From positions 62,001-126,000 of the forward strand of contig NZ_SJKD01000010.1 in the NCBI RefSeq assembly GCF_004331485.1: a stretch of 64,000 bases of DNA. Direction: 5' to 3'. Positions 1 to 64,000 of the stretch are shown here, in pieces; positions within the stretch are counted from its first letter, which is position 1, and every line of letters begins with the position of its first letter. This DNA comes from Kribbella capetownensis (GTDB lineage Bacteria > Actinomycetota > Actinomycetes > Propionibacteriales > Kribbellaceae). The translations under genes were made by a program, and so were the position numbers. The notes below the pieces were generated by a model that was not told where the DNA came from, did not search any database, and saw only the letters and a list, made by a program, of their open reading frames with translations.

Positions 1-1
1 G

Positions 2-838
2 ACGCGTGGGGCGGCCGGGCACTATCAGTTGGGCGTTGGTGCCAAGCTGCCGCCGTTGCTGCTGGATGACGAGGAGGCGGTCGCGGTCGCCGTCGGGCTG
101 CGGACGGGCGCCGGCGTTGTCGGGATGGCGGAGAGCAGCGTACGGGCGTTGACCAAGCTGGAGCAGGTGTTGCCGCATCGGCTCCGGCGGCAGGTGAATG
201 CGATCAGCAGCACGATGGAGAAGGGGCCTGACAACACCGGCTCCAACGTGGCGGATCCGGAGATCGATCCTGGGGTGCTGACTGCTATTGCGGCCAGCAT
301 TCGGGATGAGCATTATCTGCGCTTCGACTACGAGGTCCCTGTGGATGTGCCGATTCGTGGCCCGGGGTCGGGAGTTGGGAGCGATCTGCCGATTCTGGTC
401 GAGCCGTATCGTCTGGTGAGCTGGCAGCGCTATTGGTACCTCGTCGCGCGGGATGAGGCGGATGTATGGCGGACGTACCGGGTCGACTGGATGTCGTTGC
501 GGATGGCAACGGGTCGGCGGTACAAGCCTCGCCCGATGCCGAGTGACGACTACACCGAGTTCGTACTGCGAGACGTTGCCACCACCGGATGGAAGGTGCA
601 CGCGCGGATCACTGTCTTCGCTCCTGCGCAGGAGGTCCTGTCCCGGATCCATGCTGCCGTTGGGATTGTGGAGTCGGTGGACGACAATACGAGCGTCCTG
701 GTCACCGGGGCTGATTCGCTGGAGATCGTTGCCGTCTACATCGGAATGCTCGGCCTCGACTTCCACGTCGACGGCCCACCTGCCTTGATCGACCACCTCA
801 AAACCATCGGCAACCGTTATCTGAACGCGATCCGGTAG
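2..838 (+). CDS. WYL-domain transcriptional regulator, 5' end cut by window edge
   Basis: The reading frame is open from base 2, so the gene begins upstream of the window and its N-terminal helix-turn-helix is missing. What remains opens in the linker typical of YafY-like regulators (LPPLLLDDEEAVAVAVGLR), followed by a WYL domain with the core RLVSWQRYWYLVARD near 420-465 and a C-terminal WCX-like extension. Members of this family bind DNA and sense nucleotide-type ligands through the WYL fold. The ligand and targets here cannot be deduced. The gene ends 4 bp before the convergent response regulator gene. The TTG at base 29 is inside the conserved linker and is not a plausible start. Confidence 0.85.
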   Translation, partial: TRGAAGHYQLGVGAKLPPLLLDDEEAVAVAVGLRTGAGVVGMAESSVRALTKLEQVLPHRLRRQVNAISSTMEKGPDNTGSNVADPEIDPGVLTAIAASIRDEHYLRFDYEVPVDVPIRGPGSGVGSDLPILVEPYRLVSWQRYWYLVARDEADVWRTYRVDWMSLRMATGRRYKPRPMPSDDYTEFVLRDVATTGWKVHARITVFAPAQEVLSRIHAAVGIVESVDDNTSVLVTGADSLEIVAVYIGMLGLDFHVDGPPALIDHLKTIGNRYLNAIR

Positions 839-842
839 AGGT

Positions 843-1526
843 TCACGGGTGGTCTGTGCCTAGGCCCGCGTTGCGGGCTTGGATTATGGCGGTGGCGCGG
901 TCGGCGATGCCTAGTTTGGTGAAGATGGCGGAGACGTTGTTGGCGACGGTTTTGGGGGCCAGGTCGAGGCGGGTGGCGATGGCGGGGTTGGAGAGGCCGG
1001 CGGCCAGGAGGTTGAGGATCTCGCGTTCGCGGGTAGTGAGTTCGGGGAACGGGTCTGCAGTGGGGGGTGGGGCGGAGAAGAAGCCGAGGACTCGGCGGGC
1101 GATGCCGGGGCCGAAGATGGCCTCGCCGGCGGCGACTGCGCGGATTGCGCGGGCGATCTCTTCTTGCTCGGCGCCTTTGACCAGGTAGCCGCGGGCGCCG
1201 GCGCGCATCGCGGCGAAGACCGAGTCGTCATCCTCGAACATTGTCAACACGAGTACGGCGACCTCCGGTGCGGACCGAACCAGCTCGCGGGTGGCGGCGA
1301 ATCCGTCGAGGTCGGGCATCTGCAGGTCCAGTACGGCGACGTCCGGCCGGGTGGTTAGGACCTCGCGCACTGCCTCTCGCCCGGTCTTGGCGACACCGAC
1401 CACATCGATGCCCGGCAGCGAGGTGAGCAAGGCAGCGAGCCCGGCACGAACAACCGGGTGGTCGTCGGCAAGCACGACGCGAATCGTCTCGGGACCAGGC
1501 GAAAGCTGGTCGGCGGGTGGCGTCAT
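843..1526 (-). CDS. NarL/FixJ-family response regulator
   Basis: This 227-residue two-component response regulator has a receiver domain with acidic residues D21-D22, phosphoacceptor D67 in VLDLQMPD and the conserved lysine in GYLVKGAE. A proline-rich linker follows, then a LuxR-type helix-turn-helix (LTTREREILNLLAAGLSN onward). It acts in the cytoplasm as a phosphorylation-dependent transcription factor. The histidine kinase lies 177 bp upstream on the same strand, so the two are the likely cognate pair. The partner family fits, because HisKA_3 kinases normally pair with NarL-type regulators. Target genes cannot be seen from here. Confidence 0.92.
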   Translation of the reverse strand: MTPPADQLSPGPETIRVVLADDHPVVRAGLAALLTSLPGIDVVGVAKTGREAVREVLTTRPDVAVLDLQMPDLDGFAATRELVRSAPEVAVLVLTMFEDDDSVFAAMRAGARGYLVKGAEQEEIARAIRAVAAGEAIFGPGIARRVLGFFSAPPPTADPFPELTTREREILNLLAAGLSNPAIATRLDLAPKTVANNVSAIFTKLGIADRATAIIQARNAGLGTDHP

Positions 1527-1703
1527 ATCAGCTCCAGACGAAGGTCAGGCCGGGGTAGCGGACCGGGGCGCGTCGGATCCGGGTGAAGCCGGTCTGCGCG
1601 ATGCGACCCGACGCGGGTGAGTCGGCTCGAGGCAAAGCCGGTCTCCGCGACTGGTAACCGCGAGCGGGTCGGCTCCGAGTGGAGGCGACGCAGAGTGGCG
1701 GCG

Positions 1704-3668
1704 TCATGTTGGGGTTAGGGGGAAGTGAGCTTGGACTTTGCCGCCGGTGGGGGTGGGGCCGGCTTCCAGGTGGCCGCCTAGTTCGGTGGCTCGGTCGTGC
1801 ATGGCTTGGAGGCCTACGCCGGGGCGCCAGGCGCCGTTGGGTGGGCCGTTGTCGGTAACTTCTACTTCGAGGTCGGGGCCGCAGCGTAGGGCGAGTACGG
1901 CGGTGGTCGCGTGCGAGTGTTTGACGACGTTGTTCAGCGCTTCGGTGGCGATCCGATAGGCGGCGACCTCCAAGGCCGCGGGCAGCGCCGGCAATCCGTC
2001 GGCCGAAACTTCCACGTGGACAGACGCGCCGTCCGCGCGGAAGGACAACTGGTCCGCGCGTTGCCGCAGTGCTCCGGCGAGGCCGAGCTCATCCAGCGCG
2101 GGTGGTCGCAGATTGTCAACAAGCCTACGTACGTCGGCGATCGCGGTACGAGTGTCGGCGCGCAGGGTGGCCAGAAGGTCCGCCGCCTTGACCGGATCAG
2201 CCGACACCAGGTTGGCGGCGGCGTCGGCAGTGAACGCGACTCCGGTGAGCGTGGGACCGAGACCGTCATGCAGGTCGCGGCGGATTCGCCGGCGCTCCTC
2301 CTCTCGCGCGGAGACCAGCTTCTCCCGGGACGACTGGAGTTCTGTCGACAATCGGGTTGCATGCACGGCCGCGGCGAGCGGTACGGCGACCAGCGCGAGA
2401 ACGTCGCGATCCGCCGACGACACCGTGGACTCCCCGGATCGCACGCCGACCTCGAGCGTTCCGACGACCCGGCCGCCGTACTCGAGCTCCAGCGGCACGA
2501 CGGTGTGCGGTGGTGTGCCGTCGGTGGCGACAGTCGTGTTGTCGACAATCAGACCGACGTACGGGAAGCGGAGGGCGGAGCGGATGGCCGCGACGACGCC
2601 GGGGAGCCCGACGGACAGTTGTTCGCCGACCTGGGACGCGACGCGGGCGGGGTCGCGGCGGTCGCCGTACAGGGCCCGGTCGACCAGGCGCTGGAGGCGG
2701 GGAAGGATCGGCGCGAGGATGAGTGCGAGAAGCACAGTGATCGCGGCGGATCGGCCAACGTGGGACGAGATCAAGGTGCCGAGGAGCGCGGCCAGGGCGG
2801 AATAGGCGCCGATGGCAACCAAAGACAGCAGCGCCCAGGTCAGTGCGCGGGAGACGACGAGCCGGACGTCCAGCAGTTGGTATCGCACGATCGCGACCGC
2901 GACGGACATCGGGATCAGCGGGATTGTCAACAATACGAAGATCGGCGTTCCGGCGACGAAGGACCAGGGAGTCACGAAGAGGAGGGCGATGACGGAGGAC
3001 AGCAGCAACCACAAGAGTTGCCGGCGGCCCACTTCGTCGGCACGCCGGTAGCGGACGAAGAGACAGACGATGGCAAGCAGTATTGCCACCAGGTTGCGCA
3101 GTTCGGTCGCCGCCCACAGAGGCCCGAGGGCGTCGTACGACGGGATGGTCAGGTAGCCGGTCGATACGCCGGGCGAGAGTGTCTCGCCGCTGCCGACCAT
3201 CTCGAGAACGAACAGTGGTGCGGTCGCAACGATGCCGATCGCGGCCCGGCGCCACCGGGGCGAGAGCAGGCGGCCGGTGGGGAACAGGAGTAGGGCGAGC
3301 GGGAGGAACAGGCCGATCGACCACGGCCACGCGGCCAGGGCGACGGTGACGGTCACGCGCTGAATCGCGCTGCCGTCCGGGAGGGCCAAGGCGAGCGGCC
3401 CGCCCAATGCGGTGGTGGCGTGACCAATGCCGTCGGCGATGAAGAGCCAGCCGATCGGGTTCGACGGCCGGTGCCAGGCGATCACCGCGCCACAGAGCCC
3501 GAAGGTCAGTCCCATCAGGCCGTTCGTCACCACGAACGCGTCCACGGCCTCCGACCAGCTCAACCCGATCGCGGTGGCGATCGCTACCCCGGCGACAACT
3601 TCGGCGACGGCGAACGCACCCAGACCACCCGCGAGCAAGCGCTTCGACGGCGGACTGGATGCGTTCAT
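1704..3668 (-). CDS. membrane sensor histidine kinase (HisKA_3 / LiaS-like)
   Basis: The protein has 654 residues from the ATG at 3668. A longer open frame continues upstream but is Arg/Pro/His-rich and not protein-like, so the start is placed where MNASSPPSKRLL leads into the first membrane helix. The N-terminal half holds about eight hydrophobic segments. A GAF-like region follows, then a coiled coil and the dimerisation/phosphotransfer box RRIRRDLHDGLGPTLTG with H467. The C-terminal HATPase_c domain carries EALNNVVKHSHA, VTDNGPP and GVGLQAM. It probably autophosphorylates in response to an unknown membrane signal and feeds the regulator encoded downstream at 843-1526. It is divergent from the small membrane protein gene at 3825. 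Confidence 0.9.
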   Translation of the reverse strand: MNASSPPSKRLLAGGLGAFAVAEVVAGVAIATAIGLSWSEAVDAFVVTNGLMGLTFGLCGAVIAWHRPSNPIGWLFIADGIGHATTALGGPLALALPDGSAIQRVTVTVALAAWPWSIGLFLPLALLLFPTGRLLSPRWRRAAIGIVATAPLFVLEMVGSGETLSPGVSTGYLTIPSYDALGPLWAATELRNLVAILLAIVCLFVRYRRADEVGRRQLLWLLLSSVIALLFVTPWSFVAGTPIFVLLTIPLIPMSVAVAIVRYQLLDVRLVVSRALTWALLSLVAIGAYSALAALLGTLISSHVGRSAAITVLLALILAPILPRLQRLVDRALYGDRRDPARVASQVGEQLSVGLPGVVAAIRSALRFPYVGLIVDNTTVATDGTPPHTVVPLELEYGGRVVGTLEVGVRSGESTVSSADRDVLALVAVPLAAAVHATRLSTELQSSREKLVSAREEERRRIRRDLHDGLGPTLTGVAFTADAAANLVSADPVKAADLLATLRADTRTAIADVRRLVDNLRPPALDELGLAGALRQRADQLSFRADGASVHVEVSADGLPALPAALEVAAYRIATEALNNVVKHSHATTAVLALRCGPDLEVEVTDNGPPNGAWRPGVGLQAMHDRATELGGHLEAGPTPTGGKVQAHFPLTPT

Positions 3669-3824
3669 ACCGGCAGTGTGCGCCCGGAGGTGTCCTGGCG
3701 TCTCGGGAACACGATCCCGGATCGGCCGGGGAAATGCCTGGGCCGTTGGGAGCGCAGCCCCAAGCGCGCCGGCCGGCCGGCGCGTGACGGTAGAGCGGTC
3801 AGAACCTGTTGAGGGGGTAGCGAG

Positions 3825-4178
3825 ATGTCTGGAAGGAACAAGGCCGGGCTGGTTGTGCTCGGGCTGCTGTCGGTGGTGGATCTGTTCACGCCGCTGCTGA
3901 CCGATGGGGAGCACCCGCCGATGGAGATCGCGGTTGGTGCGGCCGTGGTCGGGCTGGTCAGCCTCGTGCTGGTCGGCTTCGCCTGGCAGGGAAGGCGGTG
4001 GGCGTTGGCGCCGCTGATCACGCTGCGGATCGCGTCGGCGCTGTTCGCCGTACCGGCGTTCTTCGCGTCCGATGTCCCGGCGCCGGCAGTCGCCGCTGCG
4101 GGGATCGGGGTGGCGCTGACGATCTTCGGTGTGATCGCGGTACTGCTGCCGTCGCGTGAGCTGGTGGGGGCGCGATGA
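3825..4178 (+). CDS. small four-helix membrane protein, function unknown
   Basis: This 117-residue protein is almost entirely hydrophobic, with about four predicted membrane helices and short polar ends. GAGGGGGT sits at a good distance before the ATG. It overlaps the next membrane protein gene by 4 bp (ATGA), so the two are translationally coupled and probably work together. No catalytic motif is visible and I do not recognise a named family. Confidence 0.75.
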   Translation: MSGRNKAGLVVLGLLSVVDLFTPLLTDGEHPPMEIAVGAAVVGLVSLVLVGFAWQGRRWALAPLITLRIASALFAVPAFFASDVPAPAVAAAGIGVALTIFGVIAVLLPSRELVGAR

Positions 4179-4861
4179 GCCAGACGATGACGCGTACGAC
4201 GGGCGCCGACGTACGCCCCGTCCAGCGATGGGTCGCGGCTCTGATCCTGCCGATCGGGCCGGCCGCGGTCGCTCTGCTGCGGTACTTCCTGCCGTACGAC
4301 ACGGTAGACGACGTGTCGACGATCGTCACGAAGATTGTCGACAATCTGGATCGTAGTTCGATGGTGATCTGGCTCGGCTTCATCGGGATCCTGACGTTGG
4401 TGCCGGGTGCCTACGCGGTCGGCCGGCTCACCCGGCGGCGGGCTCCGTGGCTGACCGCGATCGCGCTCTTCCTGGTCGTACCCGGCTATCTGTCGCTGCC
4501 GTGGACGGCGTCGAGCGATCTGTTCACCTGGTCGGCGGGGACAGCGGGGCTGGATGTCGCGTCGATCACCAAGGCGGTCGACGTGACACACGGATCGATG
4601 AATCTGGCCGGTGCGATCTTCGTCTTCGGGCACGTGGTCGGGACGGTCGTGCTGGGGATTGCGATGTGGCGGTCGCGGATCGTGGCTCGATGGGCAGCGG
4701 TGGCGGTGATGGTTTCGCAGCCGATCCACTTCATCGCGGCGATCATCGTGCCCAACCACACGCTGGACCTGTTCGGCTGGGGTCTGCAGGCTGCCGGGTT
4801 CGCCGCGGTGGGGTGGGCGATCCTGCGGATGACGAACGACGAATGGCAGCCTTTGCCCTAA
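4175..4861 (+). CDS. polytopic membrane protein (DUF4386-like), function unknown
   Basis: This 228-residue protein has a short polar N-terminus and about six membrane helices (for example WVAALILPIGPAAVALLRYF and WLTAIALFLVVPGYLSL). The arrangement resembles small actinobacterial integral membrane proteins of the DUF4386 type, though family membership is only a resemblance. It starts inside the stop of the preceding membrane protein gene (ATGA). A perfect 16-bp palindrome, AGATTGTCGACAATCT, lies within the gene at 4332-4347 and belongs to the recurring motif described in the findings. Confidence 0.75.
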   Translation: MSQTMTRTTGADVRPVQRWVAALILPIGPAAVALLRYFLPYDTVDDVSTIVTKIVDNLDRSSMVIWLGFIGILTLVPGAYAVGRLTRRRAPWLTAIALFLVVPGYLSLPWTASSDLFTWSAGTAGLDVASITKAVDVTHGSMNLAGAIFVFGHVVGTVVLGIAMWRSRIVARWAAVAVMVSQPIHFIAAIIVPNHTLDLFGWGLQAAGFAAVGWAILRMTNDEWQPLP

Positions 4862-4949
4862 AGGGCCGTGTCCTCAACGGCCTGCAGGGAAAGGGCTTCG
4901 GGGGCGGCTCGTCCGGCGCTACTCTCGGCGTACTGAAGGGGGAGATCAG

Positions 4950-5795
4950 ATGACCGAGACTCAGGTCCCGGACGAGCCCGTGGTCGACGCGACGCGGGGG
5001 AGCTTCAAGCTGACGCATGTCGCTGAGCAGAACATCGAGCGGCAGGCGTTCATCCTCGACCAGATGGCGTCGCAGCCGGCTGTGAAGACGCTCAAGATGT
5101 GGGCACTCCGACACTTGGCGCCGGCGATGGGGGAGACGGCGGTTGACGTCGGTTCGGGCACGGGCGAGGACGTCGTTGCCTTCGCGGAGCTGGTCGGTCC
5201 GGACGGTCACGCGATCGGCGTCGAGCCGAGCCCCGGCCTCCGCGCCGAGGCGGTTCGACGGTCAGCCGGAGTGCAGGTGGAGTACGTCGATGGTCATGCG
5301 GAGGCACTGCCGTTCGGTGACGAGTCTGTGGATGTTCTCCGGTGTGAGCGCGTCCTGCAGCACGTCGACAATCCGGCAGCGGTCGTCCAGGAGATGACAC
5401 GCGTACTCCGTCCCGGCGGCCGGATCGCCTTGATCGACACGGACTGGGCGACCGCCATCATCCACCCGGCCGATCCCGACGTACTGCAGCGAATGGTCGA
5501 CTACTTCCTGTCCGAGTCCGCGAATCCGTTCTCCGGAAGACAACTCCGCGGTCTGCTGGCCGAAGCCGGCCTGGAGATCACCGGCGAAACCGCGTCCACC
5601 TGGATCGAGGCGCAAGAAGGCGCCCGCCAAGGCTTCATCGCGATGATGCATCTCACCGCCGCCCAAGCCGGCGTCATCACCCCCGCCGAGGCAGACAACT
5701 TCGCAAAGGGCTTAGCCGAGGCAGCCGACCGAGGCGCCTTCCACATGTCCCTCACGATGTACGCCGTCAGTGCGCTCAAACCCCGTGCTGCTTGA
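4950..5795 (+). CDS. class I SAM-dependent methyltransferase (UbiE/Methyltransf_11 type)
   Basis: The protein has 281 residues. The Rossmann-fold SAM site is clear: motif I AVDVGSGTGEDVVAF near residues 63-77, the acidic GVEPS loop, VDGHAEALPFGDESVDVLRC near 110-130, and the post-motif VLRPGGRIALID. It probably transfers methyl groups to a small molecule in the cytoplasm. The substrate cannot be read from the sequence. The ATG follows GGGGGAGAT. The 3' end overlaps the convergent hydrolase gene by 20 bp. Confidence 0.88.
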   Translation: MTETQVPDEPVVDATRGSFKLTHVAEQNIERQAFILDQMASQPAVKTLKMWALRHLAPAMGETAVDVGSGTGEDVVAFAELVGPDGHAIGVEPSPGLRAEAVRRSAGVQVEYVDGHAEALPFGDESVDVLRCERVLQHVDNPAAVVQEMTRVLRPGGRIALIDTDWATAIIHPADPDVLQRMVDYFLSESANPFSGRQLRGLLAEAGLEITGETASTWIEAQEGARQGFIAMMHLTAAQAGVITPAEADNFAKGLAEAADRGAFHMSLTMYAVSALKPRAA

Positions 5796-6828
5796 GGAAA
5801 GCGACCGTGCGCGCCATCGAGGTCGGCCAGGCCGGGCCGAAGGCGTGTTCCTCGCCGGGGTAGGTGTACATCGTGGCGTCCTTGCCGGCGGCCTTCAGCG
5901 CGGCGAGAGTCTCGCGCGACCAGGAGATCGGGCAGGTCGAGTCGGACGTGCCGTGGTGGATCAGGACGGGTTCCGTGACCCGGTCGAAGAAGTTCACCGG
6001 TGACACGTTGCGCCAGAACGTCGGGTTCCGGGCGGGTTCGCCGTACGCGCGCACGATCGCCGTGGCGACCGGCCGCTCGTCCCGGGTCCAGCGGTTGAAA
6101 TTGTCGACAGTGTCGGAACTGACCGGAGCGAAGACGACGCCGGCCTTGACCAGCCCGGGTTGCGCGACGAGCACGTTGTACGTGATCCCGCCGCCCATCG
6201 ACCGACCGAGCAGTCCGATCCGCTCCGGATCGACGTACTGCGATGTCCGAAGCGCGAGGACGGCGTTGATCACGTCCTCGGTGTAGCCGAGACGCAGGTT
6301 GAGTTCGGCTCGTGGGTCGTCCGTCGATTGCGCGTGGTTGCGGTAGTCGGTGTGCAGTACGACGTACCCGCGGCGCGCGAGGTAGTCCTGCTCACGCATC
6401 AGGCCGCGGCCGTTGGTGTAGACGGCCGGGTCGATGTAGCCGTGGTTCAGGACGAGCGCCGGATGCGGTCCGGGTGTGGTCGGCACGTTCATGATCCCGG
6501 AGATCGTCAGTCGGCCGCTGGAGTACGTCACGTGGTAGCGGGTGTAGGCGGCATAGCGGGCCAGCACGCGGACGAGGCGGAGATTGCGGCCGTCGTACTT
6601 CTTCGCGATGAGCGCCTGCAGTGAGACCGGATGCGGCGCGGCCGTGGGCGTGGGCGTTGGTGCCGCGGTGGAGCGAGTGGGCGAGGGAACAGCGGATGGC
6701 GTGGCCGAGGTCGAGGTGGCCGTGCTCGGAGTGGACGCAGGGGGTGCCGCGTTGTCGTCGCTGGTACACGCGACCGCGGCCGTCGTCGCGAGTGCGGCGA
6801 CTCCCGCCCACGCCATCCGCCGGTTCAT
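5776..6828 (-). CDS. secreted lipoprotein alpha/beta hydrolase (S9/dienelactone-hydrolase type)
   Basis: The protein has 350 residues from the ATG at 6828; the open frame upstream is not protein-like. The N-terminus is a lipoprotein signal (MNRRMAWAG, then AAVAC as lipobox), followed by a Ser/Thr/Pro/Ala-rich spacer of about 50 residues, so the enzyme should be anchored outside the membrane. The hydrolase domain has the nucleophile elbow GRSMGGG, the acid loop GTSDSTCP and the histidine motif GEEHAFG, which complete a Ser-Asp-His triad. It resembles prolyl-oligopeptidase-like or dienelactone-hydrolase-like peptidase/esterases; the substrate is unknown. It converges on the methyltransferase gene with a 20-bp overlap. 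Confidence 0.85.
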   Translation of the reverse strand: MNRRMAWAGVAALATTAAVACTSDDNAAPPASTPSTATSTSATPSAVPSPTRSTAAPTPTPTAAPHPVSLQALIAKKYDGRNLRLVRVLARYAAYTRYHVTYSSGRLTISGIMNVPTTPGPHPALVLNHGYIDPAVYTNGRGLMREQDYLARRGYVVLHTDYRNHAQSTDDPRAELNLRLGYTEDVINAVLALRTSQYVDPERIGLLGRSMGGGITYNVLVAQPGLVKAGVVFAPVSSDTVDNFNRWTRDERPVATAIVRAYGEPARNPTFWRNVSPVNFFDRVTEPVLIHHGTSDSTCPISWSRETLAALKAAGKDATMYTYPGEEHAFGPAWPTSMARTVAFLKQHGV

Positions 6829-7050
6829 GTCATCCAGTCTGCCGTCGTACGCCACGAATCCGGCGAAAGATCCGGCAACGATTGTCGGCAGGGTGTGCCC
6901 GGTCCGATCCGGACCGTGATTGTGCGCAATTCCGGCGGTAGTACAGAATGCACGATTACTGTCGCGTACCGTGAATGAGTCGCGCGTATCCGCGTGCCGT
7001 GGCAGCATTTTTGCCCGGACGGTCAATTGTTCAAGTTGGGGGACTTGAAA

Positions 7051-7779
7051 ATGTCGCGAGCCAGACGGGCAATACACCGGGAACGGCGGCCGATGTTGCT
7101 GGTCGCCGTGGGGGTGGTCGCTGCGGTGATCATCGCAGCGGGCGTGGCGATCGCGCAGCTCGGGCCGGGTGACAAGCCGACGGTTCAGCCTCCACCGACT
7201 GCGGATCATTCCGCACATAATGCGAACCATCCGGCACCGACCGCGAGCGTGTCGGAGCCGGTGCGGAATGTCACCGGCAGAGCACACGCTGATGCTTGTA
7301 CTGCGGAGATCCGGACGACAGAGGCGGTCGTTGCCGCGGCTCGGACGGCGGCCGGGCATTGGCGCGAACACGTTCAGGCTCGGACTGATTTACTGAGCGG
7401 CAAGAATTCCGAAGAGGTCACTAAAGCGATCTGGAAGCGGACACGGCTGGCCGGACCCGGAGATATCGCCGCGCTCAATGCCGCCCTGACTGCGCAGGCC
7501 AGGGCCGCGGGTGGCTGCGCGAAACTTACCGGGAGTACGGCGGCGGCCTGCAAGCAGCGGATGGCCGTCCTGGGCCGGGTTGCAACTGCACACCGAGCGG
7601 CCGCCGCCGATTGGGCCCACCACCTGTCGATGATGGCTGCTCACGCGGCAGGCGATTTCGGTGCGGAGCACGCGCAGGAGTTGTGGGTCGCCGCCTGGTC
7701 GTCCGCTCCGAAGAATCTCAACGCCGCGACCCGAGCCAACGCCGACCTCGCCACCGCCCCAGTCTGCCGCCCGGCCTGA
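7051..7779 (+). CDS. membrane-anchored exported protein, unknown function
   Basis: The protein has 242 residues from the ATG at 7051, preceded by TTGGGGGACTTG. The alternative start at 6994 adds residues that do not look like protein. A basic N-terminus (SRARRAIHRERR) and one strong membrane helix (MLLVAVGVVAAVIIAAGVAIA) are followed by a Pro/His/Ser-rich linker and an alpha-helical, alanine-rich domain. Four cysteines in that domain could form disulfides outside the cell. No family was recognised. Its last 139 bp overlap the 3' end of the convergent EamA transporter gene. Confidence 0.7.
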   Translation: MSRARRAIHRERRPMLLVAVGVVAAVIIAAGVAIAQLGPGDKPTVQPPPTADHSAHNANHPAPTASVSEPVRNVTGRAHADACTAEIRTTEAVVAAARTAAGHWREHVQARTDLLSGKNSEEVTKAIWKRTRLAGPGDIAALNAALTAQARAAGGCAKLTGSTAAACKQRMAVLGRVATAHRAAAADWAHHLSMMAAHAAGDFGAEHAQELWVAAWSSAPKNLNAATRANADLATAPVCRPA

Positions 7780-8681
7780 GCAGACGACCTGCGCCCGGCT
7801 TGAGTGGAGGGCCGGTGCCCGGCCTGAGCCGAGGGCCGGCTGGGCCACTGGACGATCAGTACGGCGGACAGCACGAGCGCACCGCCGAGCCACTGGATCG
7901 GCGTGAGTACCTCGCCAAACACCACAGCCGCGGCGATCACCGTCACGACCGGCTCGAGGATCGACAGGATCGAAGCGACCGACGGGCCGACTCGAGCCAT
8001 CCCGGCGAAGAACAACAGGATCGCCGCGACCGTGCTGACGAGGGCCAGCGCTCCCAGCCACAGCCACCCGGCCGGGGCGAACCCGAGATCGGTGCCGCCG
8101 CGCACGAACCCGGTCAGCAGGAACGTGCCGAACGCCCCGCTGCAGACCAGCGCGGCAAGCGCGAGCGGGGACATGTCGACCCGATCACCAATCAGGATGT
8201 AGCCGGTGTAGACAATCGCCGCCCCCAGCGCCAGCAGTGCGCCGACAATGTCGAACCGCCCAGTCGCGGCGCCACTGAGCACCAGCCCGATGCCGCCGAG
8301 CGCCAGACCGAGTGCCCAGACCCGCCGCCGAGATGCGCGCTCTCGTCGCAGTACGACGGCGCCGGCCATGACCAGCACGGGGTAGACGTACAGGATCAGC
8401 GCCACCAGCGACGCGTCGATCCGGGCCAGCGCGGAGAAGTACAGACCGGCCTGCGCCGCATAACCGAAGACGCCCATGCCCAGACCGGCGAAGACGGCCC
8501 GGCGAGGGAGATTGCGTAATGCGCCGCGGGCCAGCGCGATCGCGAGCAGCACCGCACCGGCGAGGCCGAAGCGAACCAGTAGCAGCGCGTTGACCGAAAC
8601 GCCGGCGTCGTACGACAGCTTGCCGAACACGGCCATCGCCCCGAACCCGGCGGCGGACAGAAGACAGAAGAGGGCGCCCAC
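7641..8681 (-). CDS. EamA/DMT-superfamily transporter with extended C-terminus
   Basis: The protein has 346 residues with a GTG start. Ten hydrophobic helices arranged as two EamA repeats span residues 1 to about 282. The second repeat includes the usual LSILEPVVTVIAAAVVFGE signature. The family (drug/metabolite transporter) exports or imports small metabolites; the substrate is not predictable. The oddity is a hydrophilic tail of roughly 65 residues after LIVQWPSRP. It starts with an eight-residue repeat (SAQAGHRP, STQAGRRS, SAQAGRQT) and runs antisense through the end of the neighbouring gene, as if the original stop codon had been lost. It diverges from the LysR gene by 78 bp and is its likely target. 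Confidence 0.85.
   Translation of the reverse strand: MGALFCLLSAAGFGAMAVFGKLSYDAGVSVNALLLVRFGLAGAVLLAIALARGALRNLPRRAVFAGLGMGVFGYAAQAGLYFSALARIDASLVALILYVYPVLVMAGAVVLRRERASRRRVWALGLALGGIGLVLSGAATGRFDIVGALLALGAAIVYTGYILIGDRVDMSPLALAALVCSGAFGTFLLTGFVRGGTDLGFAPAGWLWLGALALVSTVAAILLFFAGMARVGPSVASILSILEPVVTVIAAAVVFGEVLTPIQWLGGALVLSAVLIVQWPSRPSAQAGHRPSTQAGRRSSAQAGRQTGAVARSALARVAALRFFGADDQAATHNSCACSAPKSPAA
7769..7840. repeat. three-copy 24-bp direct repeat at a convergent gene end
   Basis: GCCCGGC(C/T)TGAG recurs at 7769, 7793 and 7817, exactly 24 bp apart. The first copy contains the stop codon of the plus-strand exported-protein gene. On the minus strand the unit encodes the eight-residue repeat in the tail of the EamA protein. 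Copy divergence is moderate outside the GCCCGGC core. Confidence 0.75.
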
Positions 8682-8759
8682 GGCATCGATGGTCAGGCCA
8701 TCCGATTGTTCACGTCCATCGCGGCTTCATGGACAGCATCGTGTAGCTATCCTGAACAG

Positions 8760-9668
8760 ATGCTGGACCTGCATCGCCTCCGACTCCTGCGCGAAGTCCA
8801 CGGCCGCGGCACCGTGCACGGCGCGGCCCGCGCCCTCGGATACACGCCCAGCGCCATCTCGCAGCAGCTGTCCGTGCTGGAGCGTGAGGCCGGGACTCAG
8901 CTGCTCGAACGCATCGGGCGCAACGTCCGGCTGACTGCGGCCGGTCAGGTTCTGGTCCGGCATGCCGCCGCGCTGCTCGAAGGCGTCGAGGCGGCAGAGG
9001 CGGAGCTGGCTGCGGTCGCGGCGGGCCGGGTTGCTGGAGTGGTCCGGGTCGCGTCCTTCCAGTCCGCGTTCCTGCGCATCGTCGCCCCGGCCGTGCAGGC
9101 CCTCGCCGCCACTCACCCTGAGATCCGCATCGAGGCCGCCGAAGCCGAGGTCGAGCAGGCCGCGCCGGCGCTCAGGCTGCAGCAGCTGGATGTAGTGATC
9201 GGCGACGAGTACGACGGTCAGCCGCGGGCCATCCATGCCGACCTGCTCCGCGAGCGCCTGCTGCGCGAAGAGATCCGTGTCGTGCTGCCCAAGGACCATC
9301 CCGAGGCCTCCGCTGACCGAGTGTCGATCGCGCGCTTGGCCGACGTTCCGTGGGCGTCGTGCCAACCCGGCACCGGTCATCGCGAGATGCAGGTGCGGGT
9401 CTGCCGGGAGCTCGGCGGGTTCGAACCGGATCTGCGCTACAGCTCCGACGACTTCCTGATCCTGCTCGAGCTGGTTCGTACGACGGGCGCCGGCGCACTC
9501 CTCCCGGACCTGGTCCTCGGCCACGGCGCACCACCAGGAGTCGCCGTCAAGCTCCCGGCCGAGGGCTCCGTCGGCCGCGAGGTCTTCCTGCTCACCCGCC
9601 GCACCCAGACCCCAGCAGTCACCGCCGTCGCGGCCGCACTCCGCGCAGCCGCCAGCGAAAGCCTCTAG
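8760..9668 (+). CDS. LysR-family transcriptional regulator
   Basis: The protein has 302 residues from the ATG at 8760. The open frame starts at 8706, but the conserved LysR N-terminus is MLDLHRLRLLREV. The winged helix-turn-helix covers residues 1-60 (GAARALGYTPSAISQQLSVLE), followed by a linker helix and a periplasmic-binding-protein-like effector domain beginning near VVRVASFQSAFLR. Such regulators usually control the divergent neighbour, here the EamA transporter, from the 78-bp intergenic region, and also repress themselves. The effector is unknown. Confidence 0.88.
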   Translation: MLDLHRLRLLREVHGRGTVHGAARALGYTPSAISQQLSVLEREAGTQLLERIGRNVRLTAAGQVLVRHAAALLEGVEAAEAELAAVAAGRVAGVVRVASFQSAFLRIVAPAVQALAATHPEIRIEAAEAEVEQAAPALRLQQLDVVIGDEYDGQPRAIHADLLRERLLREEIRVVLPKDHPEASADRVSIARLADVPWASCQPGTGHREMQVRVCRELGGFEPDLRYSSDDFLILLELVRTTGAGALLPDLVLGHGAPPGVAVKLPAEGSVGREVFLLTRRTQTPAVTAVAAALRAAASESL

Positions 9669-9787
9669 CTGTCTCCAAGAAGGTTGGTGACAGCTGATCG
9701 CCTCGTGCAAGCGGCATCAATCACCAGCCACGAACCTGGTGGTGCCCTGCCGTGCCGAGGTACGCGCGAGCCGTTCCCGTGCATCCA

Positions 9788-9850
9788 CGACCTTGAGCAC
9801 CGATCAACCACCAGACACCCACTGGGATGGTCGGCCCGTGCTCAACGTCG
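9788..9850. repeat. inverted-repeat element, copy 1
   Basis: The left arm, 9788-9810, contains TTGAGCACCGATCAACCA. The right arm, 9828-9850, contains TGGTCGGCCCGTGCTCAA. They form an imperfect 23-bp stem (about 18 matches) around a 17-base loop. The arm sequence recurs in copy 2 at 10216-10281 while the loops differ, which argues for a dispersed palindromic element rather than a simple terminator. Confidence 0.7.
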
Positions 9851-9920
9851 CTAAATTGCGCTCCCCGGAGATGCACTATCTATGGCCGAGGATCGCTCGC
9901 TGCTGCGGCCGGCCACCGGG

Positions 9921-10030
9921 GGCGCGGACAGGATCTGGGGACGGCGGACAGGACCTGGGGACGGCGGACAGGACCTGGGGACGGCGGACAGGACCTGGGG
10001 ACGGCGGACGGAATCCGGGGACCGCGGACA
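9921..10030. repeat. 20-bp tandem repeat array, about 5.5 copies
   Basis: The unit GACGGCGGACAGGACCTGGG is repeated head to tail. Three central copies (9941-10000) are identical, the first copy (from 9921) and the last (10001-10020) each carry a few changes, and a partial unit follows at 10021-10030. Divergence at the edges with identity in the middle is typical of a minisatellite expanding by slippage or unequal exchange. Because 20 is not divisible by three, it is not coding. Confidence 0.9.
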
Positions 10031-10215
10031 TGGCATGACCTGTCCACAGTCACCAGAAGGTGTTTACGGTCGCATCCGACGACCGCGCAACCACCCCTCT
10101 CGCCACCCACCACCGCGCGCTGGCCCTCGGGGGCCCGCTGCACGGAAACTTTTCGCCGCTTGCGGGCAACTTGTTTCCGGGCAGCCGATCACCCCCCGCG
10201 CCGGACAACTCCGAC

Positions 10216-10281
10216 CGACTTTGAGCACCGATCAACCATCTAAAGCTCCTCGCTCATGTGGTCGACCCGTGCTCAAAGTCG
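10216..10281. repeat. inverted-repeat element, copy 2
   Basis: The left arm, 10216-10238, contains TTTGAGCACCGATCAACCA. The right arm, 10259-10281, contains TGGTCGACCCGTGCTCAAA. About 20 of 23 positions pair around a 20-base loop. It is the better preserved of the two copies and lies on the other side of the tandem array. Confidence 0.75.
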
Positions 10282-10422
10282 TACCGGGGCCAGGGAAGCG
10301 CACTGGGCCTCGAACTGCACTGGCTGGTAGCGGGCCGGGAGCGCGCTGGGCCCGGGGCTATCTCGCTGCGGTCGGCGGCGGGGTGCTCAGCCGGCGGCGA
10401 CCGACCTCGTGACCGAGTACAT

Positions 10423-11217
10423 CTAGATCCAAGCGAGGCTGGTGGTGGTGTCGGTTGTTGGTTTGTACTCGCAGGCTGCGACGCCGTGGTAGCCCGCTGC
10501 CTTCAAGGCGTCCAGGGTCTCGTCGATCGGCAGGGAACCTGAGCCCGGCTCGCCGCGCCCCGGACTGTCGGCCAGCTGCACGTGCGCGACGCCAACCGTT
10601 GATGCAGTGGCGACGAGATCGACCCCGTTGCTGCCCAGGTGGAACGTGTCGAACAACATCGACAGATTGTCGACATCCTGCAATCGACCATCGAGCAGAG
10701 CGAGTACGTCGTCCGCGGTGCACAACGGATAGCGGCCGTTCAGACCCTTCGTGAGCGGCTCGATCAGCACGGTCCCGCCGATCCCCGCCACGGCGCCGGC
10801 TGCCGACCGGATCGCATCCGTCGCGCACAAGGCCTGCTCCGCGGGTGACCAGCGATCGTCGAGCTGGCCGTAGAGCAGGTTGAACAACCGGCAACCGGTC
10901 CGTTCCGCGATCGCCACGACGGCCCGGACGTTACCCGCGAGCTGATCCTGTCGATCGGGATGCGAGGCCACACCTCGTTCCCCGGCAGGGATGTCACCGC
11001 CGTAGAAGTTCAGCGCACCCAGCGCCACTCCCGCTGACTCGACCATCCGCACGAAGTCGTCGGTCTCGGCCGCGGACGGATCAGGTACGGCGAACGGCCA
11101 CCACGACTCGACGACGCGGAATCCGGCCTGCGCGGCAGCGGCGTACCGGTCCGGATAGGGCAGTTCGGTGAACAGCATCGAGACGTTCGCACTCAGCTCG
11201 TGACCCCGGTACTCCAT
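10423..11217 (-). CDS. hydroxypyruvate isomerase family protein (sugar phosphate isomerase/epimerase-like TIM barrel)
   Basis: The protein has 264 residues starting MEYRGHELSANVSMLFTELPY, which is the characteristic opening of the hydroxypyruvate isomerase branch of the xylose-isomerase-like TIM barrels. Metal-site acidic residues are visible in LIEPLTKG, MLFDTFHLG and ACEYKP. The expected reaction is hydroxypyruvate to tartronate semialdehyde in the cytoplasm. That would feed the reductase encoded at 13379, although sugar epimerase activity is equally possible for the fold. The gene diverges from the operon at 11298, sharing an 80-bp intergenic region with a GntR-type operator. An upstream ATG at 11268 exists but adds non-conserved residues. 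Confidence 0.8.
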   Translation of the reverse strand: MEYRGHELSANVSMLFTELPYPDRYAAAAQAGFRVVESWWPFAVPDPSAAETDDFVRMVESAGVALGALNFYGGDIPAGERGVASHPDRQDQLAGNVRAVVAIAERTGCRLFNLLYGQLDDRWSPAEQALCATDAIRSAAGAVAGIGGTVLIEPLTKGLNGRYPLCTADDVLALLDGRLQDVDNLSMLFDTFHLGSNGVDLVATASTVGVAHVQLADSPGRGEPGSGSLPIDETLDALKAAGYHGVAACEYKPTTDTTTSLAWI

Positions 11218-11257
11218 GATGAAAAGGCTAACACCAGCTCTTGCCAGTCGTGCACTC

Positions 11258-11268
11258 TTGTCTGACAA
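11258..11268. promoter_or_regulatory. candidate GntR/FadR-type operator in the divergent promoter
   Basis: TTGTCTGACAA fits the TNGTNNNACNA consensus known for FadR/FCD-subfamily GntR regulators exactly. It sits between the isomerase gene and the hydrolase operon, 29 bp before the ATG at 11298, where a bound repressor could block both promoters. The operon's own last gene encodes a GntR/FCD regulator. Confidence 0.55.
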
Positions 11269-11297
11269 TCTAAGGACCCGACGACTCCGGAGGCGCG

Positions 11298-13382
11298 ATG
11301 CACACCGAGCCCGAGCAGCAGGCCCCAGCCGCCGATTCCGATCCGGACTGGCCGTTGGCGGCCACGCGGTGGGCCCAGATCACGTTGGCCGAGGACGATC
11401 CCGCGCACTTCGACGCGGACTTCTGGTTGCAGTTGATGCGCGACAGCAAGTCGAACGCGACCTGCATCAGCGCCGGCGGGTACGTCGCCTACTACCCGAC
11501 CCGGCTCGAGTACCACCACCGCAGCAAATACCTCGGCGACACCGACCCGTTCGGCACCCTGGTCGAGGGCGCGCGCAGTCTCGGCATGAGCGTGATGGCG
11601 CGCGTCGACCCGCACGCGATCCACGCCGACGCGGCCGAGGCCCACCCGGAGTGGCTCGCCCGCGACCGCGACGGCAACCCGATCGAGCACTGGGCGTACC
11701 CCGGCATCTGGCTGACCTGCGCGTTCACGGCGTACCACCGGGAGTTCATCACCGACGTGATCCGAGAGATCGTCCGCGACTACGGCGTCGACGCGGTCTT
11801 CGCGAACCGGTGGGAGGGGTACTACGGCATCTCCTACAGCGAGGCGGCGCGCAAGTCGTTCCGCGACGAGAGCGGTCTCGAGTTGCCCGCCGCCGAGTAC
11901 GCCGAGGGCTGGCCGGAGTACGTCGCCTGGCGCCACCGGCGGCTCGGTGAACTCGTGGGCATCTGGGACCAGGCCGTTCGCGACCTCCGCCCGCACGCTC
12001 GCTTCGTCCCGAACCTGGGGGCACTCGCCGCGCGCGACCTGGCCCGCGATCTGGCCGAGCCACTCGCACCGCTGTTCATCATCGACAAACAAGGCCGGCA
12101 CGGCATCGAGGCGCCGTGGGCCGCGGGCCGCAACGGCAAGCGCAACCGCGGCGTCTTCCCGGATCGACCGGTTCGCCTGATCACCTCGGTCGGCCCGGAG
12201 CACCAGTACCGCTGGAAGGACTCGGTCGCGCCGGGCGAAGAGGTGAAGACCTGGATCGTCGACGGGTTCGCCCACGGTGCGCTGCCGTGGTTCACCAAGT
12301 TCAACGCGAGCGTGCCGGACCACCGCTGGGTGCAGCCGATTGTCGACGCCTTCAACCTGCACGCGACCGTCGAGCCGGTACTGCGGGACCTGCGCATCAC
12401 CGCCGAGGTGGCCCTGCTCGACCCGACCCGCACGGGCCAACTCCACGCCGGCGATCACGATCACGAGGACGGCTTCTACCACGCACTGGTCGAGGCACGA
12501 GTCCCGTTCGAGTTCGTCTCCGACCAACTCCTGTCCGCCGAACGACTCAGCCCGTTCAAGCTCGTCGTCCTCGCGAACGCCGAGCAACTCAGCGACGACC
12601 AGTGTGCGGTCCTGCGTGAGTACGTCGCCCATGGCGGCTCGCTCGTGGCGTCGTACCAGAGCTCGTTGTACGACGGACAGGGGCAAGCGCGGGCGGACTT
12701 CGGCCTCGGGGATGTACTCGGGGTACGGCTGAGCGAGCCGAGTCGCGCGGTGAAGAACAACTACATCGCGCTGATGGACGAGCATCCGCTGAACGCGGGG
12801 TTCGAGGGAACGACCCGCATCATTGGCGGGACCAACATCCTGGGCGTCGAGGTGACCGGAGTCGTTCCGTGGAGGTTCATTCCCGACTTCCCCGATCTGC
12901 CGATGGAGGAGGTCTATCCGCGGGAGGCGCCGGACCGGCCAGCGGTGATCTGCACCGAGAACGCGAACGGCGGCCGGACGGTCTACTTCCCATTCAACCT
13001 CGGCGCGATCTTCTGGGAGGCGCTCCAGTCCGATCACGGCCGGCTGATCGCGAACGCGGTCGGCTGGGCGCTCGGCAAGGCGCCGGAGGTGAGCGTCGAG
13101 GGCGCCGGCCTGGTCGATGTCGCGGTCCATCGCGGTGACACCGGCGTGGCCGTTGCCCTGGTCAACCTGACGAACCCGATGGCGATGCGCGGCCCGATCC
13201 GCGAGACCCTCCCGCTGCCACCGCAGCGGGTGTCGATCGCCGTACCGGATCGGCCGCTGAAAGCGCGGCTGCTGGTCGCCGGCGTGGACGTCGAGCCGAT
13301 GGTCGCGAACGGTCGTGCGGAGATCGTCATCCCGACCGCGGGACTGCTCGAGGTCGTGCACGTGGAGTGGGGCGACGCATGA
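11298..13382 (+). CDS. predicted glycoside hydrolase, GHL6-like TIM barrel with GH42-type trimerisation domain
   Basis: This 694-residue protein lacks a signal peptide, so it is cytoplasmic. Residues about 20-350 look like a hypothetical glycosyl hydrolase 6 (GHL6) barrel, with ATCISAGGYVAYYPTRLEYH, GMSVMARVDPHAIH, AEAHPEWLARDRDGNP and DAVFANRWEGYYG. Residues about 390-600 resemble the beta-galactosidase trimerisation fold (LVVLANAEQLSDDQCAVLREY, GGSLVASYQS, GRTVYFPFNLG). A small beta domain ends the protein. GGAGG lies 5 bp before the ATG. It is the first gene of an overlapping operon and a distant paralogue of the protein encoded at 14224. Its sugar substrate is unknown; import by the ABC system downstream is inferred. 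Confidence 0.78.
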   Translation: MHTEPEQQAPAADSDPDWPLAATRWAQITLAEDDPAHFDADFWLQLMRDSKSNATCISAGGYVAYYPTRLEYHHRSKYLGDTDPFGTLVEGARSLGMSVMARVDPHAIHADAAEAHPEWLARDRDGNPIEHWAYPGIWLTCAFTAYHREFITDVIREIVRDYGVDAVFANRWEGYYGISYSEAARKSFRDESGLELPAAEYAEGWPEYVAWRHRRLGELVGIWDQAVRDLRPHARFVPNLGALAARDLARDLAEPLAPLFIIDKQGRHGIEAPWAAGRNGKRNRGVFPDRPVRLITSVGPEHQYRWKDSVAPGEEVKTWIVDGFAHGALPWFTKFNASVPDHRWVQPIVDAFNLHATVEPVLRDLRITAEVALLDPTRTGQLHAGDHDHEDGFYHALVEARVPFEFVSDQLLSAERLSPFKLVVLANAEQLSDDQCAVLREYVAHGGSLVASYQSSLYDGQGQARADFGLGDVLGVRLSEPSRAVKNNYIALMDEHPLNAGFEGTTRIIGGTNILGVEVTGVVPWRFIPDFPDLPMEEVYPREAPDRPAVICTENANGGRTVYFPFNLGAIFWEALQSDHGRLIANAVGWALGKAPEVSVEGAGLVDVAVHRGDTGVAVALVNLTNPMAMRGPIRETLPLPPQRVSIAVPDRPLKARLLVAGVDVEPMVANGRAEIVIPTAGLLEVVHVEWGDA

Positions 13383-14227
13383 GGATCGGGTTCATCGGCC
13401 TCGGCGTGATGGGTCGTCCGATGGTCGACAATCTGATTGTTGCCGGGCATGACCTGTCGGTCTACCGCGGCCGGACCGAGGTCGAGGCGCACGTGTGCGG
13501 GTCGGGCAAGGAGGTCGCGGAGCGGTCCGAGGTCGTGATCCTCATGGTCCCGGACACACCGGACGTCGAGTCGGCGCTGTTCGCGCCGGGCGGAGTCGCC
13601 GAAGGGCTGCAGCGGGGCTCGCTGGTGATCGACATGAGCTCGATCTCGCCGACCGCGACCGCCGGATTCGCAGAGCGGATCGACCAACTGGGCTGCGACT
13701 ACCTCGATGCACCGGTGTCGGGTGGGGAGGTCGGCGCGCGGGAAGCGACCCTGACGATCATGGTCGGCGGCCGGCCGGAGGTATTCGAGCGAGCCCGCCC
13801 GATCTTCGAGACGCTCGGCAAGAACATCACCCTGATCGGCGGCGCGGGCGCCGGCCAGACCGCGAAGGTCGCGAACCAGATCGTCGTCGCGCTGACCATC
13901 GAGGCCGTGGCTGAGGCGCTGCTGTTCGCCAAAGCCGCCGGCGCGGATCCGGCGATCGTTCGCGAGGCGTTGATGGGCGGCTTCGCGAGTTCGCGGATCC
14001 TCGAGTTGCACGGCGAGCGGATGGTGAAGCAGACCTTCGATCCAGGGTTCCGGATCCGCTTGCACCGCAAGGATCTCGGCCTCGCCGTGCAGGCCGCCGC
14101 CGAGCTCGACCTCGCCCTGCCCAACACGGCCGCGACCCAGCAGTTGATGAACGCCGCGATCGCGGACGGCGACGGCGACCTCGACCACTCCGCGCTGTAC
14201 CGCACGCTGCGCCGGGGGCCGGCATGA
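13379..14227 (+). CDS. NAD-binding beta-hydroxyacid dehydrogenase (tartronate semialdehyde reductase-like)
   Basis: The protein has 282 residues and starts with ATGA overlap at the previous stop. The family signature is MRIGFIGLGVMGRPMVDNL at residues 1-19, the substrate motif DAPVSGGEVGA, and GGAGAGQTAKVANQI with the catalytic lysine. It belongs to the 6-phosphogluconate/3-hydroxyisobutyrate dehydrogenase superfamily and most resembles GarR/GlxR, which reduce tartronate semialdehyde to D-glycerate. The presence of a hydroxypyruvate-isomerase-like gene in the same locus supports that reaction but does not prove it. The next gene also overlaps by 4 bp. Confidence 0.85.
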   Translation: MRIGFIGLGVMGRPMVDNLIVAGHDLSVYRGRTEVEAHVCGSGKEVAERSEVVILMVPDTPDVESALFAPGGVAEGLQRGSLVIDMSSISPTATAGFAERIDQLGCDYLDAPVSGGEVGAREATLTIMVGGRPEVFERARPIFETLGKNITLIGGAGAGQTAKVANQIVVALTIEAVAEALLFAKAAGADPAIVREALMGGFASSRILELHGERMVKQTFDPGFRIRLHRKDLGLAVQAAAELDLALPNTAATQQLMNAAIADGDGDLDHSALYRTLRRGPA

Positions 14228-16059
14228 GGCTCTGGTGGCACGATCCGTTCCGGATGTTCCAGACCAACCTGCGCGAGATCGACGCCGGGCTGGACGTGGA
14301 GAAGGTGCTGGACTATCTGGAGGAGTTCGGGGCCAACACCTGGCTGCTGAGCGTCGGCGGGATCCTCTCGAACTATCCGACCGACCTCGACTTCCAGACC
14401 CGCAACCCGCACTTGGCCGAGCGTCCGTCCGGCGACCTGGTCGGCGACGCGGTGAAGGCGGCCGCGCGGCGCGGGATCCGGGTGATGGGCCGGATGGACT
14501 TCTCCAAGATCGACCACCGCCGGGCCGAGGCACACCCGGACTGGTGCTTCGTCGGACCGGACGGCGCGCGCCAGGTCTACAACGGCCTGACCAGCGTCTG
14601 CCCGAGCGGCGACTACTACCAGGCCAAGTTGTTCGAGGTCCTCGACGAGGTCCTCGATCGCTACCCACTCGACGGCTTCTTCTGCAACTGGATGTCGTTC
14701 AACGAGGTCGACTACAGCCGCGTGTACCACGGCGTCTGCCACTGCGTGTCGTGCCAGGAGCGGTACGACGGTCCGCTGCCGGACGGGCGGAATTCGCCGG
14801 GCTATGAGGACTGGCAACTGTTCTCGAAAGCAGTTCTGGCCGATCTCACGCAGCGGATCCGGGATCACCTCGCGGCACGCCGGCCCGAGGCGCCGCTGGT
14901 GCTCGGCGACCAGGCCGACATCGTGTTCCACGAGGCGAACAACGCCGTCGGCCGTCCGCTGTGGCACCACCGCACCAGTGAGGCCGTGAGTGCCGCGAAG
15001 ACCTACCGCCCGACGGTCCCGGTGCTGACGAACTCGGTCGGCTTCGTGGACATGCCGTACCGGATGGCGAGCGAGGACCCTCAGCACTTCGCGCAGTACT
15101 TGCTCCAGGCAATCGCTCGCGGCGCGAACCCGTCGACGTACATCATGGGGACGCCGTCGGACAATCCGTACGCGTGCCTGCAGGTCGCGGGGGAGTTGAC
15201 GAGGTTCCATCGCGATCACCAGGACGTCTATCGAGACCTCGTGCCGGCCGCCGAAACTCTGCTGGTCAGGCCGAAGGAAGGCTCGACGCCGGAGTTCCGG
15301 GGGCTCTACCTGTCGTTGCTCCAGCGTCATGTCCCGTTCGATGTGCTGCCGGCGGAGCGGCTTCATGATGTCGACCTGGGCCGCTATCGGGTGGTCGGGC
15401 TTCCGGATCTCGGACCGGTTGACCTCGGGAGCTACATCGGCGGGATCGTTGCCACGGGCGCCACCGAGGTGGCGCGACTGCCCGTACGACGGCTGGCTGG
15501 CTACACGACGGAGGAGGACACACGCTCGCTGCATCTCGAGGGCGGGGTGCCGGTGTTCGGTGCGTTTCACGTCGTGGAGCCGCCAACTGGTGCTGAGGTC
15601 GGTCTGCTCGCGCTGTCCAGAGCGCCGTACGGGCCGCCGGAGAAATGTCACGGGCACGTGCAGCTCGAGCATCCGGGGGTCGTCAGGCGTGAAAACACAG
15701 TGTTGTTCCCGTGGACCATCGGGCGTTCGTACCGCGAGGTCGGGCTGGGCGTGCACCGGGATCTGTTGGTCGACGAGGTGATCAGGGCCGGAGGGACGTC
15801 AATGGAGACGGACCTGCCGGAGCAGATCGAGATCGTGCTGGGCCGGTCCGCGGCCGGGACGGTCGTGCATCTGCTGAACAGATCGGGGGATACCGACCAG
15901 CGGTTCGCTCCGCCCGTCCCCGTCGGTCCGGCGCGGCTACGGCTGCCGGACGGCGTGCGGGAAGTCGAAGCGCTGCGGTCCGGTGAGCACCTGCCGGTGA
16001 CCGACGGCTGGGTGCAGCTACCGGAGATCGGGTTGTTCGAAGTACTGGTCTGTGTGTGA
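14224..16059 (+). CDS. predicted glycoside hydrolase, GHL6-like, second paralogue
   Basis: This 611-residue cytoplasmic protein starts at an ATGA overlap. The barrel shows the same landmarks as the gene at 11298: NTWLLSVGGILSNYPTDL, GIRVMGRMDFSKID, AEAHPDWCFVGPDG and DGFFCNWMSFNEVDYSRVYH. It adds a cysteine cluster, CHCVSC, absent from the first paralogue. A middle domain resembling the trimerisation fold follows, then a beta-rich tail. Two dissimilar members in one operon suggest sequential or linkage-specific cleavage of one imported oligosaccharide (inference). No signal peptide is present. Confidence 0.75.
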   Translation: MRLWWHDPFRMFQTNLREIDAGLDVEKVLDYLEEFGANTWLLSVGGILSNYPTDLDFQTRNPHLAERPSGDLVGDAVKAAARRGIRVMGRMDFSKIDHRRAEAHPDWCFVGPDGARQVYNGLTSVCPSGDYYQAKLFEVLDEVLDRYPLDGFFCNWMSFNEVDYSRVYHGVCHCVSCQERYDGPLPDGRNSPGYEDWQLFSKAVLADLTQRIRDHLAARRPEAPLVLGDQADIVFHEANNAVGRPLWHHRTSEAVSAAKTYRPTVPVLTNSVGFVDMPYRMASEDPQHFAQYLLQAIARGANPSTYIMGTPSDNPYACLQVAGELTRFHRDHQDVYRDLVPAAETLLVRPKEGSTPEFRGLYLSLLQRHVPFDVLPAERLHDVDLGRYRVVGLPDLGPVDLGSYIGGIVATGATEVARLPVRRLAGYTTEEDTRSLHLEGGVPVFGAFHVVEPPTGAEVGLLALSRAPYGPPEKCHGHVQLEHPGVVRRENTVLFPWTIGRSYREVGLGVHRDLLVDEVIRAGGTSMETDLPEQIEIVLGRSAAGTVVHLLNRSGDTDQRFAPPVPVGPARLRLPDGVREVEALRSGEHLPVTDGWVQLPEIGLFEVLVCV

Positions 16060-16069
16060 GGAGAGCGAG

Positions 16070-17377
16070 ATGGATCGTCGAGGATTTCTCAAGCTGTCAC
16101 TGGCCACAGGACTCTCGGCGGCCACTGTGGCCACCGCGGCCGGGTGCAGTGGTGGCAGTGGTGGGCCGTCGGGTGACGGCGGGAACGTGACACTGCGCTA
16201 TGCGTGGTGGGGCAACAACATCCGGCAGCAGAACTACACCAAGGCGCTGAAGCAGTTCAGTACGGCAAACCCGTCGATCGCGATCGAGCCGGAGTTCGCG
16301 GAGTACACCGCGTTCCAGGAACGGATGACGACCCAGATCGCGGCGCGCGACGTACCGGACATCTTCTGGATCGCGTCGCCGCAGGTGATGACGTACCACA
16401 AGAGCAAGCTGTACCGGAAGCTGGACGACATCCCGACGCTGAACTGGGGTGACTACAGCAAGGAAGACCAGGAGACGTTCAAGCTGGCCGGCGAGCTGAA
16501 CACGTTGCCGTTCGCAATCTTCACGCCGGTGATCCGCTACAACGAGACCGTCACCAAGGCCGACGGTGTCACGATCCCGGCCGAGGGACCGGGCTGGACC
16601 TGGGACAGCCTGGCCGAGCTGCTCATTGCCTACAGCAAGAACAACTCCGGCCAGCGGAAGGGTACGCCGTACGCACCGGACCACGACCTGACCTTCGAGG
16701 CGTGGCTGCGGCAGCGAGGCGAGCAGCTGTGGACCGAGGACGGTCGGGCGGGGTTCACCGTTGACGGACTGGCGAGCTGGCTCGACTGGTGGGAGAAGCT
16801 GCGCAAGGCCGGCGGCGCGCTGTCGCTCAGCGAGCAGGAGGGGATGGGCCCGGACTGGGCACAGGTGGGGAAGAAGGTCCTGGTGAACTTCGGCAACTCC
16901 AACCACATCATCGACGACGCGAAGATGTTCCCGAAGGAGAAGTTCCGGCTGCGCGCGGCGCCGATCGCGCCGACCGCGGCGGCCGGCCACAAGTACCTGT
17001 ACTTCCCGCGGATGGCGATCTACCAGCGGATCGACGACGCCAACCTCGAGGCGGCGGGCAAGGTGCTCGACTACAACGCGAACAACCCCGAGATGCTGAA
17101 GACGGTCCGGCTGACCATGGGCGCGCCGACGAACCCGAAGGTGGCCGAGCAGGCGAAGGCGTTCGCCAGCCCGGACGAGAAGGAGATGCTCGCGGTCGTC
17201 GAGAAGGAGCGGGCCGCCGAGCGCAAGCCGCGCTACGAGGCACCGCCCGGATCGAGCACCTGGCGGACGACGATGACGCGGATCTGCGAGGAGATCGCGC
17301 TCGGCAAGACCAGTGTCCCGGACGGCGCGAAGAAGTTGCTCGATGACGTGAACGCCGGGATCAAGCGGGCCGCATGA
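16070..17377 (+). CDS. ABC sugar-type extracellular solute-binding lipoprotein (family 1)
   Basis: The protein has 435 residues from the ATG at 16070, preceded by AGGAGAG. The N-terminus is a Tat-style lipoprotein signal: DRRGFLKLS, then a hydrophobic core ending TAAGC. The mature part has the family-1 layout with VTLRYAWWGNN at the start, DIFWIASPQVMTYH, LPFAIFTPVIRYNE and a tryptophan-rich ligand region. It captures the substrate outside the cell for the two permeases encoded immediately downstream, with a 4-bp overlap. The ligand is presumably an oligosaccharide or glycoside related to the two hydrolases. Confidence 0.92.
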   Translation: MDRRGFLKLSLATGLSAATVATAAGCSGGSGGPSGDGGNVTLRYAWWGNNIRQQNYTKALKQFSTANPSIAIEPEFAEYTAFQERMTTQIAARDVPDIFWIASPQVMTYHKSKLYRKLDDIPTLNWGDYSKEDQETFKLAGELNTLPFAIFTPVIRYNETVTKADGVTIPAEGPGWTWDSLAELLIAYSKNNSGQRKGTPYAPDHDLTFEAWLRQRGEQLWTEDGRAGFTVDGLASWLDWWEKLRKAGGALSLSEQEGMGPDWAQVGKKVLVNFGNSNHIIDDAKMFPKEKFRLRAAPIAPTAAAGHKYLYFPRMAIYQRIDDANLEAAGKVLDYNANNPEMLKTVRLTMGAPTNPKVAEQAKAFASPDEKEMLAVVEKERAAERKPRYEAPPGSSTWRTTMTRICEEIALGKTSVPDGAKKLLDDVNAGIKRAA

Positions 17378-18288
17378 GGTCGCGGTCAGCCAATGCAAAG
17401 GTGCACAGCCACCTCAATCGCCAGGGGAGGGCGGCGCATGTCTTCCTGATTCCCTGGCAGCTGGGCTTCCTGCTGATCACCGCGGTGCCGTTGTTCGCGT
17501 CGCTCTACCTGGCGTTCACGAACTACGACATCCTCAACCCGCCGGAGTGGACCGGGCTGGAGAACTTCCAGAGGATGATCCACGACGACCAGTTCTGGGC
17601 CTCGGTGAAGGTGACCCTGATCTACGTCGTGGTGTCGGTGCCGCTGCAACTCGGCTTCGCGTTGCTGCTGGCACTGATCCTCGACCGTGGGCTGAGTGGA
17701 CTCGCGTTCTACCGCAGCGCGTTCTACCTGCCCTCGTTGCTGGGCTCGAGCGTCGCGATCGCGATCCTGTGGCGGGAGATCTTCGGCGACGACGGACTGA
17801 TCAACAAGGGTCTGGCGTTGATCGGGATCCACGGCGAGAGCTGGCTGCAGAATCCGAAGACCGCCCTGGCCACGTTGATCGTGCTGAACGTCTGGACGTT
17901 CGGTTCTCCGATGGTGATCTTCCTGGCCGGCCTGCGGCAGATTCCGGACGAGCTGTACGAGGCGGCGAAGGTCGACGGTGCCGGGGTGTGGCGGCAGTTC
18001 ACCCACGTGACGGTGCCGCTGCTCACACCGATCATCTTCTTCAACCTGATCCTGCAGACGATCGGTGCGTTCCAGACCTTCACCCAGGCGCACATCATCA
18101 GCGGCGGCACCGGCGGCCCGGCCAACTCGACGCTGTTCTACACGCTGTACGTGTACCAGCAGGGCTTCGTTGCCTTCGACATGGGCTACGCGTCCGCGCT
18201 CGCCTGGGTGCTGATGGTGGCGATCGCTGTGGTCACCGCATTGCATTTCCTGGTCTCGAAGTACTGGGTCTTCTACGGAGACAGCTGA
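17374..18288 (+). CDS. ABC transporter permease, MalF-like
   Basis: The protein has 304 residues and six predicted membrane helices. The EAA loop is clear (ELYEAAKVDGAGVWRQF, then TVPLLTPII). This loop is where the cytoplasmic ATPase docks. It starts in the stop of the binding-protein gene, and its own stop shares one base with the next ATG. The import system has no ATPase gene in the locus, so a shared MsiK-type ATPase elsewhere in the genome is the likely motor. Confidence 0.92.
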   Translation: MRSRSANAKVHSHLNRQGRAAHVFLIPWQLGFLLITAVPLFASLYLAFTNYDILNPPEWTGLENFQRMIHDDQFWASVKVTLIYVVVSVPLQLGFALLLALILDRGLSGLAFYRSAFYLPSLLGSSVAIAILWREIFGDDGLINKGLALIGIHGESWLQNPKTALATLIVLNVWTFGSPMVIFLAGLRQIPDELYEAAKVDGAGVWRQFTHVTVPLLTPIIFFNLILQTIGAFQTFTQAHIISGGTGGPANSTLFYTLYVYQQGFVAFDMGYASALAWVLMVAIAVVTALHFLVSKYWVFYGDS

Positions 18289-19166
18289 TGGCGACTCTGA
18301 CCGCAGGTGAAGTGATCAGCAGCCCGGCGCCGGTCCGGCAAGGCCGGTTCCGGTCCGTCCTGAAGCACACCGGGCTGCTGGTCTTCGTGGCGTTCATGAT
18401 CTATCCGCTGGTGTGGATGGTGGTGAGCGCGTTCAAACCGCCCGAGCAGATCCTGACCGAGCCGGGCATCATCCCGTCCGACCTGACGTTCGAGAACTTC
18501 AAGGAAGGCTGGCACGCGCTGAACCGGCCGTTCTCGGTGTTCTTCGTCAACTCGCTGATCGTCACCCTTGGGTCGATTGCCGGCAATCTGTTCTCGTGCT
18601 CGTTGACGGCGTACGCACTGGCTCGGCTGCAGTTCCGGATGCGGAAGGTGTACTTCGCGATCACGCTGGCCTCGGTGATGCTGCCGTTCCACGTGCTGGT
18701 GATCCCGCAGTACATCTTCTTCTCCCAGCTCGACCTGGTGAACACGTACTGGCCACTGCTGATCCCGAAGTTCCTGGCCACCGACGCGTTCTTCGTCTTC
18801 TTGATGGTGCAGTTCATCCGGACCCTGCCGCGCGAGCTCGACCGGGCCGCCTGGATCGACGGCGCCGGCCCGTTCCTGACCTTCTGGTACGTCGTCCTGC
18901 CGTTGATGCGGCCGGCGTTGGTGACCACCACGATCTTCACGTTCATCTGGACGTGGAACGATTTCTTCGTACCGTTGATCTACCTGACCAGGACGAAGGT
19001 GTTCACCGTGCCGGTGGCGCTGAACTCCATGGTCGATTCCGAGACCCAGAGTGGGGTGGGCATGCTGTTCGCGATGTCGTTGCTGTCGCTGGTTCCGATC
19101 CTGATCTTCTTCGCGGTCGCGCAGAAGTACCTGATCCGCGGGATCGCGACGACGGGGCTGAAGTGA
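18288..19166 (+). CDS. ABC transporter permease, MalG-like
   Basis: The protein has 292 residues from the ATG at 18288, which overlaps the upstream TGA by one base. The open frame runs much further upstream, but that part is a shadow of the MalF-like gene. Six membrane helices and the EAA loop ELDRAAWIDGAGPFLTFWYV, then VLPLMRP, identify the second permease of a carbohydrate importer (CUT1 type). Confidence 0.92.
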   Translation: MATLTAGEVISSPAPVRQGRFRSVLKHTGLLVFVAFMIYPLVWMVVSAFKPPEQILTEPGIIPSDLTFENFKEGWHALNRPFSVFFVNSLIVTLGSIAGNLFSCSLTAYALARLQFRMRKVYFAITLASVMLPFHVLVIPQYIFFSQLDLVNTYWPLLIPKFLATDAFFVFLMVQFIRTLPRELDRAAWIDGAGPFLTFWYVVLPLMRPALVTTTIFTFIWTWNDFFVPLIYLTRTKVFTVPVALNSMVDSETQSGVGMLFAMSLLSLVPILIFFAVAQKYLIRGIATTGLK

Positions 19167-20083
19167 TGAGGATCGTTGTGGTGGGCAAAGAGTCGCCGGT
19201 GTACGTCGAGGCGGCCGCCGGCGCCGAGCTGCGGTTCGTCGACTCCCTCGACGATGCGTCGGACCTGTTCGGCGAGATGGAGGCCGTGATCGGCCGGGTG
19301 CCGCCGCCTGTGCTGGCGAAGGCGCCGAAGCTGCGGTGGGTGCACAGTCCGTCTGCCGGTGTCGACGCCGACCTGACGCCGGAGATGCTGGCGTCACCGG
19401 TGGTGCTGACGTCGAGTGCGGGCAACGGCGGCATCTCGCTGGCCGAGCATTCGCTGCTGCTGATGCTCATGCTGGACCGTGACGTGCCGCGCTGGATGCG
19501 GGCGCAGGGCGAGCACCGCTGGGACCACTTCCTGCACAGCGAGCTGTCCGGCCAGACGGTCGGCATCTACGGTCTCGGCAACTCCGGCATCGATCTCGCG
19601 CAGAAGGCGAAGGCGTTCCACATGCGGGTTCTCGGCGTACGTCGTCGCCCGGAGCAACCATCGCCGTACGTCGACGAGTTGTGCTCACTGGATCAGTTGC
19701 TGGCCGAATCGGACTTCGTCGTGGTCACCGCACCACGAACGCCATCGACGGCTGGAGTGTTCGACCGGGACGCGTTCGCGCGGATGAAGTCGTCGGCGTA
19801 CTTCATCTGCATCTCCCGCGGCGGGATCGCGGACGACGACGCGTTGCTGGAGGCGTTGCAGACCGGGCAGATCGCGGGGGCCGGGCTGGACGCGCACGGC
19901 GTGGAACCGTTGCCGCCGGAGAGCCCGTTCTGGTCGTTGCCCAACGTCATCGTGACGCCACACAACGGAGCCACCAGCACCGGTACGAGGCGCCGAAGCC
20001 AGGAGATCGTGGCCGAGAATCTGCGGCGTTTCGTCGCCGGTGAACCGCTGCACAACATCGTCGACAAGTCCGCCGGATATTAG
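19166..20083 (+). CDS. D-2-hydroxyacid dehydrogenase (NAD-dependent)
   Basis: The protein has 305 residues from the ATG at 19166, overlapping the preceding TGA by one base. The nucleotide motif is GIYGLGNSGIDLAQKAKAF near residues 130-148. Catalytic-region motifs are VVTAPRTPST, FICISRGGIADDDALLEAL and VIVTPHNGATS with the active-site histidine. The family reduces 2-oxoacids such as hydroxypyruvate or glyoxylate, or oxidises the D-hydroxyacids. In this operon it offers a second route between hydroxypyruvate and D-glycerate (inference). Confidence 0.87.
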   Translation: MRIVVVGKESPVYVEAAAGAELRFVDSLDDASDLFGEMEAVIGRVPPPVLAKAPKLRWVHSPSAGVDADLTPEMLASPVVLTSSAGNGGISLAEHSLLLMLMLDRDVPRWMRAQGEHRWDHFLHSELSGQTVGIYGLGNSGIDLAQKAKAFHMRVLGVRRRPEQPSPYVDELCSLDQLLAESDFVVVTAPRTPSTAGVFDRDAFARMKSSAYFICISRGGIADDDALLEALQTGQIAGAGLDAHGVEPLPPESPFWSLPNVIVTPHNGATSTGTRRRSQEIVAENLRRFVAGEPLHNIVDKSAGY

Positions 20084-20099
20084 TGCCACGCCCGTACAC

Positions 20100-20110
20100 T
20101 TGCCTGACCA
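20100..20110. promoter_or_regulatory. second GntR-type operator-like site, before the regulator gene
   Basis: TTGCCTGACCA matches 10 of 11 letters' worth of constraint in TNGTNNNACNA (one mismatch at the fourth position) and keeps the CTGAC core of the site at 11258. It lies 22 bp before the GTG of the GntR gene, a natural autoregulatory position. Confidence 0.4.
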
Positions 20111-20132
20111 GTTGGATTCCACAGGGGGTGCA

Positions 20133-20819
20133 GTGAGTACCGAAGCGCGCCTGGAGCTCGGGCCGTCCTCGCTGACCGATGCGCTGTACGAGTCGGTTCG
20201 CAAACGGATCGTGAACGGTGAGATCCCGCAGGGCGAGAAGCTCACCGAGGTCCGGCTGGCCACCGAGTACAACGTGGCCCGGCCGACCGCGAAGGCGGCG
20301 CTGGAGCGACTCACCGCACTCGGCCTGCTCCGGCGTACCGCGCACAAGACGGCGGTCGTTCCGGTGCTCGACCAGGCCGAGATCCGGGACCTGTTCTTCA
20401 GCCGGATGACGATCGAGAAGGCGGCGGTGTCCGCGCTGGCCGCGACCGGTGAGGTGCCGGTCGATGCGGCCCGCGCGCAGGTGGCGATCGAGTACGCCGC
20501 TCGCGACCGCCTCTTCGAGAACCAGGTCGAGGCGGACATCGCGTTCCACACCGCGTTGGTCGCCGCGGTCGGGAGCCGGCGGTTGTCCCGGATGCACGAG
20601 CTGATCATCGGCGAGGTGCACCTGACGATGGGCCAGTACCAGGCCCACCGGAAGGCCGCGCCGACCACCGTGGCCGAGGAACACGCCGCCATCCTCAAGG
20701 CGATCGAGGACGGCAACCCCGACGCTGCCGCCGACCATCTCGCCTACCACCTCGAGCAGGCCCAAGGCCGGCTGCTCACCACGCTGCAGCAGGCGTCAGA
20801 CGAGGTCGTGGCGCAGTAG
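20133..20819 (+). CDS. GntR-family regulator, FCD (FadR) subfamily
   Basis: The protein has 228 residues from the GTG at 20133, preceded by AGGGGGTGCA; a longer frame from 20040 is not protein-like. The N-terminal winged helix (LTDALYESVRKRIVNGEI, then KLTEVRLATEYNVARPTAKAAL) is followed by an all-helical FCD ligand domain with metal-binding-type acidic and histidine residues (EADIAFHTALV, AEEHAAILKAI, HLAYHLEQ). It is the probable local repressor of the carbohydrate operon, relieved by a sugar acid or related intermediate. The 3' end overlaps the convergent reductase gene by 24 bp. Confidence 0.9.
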   Translation: MSTEARLELGPSSLTDALYESVRKRIVNGEIPQGEKLTEVRLATEYNVARPTAKAALERLTALGLLRRTAHKTAVVPVLDQAEIRDLFFSRMTIEKAAVSALAATGEVPVDAARAQVAIEYAARDRLFENQVEADIAFHTALVAAVGSRRLSRMHELIIGEVHLTMGQYQAHRKAAPTTVAEEHAAILKAIEDGNPDAAADHLAYHLEQAQGRLLTTLQQASDEVVAQ

Positions 20820-21347
20820 GACGGTGCGGCCGTCGAACGCGCGGGTCTCGGCCAGGCGCAGGGTGCGGCGGCCGGTCGGCTGGTAGACGGGCTTGCCGCC
20901 GCCGAGGATCACCGGGTGCACGATCACGTGGTACTCGTCGACCAGCCCGAGCTCGGTCAGCGCGGCGGCGACACTCGAGCTACCGGTGATCAGGATGTCC
21001 TTGCCCGGCGCGTCCTTGATCGCCCTGATCTCCTCGGCGGTCCGGACGATCCGGGTGTCCCAGTCCGCGCTCTCCAGCGTGGTCGACAGTACGACCTTCG
21101 GCGTCGTACGCCAGACCGGCGCGAACGCGACCGCGTGCTCGTCCGGGTTCATCGACTCGGCGTTCGGCCAGTACGACGACATCAGCTCCCAGACCTTCCG
21201 TCCGTACAGGAAGGTGTCGGACCGGTCTGTCAGGCCCATCGAGTACTCGCCCAGCTCCGGACCGAGCTCGGCCCAGTCGAACTCGCCGTTCGGCCCCTCG
21301 ATGAACCCGTCCAGCGACTGGTGCACGTAGTACATGATCTTCCGCAT
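20796..21347 (-). CDS. dihydrofolate reductase family protein (RibD C-terminal domain)
   Basis: The protein has 183 residues from the ATG at 21347, preceded by TGGAGGAC; the frame upstream is not conserved. The RibD_C/DHFR-like fold is indicated by MYYVHQSLDGFIEGPNG, LYGRKVWELM, ILITGSSSVAAALTELGLVDEY and HPVILGGGKPVY. Such stand-alone proteins bind NADPH; most have no assigned substrate. A second member of the family lies at 24259. Confidence 0.85.
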   Translation of the reverse strand: MRKIMYYVHQSLDGFIEGPNGEFDWAELGPELGEYSMGLTDRSDTFLYGRKVWELMSSYWPNAESMNPDEHAVAFAPVWRTTPKVVLSTTLESADWDTRIVRTAEEIRAIKDAPGKDILITGSSSVAAALTELGLVDEYHVIVHPVILGGGKPVYQPTGRRTLRLAETRAFDGRTVLLRHDLV

Positions 21348-21632
21348 GATGTCCTCCAGGGTGATTGTTGTTGTACACCCTGGTCGGTCCCGTCCCAGGG
21401 GCTTTGACATCGCCCGGGAGCCCGGAAGTTCCGTGCCATTGACGAAAGGGTTCAGGGCAGGCAGGCTCGGGTCGAACGGGCGGGTCTGGGGGAGGGCCGG
21501 CGGCCCGTCGGGGGTTCAGACGCTCTCTGGGGTGAGGTTTCGCGCAACGCTCGACGGTGACGACCGGTCTGTGCGGCGCTGTGCAGTTCACGCGCGCCGC
21601 TCCGCGACACAGCGACGGGCCGGGGAGCCGAG

Positions 21633-22997
21633 ATGGGCACGATCGACAACTTGAGGGAACGCACCAGAGGTCAGATCTTCACCGAAGGTGATGAGGGGTA
21701 CGACGAGGCACGCCAGGTGCGCAACGGCATGCACGACAAGCGTCCGCGGGCCATCGTGCGGTGTGAGAACGCCGGCGACGTGATGGCCGCGATCGACTTC
21801 GCGCGGACGAACGAGCTCGACCTTGCGATCCGCGGCGGCGGGCACAGCGTCCCCGGCTTCGGCACCGTGGACGACGGTGTGGTCATCGACCTCAGCGGCA
21901 TGCGCGGGGTGCGGGTGGATCCGGCGACCCGGACGGCGCGGGCCGGCGGCGGCGCCACGTGGGGCGATCTGAACGCGGCGACGCACGCGTTCGGGCTCGC
22001 GGTCACCGGCGGCGTCGTGTCCACAACCGGTATCGGCGGATTGACCCTCGGCGGTGGCATCGGTTACCTCGCCCGCGGACTCGGGCTGTCCTGCGACAAC
22101 CTGATCTCGGCCGACGTGGTGACGGCGGACGGGCAGTTCGTGGTCGCCAGCGAGAAGGACCACGAGGATCTCTTCTGGGCGCTGCGCGGTGGTGGCGGGA
22201 ACTTCGGTGTGGTCACCGCGTTCGAGTACCGGCTGGCACCGGTGACGACGGTCTACGGCGGCCCGATGTTCTTCGAGATGTCCGACGCGACCGCGGTCGT
22301 CTCGGGCTTCCGCGACATGATCGGGGACGCACCCGAGCAGCTCGGCGGGTTCCCGGGATTCCAGATCGCCCCGCCGCTGCCGTTCATCCCCGAGGACCGG
22401 CACGGCGACCACTTCGCGCTGATCGTGGGGTGCTGGGCCGGAGATCCGGGCCGTGGCGAGGAGGAGATCTCGCGGTTCCGGGAGTTCGCGCCGGTGGTCG
22501 CCGAACATGTCGGGCCGATGCCGTATCCGGCGCTCAACAGCGCTTTCGATGCGCTCTACCCGATGGGTCTGCAGCACTACTGGAAGGCGAGCTTCGTCCG
22601 CGAGCTGACCGACGAGGCGATCCAGGCGCATCTGCGGCACGCGCCCAGCCTGCCGTCGGTGCACTCGACCGTCCACTTCTATCCGATCGACGGCGCCGTG
22701 CACCGGGTGACTCCGGACAGCACCGCGTTCGCCTACCGGGAAGCCAACTTCGCGACGGTGATCGCGGGGATGTGGCCGGACGCGGCGGACAACGAGGCCA
22801 ACATCGACTGGGTGAAGTCGTACTACGACGACATCGCACCGCACTCCGAGGCGGGCGGCTACATCAACTTCATGGCCGACGACGACCAGGGCCGGATCCG
22901 CGACAACTACAAGCAGAACTACGACCGGTTGGTCGAGGTCAAGCGCAAGTACGACCCGGGCAACCTGTTCCACCTGAACCAGAACATCGTGCCCTAG
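21633..22997 (+). CDS. FAD-binding oxidoreductase (PCMH/VAO type with BBE domain)
   Basis: The protein has 454 residues. The FAD domain contains AIRGGGHSVPGFGTVDDGVVID, where the histidine is the usual covalent FAD attachment site. It also has GGGATWGDL and TGGVVSTTGIGGLTLGGGIGYL. The C-terminal berberine-bridge-like tail ends KRKYDPGNLFHLNQNI. Relatives oxidise alcohols, sugars or natural-product intermediates; the substrate is unknown. The 285 bp upstream (21348-21632) carries no gene and only the promoters of this and the divergent reductase gene. A strong hairpin follows the stop. Confidence 0.88.
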   Translation: MGTIDNLRERTRGQIFTEGDEGYDEARQVRNGMHDKRPRAIVRCENAGDVMAAIDFARTNELDLAIRGGGHSVPGFGTVDDGVVIDLSGMRGVRVDPATRTARAGGGATWGDLNAATHAFGLAVTGGVVSTTGIGGLTLGGGIGYLARGLGLSCDNLISADVVTADGQFVVASEKDHEDLFWALRGGGGNFGVVTAFEYRLAPVTTVYGGPMFFEMSDATAVVSGFRDMIGDAPEQLGGFPGFQIAPPLPFIPEDRHGDHFALIVGCWAGDPGRGEEEISRFREFAPVVAEHVGPMPYPALNSAFDALYPMGLQHYWKASFVRELTDEAIQAHLRHAPSLPSVHSTVHFYPIDGAVHRVTPDSTAFAYREANFATVIAGMWPDAADNEANIDWVKSYYDDIAPHSEAGGYINFMADDDQGRIRDNYKQNYDRLVEVKRKYDPGNLFHLNQNIVP

Positions 22998-23006
22998 GCA
23001 ACGAAC

Positions 23007-23045
23007 GGCCGGCGCCGTACGACGGTTCGTCGTACGGCGCCGGCC
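23007..23045. terminator. bidirectional hairpin between convergent genes
   Basis: A perfect 18-bp stem (GGCCGGCGCCGTACGACG and its complement) encloses a 3-base loop. It sits between the convergent FAD oxidoreductase gene and the gene ending at 23054. No T-tract follows, as is usual in high-GC actinomycetes. Confidence 0.75.
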
Positions 23046-23053
23046 CGGTTCGC

Positions 23054-23491
23054 TCAGAGGGTGAGCAGCCGCTGGAAGAAGGCGCGGTACTTCTGCAGCG
23101 CCGAGCGCAGGTCCTCGGTCGACGGCTCACCGTCGGACCACTGCTTCTCCAGGCCCTGGTGCTGGCGTTCGAAGGATTCCGACAGGCGCTTGAGCACGTC
23201 GTCGACGAGGTTGTCGGCCTCACTCACCGCGTTGCGCGGATCGTCGACAAAGCCCTGCTGGATGACCTCCCACCGGCTCCGGTAGTCGACCATCACGTCC
23301 GAGGCCAGCAACGGCTCGTCGGCCGCCGGCGCGTCTACGGCCGGCTCACTGCTTGCCGTCGTACGGGCGTCGTCGGCGGTCATCAGGCGATCGTCATCGG
23401 TCATGCCGTCCACGCGACGGTCGTCCGTCGGCTCGCCCGTCAGGCGGTCGTCGGTCGGGTCGTTCGTGCGGCGGTCGTCGTGCATGGTCAT
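23054..23491 (-). CDS. uncharacterised soluble helical protein, paralogue of the upstream gene
   Basis: The protein has 145 residues, with an ATGA overlap with the gene upstream. The first 60 residues are an acidic, Asp/Arg/Thr-rich, repetitive and probably disordered segment (DDRRTNDPTDDRLTGEPTDD). The rest is helical: VDYRSRWEVIQQGFVDDPRNA and VSEADNLVDDVLKRLSESF. The second half matches the core of the neighbouring protein (YRVEWAQVQQSFVDQPAAA, VSDADQLVLRMM), so the pair arose by domain duplication. No function is known to me. Confidence 0.7.
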   Translation of the reverse strand: MTMHDDRRTNDPTDDRLTGEPTDDRRVDGMTDDDRLMTADDARTTASSEPAVDAPAADEPLLASDVMVDYRSRWEVIQQGFVDDPRNAVSEADNLVDDVLKRLSESFERQHQGLEKQWSDGEPSTEDLRSALQKYRAFFQRLLTL

Positions 23492-24072
23492 GCTTGCTCC
23501 TTGGCGTCGGTCGGTTGTACGCGCCGGCGTGCGGTCACGTCGTCGCTGTCGGCCAGCAAGGCCTCGACCAGCGAGCGGTAGGCGGTCACGGCCTGACGGA
23601 GCTGTTCCGTGTCGGCCTCGCCGCGCTCCTGCGCGACGGCGATCCGGTGTGCGTCGCGGTAGTGCGCCGCGACCTCCGGATGCTCCACCGAGACGTCGTT
23701 CACGCGCTGGTCGAACTCGTCGACCGGGTAGCCGGACTCGCGCATCATCCGCAGTACCAGCTGATCCGCGTCGGAGACCGCGGCCGCCGGCTGATCGACG
23801 AAGCTCTGCTGAACCTGTGCCCACTCGACCCGGTAGGCCTCGGCGGACTCGTGGCTCAGCGGCGTGATGTCGAGTCGCGAGACCCGGCGTTCGCGTCCGC
23901 GCAGTTCACGTTCGGCACTGCGCCGGTCGCCCGATTCCTCCACACTGCGCTCGTACTCCGGACCGAACCGCTCACGCAGTTGGCCGGAACGTTTGCGCTG
24001 GTAGGCGAAGAACAGCGCAGCCGCCGCGAGCAGTACAACAACGATCACGACGATTGTCAGGACGGTACCCAT
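23488..24072 (-). CDS. single-pass membrane protein with helical cytoplasmic domain
   Basis: The protein has 194 residues from the ATG at 24072, preceded by GGAGGT. One membrane helix (residues 2-24) is followed by a charged region (QRKRSGQLRERFGPEYER) and the helical domain shared with the downstream protein. The positive-inside pattern puts the domain in the cytoplasm. The coupled start of the next gene suggests a membrane-bound and a soluble version that interact through the same domain (inference). Confidence 0.75.
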   Translation of the reverse strand: MGTVLTIVVIVVVLLAAAALFFAYQRKRSGQLRERFGPEYERSVEESGDRRSAERELRGRERRVSRLDITPLSHESAEAYRVEWAQVQQSFVDQPAAAVSDADQLVLRMMRESGYPVDEFDQRVNDVSVEHPEVAAHYRDAHRIAVAQERGEADTEQLRQAVTAYRSLVEALLADSDDVTARRRVQPTDAKEQA

Positions 24073-24206
24073 CAGACCTCCAGTCCGATTCGAGTGTGCG
24101 GACCTGCGATCTGGCAAAACCGATCGCGAGGACCTGCGGCAGGCGGTCCCCAGCGCCGCCTCACATCCCCGAAACCGGACCGGTACCCACGAAGTGCGCA
24201 CACAAG

Positions 24207-24245
24207 CATCCAGCCGGCCACCGTTCGCAGGTGGGCCGGCTGGAT
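24207..24245. terminator. hairpin terminator downstream of the reductase pair
   Basis: CATCCAGCCGGCC-ACC (24207-24222) pairs with GGTGGGCCGGCTGGATG (24230-24245) around a 7-base loop. The stem of about 16 bp has one bulge. It lies just after the minus-strand gene ending at 24259 and before the promoter of the gene at 24072. Confidence 0.7.
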
Positions 24246-24258
24246 GCGAGTGCAGCGG

Positions 24259-24798
24259 TCAGGCCTTCGGCGCCAGCTTGTGCACGACGATGCCGGACTT
24301 GAACGTGGTGGTGCCGAGCAGGTCGAGGTGGGTGACGTCCACACCCTGACCCTGGAACATGGTCTCGCCGTCGGCCACCACCGGGAAGATCCAGAAGTGG
24401 TACTCGTCGACCAGCTTGTTCTCCAGCAGCGTCTTCGAGAAGGAGCCGGTGCCGAACTTGATCAGGTTCCCGCCCTCGGTCTGCTTGAGCCGGGCGACCG
24501 CCTCGGCGGCGTCACCCTCGAGCAGCTGGGCGTTCCAGGTCGTCTCCTTCAGCGTGCGGCTGGCGACGTACTTCGGCATCGCGTTGAAGGCGTCGGTGTA
24601 CGGGTCGCCGCTGCGCTGCGACCAGGCCTCGGCGAACGCCTCGTAGGTGGCGCGGCCGAGCACTTGAGCGTCGACGCCGTCCATCAGGGCCACGGAGTAG
24701 GCGGAGTGCTCGTCGTCCCAGTACGGCGTACTCCAGTTCTGCGGGTTGTCGATCGCGCCGTTCAGGGTCATGAAAGTGGATTCGATCAGCTTCCTCAT
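24259..24798 (-). CDS. dihydrofolate reductase family protein (RibD C-terminal domain)
   Basis: The protein has 179 residues. Landmarks are RKLIESTFMTLNGAIDNP, VLGRATYEAFAEAW, NLIKFGTGSFSKTLLENKLVDEYHFW and PVVADGETMF. It is a NADPH-binding DHFR-like fold of unknown substrate, only distantly similar to the protein encoded at 20796. It lies 15 bp downstream of a flavin reductase gene and is very likely co-transcribed with it. Confidence 0.87.
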   Translation of the reverse strand: MRKLIESTFMTLNGAIDNPQNWSTPYWDDEHSAYSVALMDGVDAQVLGRATYEAFAEAWSQRSGDPYTDAFNAMPKYVASRTLKETTWNAQLLEGDAAEAVARLKQTEGGNLIKFGTGSFSKTLLENKLVDEYHFWIFPVVADGETMFQGQGVDVTHLDLLGTTTFKSGIVVHKLAPKA

Positions 24799-24813
24799 GG
24801 GTCTTTCCCTTTC

Positions 24814-25377
24814 TTACTGTTGGTAAGGACGCTTCAAGCGCGCGTCCCGGAGCGCTTCGGCCCACCAGACGAGCTGGTCGAGCATGATCTTGGCGCCGGC
24901 TTCGTAGCCGGCGGTAGGCCGGGGCCAGTCACCGTCGGCGGTGAACTGTTCCCAGTAGCAGGGCAGGGCAACGGTGTTGCGGATGGTGACGGCCTGGAGC
25001 TCGGTGAAGACCTGCCGCAGTTGCGCGGTGGCGCACCGGCCACCGGACTCCCGGCCGTAGCTGACGATCGCGACCGGCTTGGCGTGCCACTCCTCGTAGT
25101 ACCAGTCCAGTGCGGTCTTCAGCGGTGCCGGGAAGCTGCAGTTGATCTCCGGAGTCACCACCGCGAACGCATCCGCGGCGGCCAGCCTCGGTGCGAGTAC
25201 GGCGACCTGAGCCGGCGTCTCGTCATCGGTGTCGGGCAGTGTCGCCGGCAGATCGGCGGTGGCCAGGTCGACCAGGTCGATCTCGAACTGCTTGGCCGCC
25301 TGCCGGGCCAGCCAGTGTGCGACGGTCGGTCCGAACCGGCCGTTGCGGGTGCTGCCGATGATCACTGCCAGTCGCAT
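24814..25377 (-). CDS. NADPH-dependent FMN reductase family protein
   Basis: The protein has 187 residues of flavodoxin-like fold. The FMN phosphate loop is IIGSTRNGRFGPTVAHWL, and the second FMN segment is VVTPEINCSFPAPLKTALDWYY, with cysteine where relatives often have histidine. SYGRESGGRCA completes the site. It probably reduces FMN, quinones or azo compounds with NAD(P)H. It is first in a two-gene unit with the RibD-like gene at 24259 and divergent from the SARP regulator gene. Confidence 0.88.
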   Translation of the reverse strand: MRLAVIIGSTRNGRFGPTVAHWLARQAAKQFEIDLVDLATADLPATLPDTDDETPAQVAVLAPRLAAADAFAVVTPEINCSFPAPLKTALDWYYEEWHAKPVAIVSYGRESGGRCATAQLRQVFTELQAVTIRNTVALPCYWEQFTADGDWPRPTAGYEAGAKIMLDQLVWWAEALRDARLKRPYQQ

Positions 25378-25475
25378 TGTCCTGCCCTCCTTTCCGGTGC
25401 TTCAGACTCTGCCGGATCGCGTTTACGGTTTCTTTCCGGTCACCGCCGGCCGGGGCGGAAAGATAGGGTGCGGCC

Positions 25476-28400
25476 ATGCGCTTCGGGGTGCTCGGACCGG
25501 TCACCGCCTGGACGGACGCGGGGGAGCCCGTCACCATCCCGGGCCTGAAGGTGCGCGCCCTGCTGGCCGACCTGCTCGTCCACGAGGGTCGACCGGTCCC
25601 GGCCGACCGGCTGATCGACGACCTGTGGGCCTCGGACCTGCCCGGCAACCCGTCCGGCACGCTGTCCGCCAAGGTGTCGCAGCTCCGCCGTGCCTTCGAG
25701 GACGCGGAGCCCGGCAGCCGGGTCCTGGTCAAGTCCGGCCCGGCCGGCTACTCGCTCACTGTCGACAGCTCGACGTACGACGCCCTGACGTTCGCGGACC
25801 GGGTCGACGCCGGGCGACTCGATGAGGCGCTGACTCTGTGGCGTGGTCCGGCTTACGCCGACTTTGCCGACGAGGCGTTCGTGGAGACGGCTGTCGCGCG
25901 ACTGACCGAGCAGCGGTTGGCAGCGCTCGAGCGTGCTGATGTGCCGGTGAGCGAGCTGTCCGTGCTGGTCGCCGAGCATCCGCTGCGTGAGGGTTTGCGG
26001 GCCGCACACATGCGGGCGCTGTATCGGGCCGGGCGCCAGAGTGAGGCGTTGGAGAGCTACGAGCACTTGCGGCAGCTGCTGTTGGACGAGCTGGGGCTGG
26101 ACCCGAGTCCTGAATTGGTTGCTCTGCAGCAGTCGATCCTGACGCAGGACCTGCCGAATGCGCGGACCAACCTGCCGGCGCAACTGACCGAGCTGGTCGG
26201 ACGTTCGGACGCGTTGGCAGAGGTGAACTCGGGCCTGCAGTCTTCACGGCTGGTGACGCTGACTGGGCCCGGGGGAGTCGGCAAGACGCGGTTGGCCCTG
26301 GCGGCTGCTGCATCGGTGGCTGAGCGGTTCCCGGATGGCGTCGTACTGGTTGAGCTGGCGGCCGTGACGCCCGCTGCTCGCTCGGTGCGGAACGCACTGA
26401 CGGACGCCGTACAGGCCGCCTTGGATCTGCGGGACAGCACCGGTCAGGCTGACGCTGTGGTCGAGCGGCTGGCGGCTGTGATGGGGACGCGGCTTCTGGT
26501 GCTGGACAACTGCGAGCAGGTCGTTGCTGAGGTCGCCGACCTGACTGATCGCCTGTTGGCGGCCGCGCCGGGCCTTCGAGTGCTGGCGACCAGCCGTGAG
26601 CCACTCGGTCTGGCCGGTGAGGTGGTCTGGACTGTGCCGCCGTTGGAGGTGCCTTCGCCCGCGTTGGGGTTCGAGGCGGTGGGTGAGTGCAGTGCGGTGC
26701 AGTTGTTCGTCACTCGCGCCGCTGCAGCGTCTCGTGATTTCACGCTGTCCGCTGAGACCGTTGCCGACGTGTCTGTGCTGTGCCGGCGGCTGGATGGCAT
26801 CCCGCTGGCGCTGGAGCTCGCGGCGACTCGGGTCCGCGCGCTTGGGGTTCGCGGGTTGGTGGCGCGGCTGGACGACCGGTTCCGGTTGTTGGCGACGGGA
26901 CACCGCGGTGCTGCGCCGCGTCAGCAGACGCTGCTCGCCATGATCGACTGGAGTTGGGAACTGCTCGATCCGGAGGAGCAGGCCGTCCTGCGGCAGCTCG
27001 CCGTACATGCTGATGGATGTACGGCGGAGGCTGCGGCGGTGGTGTGTGGGGAGGCCGACGTACTGGAAGTGTTGATCCGTCTCGTGGACCGGTCGCTCGT
27101 CGTACCGGTGCATGGGGTGGAGGGTCCGCGGTACCGGTTGCTGGAGTCGGTGGCGGCGTACTGCGTGGAGAAGCTGCGTGCCGAGGGTGAGCTGGAGGCG
27201 GTACAGCAGCGGCACCTGGACTACTACGTGGAGCTGGCTGAGTCTGCCCGTCCGCACTTGTACGGCGGGGAGCAGAGTCGGTGGTTGCAGCTGCTGGACG
27301 AGGACGCACCGAACCTGCGGACCGCACTGGACCGGGCGGTGGCTGTAGGACGGCTGGATCTCGGTGAGCGGTTGGTTGATGCGCTGGCCTGGTACTGGTT
27401 CCTGCGTGGGCGGTTGGCCGAGGCTCAGCGGTCGCTGGAGGCGGTGCCGGGTTCTCCTCGGGTCGAGGCGTGGCGGGTTGGGTTCCTGTATCTGCAGGGA
27501 GACAACGCGGCGGTAGCCGCACGAGATCGGTGGGTGGAGACGGCTGACGCGCGTGGACAGTGGTGGATCGCCCACACTGGCAGCGATGTGGGCGACCTGG
27601 TGACCTGTCTGGCGTTGCTGGAACGGTCGCTGAAGAGCTTCGAGGCAGATGGTGACCAGTGGGGTGTGGCTGCCGTACTGGCGTCTCGGGCGAAGCACGC
27701 GCATGTGCGGTCCGACCTGGCCGCGCTCCATGCGGATGCTGCGGAGAGTGCCCGACTCTTCCGGTCGCTGGGGGATCGGTGGGGGATGCTGCAGGCGTTG
27801 GGCTGGCTTGGTGCGCAGGCGGAGCTGGCCGGCGACTTCGAGGAGGCGGAACGTCTGCAGCTCGAAGGCGTGCGGATGGCCGAGGAACTCGGGCTCTGGC
27901 CGGAAGTGGCTTCGGCGTTGGGCAGTCTGGGGTGGACGTCGGTGCGGCAAGGGGAGTACGACGCCGCCCGTGCACATGGCGAGCGCGCGCTGCGGTTGGC
28001 GACCGAGCAAGGGCAGCGTTCGACCCAGGCGCTGGCCGAGATCGTGCTGGGCTTTGCCGCGCGCCGCAGTGGGGCGCTGGACGAGGCCGAGCGGCATCTC
28101 CGGGCGTTGGTCGACGCGGCACGCCGTCAGGACCAGCCTGTGCTCTACCTGTCGATGGTGCTCGAGGAACTGGGCTTCGTCCTGGAGCTCCGCGGGGATC
28201 CGGCCAAGGCGCTGGAGTTGCACATGGAGGCGTTCCGGATCTCCGAGGAGTACGACTCCCTCCGCAGCATGTGCTGGGCGCTCGAAGGCATCGCCGCCTG
28301 TCTCCCCGACCGGGTCGTCGCCGCCAAGCTCCTCGGCGCGGCCTCCGCCGCCAGGGCCACCGAGGCGCACCTGGCCGCCACCGCCGACGTCACCGACGTG

Positions 28401-28508
28401 AACCGAGCCACCGAAGCCGTCCGCTCCGCTCTGGATGCCGACGCCTATGCGCAGGCGCACGCCGCCGGCGAGACCCTCACGCCGCAGCAAGCGTTCCGCC
28501 TCCTCTAA
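25476..28508 (+). CDS. large AfsR/SARP-family regulator (BTAD, NB-ARC, TPR)
   Basis: The protein has 1010 residues. An OmpR-like winged helix (RFGVLGPVTAW, GTLSAKVSQLRRAFE) and a bacterial transcriptional activation domain fill about residues 1-245. An ATPase module follows with Walker A GPGGVGKTRLALAA near 263-276, Walker B RLLVLDNCEQV, and ATSREPLGLAGE. The C-terminal third is TPR-like helical repeats. Proteins of this class activate secondary-metabolite or stress genes in response to nucleotide and protein signals. No biosynthetic cluster is present nearby, so its targets are elsewhere or among the divergent redox genes. Confidence 0.9.
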   Translation: MRFGVLGPVTAWTDAGEPVTIPGLKVRALLADLLVHEGRPVPADRLIDDLWASDLPGNPSGTLSAKVSQLRRAFEDAEPGSRVLVKSGPAGYSLTVDSSTYDALTFADRVDAGRLDEALTLWRGPAYADFADEAFVETAVARLTEQRLAALERADVPVSELSVLVAEHPLREGLRAAHMRALYRAGRQSEALESYEHLRQLLLDELGLDPSPELVALQQSILTQDLPNARTNLPAQLTELVGRSDALAEVNSGLQSSRLVTLTGPGGVGKTRLALAAAASVAERFPDGVVLVELAAVTPAARSVRNALTDAVQAALDLRDSTGQADAVVERLAAVMGTRLLVLDNCEQVVAEVADLTDRLLAAAPGLRVLATSREPLGLAGEVVWTVPPLEVPSPALGFEAVGECSAVQLFVTRAAAASRDFTLSAETVADVSVLCRRLDGIPLALELAATRVRALGVRGLVARLDDRFRLLATGHRGAAPRQQTLLAMIDWSWELLDPEEQAVLRQLAVHADGCTAEAAAVVCGEADVLEVLIRLVDRSLVVPVHGVEGPRYRLLESVAAYCVEKLRAEGELEAVQQRHLDYYVELAESARPHLYGGEQSRWLQLLDEDAPNLRTALDRAVAVGRLDLGERLVDALAWYWFLRGRLAEAQRSLEAVPGSPRVEAWRVGFLYLQGDNAAVAARDRWVETADARGQWWIAHTGSDVGDLVTCLALLERSLKSFEADGDQWGVAAVLASRAKHAHVRSDLAALHADAAESARLFRSLGDRWGMLQALGWLGAQAELAGDFEEAERLQLEGVRMAEELGLWPEVASALGSLGWTSVRQGEYDAARAHGERALRLATEQGQRSTQALAEIVLGFAARRSGALDEAERHLRALVDAARRQDQPVLYLSMVLEELGFVLELRGDPAKALELHMEAFRISEEYDSLRSMCWALEGIAACLPDRVVAAKLLGAASAARATEAHLAATADVTDVNRATEAVRSALDADAYAQAHAAGETLTPQQAFRLL

Positions 28509-28601
28509 TCCAGTTGGCCACCAGATGTTCTGTGGTTGAGATTATTTGCCCAGCGAAGTAGTTTTGCTGTCGACGAACCATCCCCACAGGCAAGGTGAAC
28601 C

Positions 28602-30119
28602 ATGGACTACGGCCACGAGCTGGTCTTCGGCACGTTCCTGACCCCGACGGTCGACAATCCCGGGCGCGTGATCGCGCTCGCCCAGCTGACCGAGCAGGTC
28701 GGTCTCGATCTGGTCAGCTTCCAGGACCACCCGTACCAACCGCGTCTGATGGACGCGTGGACCCTGTTGTCCATCGTGGCCGCGCAGACCGAGCGCGTGA
28801 AGGTCACGACGAACGTCGCCAACCTGCCGCTGCGCCACCCGGTCGTCCTGGCCCGCAGCGTCGCCACGCTCGACCTGATCACCGGCGGCCGCGTCGAACT
28901 CGGTCTCGGCGCCGGCGGTTTCCTGGATGCCGTGGCCGCCAACGCCGGCCCGCGCCTGACCACCGGCCAGAGCATCGCCGCACTGGAGGAGGCCATCGCG
29001 ATCATGCGCGAGGTGTGGACTCCGACCGGCGGCGGCATCCGGCTGCCCGGCAAGCATTACCCGGTCGCCGGCGCCAAGCGCGGCCCGCAGCCCGCGCACG
29101 ACGTGGAAATCTGGCTGGGTGCCTACAAGCCGCGCATGCTCGCCGTCACCGGCCGGCTCGCCGACGGCTGGCTTCCGACCAGTGCGTACGCCGGGCCCGA
29201 CGAACTGGCCGCGATGAACAAGATCATCGACGAGGCCGCGGTCGACGCCGGCCGCGATCCCGCATCGGTACGGCGTCTCTACAACCTGTCCGGACGGTTC
29301 GAGGGGAACGGCGGGTTCCTGCAGGGGCCGGAGGAGGTGTGGATCGACCAGCTCACCGACCTGACGCTGGGCGAGGGGATGAGCACGTACATCCTCGGCT
29401 CCGACGACCCCGATGACATCCGCCGCTTCGCAGAGGTGGCCGCGGGCGTCCGCGAGTCCGTCGAATCTGCACGCTCAACCGGCCGGCGCGCCGAGACTGT
29501 TGCTGCTCCGGTGCGGTCCGACGGGTTCACCGTCGTACCGACTCCACCTCCCGCCGTACGACGGAGCGCCGTACAACTGCTGGATGAGTCGGAGCGGCCG
29601 ACCGGTCCGGCGCTGGATCCGTCCCGGACCTATACGCCGTACCAGCTCTCGTCCGGTCAGCATCTGATCGAGGTGCACGATCATCTGCGGGCTGAGTTGG
29701 AGCAGATCCGCGATCTGGTCGAGCAGGTCGCGGCCGGTTCGCTGGGAGTCGGGCAGGCGCGGTCGCACATCAACACGATGACGATGCGGCAGAACAACTG
29801 GACGCTCGGCACGTACTGCGAGTCCTACTGCCGGCTCGTCACCACGCACCACTCGATCGAGGACGCTTCACTCTTCCCACACCTACGTCGGGCCGACCCC
29901 GGGCTCGCACCGGTCGTGGACCGCTTGCAGGAGGAGCACCGCATCATCCACGACGTTCTCGAGGGCGTCGACAAGGCGCTCGTCGCTCTGGTCGACGGCT
30001 CCGGAGACCTCGACGGTCTCCGTGCGGCGGTCGACCTCCTGGACGACACGCTGCTCTCACACCTGTCCTACGAGGAGCGTGAGTTGGTCGAGCCGCTGGC
30101 TCGCCTCGGCGTGATGTGA
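28602..30119 (+). CDS. LLM-class oxidoreductase fused to a hemerythrin (HHE) domain
   Basis: The protein has 505 residues. Residues 1 to about 285 are a luciferase-like monooxygenase barrel (FGTFLTPTVDNPGRVIALAQ, FQDHPYQPRLMDAWTLL, GRVELGLGAGGF, IWLGAYKPRML), probably using F420 or FMN. A Pro/Val-rich linker follows. Residues from about 350 form a four-helix hemerythrin-like domain with iron-ligand-type residues in EVHDHLRAEL, TTHHSIEDASLFPHL, LQEEHRIIHDVL and LLSHLSYEERELVEPL. The combination suggests an enzyme with a built-in di-iron oxygen/NO/redox sensor or oxygen-handling domain (inference). It is probably a single-gene unit. Confidence 0.88.
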   Translation: MDYGHELVFGTFLTPTVDNPGRVIALAQLTEQVGLDLVSFQDHPYQPRLMDAWTLLSIVAAQTERVKVTTNVANLPLRHPVVLARSVATLDLITGGRVELGLGAGGFLDAVAANAGPRLTTGQSIAALEEAIAIMREVWTPTGGGIRLPGKHYPVAGAKRGPQPAHDVEIWLGAYKPRMLAVTGRLADGWLPTSAYAGPDELAAMNKIIDEAAVDAGRDPASVRRLYNLSGRFEGNGGFLQGPEEVWIDQLTDLTLGEGMSTYILGSDDPDDIRRFAEVAAGVRESVESARSTGRRAETVAAPVRSDGFTVVPTPPPAVRRSAVQLLDESERPTGPALDPSRTYTPYQLSSGQHLIEVHDHLRAELEQIRDLVEQVAAGSLGVGQARSHINTMTMRQNNWTLGTYCESYCRLVTTHHSIEDASLFPHLRRADPGLAPVVDRLQEEHRIIHDVLEGVDKALVALVDGSGDLDGLRAAVDLLDDTLLSHLSYEERELVEPLARLGVM

Positions 30120-30124
30120 GGTCG

Positions 30125-30751
30125 TTACTTCGCCTCGCCGAGCAGTGAGGCGAGGATGTCGAGGAGGCGGAGGGTCGGGGCTTCGCCGAGCAGCCGCGCG
30201 GCAGACGTGGCGGGCTCGGCGATCAGCCGGACCTGGAGGAGTTTGAAGTCGCGGATGTTGGCCGGGTTGACCAGGTCACGGTGGACGGCGGACAGGAACT
30301 CGGCGCCGGCGGCGGCGTTCGTGTACGTCATCCGGATGAAGCTGTCGCTGACGGGGTACAGGAACGGCCGCTTCAGGTGCAGCAACTTCGACTTCTTCGC
30401 CTGGCCGAAGCCACGGTGGCCGGAGAACTTCTCGTCCAGCGCCATCGCCGCCTCGAACAGGTCACTGCCCGGCGCGGCGTCCTCGAGCCGCGCGTCGACC
30501 GGGATCGCGGCGAACTCCTTCTCCGCCTCGACCTCCAGCAGCCACGGGATGTCCTGCGCCCGCAGGTCCGCGCCGATCACCATCGTGCGCGCCAGGTCCG
30601 ACAGCGTCACCTGGTTCGGCTCGGCGCCTCCGATCAGCGTCATCCCCGGCAGACCGTCGTAGTACCGCAGTACGGCGCCGTTCGTTTCGGCGTACAGCCG
30701 TAGCTGGGCGATCGCCTCGTCGACGACGATCTTCCGAGTACCGATGTTCAT
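30125..30751 (-). CDS. uncharacterised protein (DUF6308-like)
   Basis: The protein has 208 residues from the ATG at 30751; the longer frame upstream is not protein-like. It is a soluble alpha/beta protein without signal peptide. Conserved-looking stretches are LRYYDGLPG, DLARTMVIGADL, FSGHRGFGQAKKSKLLHLKRP and LYPVSDSFIRMTY. I recall similar actinobacterial hypotheticals but cannot assign a reaction. It converges on the LLM-hemerythrin gene with a 5-bp gap. Confidence 0.7.
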   Translation of the reverse strand: MNIGTRKIVVDEAIAQLRLYAETNGAVLRYYDGLPGMTLIGGAEPNQVTLSDLARTMVIGADLRAQDIPWLLEVEAEKEFAAIPVDARLEDAAPGSDLFEAAMALDEKFSGHRGFGQAKKSKLLHLKRPFLYPVSDSFIRMTYTNAAAGAEFLSAVHRDLVNPANIRDFKLLQVRLIAEPATSAARLLGEAPTLRLLDILASLLGEAK

Positions 30752-31137
30752 GAGCCACACCCTCACACTCTTGGTGGCAGACCCGCCAGCGGGCGGACCA
30801 TCATCCGAACGAATCCTCACTCCGTTTCCGCAGATCGTAGGCGACCCCGCGCTCACCCACACGCCAGGGTCACTTCCCGTGATCCACAGCCGGTAATCAT
30901 CGGCTCGCCGGAGTCCCGGTCACCATCGACTCTCCGTCGCAAACCATCAACTGCGCGTGCTCGCGGGACCATGCGGAAGATGGCTGCCGAGGAGGACCGC
31001 GGCGAGGAGGCCGGTGCGGTGCCCGCCCGGGGACGTCTGCACGAGGTGACGGATTCTGTGGACTGCGGGGACTGTTGTGGTGGGCAATGGGTTGTAAATG
31101 GATTGAGGGTGGGGGCGGCGATCCTCATGATGGGCGC
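30752..31137. other. 386-bp intergenic region without a recognisable gene
   Basis: Open frames here are short and not protein-like. The right end, around 31070-31100 (TTGTGG and TGTAAAT about 14-17 bp apart), could be a promoter for the small ORF and LysE gene. No other structure was identified. Confidence 0.5.
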
Positions 31138-31248
31138 ATGACTACGACGACTGTGAGTGTGTTGCTGTTGAACCTGGGAGCCGGATCGGCGACTCGGGTT
31201 CAGCAGCAGGCCGGTCGTTGGGAAGGATCCAGCTTCGGTCAGTCGTGA
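31138..31248 (+). CDS. 36-residue upstream ORF coupled to the LysE-type gene
   Basis: An ATG at 31138 opens a 36-codon frame (MTTTTVSVLLLNLGAGSA..., ending FGQS). Its TGA overlaps the GTG of the exporter gene by the GTGA arrangement (31245-31248). The exact 4-bp coupling is the main argument that it is translated; the RBS is weak. The peptide has a short hydrophobic run and no cysteine or amino-acid run typical of an attenuator. It may be a regulatory leader peptide or the remnant of a lost gene. Confidence 0.4.
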   Translation: MTTTTVSVLLLNLGAGSATRVQQQAGRWEGSSFGQS

Positions 31249-31868
31249 CCGCGGCGTTGGTCGCCGGGCTGTTGGCGGGGTATGGGATCGCCATGCCGGT
31301 CGGGCCCGTGGGGACCTATCTCGTCGCGCTGAGCGCGCGGAGTTCGTTGCGGGTCGGGGCGTGTGCTGCGTCGGGGATCGCGTCGGCTGACGGCATCTAC
31401 GCGTTGGTCGCCGCGGCCGCCGGGTCCGCGTTGGCGCCGCTACTCGTGCCGATCGTGATGCCGCTGCGCTGGGTCTCTCTCGTGGTGCTGCTGGGTCTCG
31501 CCGCACTGGGAGCCATCAGGGCGGTACGCCGGTACCGTGCGCACCGGCTGACCGGGATCACCCAGGAGATGCCAGTGGCCGGACGTACGGCGTACTTCGG
31601 GCTGCTCGGGATGACGCTGCTCAGTCCGATGACGGTGATCTACTTCGCCGCATTGGTCCTCGGCGGATCCGGTTCGTCCGATCCAGCCGTGGTCGAGCGC
31701 GTCATCTTCGTCCTGGCCGCGTTCATCGCCTCCGCCACCTGGCAACTCCTACTCGCCACCGGCGGTGCCTTGCTGGGCCGAGCCCTCACCGGCCACCTCG
31801 GCCGCCTCCTGACCGCCCTGGCCTCCACCATCGTCATCGCGGTCCTGGCCATCCGCCTGGTCGCCTAG
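31245..31868 (+). CDS. LysE/RhtB-family amino-acid exporter
   Basis: The protein has 207 residues from the GTG at 31245, chosen because homologues start just before the first helix; a TTG at 31218 would add nine residues. Six membrane helices are seen. The N-terminal signature LLAGYGIAMPVGPVGTYLV carries the conserved GPVG, and GLLGMTLLSPMTVIYFAAL starts the second half. It exports amino acids or related metabolites across the plasma membrane; the substrate is not predictable. Translation appears coupled to the small ORF before it. Confidence 0.82.
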   Translation: MTAALVAGLLAGYGIAMPVGPVGTYLVALSARSSLRVGACAASGIASADGIYALVAAAAGSALAPLLVPIVMPLRWVSLVVLLGLAALGAIRAVRRYRAHRLTGITQEMPVAGRTAYFGLLGMTLLSPMTVIYFAALVLGGSGSSDPAVVERVIFVLAAFIASATWQLLLATGGALLGRALTGHLGRLLTALASTIVIAVLAIRLVA

Positions 31869-31877
31869 CCCACGAAA

Positions 31878-31924
31878 CCTGGAACAGGACCCGGTGGGCT
31901 GGCACACGGCATTTCCTGTTCCAG
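31878..31924. terminator. inverted repeat just after the LysE gene
   Basis: CCTGGAACAGGA near 31878 and TCCTGTTCCAG at 31914-31924 can pair as an 11-bp stem around a loop of about 24 bases. The position 10 bp after the stop fits a terminator or a processing site. Confidence 0.5.
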
Positions 31925-31949
31925 CCCCCAAGGACCTGTCGCCACCGCA

Positions 31950-31979
31950 CTCGGCCACCTGGATTGCCAGGTGGCCGAG
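31950..31979. terminator. perfect 13-bp hairpin with ATTG loop
   Basis: CTCGGCCACCTGG-ATTG-CCAGGTGGCCGAG is a perfect stem, extendable with a small bulge through flanking GCAC/GTGC. It is the strongest structure in the 306-bp space (31869-32174) between the LysE gene and the convergent MerR gene and is likely a bidirectional terminator. Nothing else was seen in that space. Confidence 0.7.
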
Positions 31980-32174
31980 AGTGCGACGCCCGGCGCGTTC
32001 GCGGTCGCCGAATGCCCGAGTCCGCGAGCCGACGGGCCGCGGACCCCGCCCTGGCGTTCGTCGCGGACCTGCGCCACTCAGCAACCTCTGGGATTGGTCG
32101 GAGTCGGCGGATGCGTGAGCGTGCGGTGCTCCGGGTGCGTGCGGTTGGTGAGTGCCGGCGGTCCGGGGCTCGGT

Positions 32175-33002
32175 CTACTGCCAGCTGGCGGTGTCGGGGT
32201 TGACGTTGTGGGTGCGGGCGTTGGCGTCGATGGATTGGCGGAACCAGGTGGCCAGGCCGGGGTGGATCGCGTTGTAGTGGGCGGCGTAGCCCGGGTCGGA
32301 CTCGAACATGCGGCCCAGGCAAACCTGCATCTGCCTGGTGAGCGGGAAGTACGACGCGAAGACCTCGCGGTGGCGCTCGACCAGTTGGTCGGCTTCAGGG
32401 CTGCCGGGCGTGACGCCGGCGTCGATCGCCTCCGCGAGGGCGCGGTCGAGGTCGGCGACGGCTTCGGCGATGGCCTGCCATTCCTCCGGACTGCGGGAGG
32501 CTGAGCGTTCGGCGTACTGCTGCCACTGCTTCGTGTCTCCGTAGCGCTGACGGGCCTGGGCGGGCCAGTCCGGGTTCCACTGCGGGCCAAGGATCGCGGC
32601 CTGCTGCTCGATGGTCAGCAGCAGGCCGCGCTCGTGGGCGTCGATCATCCGATCCAGTCCGGCGCTGAGCTGTTGGAGGCGGTCGATCCGTTCAGCGATC
32701 TGGGAGCGCTGCGTGCGCAAGGCGCCTGGCACGTCTGTGGTCGAGTCGTCCAAGATGGCGCGAGTCCTGTCCAGGCCGAGGCCGAGCTCACGGTAGACGA
32801 CGATGCGCTGCAGGCGTTCGAGATCACCGGTGGTGTAGAGCCGGTATCCGCCGGCCGTGCGCAGCGACGGTCGCGCCAGGCCGATCTCGTCCCAGTGGTG
32901 CAGCGCGCGGACCGTCACGCCCAGCCGAGTCGAGACCTCACCGACGGTCAGGCCGGCCGCGTCCGAGGCGCGGCTGAGGTCGGCGTCAGTGGCATCAGGC
33001 AT
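32175..33002 (-). CDS. MerR-family regulator with TipAS-like ligand domain
   Basis: The protein has 275 residues from the ATG at 33002. The winged helix has LTVGEVSTRLGVTVRALHHW, DEIGLARP, then GGYRLYTTGDLERLQRI, followed by the long dimerisation helix. The C-terminal about 130 residues (PEEWQAIAEAVADLDRAL, SYFPLTRQMQVCLGRMF, HPGLATWFRQSIDANA) match the TipAS antibiotic-recognition fold. It probably activates its own operon when a drug-like ligand binds. It starts 8 bp inside the VOC-protein gene upstream, so the two form one transcript. Confidence 0.87.
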   Translation of the reverse strand: MPDATDADLSRASDAAGLTVGEVSTRLGVTVRALHHWDEIGLARPSLRTAGGYRLYTTGDLERLQRIVVYRELGLGLDRTRAILDDSTTDVPGALRTQRSQIAERIDRLQQLSAGLDRMIDAHERGLLLTIEQQAAILGPQWNPDWPAQARQRYGDTKQWQQYAERSASRSPEEWQAIAEAVADLDRALAEAIDAGVTPGSPEADQLVERHREVFASYFPLTRQMQVCLGRMFESDPGYAAHYNAIHPGLATWFRQSIDANARTHNVNPDTASWQ

Positions 33003-33531
33003 GCTCCTCATTGTCGCGGCCACCGGTGCCAGGTGGGGTGATTCCGACGGCTGCAAGGTCGCGCGCCTCCTGACTGGCCGGATCAAAGGGCTTCGCCGCA
33101 GTGAAAACGACCCGTGCGTTCTCGGGCGTGATCACCGTGATGTCGCGGGTGTTCCACGGCGTATCCCGTGGCCCATCGACCGAGTCCGGGCGCAACGCCC
33201 GACAGGCCTCGACAACGGAATCGACCTGACTGAGCACGCACGAGAAGCTGACGCTCATCGCCGGCGCCTGCCCCGGCACAGTGTCCGCCGGGACGAGCAG
33301 TACGTCCTGGAACGCCCATCTCCGCAGATGCACAACGCTTCCAGGGATGCTGAACAGCTCGATGAACCCGAGCCCACGAACCCAGAAATCCGTCGACGCA
33401 GCCAGATCGCTCGTGGGGATCGTCACGAACGCAGGCATCGCATAGATGCCACGGAACGGCTCCGGTGGGACCGCATCCGGGCCGGCATCGGGTACGGGAC
33501 TCAGCTCGAACGCGTCGTAGTAGTCACTCAT
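32995..33531 (-). CDS. VOC-superfamily (glyoxalase/bleomycin-resistance-like) protein
   Basis: The protein has 178 residues from the ATG at 33531, preceded by GGAGGGTGGGGGC. A betaalphabeta VOC unit is visible: PAFVTIPTSDLAASTDFWVRG, LGFIELFSIPG and VSFSCVLSQVDSVVEAC, then TRDITVITPENARVVFTA. Such proteins bind metals or sequester drugs. Co-transcription with a TipAS-type MerR regulator makes a ligand-induced resistance or detoxification role plausible (inference). Confidence 0.83.
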   Translation of the reverse strand: MSDYYDAFELSPVPDAGPDAVPPEPFRGIYAMPAFVTIPTSDLAASTDFWVRGLGFIELFSIPGSVVHLRRWAFQDVLLVPADTVPGQAPAMSVSFSCVLSQVDSVVEACRALRPDSVDGPRDTPWNTRDITVITPENARVVFTAAKPFDPASQEARDLAAVGITPPGTGGRDNEEHA

Positions 33532-33680
33532 GCCCCCACCCTCCAGCCTCACGCTACGTGAGGGTCAAGCCGTCTCTCGCCCCCAGGGCGCTCTAGAGGC
33601 TGGCGTGACCTCTAGCCAGCCCACTCGGCCTGGTTGGCAGTTCGGGCTCCCGCCGAGCGACTCACCCTGGCCCGTGGAGG

Positions 33681-36600
33681 TCAGAGGCGGCGTTCGGTGG
33701 CTGTGGTGGGGTTGAGGAACAGGAGGATCGGCGGGGCGGTGTTGGGCAGGATGGCCGCGTACGCCTGGAGTTGGGGTGCGTAGTACGCGACCCGGCTGTC
33801 GAGCGCGGCGGCGGGGATCGCGTCGGTCTTGTAGTCGACGATCGTGAGGCGCCCGTCGTCCTCGCGGTAGATGAGGTCGACGAAACCCTCGAGGATCGTG
33901 CCGTCGGGTTGGACGGTGCCGACGTACGACTCCCGCCAGTGCTCCCGGGCAGCGGCACGCTTCACCACCTCGGACGCCAGCGCCGAACTTGCGAGCGCCG
34001 TGACCACATCGGCGTACTCGAGGACACCCTCCGCAAGGCACTGCGCCGACACCGCGGCCTCGAGTCCGGCGCCGGTGCTCAGATCAACCACTTGCAGTAC
34101 GCCGTGAACCGCGCGACCGATCGCCGTGCCATACCGGCCCTTCGACCACGGCGGCAGCTCGAGATCACGAGGCGCCTTCGCAGTCCCGGGATCCACCTCG
34201 GCCAAGGCGACATCGGGACCGGTGCCTTCCAGACCGGAGGCGCTCTGTGCGGAGCGGGCGCGACTCGCGGCGCGCGCCGCAGAGATGCGGGTGTCCCATT
34301 CGGTACGGGCGATTGGCGGGGTGACGTCGGCCGTTGTCCGCGGATCGCGCACGACCGGAGCTGGGCTCTCGAACAGCGTCCCGTGCGGAGCCTCGACCCC
34401 GCCGGCAGTTGCGAGAAGCTCCGCGTTGCTGGAGTGCTTGCGGTTGCCGGACCGGTGCAGCGAGACGACGAGATGGTCGCGGGCGCGGGTGGCCGCGACG
34501 TACAGCAGGCGGCGGCGCTCGAACCCGTCCATCTGCTCATCGACCGGCTGGACGAGGTCGAAGTCCTCGGTCTGCACCGACGACTTCAGCTTGACCGCAT
34601 AACCGCCGTCCTGCGGCCACAGCACCTGAACGCCGCGCTGCCGGTTCGGCGCCGCGGTCATGCCGGACAGGATGACGATCGGGAACTCCAGGCCCTTCGC
34701 GGCATGGATCGTCATCACCCGCACCGCGTCCGCGTCGGTCTCGGGCAGGACCGCCTCGGCGACCCGTGACGTCTCCTCACCTTGGTGCGCGGCCCAGGCG
34801 AGGTACGAACGCAGGCCGCCGTGCTCCACCTCCGACCACGCCCGGGCCTGATCGACGACGAAACGGATCCGGCGCCAGGCGTCGCGTGCCCGGGGGCCGA
34901 TCGCGGCGACCTCGAGCATCCGGCGGTCGGCGACGATCTTGGCCAGGACCTCGCTCGGGGTGAGCCAGCGGGCGGCGTAGTAGGTCCGGCGGAGCCACTC
35001 GATCGCCTCGCCCACCGGATGCGTGAGCAACTGGTCCGGCACTGGCGCGGTCAGAGTGAAGGAGCCACCGGAGCGCTTCCACACGAAGAGATCGTCGTCG
35101 CCGCACCCGAACAGTGGGGAACGCAGGGTCGTGACGAGCGCGAGCTGGTCGCTCGGATCACCCAGCGCCCGAGCGCAGGCAAGCAGGTCGCGCACCTCGG
35201 CGGTCTGGTAGACCAGGGAACTTGCCTCGGCGCGATACGGGATGTCCGCGCGATCAAGGGCATCCTCGAGGAACGGCAGCGACGTACGGGCCGGAACGAG
35301 TACGGCGATGTCGCCGGCCTCGGCCGCACGCCACGTCCCGGCGCGCTCGTCGTACACCTGCCAGCCGTCGCGGAGCGCCTGCTCGATCACGGCGGCAACG
35401 TCGATGGCTTCCCGCTCGCGCAGGACGGACGCCTGCGCGCGCGGAAGGTCGGCGTGCGGCTCGGAGCCGAGGATGGTGACGGCGGGACCCGAGACGGACT
35501 CGTCGTACGGGGCGTCGTCGGGCGGTGGCAGGTCTGAGTCACCCGGCCGCCGGAAGGGAAGAACAGCAGCGAGATCAGTGACCTGATCGTCATCCTCATC
35601 GCCGAAGCCGAGGAGCGACAGCTGGTCGCCGCTCACACTGGCAGGCTGCTCGGTCTTCGGTGGTGCGGACGGCTTCCCAGTCGGACCGCTCCGATGCGGT
35701 GACAGCGACTGGTACGACGGCTGCGCGGCCTCCTGCGGCTGGATCAGCGTCTCGAAGACGGTGTTGATCCAGGTCAGGATCGGCGGCACCGTACGGAAGT
35801 TCGTCGTCAGCGCGACCGTCTCACCCAGCAGGTCCTGCGCCGTCAGGTACGTCGCAATGTTCGCCCGCCGGAAGCGGTAGATCGACTGCTTGGGGTCGCC
35901 GACCACGAACAGCCGCCCCTCCGGGACCTCGACGTCACGCCAGTCCTCGGCGTCCGCCTCCGCGCCGCCGGCGATCCGGACTGCCAACTCGATCTGAATC
36001 GGGTCGGTGTCCTGGAACTCGTCCAGCAACAGCCGCTCGTACCGCTCCTGCAGCGCCGACCGCACCGACGGCTCCCGCCGGAGCAGATCGCGCGCCAGCA
36101 CCAACAGGTCGTGGAACTCGAGCCGCCCCTCGGCCCGGCGCAACTCGGCCGATTCCAGCACCCGCTCCGCGATCCAGTGCGAAAGATGCCGAAGGCAAGC
36201 ATCCAGCAGCAGGTCGACCAGGGAGTTGGCCACGTCGACGACCGCGGAGCAGTCGTCGCGCACCTTGGTGATGTCCGGCCAGTTGTCCTTGCGGCCGATC
36301 CGCCCGATCTTCAGCCCGCGCAACGACTGCAGGATCGCCAGCTGCCGCTCCTGGTCCGTCGCGGCCTCCAGCATCACCCCGAGCTCACGGATGTGGTGCA
36401 GCTTCGGCAGCAGCCGGTCCTCGGGATCCATACACGCCTCGGCCACCCCGCCGATCTGCGCGGCCGCCGCGATCAGACCGCTGAGGTCCGGCATCGCCAC
36501 CAGCTCGGGAGGCTCCACGAGCACGCGCTCGGCGATCAGGTCCCAGTCGTTCCCGAACAGCCGCGCCAGCGACCGTAGATGTTTCAGCTCGACCCCGACC

Positions 36601-37082
36601 GCCATCGCCAGCAGCAACGGCTCGGCGATCGAGTCGTCGTCCAGCAGCTGCTGCTGCAATTCGGCCCAGCGTTCCTCGAACGCGACCGACGACCCGACCT
36701 CGTCCAGTACGTCGATCAGCGGCGGCAGACCGGCCTCGATGGGATGCGCCAGCAGAAGCTGTTGAGCGAAAGCGTGCAACGTCCCGATCGACGCGGAGTC
36801 GAGGTCGTCCAACGCCTCGTCCGCCTCCGACCGGGCCGGACCCTTCCGCGCCTTCTCGAACTCGACCCGCAACCTGTCGCGCAGCTCCGCCCCGGCCTTC
36901 TCGGTGAAGGTGACGGCCGCGATCGTCCGCAGCGGTACGCCGTCACGCAGGACCAGCGTGGTCACGCGATCGACCAGCGCGTGCGTCTTCCCCGACCCGG
37001 CACCCGCCTCGACGAACAGCGTCGACGACGTGTCCGACCGGATCCGCTCGCGGGCCGGCTCGTCCAGCAGTAGCTCACTCAT
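33681..37082 (-). CDS. UvrD/RecB-family helicase-nuclease, AddA-like
   Basis: The protein has 1133 residues. The N-terminal SF1 helicase has Walker A VEAGAGSGKTHALV with K32, AAVTFTEKAGAELRDRL, Walker B LLLDEFQDTDPIQ, GDPKQSIYRFRRA, and the C-terminal motifs VRVMTIHAAKGLEFPIVIL and RRLLYVAATRARDHLVVSL. It ends in a RecB-type PD-(D/E)XK nuclease with EGFVDLIYREDDGRL and IVDYKTD. It unwinds and resects broken double-stranded DNA for homologous repair. The start overlaps by 8 bp the gene for its AddB-like partner, so the two subunits are made together. Confidence 0.9.
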   Translation of the reverse strand: MSELLLDEPARERIRSDTSSTLFVEAGAGSGKTHALVDRVTTLVLRDGVPLRTIAAVTFTEKAGAELRDRLRVEFEKARKGPARSEADEALDDLDSASIGTLHAFAQQLLLAHPIEAGLPPLIDVLDEVGSSVAFEERWAELQQQLLDDDSIAEPLLLAMAVGVELKHLRSLARLFGNDWDLIAERVLVEPPELVAMPDLSGLIAAAAQIGGVAEACMDPEDRLLPKLHHIRELGVMLEAATDQERQLAILQSLRGLKIGRIGRKDNWPDITKVRDDCSAVVDVANSLVDLLLDACLRHLSHWIAERVLESAELRRAEGRLEFHDLLVLARDLLRREPSVRSALQERYERLLLDEFQDTDPIQIELAVRIAGGAEADAEDWRDVEVPEGRLFVVGDPKQSIYRFRRANIATYLTAQDLLGETVALTTNFRTVPPILTWINTVFETLIQPQEAAQPSYQSLSPHRSGPTGKPSAPPKTEQPASVSGDQLSLLGFGDEDDDQVTDLAAVLPFRRPGDSDLPPPDDAPYDESVSGPAVTILGSEPHADLPRAQASVLREREAIDVAAVIEQALRDGWQVYDERAGTWRAAEAGDIAVLVPARTSLPFLEDALDRADIPYRAEASSLVYQTAEVRDLLACARALGDPSDQLALVTTLRSPLFGCGDDDLFVWKRSGGSFTLTAPVPDQLLTHPVGEAIEWLRRTYYAARWLTPSEVLAKIVADRRMLEVAAIGPRARDAWRRIRFVVDQARAWSEVEHGGLRSYLAWAAHQGEETSRVAEAVLPETDADAVRVMTIHAAKGLEFPIVILSGMTAAPNRQRGVQVLWPQDGGYAVKLKSSVQTEDFDLVQPVDEQMDGFERRRLLYVAATRARDHLVVSLHRSGNRKHSSNAELLATAGGVEAPHGTLFESPAPVVRDPRTTADVTPPIARTEWDTRISAARAASRARSAQSASGLEGTGPDVALAEVDPGTAKAPRDLELPPWSKGRYGTAIGRAVHGVLQVVDLSTGAGLEAAVSAQCLAEGVLEYADVVTALASSALASEVVKRAAAREHWRESYVGTVQPDGTILEGFVDLIYREDDGRLTIVDYKTDAIPAAALDSRVAYYAPQLQAYAAILPNTAPPILLFLNPTTATERRL

Positions 37083-40000
37083 CGCCGGCGTCCTCGTACG
37101 CGACCGGGTCGATCAGCCGGACCAGACGCTCCAGCGTCGGATCGTGGCGCTTGCGGTCCCACCGCGCCCGCACCTCGCTGTGGCCGAGGCCGTCGGGGTT
37201 GCAATACGGGCACTGCACCCAGAGGAAGTCCGGAATCTCGGGCGCCTTCGGCGGGAAGAACCCGGCCGCGATCGACGACACGATCACGTCGAGGGTGTCG
37301 ACGTACCGCGCCTCGACCTCCGCGGTCAACGGCACCGGGATCCGTTTCCCACCGCGCCGGACGAACCAGTACGACGCCTCGACCGGAGTCGACTGCTCAC
37401 CCAGGCGAGCGCGAGCCGCGTAGGCGTAGACCGGCAGCTGCAGCTTCGTCCCGCCTGCGACCGGGTCGGACTCGATCGCTTCGTAGCGCGAGAACCCACC
37501 GGTCTTCACATCCGTGACGTAGATCGTCCCGTCCTGACCGAGGTCGACCTTGTCGGCCGAACCGCGCAGCAGCACGCGACCCGACGGCACCGCGATCTCG
37601 ACCGGCGGCTCGCCCTCGAACCCGAACCGCAGCTCGCTCGCCACCACCGACGCATCCCGCAGCGAACGCCATCGCTCGTCGTCGGCCAGTAGCTCCATCA
37701 GGTCGTGCAGGATCCGCAGCCGCTCGCGCTGCCACAACCGCGGATGGCCGGTCAGACCTTCCGCCTCGAACTGATCGGCCAGATCCGCACCGATTGCCAG
37801 CAGCAAGTCTCGCTGCTCGGCCGACCACGGCTCGCCGTACCCGGGCAGCGAACCGGCCAGCCGCGAGACGAACGCATCGAGACTGTTGTGGATCAGGTTG
37901 CCGATCTGCAGCGGCGAGATGACGAGCAGGTCCTCCGGTGCCTCGAGCGGCTCCACCTGAAGCAACCGCTCGACGAAGTACGCATGCGGGCAGGTCGCGT
38001 AAGCCTCCAGCGACGTCGGCGACGCGATCCGGTCCTCCACCGCGTACTCCGGCAGGCCCGGCACCCCGGACAGGTCACCATCGAAACGGGTGAACGCGTT
38101 GCTGCCCCGCCCACGCAGCATTTCCCGCGCGCGCACCAGCACCGCATCGTTCAGCCACAAACCAGCCGCCGCCGACCGGACCTGCCACTCCTGCTCCGTC
38201 GCCGGGATGGTTGCCGTCGTCAAGGATCCGGCGTACGACGCCGACGTCCGCAACTGTTCGCCGTACTCGCCCTGGTCCCACTGCGTCGCCGCGAGCGCGT
38301 GATCGCCGGTCAGCGATCGCAGCGACCCGAGCAACCAGCGCGTCGGCAACCGTCGTGAGGACCGGCGCAGATCGCCACGGGCGAACGACGCAACCACCTT
38401 ACGGGACCCGGCGGAGAAAGCAGCCAACAGGTGTCGCTGCTTCTCGTCGAGCCGATCCCGGAACGACGCCAACTCCGGCGCCGCGGCTTCGCGAACCCGA
38501 TGGGGAAGCAATGCATCCTCGTGGACCCGGCCCGGATACAGGTCCTCCGACAGTCCGACGACGTACACGATGTCGGCCGACAATCCGATGCTCGCGGACA
38601 GCGGCGCCACGAGCACGCCCGTGCCGAACGTGCCGACGCGGGGGAGCGACTGCTGCAGCTCCAGATCGAGTACGTCGCGCAGCACTGCGAGGCTCGCCGG
38701 CGTACCGAGCTCGTCCAACGTGGACAGGCCTTTCAGCGATCCCTCGACGGCGACCGCGGCGTACTGCTCCTCGATCGGGAGGGACGAGTAGTCGCCGAGC
38801 AGATCGTGGAAGAGCTGCAGCACCCCGTCGGCCAGCTCGGCCCAGGTCTCCAGCAGCGCGAGAGCACCCAGGCGGTGCCGAAGCTCTGAAGCGAACGCGT
38901 GCAACCGCTCGGCCCGCTCCGCGTTGTACTGCGCGCGCCGGATCGCAGCCGGTCGTGGGTCCTCCGCTGCCTCTTCCTGATCGGCCGTACGACGCTCCGC
39001 CTCGGCGTACCGAGCCAGACGCGTGTCCCAGTCGTCGCCGCGGACCACACCGGCGGCTCTGGACATGCGCTCCCATTGCGGCACCGGGATCCGCTCGCCG
39101 GTGAAGTCGCGCGTCGGCGCATTGGCCAGCGCGCGGAACACATCGGCCCGCGGCAAGTCGTGATCGACGAGCGCGAGCACCTCGAGCAGGGTCCGCGCGA
39201 TCGCCCGCTCGTGCACCGGTCGCGTGCCAGGCCCGTTGACCTCGATCTGCGCTGCGGCGAGATGCTCGTGCAAGAGCCGTGCGTACGGCGCTGCGGCCGT
39301 GTACAGCACCGCGATGCGATGGGCCGGAGTGCGCTCGAGGGACGCGACCACATCGCGAACCACGCAACGCACCTCGTCGTCGGCATCGGACGCATTCAGG
39401 ATCTCGGTCGCGACCGGGTAGTTCTTCGAGATCGACGTCGGCAGATCGATGCCGATGCGTTCCAGCGAACGCCGCACCGCCCGGTCCGCCCGCCGTACGT
39501 CGGTCAGACCGATGATGACCGTGAGGTCGGCAGCCGCGGCGCCGAGCTCCTCGACGAAGGCAGCCTCGGACTGGGTGAGCTCCTGGGGCAGATAGAGCAC
39601 CAGAGCCCCGAGCTCACCGACGATGGCGGGGTCGGCGGCAACGCGTGCAGCCGCGGCGCGCAAGAGATCGGTCTCGTCGTACCACTCCGCGGCGAGTTCG
39701 GTAGTCACATGGCGGTGAAGCCGGACCAGGTCGGGGCCGAGCACGGATGCACCGGCGACGTTGTCGAGCGCTGCGTCAGTCAGGTCGCGGAGCTCGCGGT
39801 GAGCCGATGCAAGCGCTTGGATCGTCGACGGATGCTCGGCGACGTCCTGGAAGATCCCAGGCGCCTTCGAGAGCGCGGTCCGCCAGGTCGCGGCCACGAT
39901 CGGACGCGTGGCCGGCCGGCGGGGCGACAGGACACCGGCCGCGAGCTGCTCGGCCAGTCGCTCCAAGGTCGCCAGATAGAGGCCCGCGATCCCGGTCAGC

Positions 40001-40158
40001 GCGAGCTGGCGGCGGGCGATGACCCCGGACAGATTGTTCGGCAGCAGCAGCGTGACGGGCTTCATCGGATCGTCCGCCTTCAGCCGCGCGACCACGGCCT
40101 GCAGGCGCTCCAGCGCGGCCGCACCGTAGGCCGTGCTCTCGATCCGGGTGCTGCTCAC
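37075..40158 (-). CDS. PD-(D/E)XK nuclease / inactivated-helicase subunit, AddB-like
   Basis: The protein has 1027 residues from the GTG at 40158, preceded by GGGGG; a GTG at 40185 is an alternative. The N-terminus is helicase-like without a Walker lysine (VTLLLPNNLSGVIARRQLAL), as in AddB. The C-terminus has a nuclease domain with LRGSADKVDLGQDG and VTDVKTGGF. A cysteine near residue 723 (YATCPHAYF) and C983/C986 (VQCPYCNPDG) match three of the four iron-sulfur ligands expected in AddB. A histidine (GLGHSE) stands near the place of the fourth. It should act with the AddA-like subunit in end resection. The better-known mycobacterial counterpart is AdnAB. Confidence 0.85.
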   Translation of the reverse strand: MSSTRIESTAYGAAALERLQAVVARLKADDPMKPVTLLLPNNLSGVIARRQLALTGIAGLYLATLERLAEQLAAGVLSPRRPATRPIVAATWRTALSKAPGIFQDVAEHPSTIQALASAHRELRDLTDAALDNVAGASVLGPDLVRLHRHVTTELAAEWYDETDLLRAAAARVAADPAIVGELGALVLYLPQELTQSEAAFVEELGAAAADLTVIIGLTDVRRADRAVRRSLERIGIDLPTSISKNYPVATEILNASDADDEVRCVVRDVVASLERTPAHRIAVLYTAAAPYARLLHEHLAAAQIEVNGPGTRPVHERAIARTLLEVLALVDHDLPRADVFRALANAPTRDFTGERIPVPQWERMSRAAGVVRGDDWDTRLARYAEAERRTADQEEAAEDPRPAAIRRAQYNAERAERLHAFASELRHRLGALALLETWAELADGVLQLFHDLLGDYSSLPIEEQYAAVAVEGSLKGLSTLDELGTPASLAVLRDVLDLELQQSLPRVGTFGTGVLVAPLSASIGLSADIVYVVGLSEDLYPGRVHEDALLPHRVREAAAPELASFRDRLDEKQRHLLAAFSAGSRKVVASFARGDLRRSSRRLPTRWLLGSLRSLTGDHALAATQWDQGEYGEQLRTSASYAGSLTTATIPATEQEWQVRSAAAGLWLNDAVLVRAREMLRGRGSNAFTRFDGDLSGVPGLPEYAVEDRIASPTSLEAYATCPHAYFVERLLQVEPLEAPEDLLVISPLQIGNLIHNSLDAFVSRLAGSLPGYGEPWSAEQRDLLLAIGADLADQFEAEGLTGHPRLWQRERLRILHDLMELLADDERWRSLRDASVVASELRFGFEGEPPVEIAVPSGRVLLRGSADKVDLGQDGTIYVTDVKTGGFSRYEAIESDPVAGGTKLQLPVYAYAARARLGEQSTPVEASYWFVRRGGKRIPVPLTAEVEARYVDTLDVIVSSIAAGFFPPKAPEIPDFLWVQCPYCNPDGLGHSEVRARWDRKRHDPTLERLVRLIDPVAYEDAGDE

Positions 40159-40279
40159 CGAAACCCCCGATGCGTTGACTGTCACCGCAGACGGTAAACC
40201 CTGGCATGGACAGAAAGATGACGGGGCGCGAAACGCCAAGGTTTCTGCAGGGTTCACGACCGGCTCGCACAATGAAGGA

Positions 40280-40477
40280 ATGACCAGGGAGACGACGATC
40301 GCGCGGGCGCTGCTCGTGCTGGTCTTCGCGCCCGCCGGCGGGCTGTTCGGCAAGGCAGTCGCCGACGCCGCGCAGGGCCGCGAATGGTGGCCGTGGCTGG
40401 TCGCCGCACTGGTCTGGCTGGTCGTGTCGGGACTGGTCTCGATGGCGGTGTCGAACCGTTTCGACGAGCACAGATAA
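40280..40477 (+). CDS. small two-helix membrane protein
   Basis: The protein has 65 residues from the ATG at 40280. The longer open frame from 40133 runs antisense to the AddB-like start. Two hydrophobic helices (ALLVLVFAPAGGLFGKAV and WWPWLVAALVWLVVSGLVSM) have a charged loop between. No family was recognised. It ends 7 bp before the VOC-protein gene, with which it may be transcribed. Confidence 0.6.
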   Translation: MTRETTIARALLVLVFAPAGGLFGKAVADAAQGREWWPWLVAALVWLVVSGLVSMAVSNRFDEHR

Positions 40478-40484
40478 TGCTCCG

Positions 40485-40880
40485 ATGGCAGCCGCTGTGC
40501 ATCATGTCGAGATCTGGGTCCCGGACCTGTCCCGGGCACTGAGGAGTTGGGGCTGGATCCTCAACCGGCTGGGCTGGAAGGACGGTGACGGCTGGCCCGG
40601 CGGGATGACCTGGACCGCACCCGACGGCAGCTACGTCGTGGTCGAGCAGAGCCCCGCGATGTCGGCCGAAGAGCACGACCGGATGCGCCCCGGCATGAAC
40701 CATCTCGCGCTGAACGCGGCCGGTCGCGCCGAGGTCGACTCGATCGTCGGCGAAGCCACCCGGAACGGCTGGACACTGATGTTCGCCGACCGGCACCCGT
40801 ACGCCGGCGGCCCGCAGCATTACGCCGCCTTCCTGCACAACGAGGACGGCTACGAGCTCGAGATCGTCGCCCCCGAATAA
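40485..40880 (+). CDS. VOC-superfamily protein
   Basis: The protein has 131 residues with a complete VOC pattern: VHHVEIWVPDLSRALRSW, GWILNRLGW, MNHLALNAAGRAEVDSIV, and the terminal DGYELEIVAPE with the metal-site glutamate. It is a glyoxalase-like dioxygenase or binding protein of unknown substrate. Confidence 0.85.
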   Translation: MAAAVHHVEIWVPDLSRALRSWGWILNRLGWKDGDGWPGGMTWTAPDGSYVVVEQSPAMSAEEHDRMRPGMNHLALNAAGRAEVDSIVGEATRNGWTLMFADRHPYAGGPQHYAAFLHNEDGYELEIVAPE

Positions 40881-40995
40881 CTGGGTCGGAGGGTGAGACT
40901 ACTGATGCCTGGAGTGACACCAGGGACTGTTGGTGTGACATGGTTACACCAGGCAATCAGTACGGTCGCGGGGCAAGGGTGGAAGGACGGTGCTC

Positions 40996-43746
40996 GTGAC
41001 GGAGAAGCCTGACGGGGGAAGTTCGCCCGGACCGGTTTCGCCGGAGCTCCTGGAAGCGCGGATCCGCGGTCTCCAACACGCTCTCGGGCAGTTGCTGGAC
41101 AACGCCCATCGGCTGACCTACGGCGAGCATCAGCGGGCCGTGCAGCTGCATCGTCAGCTACAGGAGCAGACCGCAATCGCCCGTCGTGAATCCCGCGGGC
41201 TGGTGGATGCCAAGACTGCCGAAGCACTGGCCGAGGCCGAGCCGGCCGCGCGCCTGCTGGCGGACCGGCTCGCACCCGGTCTCGCGGCAGTCCCCCCGAA
41301 CGACGCCCGTTGGCGTTCGCGCCAACTGGTCGGTGCGGGCGTCCCGTCGTACATCCGCGTGGGCGAACTGGACGCCGGTACGCCGGTCGTCGCGCCACTG
41401 CTGCGGACGAACGGCTGGAAGGTGACAGCCGACCGCAACGAGTCCGCGCGCCGGCTCCTGCAGAGCGTCGCGATGCGGCTGGTCGCGGCCGCCGAACCCT
41501 TCCGCATCAGGGTCGACGCCTACGACCCGCGCCTGACCGGCATGATGGGCCTGCTCGGCCACCTGACCACGAAGTACCCGCAATTGGTGCCCAGGGCAAC
41601 GCACACCGCCGAGCAACTGCACGGTGTGCTGTCCGGGTTGGTCGATGTGTCGTCGCTGCGGGCCAGTCGGCAGGCGCAGCTCGGGCACAAGCGGTTCGAG
41701 GACCTGATCCGGGAGACCGGTCGGGTGACCGATCCGTATCGGCTGGTCATCCTGTTCGACTATCCGGCCGGCATCGACACCCTCGCCCAGCGCGACCTGC
41801 TCCGGCTGGCCGCGACGGCCGGCGAACGCGGCATCTGCTTCCTGGTCCACCACGACCCGTCCACGCCGGCGGAGTCCGACGTCGACACCAAGCAGTTGCT
41901 CGATCACCTCACCTCCGTTGCCATCGCCAGCAACAAGGTCGAGGTCGCGCAGCTGCCCGGCGTACCGGCGAAGCTCGATCCGGCATTCGACGCGAACGTT
42001 GCCGCCGGCATCTGTGACGTGATCGCGGAGCTGGCGGAGATCGCCGTACTGCCGACGATCGACTTCGACCGGACGCTGCCGGACCGCTCGACCTGGTGGC
42101 AGCCGGTCACGGACGAGCTCAACACGGTCATCGGGTACGACGACCGCACGCCGGCGCTGGTGCGGTTGCGCAGCGGCAACCCGGCGCTGCCGCACGTGCT
42201 CGTCGGCGGTGCCGTCGGCCAGGGGAAGTCGAACCTGCTGCTCGTGATGATCCACGGTCTCGCCGCGCGGCATGACCCGGTGGACCTGGAGATGTACCTG
42301 CTCGACTTCAAGCACGGTGTCGAGTTCTCCGCGCTGGGTCCAGCAGGGGAGCGGGAGCATTGGCTTCCGCATGTGCGGGTGCTGGGGATCCACAGTGACC
42401 GGGAGTTCGGTCTCGCCGTACTGCGGCACCTGTCCGACGAGTTGGCGCGGCGCAGCGAGATCTTCAAGGCGCATGGGAACGTCGCCGACATCGCCGAGCT
42501 GGAGCCCGGGCCGGAGCGGCCGCCGCGGATCCTCGTCGTACTGGATGAGTTCCAGGTGCTGCTGGAGGACGACGACGAGCTCGCCGACGAGGCGGCGAAG
42601 CTGCTGGAGCGGCTGGTGCGGTTGGGACGTGCGTACGGCGTACATGTGGTGCTGGCGACGCAGACGATCGAGGGCGTGAAGCGGCTGTCGACGCGGCGGG
42701 ACTCGATCTTCGGCCAGGTGCCGTACCGGATCGCGCTGAAGACCACGCCGGCCGATTCGCAGGCGATCTTGCGGAGCGGGAACACGGCTGCGGCCGAATT
42801 GCAGTTCCGCGGCGAGGCGGTGCTGAACGCGAACTTCGGGTCTCCGGACGACAACCAGCATGTGCTGGTCAGCTTCGCGGACAAGGTGGTGCTGGACGAT
42901 CTGCGGCGTGAGCTGTGGCTGCGGGCGGGTGAGGCGGCGCGTCCGCCGCGGGTCTTCCATCTCGCGGAGCCGGCACGGTTGGCCGAGACCGCTGCGGCGG
43001 TGAAGCCCGAGCTGGGGCGGCCGTGGACCGGTCTGCCGATCGCGGTGACCGAAGAGCCTGTGCAGGTCGAGGTACGGCCTGAGCCGGGGGCCGGCGTACT
43101 CGTGCTGGGCGATGGTCCGGCCGACGCGCTGGGGGTGCTGAGCGGTCTGGCGTTGTCGACTGCGGCCGCCGCGGTGGATCCGCCGCGGTTCATCTTCATG
43201 GATGGCACGAACTCGGCGCCTGCTGTTGCCGAGGGCAAGGACGCTCTGGTGCAGGCGTTGCGGCAGCTCGGGTGTGAGGTCGAGACGGTCGACAAGCACG
43301 ACGAGGTCGTACCGCGGCTGTTCTCGCTGCGGGACGCGGTCCGCAACGGGCATGTCGGCGAGACCTATCTGCTCGGGTTCGGTTTCCACGGCGTACCGCG
43401 GATGCAGCTGCACGCCGAGGGGTTCTTCGAGAGCCCGGCGAACGCGCTGCAGGACATCGTGCGGGACGGACCGGCGCAGGGGCTCGTCACCTTCGGGTGG
43501 TGGAACCGGCTGCATGTCTGCACCGAGCAGCTCGGGTACGGGCGTGCCAATGTGGCGACTCACCTCTTCCTCCGGCACCCGCAGGACGGCGTACGGGCGG
43601 TGTGCGGCCCGCTGGTGCGGTGGGCTTCGGAGCCACACCGCGGCTTGCTGTGGGACGGGCTGCATCCTGAGGCGCAGATCGTCGTACCGTTCGCCGCACT
43701 GCGCTCCGACGAGGTGGACCGTGCAGTGGAGCAGGTACGGCGATGA
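40996..43746 (+). CDS. FtsK/SpoIIIE-type (EccC-like) ATPase without membrane anchor
   Basis: The protein has 916 residues from the GTG at 40996, 8 bp after GGAAGGA; a GTG at 40990 is possible. Residues 1 to about 110 are a helical coiled-coil-like region, followed by about 270 residues of unassigned sequence. The FtsK/HerA ATPase has Walker A VGGAVGQGKSNLLL near residues 403-416, YLLDFKHGVEFSAL, Walker B ILVVLDEFQVLLEDDDE near 513 and VVLATQTIEGVKRLSTR. A second, degenerate nucleotide-binding-like domain fills the C-terminus. Unlike EccC or FtsK it shows no membrane helices; its neighbour supplies them. It overlaps that gene by 4 bp. The role proposed is motor of a type VII-like exporter; DNA translocation is the alternative. 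Confidence 0.83.
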   Translation: MTEKPDGGSSPGPVSPELLEARIRGLQHALGQLLDNAHRLTYGEHQRAVQLHRQLQEQTAIARRESRGLVDAKTAEALAEAEPAARLLADRLAPGLAAVPPNDARWRSRQLVGAGVPSYIRVGELDAGTPVVAPLLRTNGWKVTADRNESARRLLQSVAMRLVAAAEPFRIRVDAYDPRLTGMMGLLGHLTTKYPQLVPRATHTAEQLHGVLSGLVDVSSLRASRQAQLGHKRFEDLIRETGRVTDPYRLVILFDYPAGIDTLAQRDLLRLAATAGERGICFLVHHDPSTPAESDVDTKQLLDHLTSVAIASNKVEVAQLPGVPAKLDPAFDANVAAGICDVIAELAEIAVLPTIDFDRTLPDRSTWWQPVTDELNTVIGYDDRTPALVRLRSGNPALPHVLVGGAVGQGKSNLLLVMIHGLAARHDPVDLEMYLLDFKHGVEFSALGPAGEREHWLPHVRVLGIHSDREFGLAVLRHLSDELARRSEIFKAHGNVADIAELEPGPERPPRILVVLDEFQVLLEDDDELADEAAKLLERLVRLGRAYGVHVVLATQTIEGVKRLSTRRDSIFGQVPYRIALKTTPADSQAILRSGNTAAAELQFRGEAVLNANFGSPDDNQHVLVSFADKVVLDDLRRELWLRAGEAARPPRVFHLAEPARLAETAAAVKPELGRPWTGLPIAVTEEPVQVEVRPEPGAGVLVLGDGPADALGVLSGLALSTAAAAVDPPRFIFMDGTNSAPAVAEGKDALVQALRQLGCEVETVDKHDEVVPRLFSLRDAVRNGHVGETYLLGFGFHGVPRMQLHAEGFFESPANALQDIVRDGPAQGLVTFGWWNRLHVCTEQLGYGRANVATHLFLRHPQDGVRAVCGPLVRWASEPHRGLLWDGLHPEAQIVVPFAALRSDEVDRAVEQVRR

Positions 43747-44420
43747 AGACGGAACAGCAGGTGTGGTCTGAGTACGCACGGTCGTTGCGGGCGGTCGCAG
43801 GGGCTCGTGCGGACGCGCAACAGGCGCAGGACCGATTGACGGCACACAAGACGAAGGCGGAAGCCGCTGCGATGGCCGAGGCCGAGGCCATGGCCGAGCG
43901 CGGACGACAGCTGGAGGCTCGGCTCAACGCACTGGCCGAGAAGGCCGCGGCCAGCTTGCAGCGCGCCGGTCTGCCCGCGGACGGGAAGCGGGCGAACGTC
44001 GCCCTGCCGGAGATCGGTGCGCTCAACGACATCGAGACCGTGGCCGCGCGTCTTACCAAGCAGCTGGGCGAGGCAGTCGACACGCTCGAGGAGCTCCGCG
44101 CTCAGGCCCGGGAACTGCAGGAGCGACGCAAGCGCCGTACCATCAGCGCGGCTCTGACACTGGTCGGGTTCCTGGTGGTGTGGGTGGTCACCGGATCGTT
44201 CCTGGCCGGGGTCGAAGCCGCGGGCATCGCCGCTGTCACGATGCTGGCCGCGTCCCGGGTGCTCGGGCTGCCGCGGCTGCCCGGTGCCCGGTGGTGGGGT
44301 TGGGGCGGTGCGGTGGCGGTCGTCGTACTGATGGCTGCCGGACTGCCCTGGTGGATCGCGATCCTGGTGCCGGTGGTGGTGTCCGGTACGGCGATCGTGC
44401 TGCCGAAGAAGCGCAACTAG
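43743..44420 (+). CDS. coiled-coil membrane protein, proposed anchor of the FtsK-like ATPase
   Basis: The protein has 225 residues and begins in an ATGA overlap with the ATPase gene. Residues 1-130 are Ala/Glu/Arg-rich with strong coiled-coil character. Residues about 135-220 hold three to four membrane helices (TISAALTLVGFLVVWVVTG, VEAAGIAAVTMLAA, AVAVVVLMAAGLPWW, IAILVPVVVSGTAIVL) and the tail is basic. No signal peptide is present, so the coiled coil faces the cytoplasm, where it could bind the anchorless ATPase. No named family was recognised. Confidence 0.72.
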   Translation: MKTEQQVWSEYARSLRAVAGARADAQQAQDRLTAHKTKAEAAAMAEAEAMAERGRQLEARLNALAEKAAASLQRAGLPADGKRANVALPEIGALNDIETVAARLTKQLGEAVDTLEELRAQARELQERRKRRTISAALTLVGFLVVWVVTGSFLAGVEAAGIAAVTMLAASRVLGLPRLPGARWWGWGGAVAVVVLMAAGLPWWIAILVPVVVSGTAIVLPKKRN

Positions 44421-44437
44421 TTCAGGAGTGGGTTCAG

Positions 44438-44698
44438 GTGTCCGATGTACAGCGGCTCAAGGAACAGCTGCACCAGGTCTCGATGGAGGCCAAGCAGGCG
44501 GCGGGCGGTCTGGCCGGGTTCAAGCTGCGCTTCACCCAGCACAGCCGGCAGGTCGAGAGCCTGATCGCCGGTACGGCGACCGGCGTCGACCGCGACATCA
44601 CCGAGATCCTGGAGGCGGCCGGCAAGGCCGTCGAGCAGGCCGCCGAGGCCCTGGAGATCGCCTCGGCCGGATGCAAGAGCTACGCCGACCAGATCTGA
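44438..44698 (+). CDS. 86-residue WXG100-sized helical protein
   Basis: The frame is taken from the GTG at 44438, 9 bp after CAGGAG; the upstream part of the open frame is a shadow. The product (start VSDVQRLKEQLHQVSMEAKQ, end CKSYADQI) is all-helical, without signal peptide or cysteine pair. Its helix-turn-helix length matches WXG100/ESAT-6 partners, but it lacks the W-x-G motif; LAGFKLRF stands at the turn. Its position between a membrane component and a toxin-like gene suits an ESX-type chaperone or co-secreted partner (inference). Confidence 0.6.
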   Translation: MSDVQRLKEQLHQVSMEAKQAAGGLAGFKLRFTQHSRQVESLIAGTATGVDRDITEILEAAGKAVEQAAEALEIASAGCKSYADQI

Positions 44699-44701
44699 CC
44701 C

Positions 44702-45946
44702 ATGGCGTCGGACCTGCAGCGGGTCGCGCGGGGCTTGGTCGAATGCCTCGATGAGGTGCCGCAGGTGGTCAGCCACCTGCAGCGCACCGCCGACCGCTGC
44801 CGCGAGAACGCCGCCCTGGCGATCGCGGCGTCCCAGGGTCGTGCGACGGTTGCCGCGCAGCAGTTGGACGCGGCCGCTCGGGCCTGCGAAGCCGCTGCGC
44901 ACTATCTGTCGATGGCGCCGCCCAAGGCCCGGGCCTGGGCCGACCGGCTCGTCGGTGGCGGTCGCGGAACCGATCGCCCGTCCCCGGACTCCGCCGACCG
45001 CAACAAGCTGACCGGCGGCACGGGCGACCTGGCTGAACGCGACTCGAAGGGCCGCACCAAGCGCCTGACTGCCACCTTCGACGACGTCGAAACGCCCGAG
45101 GACAATGAGCCACCGCTCATCACCGTCGCCCGCAAAGCCTTCGAGAAGTTCCGCAAGACCCACAAGGACGACGAAGACCCTCAATCCGATGAGCCTCTCG
45201 AGGTGGAGATCACTGTCGCCGAAACCGGCGACCTGGTCATCGAGGAACGCAACGAGGACGAGGACAAGAAACGCAACGACCAGCTCCTCCAGGACTTCGA
45301 GATCGCCGTAGACCTCACCAAGGCCGCCGAACAACTCCTGGCCGCCATGGCCGAGTCGGCCGACCAGAAATGGCAACAAGCCACCCTCACCATCGACCCC
45401 GACCGAGTAGAAGCCACCTTCGCCTACCCCGAAGAAGACCGTCCCCGACCCATCGTCGTAGACATCAACCTCCCCCCACTCACCGAACACCCTCCGGACT
45501 TCGACCCAGCGTTCGATCCCGAGCCCCTCGGCGTCGACTTCGCTCCAGGCGTGCACGATCCGCGCGGCACCTTCAAACCCAAGCAGGCACAAGTCGCGTC
45601 GAGACTGGCGGCGGAGGACTGGCGGATCGATGCCCGAGTTCCCGATCACGGCTCCGGACAGAAAAGCCCGGACGCGATGGTGCGAAAGAGCGCAGCGGAC
45701 CGCGGTGCGATCGTCGAGTTCAGAACACCGGAGTCGAGCAGCAACGACATGCTCGAGAGTCTGATCGGCGACGGAGGTGACCAGGCGACCGAGATCGTGA
45801 TCGATGGCCGGAACGTCGGGTTGACCGAGTCGGACGCATCGCGTGCCTATCGACGCGCGGTCCGGCAGCCCGGCCGGACCATCGCTGACGTCGTTCATCT
45901 CATCCTCGGTGACGGGCGGATGGTCACCTACCGCAGAGACCAGTGA
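44702..45946 (+). CDS. putative type VII-like effector: helical N-terminus, acidic middle, CdiA-type nuclease C-terminus
   Basis: The protein has 414 residues. Residues 1-95 form two long helices (LQRVARGLVECLDEVPQVVS, QQLDAAARACEAAAHYL) similar in style to the preceding small protein. Residues 100-290 are acidic and low-complexity. The final about 115 residues (LAAEDWRIDARVPDH, QKSPDAMVRKSA, GAIVEFRTPESSSNDMLESL, QATEIVIDGRN, VVHLILGDGRMVTY) follow the order of elements in the PD-(D/E)XK-like CdiA tRNase toxin domain. The match is by eye and the usual catalytic lysine position appears as arginine (EFR). Product export by the upstream ATPase is inferred. No immunity gene is obvious. Confidence 0.62.
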   Translation: MASDLQRVARGLVECLDEVPQVVSHLQRTADRCRENAALAIAASQGRATVAAQQLDAAARACEAAAHYLSMAPPKARAWADRLVGGGRGTDRPSPDSADRNKLTGGTGDLAERDSKGRTKRLTATFDDVETPEDNEPPLITVARKAFEKFRKTHKDDEDPQSDEPLEVEITVAETGDLVIEERNEDEDKKRNDQLLQDFEIAVDLTKAAEQLLAAMAESADQKWQQATLTIDPDRVEATFAYPEEDRPRPIVVDINLPPLTEHPPDFDPAFDPEPLGVDFAPGVHDPRGTFKPKQAQVASRLAAEDWRIDARVPDHGSGQKSPDAMVRKSAADRGAIVEFRTPESSSNDMLESLIGDGGDQATEIVIDGRNVGLTESDASRAYRRAVRQPGRTIADVVHLILGDGRMVTYRRDQ

Positions 45947-46093
45947 TGTCTGTCGTCGACGTGCTGTGGCGTGGGTGGGTCGGGGGCTGAGCGGGGCTCA
46001 GTTTTCGGGGCGGGGAAAGTTCTGGGAAGTTGCGTCATGAAGTGTTGTGGTGGTCGTCACTACCTGTGAAGGCATCCCCACAGGGAAGTGGAA

Positions 46094-46171
46094 GTGATCG
46101 ATGTGAACCGCAGATCGATGGCGCTGATGGGAAGCACCGCAGTGGTTCGTCCGACCCGCCGGGTGCGTTGA
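46094..46171 (+). CDS. possible 25-residue small ORF
   Basis: The frame starts at a GTG at 46094 behind GGGAAGTGGAA and ends 2 bp before the ATG at 46173. The peptide contains NRRSMALMGSTAVVRPTRRV and is basic. The spacing to the next gene supports translation, but nothing else does. The rest of 45947-46172 holds no gene. Confidence 0.25.
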   Translation: MIDVNRRSMALMGSTAVVRPTRRVR

Positions 46172-46172
46172 G

Positions 46173-46400
46173 ATGTCCGCCGGCGATCCAGTACCGCAAC
46201 GTCGCCGCGTACGAGTGTGGTTCGGGGACCACGTCGTCGCGGACTACCGGGCGGAGGCCGAACTGGCCGAACGCTACGCCGAAGCCATGTCGCGCCGGTT
46301 CGCCGGACTGCGCGTGACCAGCGAACCGATCCCCGACACCGATCCAGGCCCGGGCCGCGTGCTGCCGGGTGAACGGCTCTGGGAGGTAGCCCCGAAATGA
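46173..46400 (+). CDS. small basic/acidic protein, unknown
   Basis: The protein has 75 residues, soluble, with a predicted betaalphabeta arrangement (RVRVWFGDHVVADYRAEAEL, AERYAEAMSRRFAGLRVTSE). It overlaps the next gene by 4 bp (ATGA). It could be a small partner of that protein. Location soon after a toxin-like gene makes an immunity role conceivable but unsupported. Confidence 0.6.
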   Translation: MSAGDPVPQRRRVRVWFGDHVVADYRAEAELAERYAEAMSRRFAGLRVTSEPIPDTDPGPGRVLPGERLWEVAPK

Positions 46401-46792
46401 CGTCCCGTCGCTTCCGGCTGATCCGCCATCACGACGTCTCCGGTGTCAGCGGCACCGGCCCGGTCGCCGAAGGTGTCCAGTTCACCGACGGCGCCGTGGC
46501 GCTGCGCTGGTACGGCGACTATCCGACCACGACCGTGTGGGACGGCATCGAGTCCGTCGTCGCCATCCACGGTCACGGCGGGGCCACCGTGGTCGAGTGG
46601 ATCGACCCCGAGCAAGGCCCCGATCCAGACCTGCAGTTGCCACCCCGTGAGACTCTCCCGCCCCGACCGTGGCCGGATCTGCACTCCGCCCCCGAGCCAC
46701 AGGACCCCGACCCGCTGCACAGCGACCGCGACCTCGGTGCGCACGGCGGTGCCCCGCCGGCCGGCGGATCGTCGTACCGGGTGTTCCGATGA
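46397..46792 (+). CDS. small conserved actinobacterial protein, unknown
   Basis: The protein has 131 residues and is translationally coupled to the previous gene. The N-terminal 75 residues are beta-rich and look conserved (RHHDVSGVSGTGPVAEGVQF, TDGAVALRWYGD, TTVWDGIESVVAIHGHGGAT, VVEWID). The C-terminus is Pro/Asp-rich and disordered. I recall similar short proteins in many actinomycetes without an assigned role. A strong terminator follows. Confidence 0.65.
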   Translation: MTSRRFRLIRHHDVSGVSGTGPVAEGVQFTDGAVALRWYGDYPTTTVWDGIESVVAIHGHGGATVVEWIDPEQGPDPDLQLPPRETLPPRPWPDLHSAPEPQDPDPLHSDRDLGAHGGAPPAGGSSYRVFR

Positions 46793-46830
46793 GCCGGACC
46801 GGGTCCGGCGCCGCGGACCTGGTCTGAAAC

Positions 46831-46872
46831 GGGCGGGCCGGTGCCGAACCTCCCTTGCGGCACCGGCCGCCC
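46831..46872. terminator. strong hairpin between convergent genes
   Basis: GGGCGGGCCGGTGCCG (46831-46846) pairs with CGGCACCGGCCGCCC (46858-46872) with one bulged base and an 11-base loop. A second, shorter stem (CCCAGCCG/CGGCTGGG) follows at about 46885-46915. Confidence 0.75.
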
Positions 46873-46929
46873 ATTCCCTGGGACCCAGCCGGACTCGCGA
46901 TACGGCTGGGCCCGAGTTCCCCCCGGCGG

Positions 46930-47241
46930 TCAGCTCATCTCGAAGGACTGCGCCACGTCGAGGTTGTAGAACGTGGCCGGCCCGTCGCACAGCTCCATCA
47001 TCTTGGCCGCGTAGTCGCCGGTGTCGGCGCGGCCGGAGTTCTCCATCGCCTCCTCGTACGAGGCGAACTCGACGATCGCGAAGTAGCGCCCGGGGTCGTC
47101 CCGGTCGGCGCAGGTGATGCCACGCGTGGGGGCGGGGCCGTCACCCTGTGCTTCGCGTTCCTTGCGGTACTGCTCGTTGAGCGCCGCGACCTCGTCCGGT
47201 TTCGACGTCCGGTACTCGATGATCTGTACGAACCCTGCCAT
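46930..47241 (-). CDS. dimeric alpha-beta barrel protein (ABM-like)
   Basis: The protein has 103 residues from the ATG at 47241, preceded by GGGGGAG. The ferredoxin-like pattern is FVQIIEYRTSKPDEVAAL, then YFAIVEFASYEEAMENS and the C-terminal TFYNLDVAQSF. It resembles antibiotic-biosynthesis-monooxygenase-like or stress-responsive A/B barrel proteins. No catalytic residues can be identified. Confidence 0.7.
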   Translation of the reverse strand: MAGFVQIIEYRTSKPDEVAALNEQYRKEREAQGDGPAPTRGITCADRDDPGRYFAIVEFASYEEAMENSGRADTGDYAAKMMELCDGPATFYNLDVAQSFEMS

Positions 47242-47427
47242 TTCTCCCCCTTGCCCTGGGCACCCACCCCAGGTGCCTCTCAAGGCCGAGACTGCGCCTG
47301 GATCGCCTGCTCCGCAAGTGTTCGGGGCTTACGGTGACCTGACGCCCGCGACGGATCACGAAGGGTTCGCTTCTGCCCTCGGCAGAGGACGTGGGATTTG
47401 TCGGCAGGGCCTGATTGGCTTGTCCGC

Positions 47428-48417
47428 ATGGAGATTCTGATTCTCGGTGGGACTGCCTGGCTGGGTCGTGAGATCGCGACGCAGGCGGTGGCGCGCGGGC
47501 ACGCGGTCACCTGTCTGGCGCGCGGTGAGAGTGGTGGCGTCGCCGAGAGCGCGACGCTGATCGCCGCCGACCGCAGCAGCCCGGATGCGTACGACGCCGT
47601 GCCCGATCAGGAGTGGGACGCGGTGTTCGAGGTGTCCTGGCAGCCCAGGTTCGTCCGTGGTGCGCTGGCGGCGTTCGGAGCGCGGGCGAAGCATTGGACG
47701 TACGTCTCGTCGGTCAACGCGTACGAGAAGTACGACACGCCAGGCGCCGATGAGTCCGCCGTACTGCGGCAGCCGACGGACGAGGACACGCCAGGCCAGG
47801 AGCTGTACGGCGAAGCGAAGGTCGCCTGCGAGCTGGCGTCGGTCGAGACGGTGGGGGACCGGTTGGTGATCGCCCGGGCTGGACTCATCGGCGGACCGGG
47901 GGACAAGAGCGACCGGGCCGGTGCCTGGCCGGCGCGGGCGGCTCGTGCGCCGGAGGAGCCGATGCTGGTGCCGGACACGCCTGACCTCGCGACCTCAGTG
48001 ATCGACGTACGGGACCTGGCGTCGTGGCTGCTGGACTGCGCGACGGAGGGCCGGACGGGGACGTTCGATGTGCGCGGCCCGATCGTGTCGTTCGGGGAGT
48101 GGATCGAGTTGGTGCGCGAGGTCGGCGGTCATACCGGACCGGTGGTGCTCGCGCCGCGGGACTGGCTGGTGGAGCAGAAGGTCGAGCAGTACATGGGGCC
48201 GGACTCGCTCGCGATGTGGGTGGTCGAGCCCGGGTTCGAGGGGTGGTCGAGCCGGAGTGGGGAAGCGGCGCTCAAGGCCGGGCTGACGCATCGGTCGCGA
48301 CGCGAGTTCGTGACCGACGTGCTGGCGTACGAGCGTGAGCTGGGGCTGGACCGCGAGCGTCGTGCTGGGCTCAGTCCGGCGAAGGAGCAGGAGTTGATCG
48401 AGTCGCTGCCGCAGTAG
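47428..48417 (+). CDS. NAD-dependent epimerase/dehydratase family protein (extended SDR)
   Basis: The protein has 329 residues from the ATG at 47428. The nucleotide motif is MEILILGGTAWLGREIATQA. The SDR active site region shows YVSSVNAYEKYDT and LYGEAKVACELA (Y-x-x-x-K type). C-terminal motifs are VIDVRDLASWLLDCA and GTFDVRGP. It is an isoflavone-reductase/epimerase-like redox enzyme with unknown substrate. No Shine-Dalgarno sequence is visible, so the message may be leaderless. The phosphoesterase gene follows after 11 bp. Confidence 0.83.
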   Translation: MEILILGGTAWLGREIATQAVARGHAVTCLARGESGGVAESATLIAADRSSPDAYDAVPDQEWDAVFEVSWQPRFVRGALAAFGARAKHWTYVSSVNAYEKYDTPGADESAVLRQPTDEDTPGQELYGEAKVACELASVETVGDRLVIARAGLIGGPGDKSDRAGAWPARAARAPEEPMLVPDTPDLATSVIDVRDLASWLLDCATEGRTGTFDVRGPIVSFGEWIELVREVGGHTGPVVLAPRDWLVEQKVEQYMGPDSLAMWVVEPGFEGWSSRSGEAALKAGLTHRSRREFVTDVLAYERELGLDRERRAGLSPAKEQELIESLPQ

Positions 48418-48428
48418 AGAGTGGGCGC

Positions 48429-48920
48429 ATGCGCTTGGTGCTGATCTCGGACACTCATCTACCGATGCGGGCCAAGAAGCTGCCCGTGCCGGTCTGGGAC
48501 GCGGTCGAGAGTGCCGACGTCGTCATCCACGCGGGCGATTGGGTGAGCGTCGCGCTGCTCGACGAGTTGGAGAGTCGTGCGGCGCGACTGATCGGGTGCT
48601 GGGGCAACAACGACGGGCCGGAGCTGCGAGCGCGGCTGCCGGAGGTCGCGCGGGTGACGCTCGACGGGCTGTCGGTTGCGGTCGTGCACGAGACCGGATC
48701 GGCCAAGGGTCGCGAGGAGCGCTGCGAGAAGGCGTACCCGGGCGTGGACCTGCTGGTGTTCGGACACAGCCACATCCCGTGGGACACCACCAGCCCGGGC
48801 GGTCTGCGCTTGCTCAACCCCGGATCGCCGACGGATCGGCGCTCGCAGCCGTACTGCACCTATCAGACCGCGACGATCAGCGCGGGCCGGCTGGAAAAAG
48901 TTGCCCTACACAACCTTTAA
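48429..48920 (+). CDS. YfcE/MJ0936-family metallophosphoesterase
   Basis: The protein has 163 residues with the full di-metal signature: ISDTHLP (D, H), VIHAGDW, CWGNNDGPE (GNND for GNHD), VVHE and FGHSHIPW, and the terminal NPGSPTDRR. The cytoplasmic enzyme hydrolyses phosphodiesters or phosphomonoesters; the physiological substrate is unknown. It probably shares a transcript with the epimerase gene upstream and is followed by a terminator. Confidence 0.9.
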   Translation: MRLVLISDTHLPMRAKKLPVPVWDAVESADVVIHAGDWVSVALLDELESRAARLIGCWGNNDGPELRARLPEVARVTLDGLSVAVVHETGSAKGREERCEKAYPGVDLLVFGHSHIPWDTTSPGGLRLLNPGSPTDRRSQPYCTYQTATISAGRLEKVALHNL

Positions 48921-48944
48921 CGGTTGTTGCGGTGAACAACGACT

Positions 48945-49010
48945 TCGGCCGGGCGTGAGAAAGTTTCCGCCGTACCGCCGAGTTACGGCGAACTTCTCAC
49001 GCCCGGCCGA
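48945..49010. terminator. long branched hairpin between convergent genes
   Basis: TCGGCCGGGCGTGAGAAAGTT (48945-48965) pairs with AACTTCTCACGCCCGGCCGA (48991-49010) over about 20 bp with one bulge. The loop carries its own small stem (CGCCGTA/TTACGGCG). It lies between the phosphoesterase gene and the small minus-strand gene and should stop transcription from both sides. Confidence 0.8.
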
Positions 49011-49025
49011 GCGTCGTACCGGGAC

Positions 49026-49181
49026 TCAGGCGTTGGCTGCTTCCTTGACCCGGGTCTTGAGGCGGTCACGCACCTCTTCCGGCGTGTAGGCGCGGCGCTT
49101 CCGCTCGCCCCGCGCGATCACCACGCCCGTCGCGGCCACGCCGACGAGCCCGGCAAGTCCTACCACCTTCCATACCTTCAT
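49026..49181 (-). CDS. 51-residue single-pass membrane protein
   Basis: An ATG at 49181 opens a frame that starts MKVWKVVGLAGLVGVAATGV, with one membrane helix at residues 5-23. A basic stretch (RGERKRRAYT) and an amphipathic helix (PEEVRDRLKTRVKEAANA) follow. The sense of the charges puts the C-terminus inside. Such short proteins are common in actinomycetes; the function is unknown. Its start faces the interrupted NlpC/P60-like gene, 18 bp apart. Confidence 0.7.
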   Translation of the reverse strand: MKVWKVVGLAGLVGVAATGVVIARGERKRRAYTPEEVRDRLKTRVKEAANA

Positions 49182-49199
49182 GCGGACTAACCTAGCTTC

Positions 49200-49832
49200 G
49201 TGGAGAGCCGGATTTCACTGGATGACGCTACGGAACTGACACGAACAGGTGACATTTGACTGTTCCGCGGTGGCAGCACGGCCGATCGCGCCATCCAGCT
49301 GACCACGAACAGCCCGGTGAACCATGTCGGCATGGCGATCGTGATCGAGGACCTGCCGCCGCTGATGTGGCACGCCGAACTGGGCCGTTCGCTGCCGGAC
49401 GTGTGGAGCGGGACCCACCATCGCGGAGTGCAGTTGCACGACCTGCGGGACGCCGTGCTCGTGTGGACGCGCAAGTACGGTCAGCAGGCCTGGATGCGGC
49501 AGCTCGATCATCCCGTCACGCGGTCGATGGAGGACGCCGTACTGCGGACTGTTGCGCGATTGGATGGTACGCCGTTCCCGTCGACGGCACGGCTGGCGTC
49601 GCGGTGGGTGCGTGGGCGAGTGCCTGCATTCCGGCGTGGATCGCGGGAGCTGGAGCTCGAGTCGGCGTACTGCGCGGAGGTGGTCGCGGTGACGTACGAG
49701 GAGATGGGGTTGCTGCGTGGGCGGCCGGCGAACTGGTACGACCCCGGGCGGTTCTGGAGTGGCGACGAGCTCGAGCTGGCGAACGGGGCCCGGCTGGGGG
49801 ACGAGATCGCGGTCGACATCCCGGCGGAGTGA
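49200..49832 (+). pseudogene. NlpC/P60-like (YiiX-type) cysteine peptidase gene interrupted by an in-frame TGA
   Basis: A GTG at 49200 opens a frame that reads VESRISLDDATELTRTGDI, then TGA at 49257-49259, then continues in the same frame LFRGGSTADRAIQLTTNSPV, NHVGMAIVIEDLPPLMWHAE to the stop at 49832. The family normally reads GDI-W-LFRGG here, so one TGG-to-TGA change explains the break. The rest keeps the catalytic-type histidine (NHVGM) and cysteine (SAYCAEVVA). TAACCT 7 bp before the GTG fits a leaderless promoter. Restart at GTG 49317 would give 171 residues lacking the first helix. Pseudogene, readthrough or sequencing error cannot be separated here. Confidence 0.7.
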
Positions 49833-49906
49833 TGCGGCCGAAACTGTCCGTGGCGTGTGATTGGCTTGTTCTGGGTCGGTAACCGAGCCGGAGGAGGGCC
49901 CCACGG

Positions 49907-51139
49907 ATGTACGCCGTCATCGACACCGAGACGACCGGCTTGCTGCCGAGTCATCGGCATCGGGTGATCGAGATCGCCGTGGTGCTGCTGGGTGCGCGCG
50001 GCCGGGTCGAGCACGAGTGGGTGACGTTGCTGAATCCGCAGCGCGATCTGGGACCCCAACACATCCACGGGATCCTGACCGCCGACGTGCTGGCCGCGCC
50101 CGAGTTCGGGGACATCGCGCGGCAGCTCGGTCAGTTGCTCGCGGGACGGATGGTTGTCGGGCACAACGTTGAGTTCGATCTGGGCTTCCTGCGGGCGGAG
50201 TTCGCGCGGCTCGGGTTCGCCGTGCCGCTGATCACCGAGCGGTCGATGTGCACGATGGCGCTGGCCGGGTATCTGTATCCGGGCGCGAAGCGGACACTCG
50301 GCGCGTGTTGTGCGGCGGCCGGGATCTCGATCGAGGGCTGGCACTCGGCGCTGGCTGACACGCGGGCGACGGCTGAGCTGTTCGGTCAATACCTGCAGGC
50401 GTTTCCGGCGCCGCCGCCGTGGCAGTGGGCGTACGAGGAGATCCGCGGACTGCGATGGCCGGTGTTGCCTGGCTCCGACGTCCCGCCGACCGTGCGGCCG
50501 GTGCATGCCGGTGGGCGGCACGGATGGATGAGTCGACTCGTCGATCAGTTGCCCCGCGTCCCGGAGCCGCCGCAGGCCGACTCGTATCTGGCGCTGCTCG
50601 ACATGATTCTCGCCAACCGCGAGATCACCGCGGCCGACGCCGACCAACTCGTCCAGGCCGCGACGGACCTCGGTCTGACCCGATCCCAGGTCGACGAACT
50701 CCATCGGTACTACGTCTCCGCGTTGGCCGGAGCGTCGTGGGACGGTGGTCAGATCACGCCGGAGCAACGCAGCGATCTGGACCAGGTGGCGGTGATGCTC
50801 GGGCATCGGGCATCCGACGTGGACGACGCGCTGCTACGAGCCAGCGCCGGGCGGTACGTCGTACCTCCCCGACCCGGGGCAAACGGGTTCCCGCTCGGGA
50901 GCACGCTGGTGTTCACCGGCGACATGGTCGAGCCGCGGGAGGTCTGGTGGGACCGCGCGGTCACGGCCGGCTTCGTGCCGCAGGAGTTCGTCCGGCCCGA
51001 TACGACGTTCGTGGTGGCCGCCGATGTCGACAGCCTGTCGGTCAAGGCCCGGGCCGCGCGTGATCTCAACATCCCGATCATCTCCACCGAAGACTTCCGC
51101 CGGCTCATCCCGCCCGAGCCCCAGCGGCGGGCAGGCTGA
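49907..51139 (+). CDS. DEDDh 3'-5' exonuclease with C-terminal BRCT domain
   Basis: The protein has 410 residues. The N-terminal DnaQ-type exonuclease has AVIDTETTG (D6, E8), VVGHNVEFDLGFLRAEF and HSALADTRATAEL, giving D-E-D-H-D. Residues about 190-320 are a helical middle region with a possible TerB-like character (ADSYLALLDMILANREITAA). The last about 80 residues form a BRCT-like domain (GSTLVFTGDMVEPREVWWDR, TTFVVAADVDSLSVKARAA, IISTEDF). It probably trims DNA ends in replication or repair. Confidence 0.87.
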   Translation: MYAVIDTETTGLLPSHRHRVIEIAVVLLGARGRVEHEWVTLLNPQRDLGPQHIHGILTADVLAAPEFGDIARQLGQLLAGRMVVGHNVEFDLGFLRAEFARLGFAVPLITERSMCTMALAGYLYPGAKRTLGACCAAAGISIEGWHSALADTRATAELFGQYLQAFPAPPPWQWAYEEIRGLRWPVLPGSDVPPTVRPVHAGGRHGWMSRLVDQLPRVPEPPQADSYLALLDMILANREITAADADQLVQAATDLGLTRSQVDELHRYYVSALAGASWDGGQITPEQRSDLDQVAVMLGHRASDVDDALLRASAGRYVVPPRPGANGFPLGSTLVFTGDMVEPREVWWDRAVTAGFVPQEFVRPDTTFVVAADVDSLSVKARAARDLNIPIISTEDFRRLIPPEPQRRAG

Positions 51140-51176
51140 TCGGCAGCGCCCGGCCGGTGGGGGTTAGGGTTCCGGC

Positions 51177-51704
51177 GTGGAGTTGAACGAGCTGGGGCGG
51201 CGGATCTACGCGAGTGCTCATCTGACCGGGGAGTTCCTGCTGCGGTCGGGGCAGGTGACGGGGGAGTACTTCGACAAGTACAGGTTCGAGGCCGACCCCG
51301 TGCTGCTGGATGCGGTCGCCGAGGCGATGGTCCCGCTCGTGCCGGAGGGGACTGAGGTGCTGGCCGGACTGGAGATGGGTGGCATTCCGGTGGTGACGGC
51401 GCTGGGGCGGCAGACCGGACTGCCGTGTGCGTTCGTGCGGAAGGAAGCCAAGGCGTACGGGACCCGACGGCTGGCCGAGGGCGCCGAGACCGCCGGCAAG
51501 CGGGTGACGATCGTCGAGGACGTCGTCACGACCGGTGGTCAGATCGTGCTGTCCACCCATGACCTCCGCGCGCTGGGGGCCGAGATCACCGATGCCCTCT
51601 GCGTCATCAACCGCAACCCCACGACACCGGCCCCGCTCACCGAGGCCGGCCTGACGCTGCACGCTCTGCTGACCTCGGACGACCTGGCTCCAGGCACCAG
51701 CTGA
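51177..51704 (+). CDS. pyrE: orotate phosphoribosyltransferase
   Basis: The protein has 175 residues from the GTG at 51177, with TAGGGT about 7 bp upstream, as in leaderless actinobacterial genes. Signatures are GLEMGGIPVVTAL, FVRKEAKAYGTRRLAEG and the PRPP loop VTIVEDVVTTGGQIV near residues 110-124. It converts orotate and PRPP to OMP in pyrimidine synthesis. It is isolated from other pyr genes here, as is common in actinomycetes. Confidence 0.92.
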   Translation: MELNELGRRIYASAHLTGEFLLRSGQVTGEYFDKYRFEADPVLLDAVAEAMVPLVPEGTEVLAGLEMGGIPVVTALGRQTGLPCAFVRKEAKAYGTRRLAEGAETAGKRVTIVEDVVTTGGQIVLSTHDLRALGAEITDALCVINRNPTTPAPLTEAGLTLHALLTSDDLAPGTS

Positions 51705-51741
51705 TTCGAGCTGCTGCCTTCGGCCAGGATCGGCCGCGAGG

Positions 51742-52002
51742 TCAGTCCTCGGCTTCGGCGGCTTCGCGCTCTACTTCGAAGCGGAGTTGCTTGCCGGAGC
51801 GGATGCGTTCGATCGCGGCCAGGCAGGCGTCCTCACTCATGTGGACGCCGATCTCGCCGAGCTTGTGGCGCAGCACCAGCGCGGCGTCCTCGGCGGAGCG
51901 GGAACTGGACTCGTTGATCGCCTCGATCGTTGTCTGGGTAAGCTTCTCGCGGATGTCCGGGTGAACCTCGTGGATCTCGTGCGTGATTCTGAACTCAGTC
52001 AT
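51742..52002 (-). CDS. 86-residue helical protein, unknown
   Basis: This short soluble protein (TEFRITHEIHEVHPDIREKL, ESSSRSAEDAALVLRHKLGE, MSEDACLAAIERIRSG) is followed by an acidic tail. No family was recognised. It is probably monocistronic, ending close to the convergent pyrE gene. Confidence 0.6.
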   Translation of the reverse strand: MTEFRITHEIHEVHPDIREKLTQTTIEAINESSSRSAEDAALVLRHKLGEIGVHMSEDACLAAIERIRSGKQLRFEVEREAAEAED

Positions 52003-52078
52003 CGCGACTCGCTCTCCCTTTCGCCCGCAGGGCGGTCTACTCGACTCAAGCGTAGTGGGCCGGACCCGGTGGGGAAGC

Positions 52079-52567
52079 TCAGACGAGCACTCGATTTACG
52101 AAAGTTTCAAGCCGCGCGGCGAGCCGCTCCGCCCGGACCTGCGGTGGCGCGGTTTCGCCCTGCGGTACCTCGACGTCGCGCAGCCCGCGGATGTACAGCG
52201 AGCAGGCCAGATCCGCGCAGATGTACGTCCCGACCGTGTTGCCCTCGCGGCCCGCCGTACCCGCCCGCCGCGCGGCGAACAGCGCCACGTCGGTCACGTG
52301 GTGCGCGGTGTTGCACAGGTCGCACAGCCCGGTGCCGCGCCGCGGCTTGCCGGTCGCCTGGGTGTTCACCGCGATCCCGGTCACGCCGCCGTCGCGCCGT
52401 ACGACCAGATAGCCGCGGTTCGGCGCCTTCGGGTCGCGCCAGCCCAGGAAGTCCAGCGACTCCCAGGGCAGCTCGGTGAAGCCAGGCGGCGGCGTCATCG
52501 CCTTGACCAGGCTCTTGGTTGAGTTGACGAACGAGCGTCTGATCTCCTCGACGCTGAGCGGTTCCAC
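52079..52567 (-). CDS. FBP-domain (treble-clef zinc finger) protein
   Basis: The protein has 162 residues from the GTG at 52567, preceded by GGAGAA. Signature parts are EEIRRSFVNSTKSLVKAMTP, FLGWRDPKAPNRGYLVV, GLCDLCNTAH and YICADLACSLYIRG; the cysteines form a zinc site. In actinobacteria this fold is the FusB-like ribosome/EF-G binding family, linked in other bacteria to fusidic-acid tolerance. A role at EF-G is therefore the leading guess. Confidence 0.85.
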   Translation of the reverse strand: MEPLSVEEIRRSFVNSTKSLVKAMTPPPGFTELPWESLDFLGWRDPKAPNRGYLVVRRDGGVTGIAVNTQATGKPRRGTGLCDLCNTAHHVTDVALFAARRAGTAGREGNTVGTYICADLACSLYIRGLRDVEVPQGETAPPQVRAERLAARLETFVNRVLV

Positions 52568-52658
52568 GACAGTTCTCCGATCCTTCGACCTGCCATGAGA
52601 CCCGCCCGGCCCCTGACCCCGCAACCGAATATCCCCGTATGGTTGCTGGCAGCAACAG

Positions 52659-53051
52659 TCAGCTGTCGACGTACGCCGTGGTCCGGCCGTCGTCGTGGTT
52701 GCGCAGATCGACGCCGAAATCGACCGACGCCTTCAGCCGGAGCAGCAGTGAGACCTGATCGCTGCCGTCCTGGGCCTCGTCGCAGCTGAGCGTCAGGTCG
52801 GTGCCGCCGGACTCGTCCGGAACCAGCGTGAATGTCCAGGTGTTGCCGAAGTACCGCAGTCGGTAAAGCCGGTCCTGGACCGCCTCCTCGACCTGCGCGT
52901 TGTCGGTGCGCCCGTCGGGCAGGACGAACCGGATCACCCCGTCGGTCTCCCCGGCCTCCACCGCCCAGAACCGCGACCGGCCGGCCGGCGTACTCAACGC
53001 CCGGAACACGTCGTTCGGACCCGACCTGAAGTGCACCTTCCAGTGCGCCAA
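52659..53051 (-). CDS. SRPBCC-fold protein
   Basis: The protein has 130 residues. A TTG start at 53051 is chosen because AGGAGGG lies 9 bp upstream and homologous sequence begins LAHWKVHFRSGPNDVFRALS. The START/polyketide-cyclase-like pattern continues with GRSRFWAVEAGETDGVIRFV, RLYRLRYFGNTWTFTLVP and GTDLTLSCDEA. It probably binds a small hydrophobic ligand; function unknown. Confidence 0.75.
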   Translation of the reverse strand: MAHWKVHFRSGPNDVFRALSTPAGRSRFWAVEAGETDGVIRFVLPDGRTDNAQVEEAVQDRLYRLRYFGNTWTFTLVPDESGGTDLTLSCDEAQDGSDQVSLLLRLKASVDFGVDLRNHDDGRTTAYVDS

Positions 53052-53184
53052 GACCCCATCCCTCCTCAGCTGACGACCAATTCTCTGCCGGCCCGGGCGC
53101 GGCCCGTACCGAGGGTGGACATCTGGCCGCAATGGGTGAAAAGTGGACTATGCAAACTTCAATTAGTTCTCCGGAGGAGCCTCG

Positions 53185-53736
53185 ATGGCCAACCAGTACG
53201 CCGCACTGACCGGCGACTACACGTTCGACACAGCGCACTCGCGGATCGGGTTCGTCGCCCGGCACGCGATGGTGACGAAAGTCCGGGGGTCGTTCAACGA
53301 GTTCGAGGGCTCGGCGCACCTCGACGGGGACAACCCGGCGAACTCGTCCGGGCGGGTGACGGTCCAGGCCAAGAGCATCGACACGCGCAACAGTCAGCGC
53401 GACGAACACCTGCGCAGCAACGACTTCCTCGACATGGACACGCACCCGGAGATCACGTTCGTGTCGACCTCGATCAAGCAGACCGGGGGCGAGACGTTCA
53501 CGGTCGCCGGCGACCTGTCGATCCGCGGGGTGAGCAAGCCGGTCGAGATCGCGTTCGAGTTCACCGGCTCGGCGACCGACCCGATGGGCAACGAGCGGGT
53601 CGGCCTGGAGGGTTCCGTCGTGATCAACCGCAAGGACTTCGGCGTCAGCTGGAACGCGGCGCTCGAGGGCGGCGGCGTGCTGGTCAGCGAGAAGGTCACG
53701 CTGGAGATCGAGGTCTCAGCGATCAAGAACACCTGA
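53185..53736 (+). CDS. YceI-family protein
   Basis: The protein has 183 residues from an ATG preceded by GGAGGA. The lipocalin-like family signature is present: DYTFDTAHSRIGFVARHAMV, VRGSFNEFEGSAHLD, FLDMDTHPEITFVS and DLSIRGVSKPVEIAFEF. These proteins bind polyprenyl-type lipids. There is no export signal, so this is a cytoplasmic form. A terminator hairpin follows. Confidence 0.9.
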   Translation: MANQYAALTGDYTFDTAHSRIGFVARHAMVTKVRGSFNEFEGSAHLDGDNPANSSGRVTVQAKSIDTRNSQRDEHLRSNDFLDMDTHPEITFVSTSIKQTGGETFTVAGDLSIRGVSKPVEIAFEFTGSATDPMGNERVGLEGSVVINRKDFGVSWNAALEGGGVLVSEKVTLEIEVSAIKNT

Positions 53737-53752
53737 CCGCACAGCCCGAGAA

Positions 53753-53793
53753 CAGCAGAGGTCCCGCGACACCCCTCGGCGGGATCTCTGCTG
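53753..53793. terminator. hairpin downstream of the YceI gene
   Basis: CAGCAGAGGTCCCGC pairs with GCGGGATCTCTGCTG (14 of 15 positions) around an 11-base loop, 16 bp after the stop. Confidence 0.75.
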
Positions 53794-53872
53794 TGTTGAG
53801 GTGCGATCACGATCGGGATGGGCGCGGTTGGGCCCGCCCAGCCGGTGGGCAGACTGCAGTTGAGTGCCGGCA

Positions 53873-54036
53873 AGGGCGTGTCTCCCAATCCCACGCCTAC
53901 TGCGCGGCACTCGGCGGGCACCTCGCTGAGCTGGAGCGAAGGGCACGATGAACCACATCGAACCCTCCACTCCAGCTCACCGAGGCACTCCGCCGAGCAC
54001 CTGCTCGCTACGGCGTGGGACTGGGAGACACGCCCT
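53873..54036. repeat. 164-bp imperfect inverted repeat
   Basis: Outer arms AGGGCGTGTCTCCCAATCCC... (53873-53897) and their complement (54012-54036) match at 24 of 25 positions. Inward, the arms continue with roughly 37 of 47 matches, including CTCGGCGG and TGAGCTGGAG, around a loop near 53944-53962. The 318-bp space between the YceI gene and the nuclease-like gene holds this structure and the YceI terminator. It could be a miniature transposable element or a folded transcript; it ends 18 bp before the next ATG. Confidence 0.75.
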
Positions 54037-54054
54037 GGGTCGATTGGTCCGCCG

Positions 54055-54558
54055 ATGATCGACACGCGATGGAAGCGTTGGTTGCTGCCGCTGTTCGGGC
54101 GGCGGCGGGCCGGTCGCCGTACGCCGGAGTCCTTCCGGCCGCGCGGGACGACCTCACGGGTGAGCCGGCTGGCAGCGCGGTACGACGCGGAGGTCGACGA
54201 GGCGCTGCAACGGTTGTGGCCGAAGGCGCGGATCTATCACGATCGCGAGTTCACCCGGGACCGGGCCGACTTCCTGCTGGTGGTGCGCGGCCGCGGCGTG
54301 ATGGTGGAGACGAAGGTGAAGAGCGACCCCGGTCTGTTCCGTGGTTCCACGTTGCCGCCGTTGCTGGACCGGTTGCAGCGTGATGGCCGGCGGCTGGTCG
54401 TCGTACTGAATCAGGGAGACCCGACGCCGGCGCGTGAGTTGATCGCCGCGAAGCTCGGGGACAAGGGCTGCGTGATCGTGTGGTCCGGTCCTGAACATGA
54501 CGCCGACCTCAAGGATGCCGTGGAGGGCCTGCTGCGGCAGATGGTCCGGCACCCGTAG
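54055..54558 (+). CDS. small PD-(D/E)XK nuclease-like protein
   Basis: The protein has 167 residues from the ATG at 54055; the frame upstream runs through the inverted repeat. A basic N-terminus (TRWKRWLLPLFGRRRAGRRT) precedes a restriction-endonuclease-like core: RLWPKARIYHDREFTRDRA, DFLLVVRGRGVMVETKVK (D then E-T-K), and RLVVVLNQGD. Proteins of this shape cut or bind DNA or RNA. Whether it is active, and on what, is unknown. A perfect terminator follows. Confidence 0.68.
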   Translation: MIDTRWKRWLLPLFGRRRAGRRTPESFRPRGTTSRVSRLAARYDAEVDEALQRLWPKARIYHDREFTRDRADFLLVVRGRGVMVETKVKSDPGLFRGSTLPPLLDRLQRDGRRLVVVLNQGDPTPARELIAAKLGDKGCVIVWSGPEHDADLKDAVEGLLRQMVRHP

Positions 54559-54566
54559 CTGACAAC

Positions 54567-54603
54567 GCAGCAGCGCGGAGAGGGTGCCTCTCCGCGCTGC
54601 TGC
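54567..54603. terminator. perfect 17-bp hairpin
   Basis: GCAGCAGCGCGGAGAGG and its complement flank a GTG loop (extendable by one C-G pair), 9 bp after the nuclease-like gene. Confidence 0.8.
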
Positions 54604-54678
54604 GCTCCGGTCGCGAGGTGTGCCGGGTGGCAGCGAACGGAGACGGTGCCCGGGAGGCCCCGGGGTTGGTGCCCTGCG

Positions 54679-55233
54679 TCAGCAGGCGTTGGGAGTCGTG
54701 GTGCCGCCGTCCACGACCCAGCGGCCTTCGAGCTGCTGGACCCGCATCTGGTCCAGCCAGCGCGTGGGAGTCGTGGCTGGACTGACCGAGCGGCCCTTGG
54801 CGTCGACCGTGCGCGCTGCCGTGGTGTCGTAGCAGGCGGAGATGATGACGCCGTTCGCCGCGAGTGTGCGCTTGGCCCACAGGACTTTGGTTGTGCCGGT
54901 GTTGTGCAGCTTCTTCGTGCGGAAGTACCTGGCCTGCGCGCTGATCGCCTGGAAGACCTTCGGCGTCATCACCGGCTGGAGCTGGGTGATCGTCCGGCCG
55001 CCGCTGCGCATCATCTGGTCCAGCGCCGAGCGGTAGTCGTAGTAGGCGTTCACGACCGGGTCGCCGGGTCCCGCGACCTGTCCGGCCAGGCCCTCCTCGG
55101 CCGGCCCGTGCTTGGACGCCCTCTTGGCGCCGGTCGACGAGGCGGCGACGTCGGCGCTGCTGTCGGTGCCACAGCCGGCGAGCAGCAGAACCGGGATCAG
55201 CGCGGCGGTCACCGCCAGGTTCCGAATGCGCAT
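54679..55233 (-). CDS. lipoprotein, unknown function
   Basis: The protein has 184 residues from the ATG at 55233, preceded by GGAGGTT. The signal peptide RIRNLAVTAALIPVLLLAGC ends in a lipobox. The mature domain (DPVVNAYYDYRSALDQMMRS, MTPKVFQAISAQARYFRT, AANGVIISACYDTTAARTVD) has a mixed NTF2/Mce-associated-like look and a C-terminal cysteine (PNAC) that could bridge to CYD. No function can be assigned. It diverges from the sensor operon across a region with a Crp-type site. Confidence 0.75.
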   Translation of the reverse strand: MRIRNLAVTAALIPVLLLAGCGTDSSADVAASSTGAKRASKHGPAEEGLAGQVAGPGDPVVNAYYDYRSALDQMMRSGGRTITQLQPVMTPKVFQAISAQARYFRTKKLHNTGTTKVLWAKRTLAANGVIISACYDTTAARTVDAKGRSVSPATTPTRWLDQMRVQQLEGRWVVDGGTTTPNAC

Positions 55234-55352
55234 GGTGTCCGAACCTCCAGTCGGGCGCGGCGTGGCCGCTCGCACCATCGGGCGCTCAGGATGTGTACTG
55301 AAGTCGTTGACGCCGTTCGGCACTGACCGTGTAACGCCGCCGCACGGACCGT

Positions 55353-55374
55353 GGTCACTGTGACCTGGATCACA
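55353..55374. promoter_or_regulatory. Crp/Fnr-type operator with overlapping palindrome
   Basis: TGTGACCTGGATCACA (55359-55374) matches TGTGAN6TCACA exactly, the consensus for Crp-family regulators. A 13-base palindrome GGTCACTGTGACC (55353-55365) overlaps it. The position lies between the divergent lipoprotein gene (start 55233) and the sensor operon (start 55493). Confidence 0.6.
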
Positions 55375-55376
55375 GC

Positions 55377-55396
55377 GCACCCCTAGGGCACCCCTA
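55377..55396. promoter_or_regulatory. direct repeat GCACCCCTA spaced by one helical turn
   Basis: GCACCCCTA occurs at 55377-55385 and 55388-55396, start to start 11 bp, immediately beside the Crp-type box. Direct repeats on one face of the helix are typical of response-regulator binding. The regulator encoded at 57279 is a candidate. Confidence 0.4.
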
Positions 55397-55492
55397 CCGC
55401 AGTACTGGATCCGAGTTGGCTCCCTGGCCGGATGTATAGGCGACCGCCGATTCTTAGCCTCGATCTCAGGACTTGAGACCGAGGGAGCGACG

Positions 55493-56077
55493 ATGACGGA
55501 CACACAGACCACCGGCGGGATCCGCCCGAACAGACCGCTATCCGGGCACCGGTCCGGCTTGATCAGCCGGTTGCTGCGCTCGATCGGGTACGACGCTCTG
55601 CTCGTGCCGATCGGCGCGCTCACGATGGCCGACGCGGTGATGGGGGAGAACGAGAAGGCGTACGGCCGATGGTCGAAGCTGGCCCGGCTCCGGCAGCGGG
55701 AACGACGGCCGGGGACTGCTGCGATTCTCGGGCACGGGTTCATGAGTTCGGTCCTGGGTCTGCTCAGCTGGTTCCTCGGCATGCTCTGGGTGATGGCGGT
55801 CGTCCGGGGCCCGTTCTACGGGTTCGTGGAGGATGGGCCGTTCGGTCCGGGCACGTGGGGCGGCCCGACCAAGGCCGGGGCCTGGGCTGTGCACGCGGCG
55901 GTCGCCGTGCCGATCATCCTCGCGCTGCCGTTCGTGCTCCGCGGGATCGCGCTGCTGCACGTCGCGTTGATCCGGCGGCTCTTCGGACTGCGCGCCGCAT
56001 GGTGGGTGCTCCCGGCAACTATCACCGTATGCGCGGGCGGGCTGCTGTTTCTCTGGGCCTGGATCGAGCAACTGTGA
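55493..56077 (+). CDS. membrane sensor-domain-like protein
   Basis: The protein has 194 residues. A polar N-terminus is followed by membrane segments near residues 35-50, 80-105, 133-155 and 170-190, with a short extracytoplasmic stretch (GPFYGFVEDGPFGPGTWGG). It resembles the stand-alone or fused sensor module that precedes actinobacterial HisKA_3 kinases. The kinase gene begins 12 bp downstream, so it probably supplies or modifies that kinase's signal input (inference). Confidence 0.7.
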   Translation: MTDTQTTGGIRPNRPLSGHRSGLISRLLRSIGYDALLVPIGALTMADAVMGENEKAYGRWSKLARLRQRERRPGTAAILGHGFMSSVLGLLSWFLGMLWVMAVVRGPFYGFVEDGPFGPGTWGGPTKAGAWAVHAAVAVPIILALPFVLRGIALLHVALIRRLFGLRAAWWVLPATITVCAGGLLFLWAWIEQL

Positions 56078-56089
56078 AAGAGTCCGATC

Positions 56090-57307
56090 GTGACCGTTGA
56101 GCAGCAGGTCCTCGGCCCTTGGCCGCGTGGACGCTGGGCCTGGGTAGCGGGTCTCGGTGTCGCCGCGCTGGTGGTGCTCACGGTGATGGATCTCGGCCAG
56201 CACTACGACGTACCACTCGGAGCTGTGCTAGCGCTTGGTCTGGCGCGTGGGCTCGGACTCGCGCTGGCCTGGCCGCGGCCGCGCGCCGCGCTGGTTGTGT
56301 CCCTGGTCGTCACGGCGATCACGGCTGCGGCGACCACACCGGTCAGCGCGGACGAGCCTTGGCCGTGGGCAGTGACCGCGGTGTTCGGCTACTCGTTCGT
56401 CCTGGCGATCACCGGGGCGCGCGCGATCGGACGTCGGGAGCTCGTCGGCTGGTGGGCCGTCGCCCAAGTCGTCGGGCTGGTCGCCGCGCTGTTGTCGCCG
56501 GACCGCGCTCGCTGGCCCGGGCTGCTGACCGCGGCCGTGCTGACGGCGATCGCCGTCGTGGTCGCCGACCTCCTCCGCTCACGCGCGGAGACCAGCCGCC
56601 GTCTGGTCGAGCAGGAAGGCATCAGCAAGACCGAGCGCGCGGAGCGGGCGCGGCTGCAGGAACGGGCGCGGATAGCGCGCGAACTGCACGATGTCGTCGC
56701 GCACCACCTGTCCGTCGTGGTCGTGCGGGCCGATAGTGCGCCACACCGGTTGCAGGATCTGCCGGACGACGTACAGCAGGAATTCGCGGCGATCGCCGAC
56801 GACGCGCGGTCGTCGTTGACCGAGATGCGCCGCGTACTCCGGCTGCTCCGGGATCAGCCGCTGGAGCAACCGCCCATCGGCGAGCTCGGACCGCAGCCCG
56901 GCCTGGAACAGCTGGAGGAGCTCGTCGCCAGCACCCGCCGAGCCGGTGCGGACGTACAACTCGAGTCCGCGATCCCTGACGGACTCGATCCGGCCGTCGA
57001 GTTGACGGCGTACCGCGTGATCCAGGAGGCGCTGAGCAACGCCGTACGCCACGCGCCCGAGGCCGCGATCAGGGTGAAGGTACGGCGGTCAGGCGGCGAC
57101 CTGGCCATCAGAGTGTGGAACAGCCCAGGAACGGCTCAGCCGACACCCGGCAGCGGCCACGGACTGGTGGGGATGCGGGAACGGGTCGCGCTGGTCGACG
57201 GTGTCGTGAGCACCGGTGCGACCCCTGAAGGCGGTTATCTGGTCGAGGTGGCCTTACCGGTCGGGGAGGTGGTGGCGAGTGGCGATCAAGGTGCTGGTGG
57301 TCGATGA
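56090..57307 (+). CDS. sensor histidine kinase (HisKA_3)
   Basis: The protein has 405 residues with a GTG start. The N-terminal about 160 residues contain five membrane helices with little extracellular sequence. A coiled coil leads to the phosphotransfer box RIARELHDVVAHHLSVVVV with H200. The ATPase domain has EALSNAVRHAPEA, then RVWNSPG and GHGLVGMRERVALVDG. It overlaps its response regulator gene by 29 bp, a standard pairing. Confidence 0.92.
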   Translation: MTVEQQVLGPWPRGRWAWVAGLGVAALVVLTVMDLGQHYDVPLGAVLALGLARGLGLALAWPRPRAALVVSLVVTAITAAATTPVSADEPWPWAVTAVFGYSFVLAITGARAIGRRELVGWWAVAQVVGLVAALLSPDRARWPGLLTAAVLTAIAVVVADLLRSRAETSRRLVEQEGISKTERAERARLQERARIARELHDVVAHHLSVVVVRADSAPHRLQDLPDDVQQEFAAIADDARSSLTEMRRVLRLLRDQPLEQPPIGELGPQPGLEQLEELVASTRRAGADVQLESAIPDGLDPAVELTAYRVIQEALSNAVRHAPEAAIRVKVRRSGGDLAIRVWNSPGTAQPTPGSGHGLVGMRERVALVDGVVSTGATPEGGYLVEVALPVGEVVASGDQGAGGR

Positions 57308-57944
57308 CCAGGAGGTCGTGCGGGCTGGGTTCAGCGCGTTGCTGGCTGCCCAGCCGGATCTCGAGGTCGTCGGGCAGGCCGGTGACGGAGCTGAGGCGAT
57401 CGAGCTGACCAAGTCCCTCGAGCCTGACGTCATCCTGATGGACGTCAGGATGCCCGTTCTCGACGGTCTGGCTGCCACTCGGCGGATCCTCGCGGATGCG
57501 ACACCGGGCGAGCCGCCGCGCGTCATCATGCTGACGACCTTCGACCTCGACGACTACGTGTATGCCGCACTCCGCGCCGGTGCGAGTGGCTTCCTCCTCA
57601 AGCACTCGTCGCCCGACGAGCTGGCCGCCGCAGTCCGCGTGGTCGCGGCCGGCGATGCGCTGCTGGCTCCGTCGGTCACTCGCCGGCTGGTGGAGGACTT
57701 CGCCAAGGTCCAGCCGGTCGTACCGATCACTCCGGTCCACCTCACACCGCGGGAGTCCGACGTACTGCGGCTTGTCGCGCGCGGACTGACGAACCGGCAG
57801 ATCGCAGACAAGCTGGTGCTGGCCGAGCAGACGGTGAAGTCGCACGTGAGCAACATCCTGACCAAGCTGGACCTGCGGGATCGCGCACAGGTAGTGGTGT
57901 ACGCCTACGAAGCCGGTGTCGTGGTGCCGGGCCCACGACGGTGA
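57279..57944 (+). CDS. NarL/LuxR-type response regulator
   Basis: The protein has 221 residues from the GTG at 57279, preceded by GGGGAGG; it starts inside the kinase gene. The receiver has D9-D10, phosphoacceptor D55 (ILMDVRMP) and GFLLKHSS. The LuxR helix-turn-helix is LTPRESDVLRLVARGLTNRQ and TVKSHVSNIL. It may bind the direct repeat at 55377 to control its own operon. Confidence 0.93.
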   Translation: MAIKVLVVDDQEVVRAGFSALLAAQPDLEVVGQAGDGAEAIELTKSLEPDVILMDVRMPVLDGLAATRRILADATPGEPPRVIMLTTFDLDDYVYAALRAGASGFLLKHSSPDELAAAVRVVAAGDALLAPSVTRRLVEDFAKVQPVVPITPVHLTPRESDVLRLVARGLTNRQIADKLVLAEQTVKSHVSNILTKLDLRDRAQVVVYAYEAGVVVPGPRR

Positions 57945-57957
57945 AAGGAATGTGTGG

Positions 57958-58317
57958 ATGGACGTCCTGGAGCGGGTACGGGCGCTTTGCCTCGCACTGC
58001 CGGAGGTGACCGAGCGGCCGAGTCACGGCGAACCGACCTGGTTCGTCCGGGACAAGAAGGTGTTCGTCATGTACGCCAACCAGCACCACGACGACCGGGT
58101 CGGGTTCTGGTGCGCGGCACCGCCCGGCGTCCAGCAGTCGCTGGTCGAGGAGGATCCGGAGCACTTCTACCGGCCGCCGTACGTCGGCCACCGCGGCTGG
58201 CTCGGCGTGTACCTGGACGTCGACACGATCGACTGGGGGCACCTCGAAGACATCGTCGAGGACGCCTACCGCCAGATCGCACCGAAGACCCTGATCGCCC
58301 GGCTGGACGAGACCTAG
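57958..58317 (+). CDS. MmcQ/YjbR-family DNA-binding-like protein
   Basis: The protein has 119 residues from the ATG at 57958, preceded by AAAGGA. The family pattern is CLALPEVTERPSHGEPTWFV, KVFVMYANQHHD, FYRPPYVGHRGWLGVYLD and the terminal IAPKTLIARLDE. The double-wing fold is thought to bind DNA, but the role is unknown. It converges on the next gene with a 4-bp overlap of stop codons. Confidence 0.88.
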   Translation: MDVLERVRALCLALPEVTERPSHGEPTWFVRDKKVFVMYANQHHDDRVGFWCAAPPGVQQSLVEEDPEHFYRPPYVGHRGWLGVYLDVDTIDWGHLEDIVEDAYRQIAPKTLIARLDET

Positions 58318-59000
58318 TCCGTCAGCGCCACGTCGGTCTGCTGCAGGTGGGGGATCTCCGGGCTCCAGAGATCGGCGTGCTCAGGTGACGGCCACGTCCA
58401 CGACCGGACCTGTGCGTCGCTCCGGCGGCCGAAGACCGCCCGGAACAGCTCGTACGACGACGTCCGCGCCTCGGCGACGGGATCGCCCGACCCGAGCTGG
58501 TAGGTCCCATCCGGTGTGACGATGGAGAGCGATCCCTGCACGTCCTCCGACGGCGGATCGGACAGCAGCCACTCCAGTGTGCCGATCCACAGCTCCGACG
58601 GTGGTCGCTGCCCGGTCCCGAGCGCTCCATGCAGGTCGGCCTCGTGCGTCCCGGAGTCGACCCACGGATTGCACACGAGCGGATTCGAGGTCGTCTCGCC
58701 GAGAATCACGCGCTCGAGTGCCGGTCCGGTCTCCGCCCACTCGTCGAGGATCGCGTCGATCGGCATCGAACGGCGTGCGTCCACTTGCACCGCGGTCCAC
58801 GGCGGCCGAGGCGCGCCCTGGACGTTGCCCGCGGCGAAGTCGGCGGCCACTCCGGCGAGGTGGGACACCAGGTTGTGCACGGTCCACTCCGGGCAGGCCG
58901 GCACCTGGCGGTCCAGGTCAGCCGCGTCGAGACCGCGGATGGCAGCGGTCACCCGTTCCCGGGTCGCGCGGTACAGCTCTGCGCTGGTCGTCGAGTCCAT
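58314..59000 (-). CDS. maleylpyruvate isomerase family (mycothiol-dependent, DinB-like) protein
   Basis: The protein has 228 residues from the ATG at 59000, preceded by AAGGAGG. The N-terminal DinB-type helix bundle has VPACPEWTVHNLVSHLAGV and the metal-binding-type histidine in GTHEADLHGAL. It belongs to the TIGR03083-type actinobacterial family, in which some members are mycothiol-dependent isomerases or thiol transferases. The particular reaction is unknown. Confidence 0.83.
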   Translation of the reverse strand: MDSTTSAELYRATRERVTAAIRGLDAADLDRQVPACPEWTVHNLVSHLAGVAADFAAGNVQGAPRPPWTAVQVDARRSMPIDAILDEWAETGPALERVILGETTSNPLVCNPWVDSGTHEADLHGALGTGQRPPSELWIGTLEWLLSDPPSEDVQGSLSIVTPDGTYQLGSGDPVAEARTSSYELFRAVFGRRSDAQVRSWTWPSPEHADLWSPEIPHLQQTDVALTD

Positions 59001-59072
59001 CACTACCTCCTTTGCTCATGATGACGAACGAACGCGCTCCGGATCGACAACTGCGCCGGATAGGGTGACGCG

Positions 59073-60539
59073 ATGGTGAAGGGTGGGGTCGGGCCGCGAC
59101 TGGCCATTGCGCTGGCGTTCGGCAGTTCGGGCGCCGTCATGGTGCTGGAACTGGTCTCGTTGCGGCTCGTGGCGCCGTACATCGGGCTGACGCTGGAGAC
59201 GAATACGGCGGTGATCGGCGTCGCGCTGGCCGCGATCGCCACCGGTGCCGCGCTGGGTGGTCGCTTCGCGGACGCGGTCCCGCCGGCCCGGACGCTGGGT
59301 CCGTTGACGATCTTCGCCGGTGCGCTGGTGATGCTGGTGCTTCCGGTTGTGCGCTGGACCGGTGAGGGGTTGCGGGGCGGTGGCACTGACCTGGTGTTCC
59401 TCGTGCTGGCGATCGCCCTGTTCGTGCCGGCGTCGCTGCTCGCGGCGGTGACGCCGATGGTGACCAAGCTGCGGCTGGAGTCACTGGCCGAGACCGGCAC
59501 GGTGGTCGGCCGCCTGTCGGCGTACGCGACTGTCGGCGGGATCGCGGGCACGGTGCTGACTGGGTTCGTGTTCGTGGCGAAGACCCCGATCAGCACGATC
59601 GTGCTCACCCTCGGCGGTCTGCTGGTCGTCGCCGGTGCGGCCCTGACCGTCGTACTGCGAGGTCGTCAGGCGGCCGTGAAACCGGTGGCGCTGGCGCTGA
59701 TCGGTGCCACCCTGACGATCGTCGCGCCGCGGCCGTGTGAGGTGGAGACGGCGTACCACTGTGCTCGCGTGGTGGCGGATCCGAACCGGGAGGGTGGACG
59801 CACGCTGTACCTCGACCAGCTGCGGCACTCGTACGTCGATCTGGACGACCCGACACATCTGGAGTTCGAGTACATCAAGAACTTCGCGGCCGCGATCGAC
59901 GGCAGTTGGCCGGCCACCAAGTCGCTGGACGCGCTGCATGTCGGTGGTGGCGGGCTGACCATGCCGCGGTATCTGACCGCGACCCGGCCGGGCACCCACA
60001 ACAAGGTGTACGAGATCGACTCCGCGGTCGTCGAGCTGGACCAGAAACAGCTGGGTGTGCGGACCGGACCGGATCTCGATGTCGTCGTCCGGGACGGCCG
60101 GCTCGGCGTGCGCGACGAGGCGACGGACAGCCGCGACCTGGTGATCATGGACGCGTTCAGCGGTCTGTCGGTGCCGTGGCACCTGACCACGCGCGAGCTG
60201 GTCGCCGACGTACGCCGGGTGTTGCGTCCGGACGGGGTGTACCTGATCAACGTGATCGACTTCGGCGAGGCCGCGTTCCTCAAGGCGGAGATCGCGACGG
60301 TCGCCGCGGAGTTCCCGCAGGTCGCGGTGGTCGCGCGCAAGGACGAGCTCGCCGGGCGGAGCGGTGGCAACTTCGTGCTGGTCGCTTCGGATCGGCCGAT
60401 CGAGCTGGCGGCGATCGCGGCCAAGGTCGAGCCGGCGATGCAGGTGCAACAGGATCTGACCGGATTCGTCGGCAACGCGCCGGTGCTCACCGACGACTAT
60501 GCGCCGGTCGACCAGTTGCTCACGCCGTACGTCAGCTGA
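59073..60539 (+). CDS. membrane-fused spermidine synthase-like protein
   Basis: The protein has 488 residues. Residues 1 to about 210 hold seven membrane helices ([20 protein letters not shown] and [20 protein letters not shown]). The rest is a spermidine-synthase-like Rossmann domain: [71 protein letters not shown]. The canonical DxGGGDG motif reads HVGGGGL, so aminopropyl transfer is uncertain. A methyl- or aminopropyl-transfer on another substrate is possible. Confidence 0.85.
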
Positions 60540-60591
60540 GACACGAGCCGCCGGAGTTGTGCTCCGGGGCGCGGGCTTGTTGCATGAGGTC

Positions 60592-62214
60592 ATGCACCCA
60601 CGCGCAGGCCAGCCAGCTCAGCCCGAGGACCTCGTCGATGTCGAGGCGATGCTGACGGCGTACGACGAGATCACGCCGGATGTGGACAACCCCGCCCAGA
60701 AGGTCGTCTTCGGGACCTCGGGCCACCGTGGTTCGAGCCTGGACGGTGCTTTCAACGAGGCGCACATCCTGGCCATCACGCAGGCGATCTGCGAGTACCG
60801 GGCCGGTGAGGGGACAGCCGGGCCGCTGCTGGTCGGCCGGGACAGCCACGGCCTGTCGGAGCCGGCGTGGCGGACTGTGCTCGAGGTGCTCGCGGGCAAC
60901 GGCGTACAGACGCTCGTCGACAGCGCGGACCGGCTCACGCCGACGCCCGCCGTGTCGCACGCGATCCTGCGGCTCAACCGTGGTGCCGGGGCCGGTGCGG
61001 ACGGCATCGTGATCACGCCGTCGCACAACCCGCCGCGGGACGGCGGGATCAAGTACAACCCGCCGCACGGCGGACCGGCGGACTCGGACGCGACCGGCTG
61101 GATCGCCGCCCGCGCGAACGAGTTGATCGCCGGCGGCAATCGCGAGGTACGACGTACGCCGTTCGACCAGGCCAGGTCGCAGGCGGGGGAGTACGACTAC
61201 GTCGGCCATTACGTCGACGACCTGCCCTCGGTGCTGAACCTGGACGCGATCCGCACGGCCGGCGTGAAGATCGGCGCCGACCCGCTCGGTGGTGCGAGTG
61301 TGGACTACTGGGCGGCGATCGCGGAACGGCATGGTCTCGACCTGACCGTGGTGAACCCGCGGGTCGACCCGGCCTGGTCGTTCATGACGCTGGACCACGA
61401 CGGCAAGATCCGGATGGACTGCTCGTCGCCGTACGCGATGGCCTCGCTGGTCGCCCAGCGGGACCGGTACGACGTGGCGACCGGGAACGACGCGGACGCG
61501 GACCGGCACGGCATCGTCACCCCGGACGCCGGCCTGATGAACCCGAACCACTACCTGGCCGTCGCGATCTCCTACCTGTTCGCCAACCGCCAGTGGGGTC
61601 CGGACGTCGCGGTCGGCAAGACGCTCGTGTCGTCGTCGCTGATCGACCGCGTGGTCGCAGATCTGGGCCGACGACTGTGGGAGGTGCCGGTCGGCTTCAA
61701 GTGGTTCGTACCGGGACTGATCGACGGTTCGGTCGGCTTCGGCGGCGAGGAATCGGCGGGCGCGAGCTTCCTGCGCTTCGACGGCACGGTGTGGACCACG
61801 GACAAGGACGGCATTCTGCTGGCGCTGCTGGCCAGTGAGATCACCGCCGTCACCGGCGAGACGCCGTCGCAAGCGCACGCGAAGCTGGTCGATCGGTTCG
61901 GCGCCTCGGCGTACTCACGGGTGGACGCTCCGGCGACGCGCGAGCAGAAGGCCAAGCTGTCGGCACTGTCCGCGGACGCGGTCACCGCGACCGAGCTGGC
62001 GGGTGAGCCGATCCTGGACCGGATGACGAGTGCTCCCGGCAACGGCGCCGCGATCGGTGGGCTGAAGGTCACCACCGAGTCGGCGTGGTTCGCCGCCCGT
62101 CCGTCCGGGACCGAGGACCTCTACAAGATCTACGGCGAGTCCTTCAAGGGCGCCGACCACCTCGAGCAGGTCTTCGAGCAGGCCCGCGAGGTGGTCTCCA
62201 AGGCGCTGGGCTAA
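60592..62214 (+). CDS. pgm: phosphoglucomutase (alpha-D-glucose phosphate-specific)
   Basis: The protein has 540 residues; the ATG at 60592 is chosen because the family begins [19 protein letters not shown]. Domain signatures are [19 protein letters not shown], the phosphoserine loop [19 protein letters not shown], the metal loop [24 protein letters not shown] and the phosphate-binding [13 protein letters not shown]. It interconverts glucose-1-phosphate and glucose-6-phosphate for glycogen, trehalose and cell-wall sugar supply. Its stop overlaps the convergent DUF3037 gene by 4 bp. Confidence 0.95.
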
Positions 62215-62594
62215 CGCACGAAGGCGTCGAGCAACCGGTCCAGGTCCGCGGCGGGGTCGTTGGTGAGCCCGCTGTGGATAGGACCGGGGTGTACGACGGT
62301 ACTGCGGGGAGCGGCGAGCCACCGGAAACGCTCGCCGATCCCGGTCGACGCGGCGGGACCGACGGCCGGGTCGCCGGCGCAGATCGCCCGGATGTGCTCG
62401 AGTGATGCGCACACCACGTCCACGTCGACGGCCGGATCCAGCGCCTTGAGCCGATCCGGATCGACATCCCACGCGGCGCCCAGGAAGTCCAAGGCACGGC
62501 AGTAGAGCACCGCACCCACATTGATGAACTCACCGCGCTGGATTCGCGGCGCCGCTCGCAGAATGACGTAGTCGAAAGGCACGAGAGAACTCAT
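62211..62594 (-). CDS. DUF3037 protein
   Basis: The protein has 127 residues from the ATG at 62594. The family pattern is [40 protein letters not shown] and the terminal [20 protein letters not shown]3037 genes are regularly found beside genes for HipA-like kinases, and here it lies 76 bp downstream of one on the same strand. The function is unknown. Confidence 0.87.
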
Positions 62595-62670
62595 CGACGT
62601 CCTCGCTTCGCTCCGGGCGCCGATGAGGCACGATCGGGCTGTGCTGTCTTGATGCCCTCGCTTCGCTCGG

Positions 62671-63408
62671 TCATCGCGCACCACCAGGGAGCCAGGCGGA
62701 CCGCTTGTCCAGCCGTGCGGTCAGATAGTCGAGGTACCGCTCCCGATCGCCGTCTTCCAGCCACTCGTTCGGCACCAGCCCGATCACCTCGGTCAGCAGC
62801 TCCGGCGTGATCGCAGCCGCCAGTTCCGCGTCCACCCCGGGTACGTCGGGTGTCGCGATCGAGAACACGTGGTCGGAGGCGTCGTACGGGAGGGTCGCGA
62901 ACTTCTCGGCCGGCATCCAGGAGTGGTGGAAGTACAACGCGGCGCCGTGGTCGATCAGCCAGAGGTTCTTGTGCCAGACCAGCAGGTTCGTGTTGCGCCA
63001 GGACCGGTCCACGTTGGCGACGAACGCGTCCAGCCACAGGATCCTGGCCATCGCCTGATCGCCCGGGTTGCCGGCCGAACCGTCGTACCCGAAGGAGCCG
63101 GGCAGGAAGTCGACGGCCAGGTTGAGGCCGGCGCTGCGGATCAGCAGTTCCTGGATCTCGAAGTCCGGTTCGGACTTGCCGATCGCCGGGTCGAGCTGGA
63201 TCAGCTTGAGCTCCGGCACCCGCAGGCCGAGCCGGCGGAACAACTCGCCGACGATGATCTCGGCGACCAGTGCCTTCGGGCCCTGGCCGGCGCCGTGGAA
63301 CTTGATCACGTACGTGCCGAGATCGTTGCCTTCGACAACGCCAGGCAGCGAACCGCCCTCGCGCAACGGCAACACGTAGCGTGTGGCGGTGATGGTCGGC
63401 AGAGTCAC
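62671..63408 (-). CDS. HipA-like kinase family protein
   Basis: The protein has 245 residues with a GTG start. Kinase-like elements are GTYVIKFHGAGQGPKALVAE, the catalytic segment DAFVANVDRSWRNTNLLVWH and the metal segment LWLIDHGAALYFH. It lacks the N-terminal HipA_N module and a HipB antitoxin neighbour, so it is not a classical HipBA toxin. With the downstream DUF3037 gene it forms a conserved but uncharacterised pair. Confidence 0.83.
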   Translation of the reverse strand: MTLPTITATRYVLPLREGGSLPGVVEGNDLGTYVIKFHGAGQGPKALVAEIIVGELFRRLGLRVPELKLIQLDPAIGKSEPDFEIQELLIRSAGLNLAVDFLPGSFGYDGSAGNPGDQAMARILWLDAFVANVDRSWRNTNLLVWHKNLWLIDHGAALYFHHSWMPAEKFATLPYDASDHVFSIATPDVPGVDAELAAAITPELLTEVIGLVPNEWLEDGDRERYLDYLTARLDKRSAWLPGGAR

Positions 63409-63450
63409 GCGGCAGAGCCTAACCGGTTTGCTGTCGGGTACCGGCCGAGG

Positions 63451-64000
63451 GTGAGGCTACCGTTCTTCGGGGTGGAGGAGGAGTTACTGCTCGTATCCGC
63501 CACCGGTCATCCACTCCCGCGCAGCAAGGCCGTCGTGGCGGGCGTGCAGGATCTCGATGTCGAGCTCGAGCTGACTCGGGCCATGGTCGAGATCAACACG
63601 CCGGTCTGCGAGACGTCGACCGAGCTGCGTGCTCACTTGTCCGACATGCGTTCCAAGCTCGCGGACGCGGCCGCAGCTGAGGGCGCCCGGCTGCTGGCGA
63701 TCGCCGTACCTCCGCACGGGCAGGCGGCCCAGTCGATCACCCGGAAGCCACGGTATGAGGAGTTGGCGGGGCAGTGGGGTCTGCTGGCGCGCGAGCAAGG
63801 AGTCTGCGGGTGTCACGTCCATGTCGACGTGACCGGCAAGGAGACAGCGGTCCGGGTCAGCAACCACCTGCGGCCCTGGCTGCCGGTCTTACTCGCCCTC
63901 ACCACGAACTCGCCGATCTATCTCGATCAGGACACCGGTTTCGCGAGTTGGCGGTGGTTGATGACGACCCGCTGGCCGTGCGCCGGTCCGCCGCCGTACC
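63451..64000 (+). CDS. YbdK/EgtA-type carboxylate-amine ligase (glutamate-cysteine ligase family 2), 3' end cut by window edge
   Basis: A GTG at 63451 opens a frame with no stop to the right edge (183 codons seen of about 370 usual). It starts VRLPFFGVEEELLLVSATGH, the hallmark nucleotide-binding opening of the family. It continues with LELTRAMVEINTPVCETSTE, RLLAIAVPPHGQ and CGCHVHVDV, the metal/glutamate site. The enzyme makes a gamma-glutamyl or similar amide using ATP; glutamate-cysteine ligase activity is the default prediction. It diverges from the HipA-like gene by 42 bp. Confidence 0.87.
   Translation, partial: MRLPFFGVEEELLLVSATGHPLPRSKAVVAGVQDLDVELELTRAMVEINTPVCETSTELRAHLSDMRSKLADAAAAEGARLLAIAVPPHGQAAQSITRKPRYEELAGQWGLLAREQGVCGCHVHVDVTGKETAVRVSNHLRPWLPVLLALTTNSPIYLDQDTGFASWRWLMTTRWPCAGPPPY

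Follow-up and report, generated by a model that had tools for sequence, protein, structure and literature searches.

Nine adjacent genes of Kribbella capetownensis appear to encode the transport and catabolism of a glycoside that carries a short acid. In this reading, to which we give about an even chance, two GHL6 proteins, A and B, would release a three-carbon oxo or hydroxy acid that is then converted to D-glycerate. The acid-handling enzymes probably act on this released product rather than on an intermediate in breakdown of the sugar itself. The locus links uncharacterised glycosidase relatives of the GHL6 type to the metabolism of short acids in at least two phyla, apparently through separate assemblies of the same parts.

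Gene content and organization

We analyzed a 64,000-nucleotide stretch of the K. capetownensis genome (the window) using open reading frames and matches to Pfam and NCBIfam models. Nine genes lie between positions 10423 and 20819, in the place and order given by an earlier annotation made from the sequence (the initial annotation). The first gene (10423..11217, minus strand) encodes a hydroxypyruvate isomerase-like protein (HPI) with the AP_endonuc_2 fold (PF01261, 97.5 bits) and, as had been claimed, is divergent from the rest. The other eight are on the plus strand. They encode GHL6 protein A (694 amino acids; 11298..13382; PF14871, 61.3 bits); tartronate semialdehyde (2-hydroxy-3-oxopropionate) reductase (TSR; 13379..14227; TIGR01505); GHL6 protein B (611 amino acids; 14224..16059; PF14871, 116.8 bits); the extracellular solute-binding lipoprotein of a CUT1-type ABC importer (SBP; 16070..17377; PF13416, 71.8 bits); ABC permease 1, of the MalF/UgpA type (P1; 17374..18288; PF00528; UgpA 97.7 bits, under the cut-off); ABC permease 2, of the MalG/UgpE type (P2; 18288..19166; PF00528; GlcU 137.6 bits, under the cut-off); a D-2-hydroxyacid dehydrogenase resembling glyoxylate/hydroxypyruvate reductases (DH; 19166..20083; PF02826, 177.8 bits); and a GntR-FCD transcriptional regulator (20133..20819; PF07729 and PF00392). 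A lipobox-like stretch, TAAGCSG, was seen by eye in SBP.

Neighboring genes overlap by 1-4 bp at five of the seven plus-strand junctions: 4 bp at A/TSR, TSR/B and SBP/P1, and 1 bp at P1/P2 and P2/DH. The earlier statement that nearly every junction overlaps in this manner was correct for these five and incorrect for B/SBP and DH/GntR. The B/SBP junction is a 10-nt gap if SBP starts at the ATG at 16070, or an 8-bp overlap with an alternative GTG at 16052. The DH/GntR junction is a 49-nt gap if the regulator starts at the GTG at 20133, or a 44-bp overlap with an alternative GTG at 20040. A longer HPI-like protein starting at a TTG at 11268 is also possible and would overlap the candidate operator described below.

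TSR passed the equivalog cut-off of TIGR01505 (362 versus 340.75 bits), bearing out its annotation as a TSR-like enzyme. The HPI-like protein missed the equivalog cut-off of TIGR03234 (210.5 versus 353.45 bits). The HPI linked to a glyoxylate carboligase gene (gcl) in the same genome was likewise under this cut-off (277.9 bits), and the cut-off is therefore non-discriminating here. The best solved relatives of the window HPI are 1k77 (YgbM) and 3ngf. DH matched 21 NCBIfam models of the 2-hydroxyacid dehydrogenase type, none of them above cut-off. Pfam matches confirmed the CUT1 importer, the dehydrogenase and the GntR regulator, and no gene for an importer ATPase was found among the nine with Pfam or NCBIfam, as had been noted. 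With the same models, neither a sugar kinase nor an aldolase was found among the nine, and the operon has no enzyme for the sugar part of the substrate; enzymes of D-apiose or tartrate routes were not recognized among the nine either.

Conservation of the locus

Matches to protein A in a search of genome contigs defined 55 loci, and the content of each was determined by tblastn with the nine window proteins (E ≤ 1e-8). Homologues of all nine were found together in 15 of the 55, from six actinobacterial genera (7 of 11 Kribbella loci, 4 of 4 Nonomuraea loci, and one each from Phytoactinopolyspora, Auraticoccus, Isoptericola and Ruania), indicating that the cluster is more than a chance association. 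The gene order, which the initial annotation had suggested looking for in other genomes, was identical in the seven nine-gene Kribbella loci and rearranged in the other eight. The nearest named locus, judged by protein A (95% identical), was that of Kribbella pittospori.

Protein A is the core of the locus and B is optional, as seen from five loci without B (L011, L012, L041, L042 and L052). Three of these, from Kribbella (L011, L012 and L052), kept A, TSR, DH and GntR, and HPI as well in the first two, and were without the transporter. HPI alone was missing from another Kribbella locus (L013). In L050, GntR, HPI and A are followed by the end of the contig, and TSR, B, a permease and DH are on another contig (L103). 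Neither TSR nor HPI was near A in three of the 23 actinobacterial loci (L021, L028 and L037). B scored >900 bits in 13 of 38 Kribbella genomes, host included, and was matched at 1e-30 in 4 of 396 genomes drawn from the phylum, one of them the host.

There were 21 A loci outside the actinobacteria, alphaproteobacteria and Thermomicrobiales (19 of Acidobacteriota type, one from Rhodanobacteraceae and one from a Thermoguttaceae bin). No match to TSR or HPI was found in 18 of these 21 loci, which weighs more than any other result against a general three-carbon rule, although 12 of the 21 are under 15 kb. In L046 and L047 the sole match was a TSR relative (35% identical), and in L027 it was a partial HPI-type protein (41% over 122 amino acids).

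Fold and active site of A and B

Both A and B passed the PF14871 cut-off of 35 bits, and they are 22% identical to each other. Their description in the initial annotation as distantly related GHL6 proteins was thus upheld; the GH42 trimerisation domain also assigned to them was sub-threshold in A (24.8 versus 25.8 bits) and unmatched in B at E 0.001. Sequence comparison to the PDB gave weak matches only (best E 0.015 for A and 0.041 for B). AlphaFold models of A and B (pLDDT 88 and 87) superposed on three-domain enzymes of GH42-trimerisation architecture. The A model matched 6tvk, the GH151 enzyme ALfuk2, with Z 31.6 (625 residues aligned, rmsd 3.2), followed by a PgaB C-terminal domain only (Z 24.7). 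The B model matched the same structure with Z 29.8 (560 residues aligned, rmsd 3.7), followed by GH42 (Z 24.1). Both models have the overall GH151 fold of barrel, Rossmann-like middle domain and beta-sandwich. Membership in GH42 or GH164 was set aside, as both rank below GH151 by structure; for A, PgaB C-terminal domains and Cwp19 also rank below GH151 and match over the barrel only.

The nucleophile of ALfuk2 is D154, at the end of strand 4, and the acid/base is E235, at the end of strand 6, according to the report on that enzyme (PMC10154630). We aligned these positions with a numbering offset of 29, inferred from lengths of 689 and 660 residues. In profile alignments, the nucleophile position corresponds to Asn170 of A and Asn155 of B, and Asn was present in all of the A (29/29) and B (16/16) sequences aligned. 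We therefore rejected assignment of A and B to GH151, in which this residue is the Asp nucleophile. Other polar residues at strand ends were also invariant (D104, D263 and R267 in A; D92 and E237 in B). D263 and E237, candidates for the acid/base, terminate what we took to be strand 6 in the models. A search for GH151 relatives in 296 genomes of the host's phylum, made with a fragment as query, gave no match, which shows nothing by itself.

In a wider set of 21 sequences, including a malate-synthase-linked group and other relatives, Asn was found in all 21 and the strand-6 column was Asp or Glu in 20, the exception being L114. Given this joint retention, the Asn-type GHL6 proteins look like a coherent family with an active site of its own, apart from GH151.

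The Asn replacement could mean that A and B are not hydrolases, which counts against our preferred reading. They could be dead or non-hydrolytic proteins of GH151 fold that bind a ligand or act as a lyase or isomerase, with hydrolysis taking place elsewhere. We consider this very unlikely: the uniform loss of the GH151 nucleophile from both proteins speaks for it, but the other strand-end residues of A and B have stayed invariant, and the constancy of Asn and of the acidic strand-6 column in the wider set is unlike decay.

Putative source of a three-carbon acid

The glyoxylate (gcl) route was rejected for the window locus. Glyoxylate carboligase was not found among the nine genes with Pfam or NCBIfam, and it was above cut-off in one of 13 other host genomes searched (Isoptericola). 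The best carboligase match in Nonomuraea was just below the cut-off (699.7 versus 711.2), and a carboligase is probably encoded there. In the genome of the window, a gcl-glxR-hyi cluster lies on another contig (C11, 529-532 kb). Because the carboligase was above cut-off in just one of the 13 hosts, HPI and TSR in most of them should serve another source of three-carbon acid, with A as the partner. Tartronate semialdehyde is, by analogy, a likelier primary product than hydroxypyruvate. The analogy is with GlxR of P. aeruginosa, which prefers tartronate semialdehyde to hydroxypyruvate; tartronate semialdehyde can also tautomerise spontaneously, and Hyi may counter or limit the loss (PMC12694930).

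TSR and HPI seem to have been brought to protein A more than once. In Nonomuraea locus L015, TSR and HPI share 76% and 66% identity with the gcl-linked GlxR and Hyi of Kribbella, versus 48% and 47% with the window pair, while Nonomuraea A is 67-68% identical to window A. From these identities, the Nonomuraea pair was most likely recruited separately for the same two activities. The HPIs of sphingomonads fall in a different clade of the HPI tree, where a long, fully supported branch separates the actinobacterial HPIs, and sphingomonad TSRs are 58-64% identical to the window TSR.

The nine alphaproteobacterial A loci contained an HPI-type gene (seven loci), a MOFRL glycerate 2-kinase (seven), TSR (six), an LctP-family permease (six) and B (four). 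Two of them, L053 and L059, have none of HPI, glycerate kinase, TSR, LctP and B, and L054 is cut inside A. These additions of a glycerate 2-kinase and a lactate-type permease support the initial proposal of breakdown via hydroxypyruvate and tartronate semialdehyde to D-glycerate with no sugar kinase. MOFRL glycerate kinase, the one class sought, was absent from the window and from the 23 actinobacterial loci. In sphingomonad locus L043, a TonB-dependent receptor and a GntR-FCD regulator accompany the A-locus genes, and LctP is above its cut-off (421 versus 341 bits). The L043 HPI passed the cut-off for 2-oxo-tetronate isomerase (343 versus 325) and missed that for hydroxypyruvate isomerase (321 versus 353), which we counted against a certain three-carbon reading.

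The predicted location of A also differs among lineages. In sphingomonads and Acidobacteriota, A often starts with what looks by eye like a twin-arginine leader. No export signal was seen by eye on window A or B; actinobacterial A proteins are predicted to be cytoplasmic, and the ABC importer is mostly present. The combination of a putatively periplasmic A with a nearby monocarboxylate-type permease, and of a cytoplasmic A with an importer, would be expected if A frees a small monocarboxylic acid. Among the 21 loci outside the actinobacteria, alphaproteobacteria and Thermomicrobiales, an SSS permease was found in L046 and L047 only; that of L046 was closest to MctP (254 bits) and missed the cut-off of 625.

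We determined the association of A with HPI in 298 Sphingomonadaceae genomes. A was present at >850 bits in six and gave some match at 1e-60 in ten. An HPI-type gene was present at >280 bits in 11 and at 1e-40 in 26, with none above the family cut-off. The two genes were no more than 4 kb apart in all six A genomes; in G480, the neighbor of HPI is the lower-scoring of two A copies (885 bits). An HPI-type gene at >280 bits was found in five of the other 292 genomes (Fisher p 5e-10), a comparison in which three of the six A genomes (G396, G397 and G398) were anchors known beforehand, so that the unbiased count is 3/3 (~1e-5, calculated by hand). The five sphingomonad genomes with HPI and without A at >850 bits count against our preferred reading. 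G546, one of four genomes with a weaker A match, is also among the eleven HPI genomes.

Alternatively, the two GHL6 proteins could liberate an ordinary sugar or a uronic acid, with the HPI-like protein, the TSR-like protein and DH as its isomerase and dehydrogenases in an uncharted non-phosphorylative route ending in a three-carbon acid. The three-carbon enzymes would then act downstream of the sugar instead of on a released acid. We estimate this to be unlikely. AP_endonuc_2 and beta-hydroxyacid dehydrogenase are broad families, the window HPI scores under its TIGR03234 cut-off, and a related locus (L105) has an RraA-like aldolase adjoining A; the lack of a sugar kinase and aldolase from the operon would also fit. 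Such a route accounts poorly for the gcl-type GlxR and Hyi in the same role in Nonomuraea, for a TSR above its curated cut-off, and for the sphingomonad loci in which a MOFRL glycerate kinase and a permease of monocarboxylate type accompany A. We found no specific support for plant glycosides or uronic acids, which the initial annotation had named as candidate substrates.

Relatives of A and B beside two- and four-carbon acid genes

The host has a second GHL6 operon (L060, on contig C11), in which genes for a LacI regulator, an SBP, permeases and a GHL6 protein are followed by malate synthase, the last gene. Malate synthase was also found in 4/4 other Kribbella regions fetched and in Desertihabitans (L116), and was absent from L107, L113, L115 and L117, each of which has a relative 52-66% identical (L117 ends soon after the gene). 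In sphingomonad locus L130, two GHL6 genes are accompanied by malate synthase G, LctP, glycerate-kinase homologues and a GlcD-like oxidase (below cut-offs). Two other sphingomonad loci have OtnK, OtnC and DenD above cut-offs, next to an A-like gene in L132 and to a B-like one in L128. L128 also has OtnI above cut-off (tested in this locus only), TSR and glycerate kinase. DenD was above cut-off in 2 of the 298 Sphingomonadaceae genomes, exactly the hosts of L128 and L132, both known beforehand. Since relatives of A and B adjoin malate synthase (two-carbon) or D-erythronate genes (four-carbon), release of short sugar acids may be a trait of the family more widely.

These partners bear on another explanation, in which the substrates hydrolysed by A and B are glycosides of short aldonic acids (glycosyl-glycerate, -glycolate or -erythronate) and D-glycerate itself is released at the window locus. 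Such substrates could include the osmolyte glucosylglycerate or reducing ends that have been shortened by oxidation. We regard this as unlikely. It is consistent with the glycerate kinase and lactate-type permease of sphingomonads and with G480 and G546, where genes for D-erythronate use adjoin A-like and B-like genes. It also fits G562, in which two GHL6 genes have malate synthase G, LctP and a GlcD-like oxidase (below cut-offs) as neighbors. However, D-glycerate needs neither TSR nor HPI, yet both are usual partners of A in actinobacteria and sphingomonads. In addition, a mycobacterial glucosylglycerate hydrolase is already known and reportedly belongs to another family, GH63.

A further idea, quite unlikely in our judgment and drawn from the pattern of partner genes, is that Asn-type GHL6 proteins represent the first enzymes to hydrolyse sugar residues whose ring has been opened and oxidised (seco residues), with a carboxylate of the substrate replacing the Asp nucleophile. 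Tartronate semialdehyde and D-glycerate (handled by TSR, HPI and glycerate kinase) would come from a 3,4-opened hexose residue, and glyoxylate and D-erythronate (handled by malate synthase and by DenD, OtnI, OtnK and OtnC) from a 2,3-opened one. This idea would account together for the two-, three- and four-carbon partner enzymes found around different family members. One natural polymer of this type has been reported, the coccolith polysaccharide PS-2, which is believed to contain meso-tartaric and glyoxylic acid arising from C2-C3 oxidation of glucuronic acid (PMC6117730).

A candidate operator

The 64-kb window has a single copy of the strict pattern TTGTNNNACAA, namely TTGTCTGACAA at 11258..11268 in the intergenic region between HPI and A. 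We scanned 23 loci (482 kb; 22 actinobacterial loci and L018 from Thermomicrobiales) and found 25 strict sites. Sixteen of them lie immediately upstream of A, 7 lie upstream of SBP and 2 are elsewhere, the L010 site being placed by hand. The Kribbella loci are closely related, and their sites are therefore not independent. Seven of the 23 loci had no strict site (L018, L020, L021, L022, L028, L050 and L058); looser variants were seen by eye in five of these (L020, L021, L022, L050 and L058). The pattern is consistent with FadR-type GntR operators.

Proposed pathway

In the reading that we prefer, the CUT1 importer would bring the intact glycoside, with its short acid, into the cell. There it would be hydrolysed by cytoplasmic A, as the core enzyme, and B, as an accessory. 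The three-carbon acid set free would most likely be tartronate semialdehyde, accompanied by hydroxypyruvate, which forms from it by spontaneous tautomerisation. TSR would reduce tartronate semialdehyde to D-glycerate, HPI would convert hydroxypyruvate to tartronate semialdehyde, and DH could reduce hydroxypyruvate directly. A glycerate kinase presumably encoded elsewhere would then lead to glycolysis. The GntR protein may repress the locus through the site between HPI and A, with an acid intermediate lifting repression. The periplasm would be the site of this chemistry in sphingomonads and in some Acidobacteriota, where the freed acid would enter through a monocarboxylate-type permease.

TSR, HPI and DH are partly redundant for a single product, and this also counts against the preferred reading. 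So do the three actinobacterial loci with neither TSR nor HPI near A, the absence of MOFRL glycerate kinase from the window and the actinobacterial loci, and the lack of an operon enzyme for the sugar part.

The initial interpretation as a whole keeps its three-carbon route and is refined in that A and B have a GH151-like fold without the nucleophile, with A as the core and B dispensable. If the preferred reading is true, A and B have a new specificity or enzyme activity, and probably a new catalytic arrangement with Asn in place of the Asp nucleophile. Soil bacteria would then be feeding on acid-bearing or oxidised sugars that are invisible to present annotation. The genes predict substrates and products that can be tested.

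Comparison with known systems

The initial annotation knew of no named pathway with this composition, and our literature search agreed: in open-licence PMC papers, searched for the operon, GHL6/PF14871, the enzyme set, GH151, seco polysaccharides, erythronate and acid glycosides, we found no description of the operon. The closest structural counterparts of A and B are the GH151 alpha-L-fucosidases (ALfuk2, Mfuc3 and Blon_0346). Mfuc3 itself gave significant matches to both GHL6 and the middle domain of A4 beta-galactosidase (PMC4723247). Among the structural matches listed, ALfuk2 ranked first for both A and B by a clear margin. In contrast, it is 16-18% identical to them in structural alignments, it has D154 where they have the invariant Asn, and no fucose-related gene was recognized among the nine window genes.

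Among pathways for short acids, the D-erythronate/L-threonate pathway (DenD, OtnI, OtnK, OtnC) differs from the window locus, as OtnK, OtnC and DenD are absent from the nine genes. The gcl-hyi-glxR-glxK cluster (PA1498-PA1502 of P. aeruginosa, and the allantoin pathway of E. coli) is expected to have the same TSR and HPI activities, but the window locus has no glyoxylate carboligase. Sphingomonad loci such as L043 resemble this cluster with GHL6 added and gcl removed. The second operon of the host, on contig C11, has an extra 486-amino-acid protein (no Pfam match at 1e-5). It is similar to the window locus in layout and has the same Asn-type GHL6 protein, 32% identical to A, with malate synthase in place of TSR and HPI.

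Genes accompanying GHL6 proteins at other loci

We found several different genes next to A, one of the two GHL6 proteins. It is followed immediately by an RraA-like aldolase in the actinobacterium G257 (L105:5312-6148), and by cytochrome c and PQQ-dehydrogenase genes in an Acidobacteriota bin (L025:12111-14464). In a sphingomonad, a 769-aa protein with a twin-arginine-like leader (L129:8623-10932) is flanked by TSR and A; it had no Pfam match at 1e-6.

The host has a second GHL6 operon (L060; G000:C11:84000-103000). It encodes a LacI regulator, a CUT1 importer, a 486-aa protein that matched no Pfam family at 1e-5, a GHL6 protein of the Asn type and malate synthase.

Large proteins judged by eye to resemble GH2 glycosidases were located near the operon in two genera (L020:21603-22103 and L022:19782-21653), and are related to each other (47% over 155 aa). 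It is possible that these GH2-like proteins handle the sugar part of the presumed substrate.
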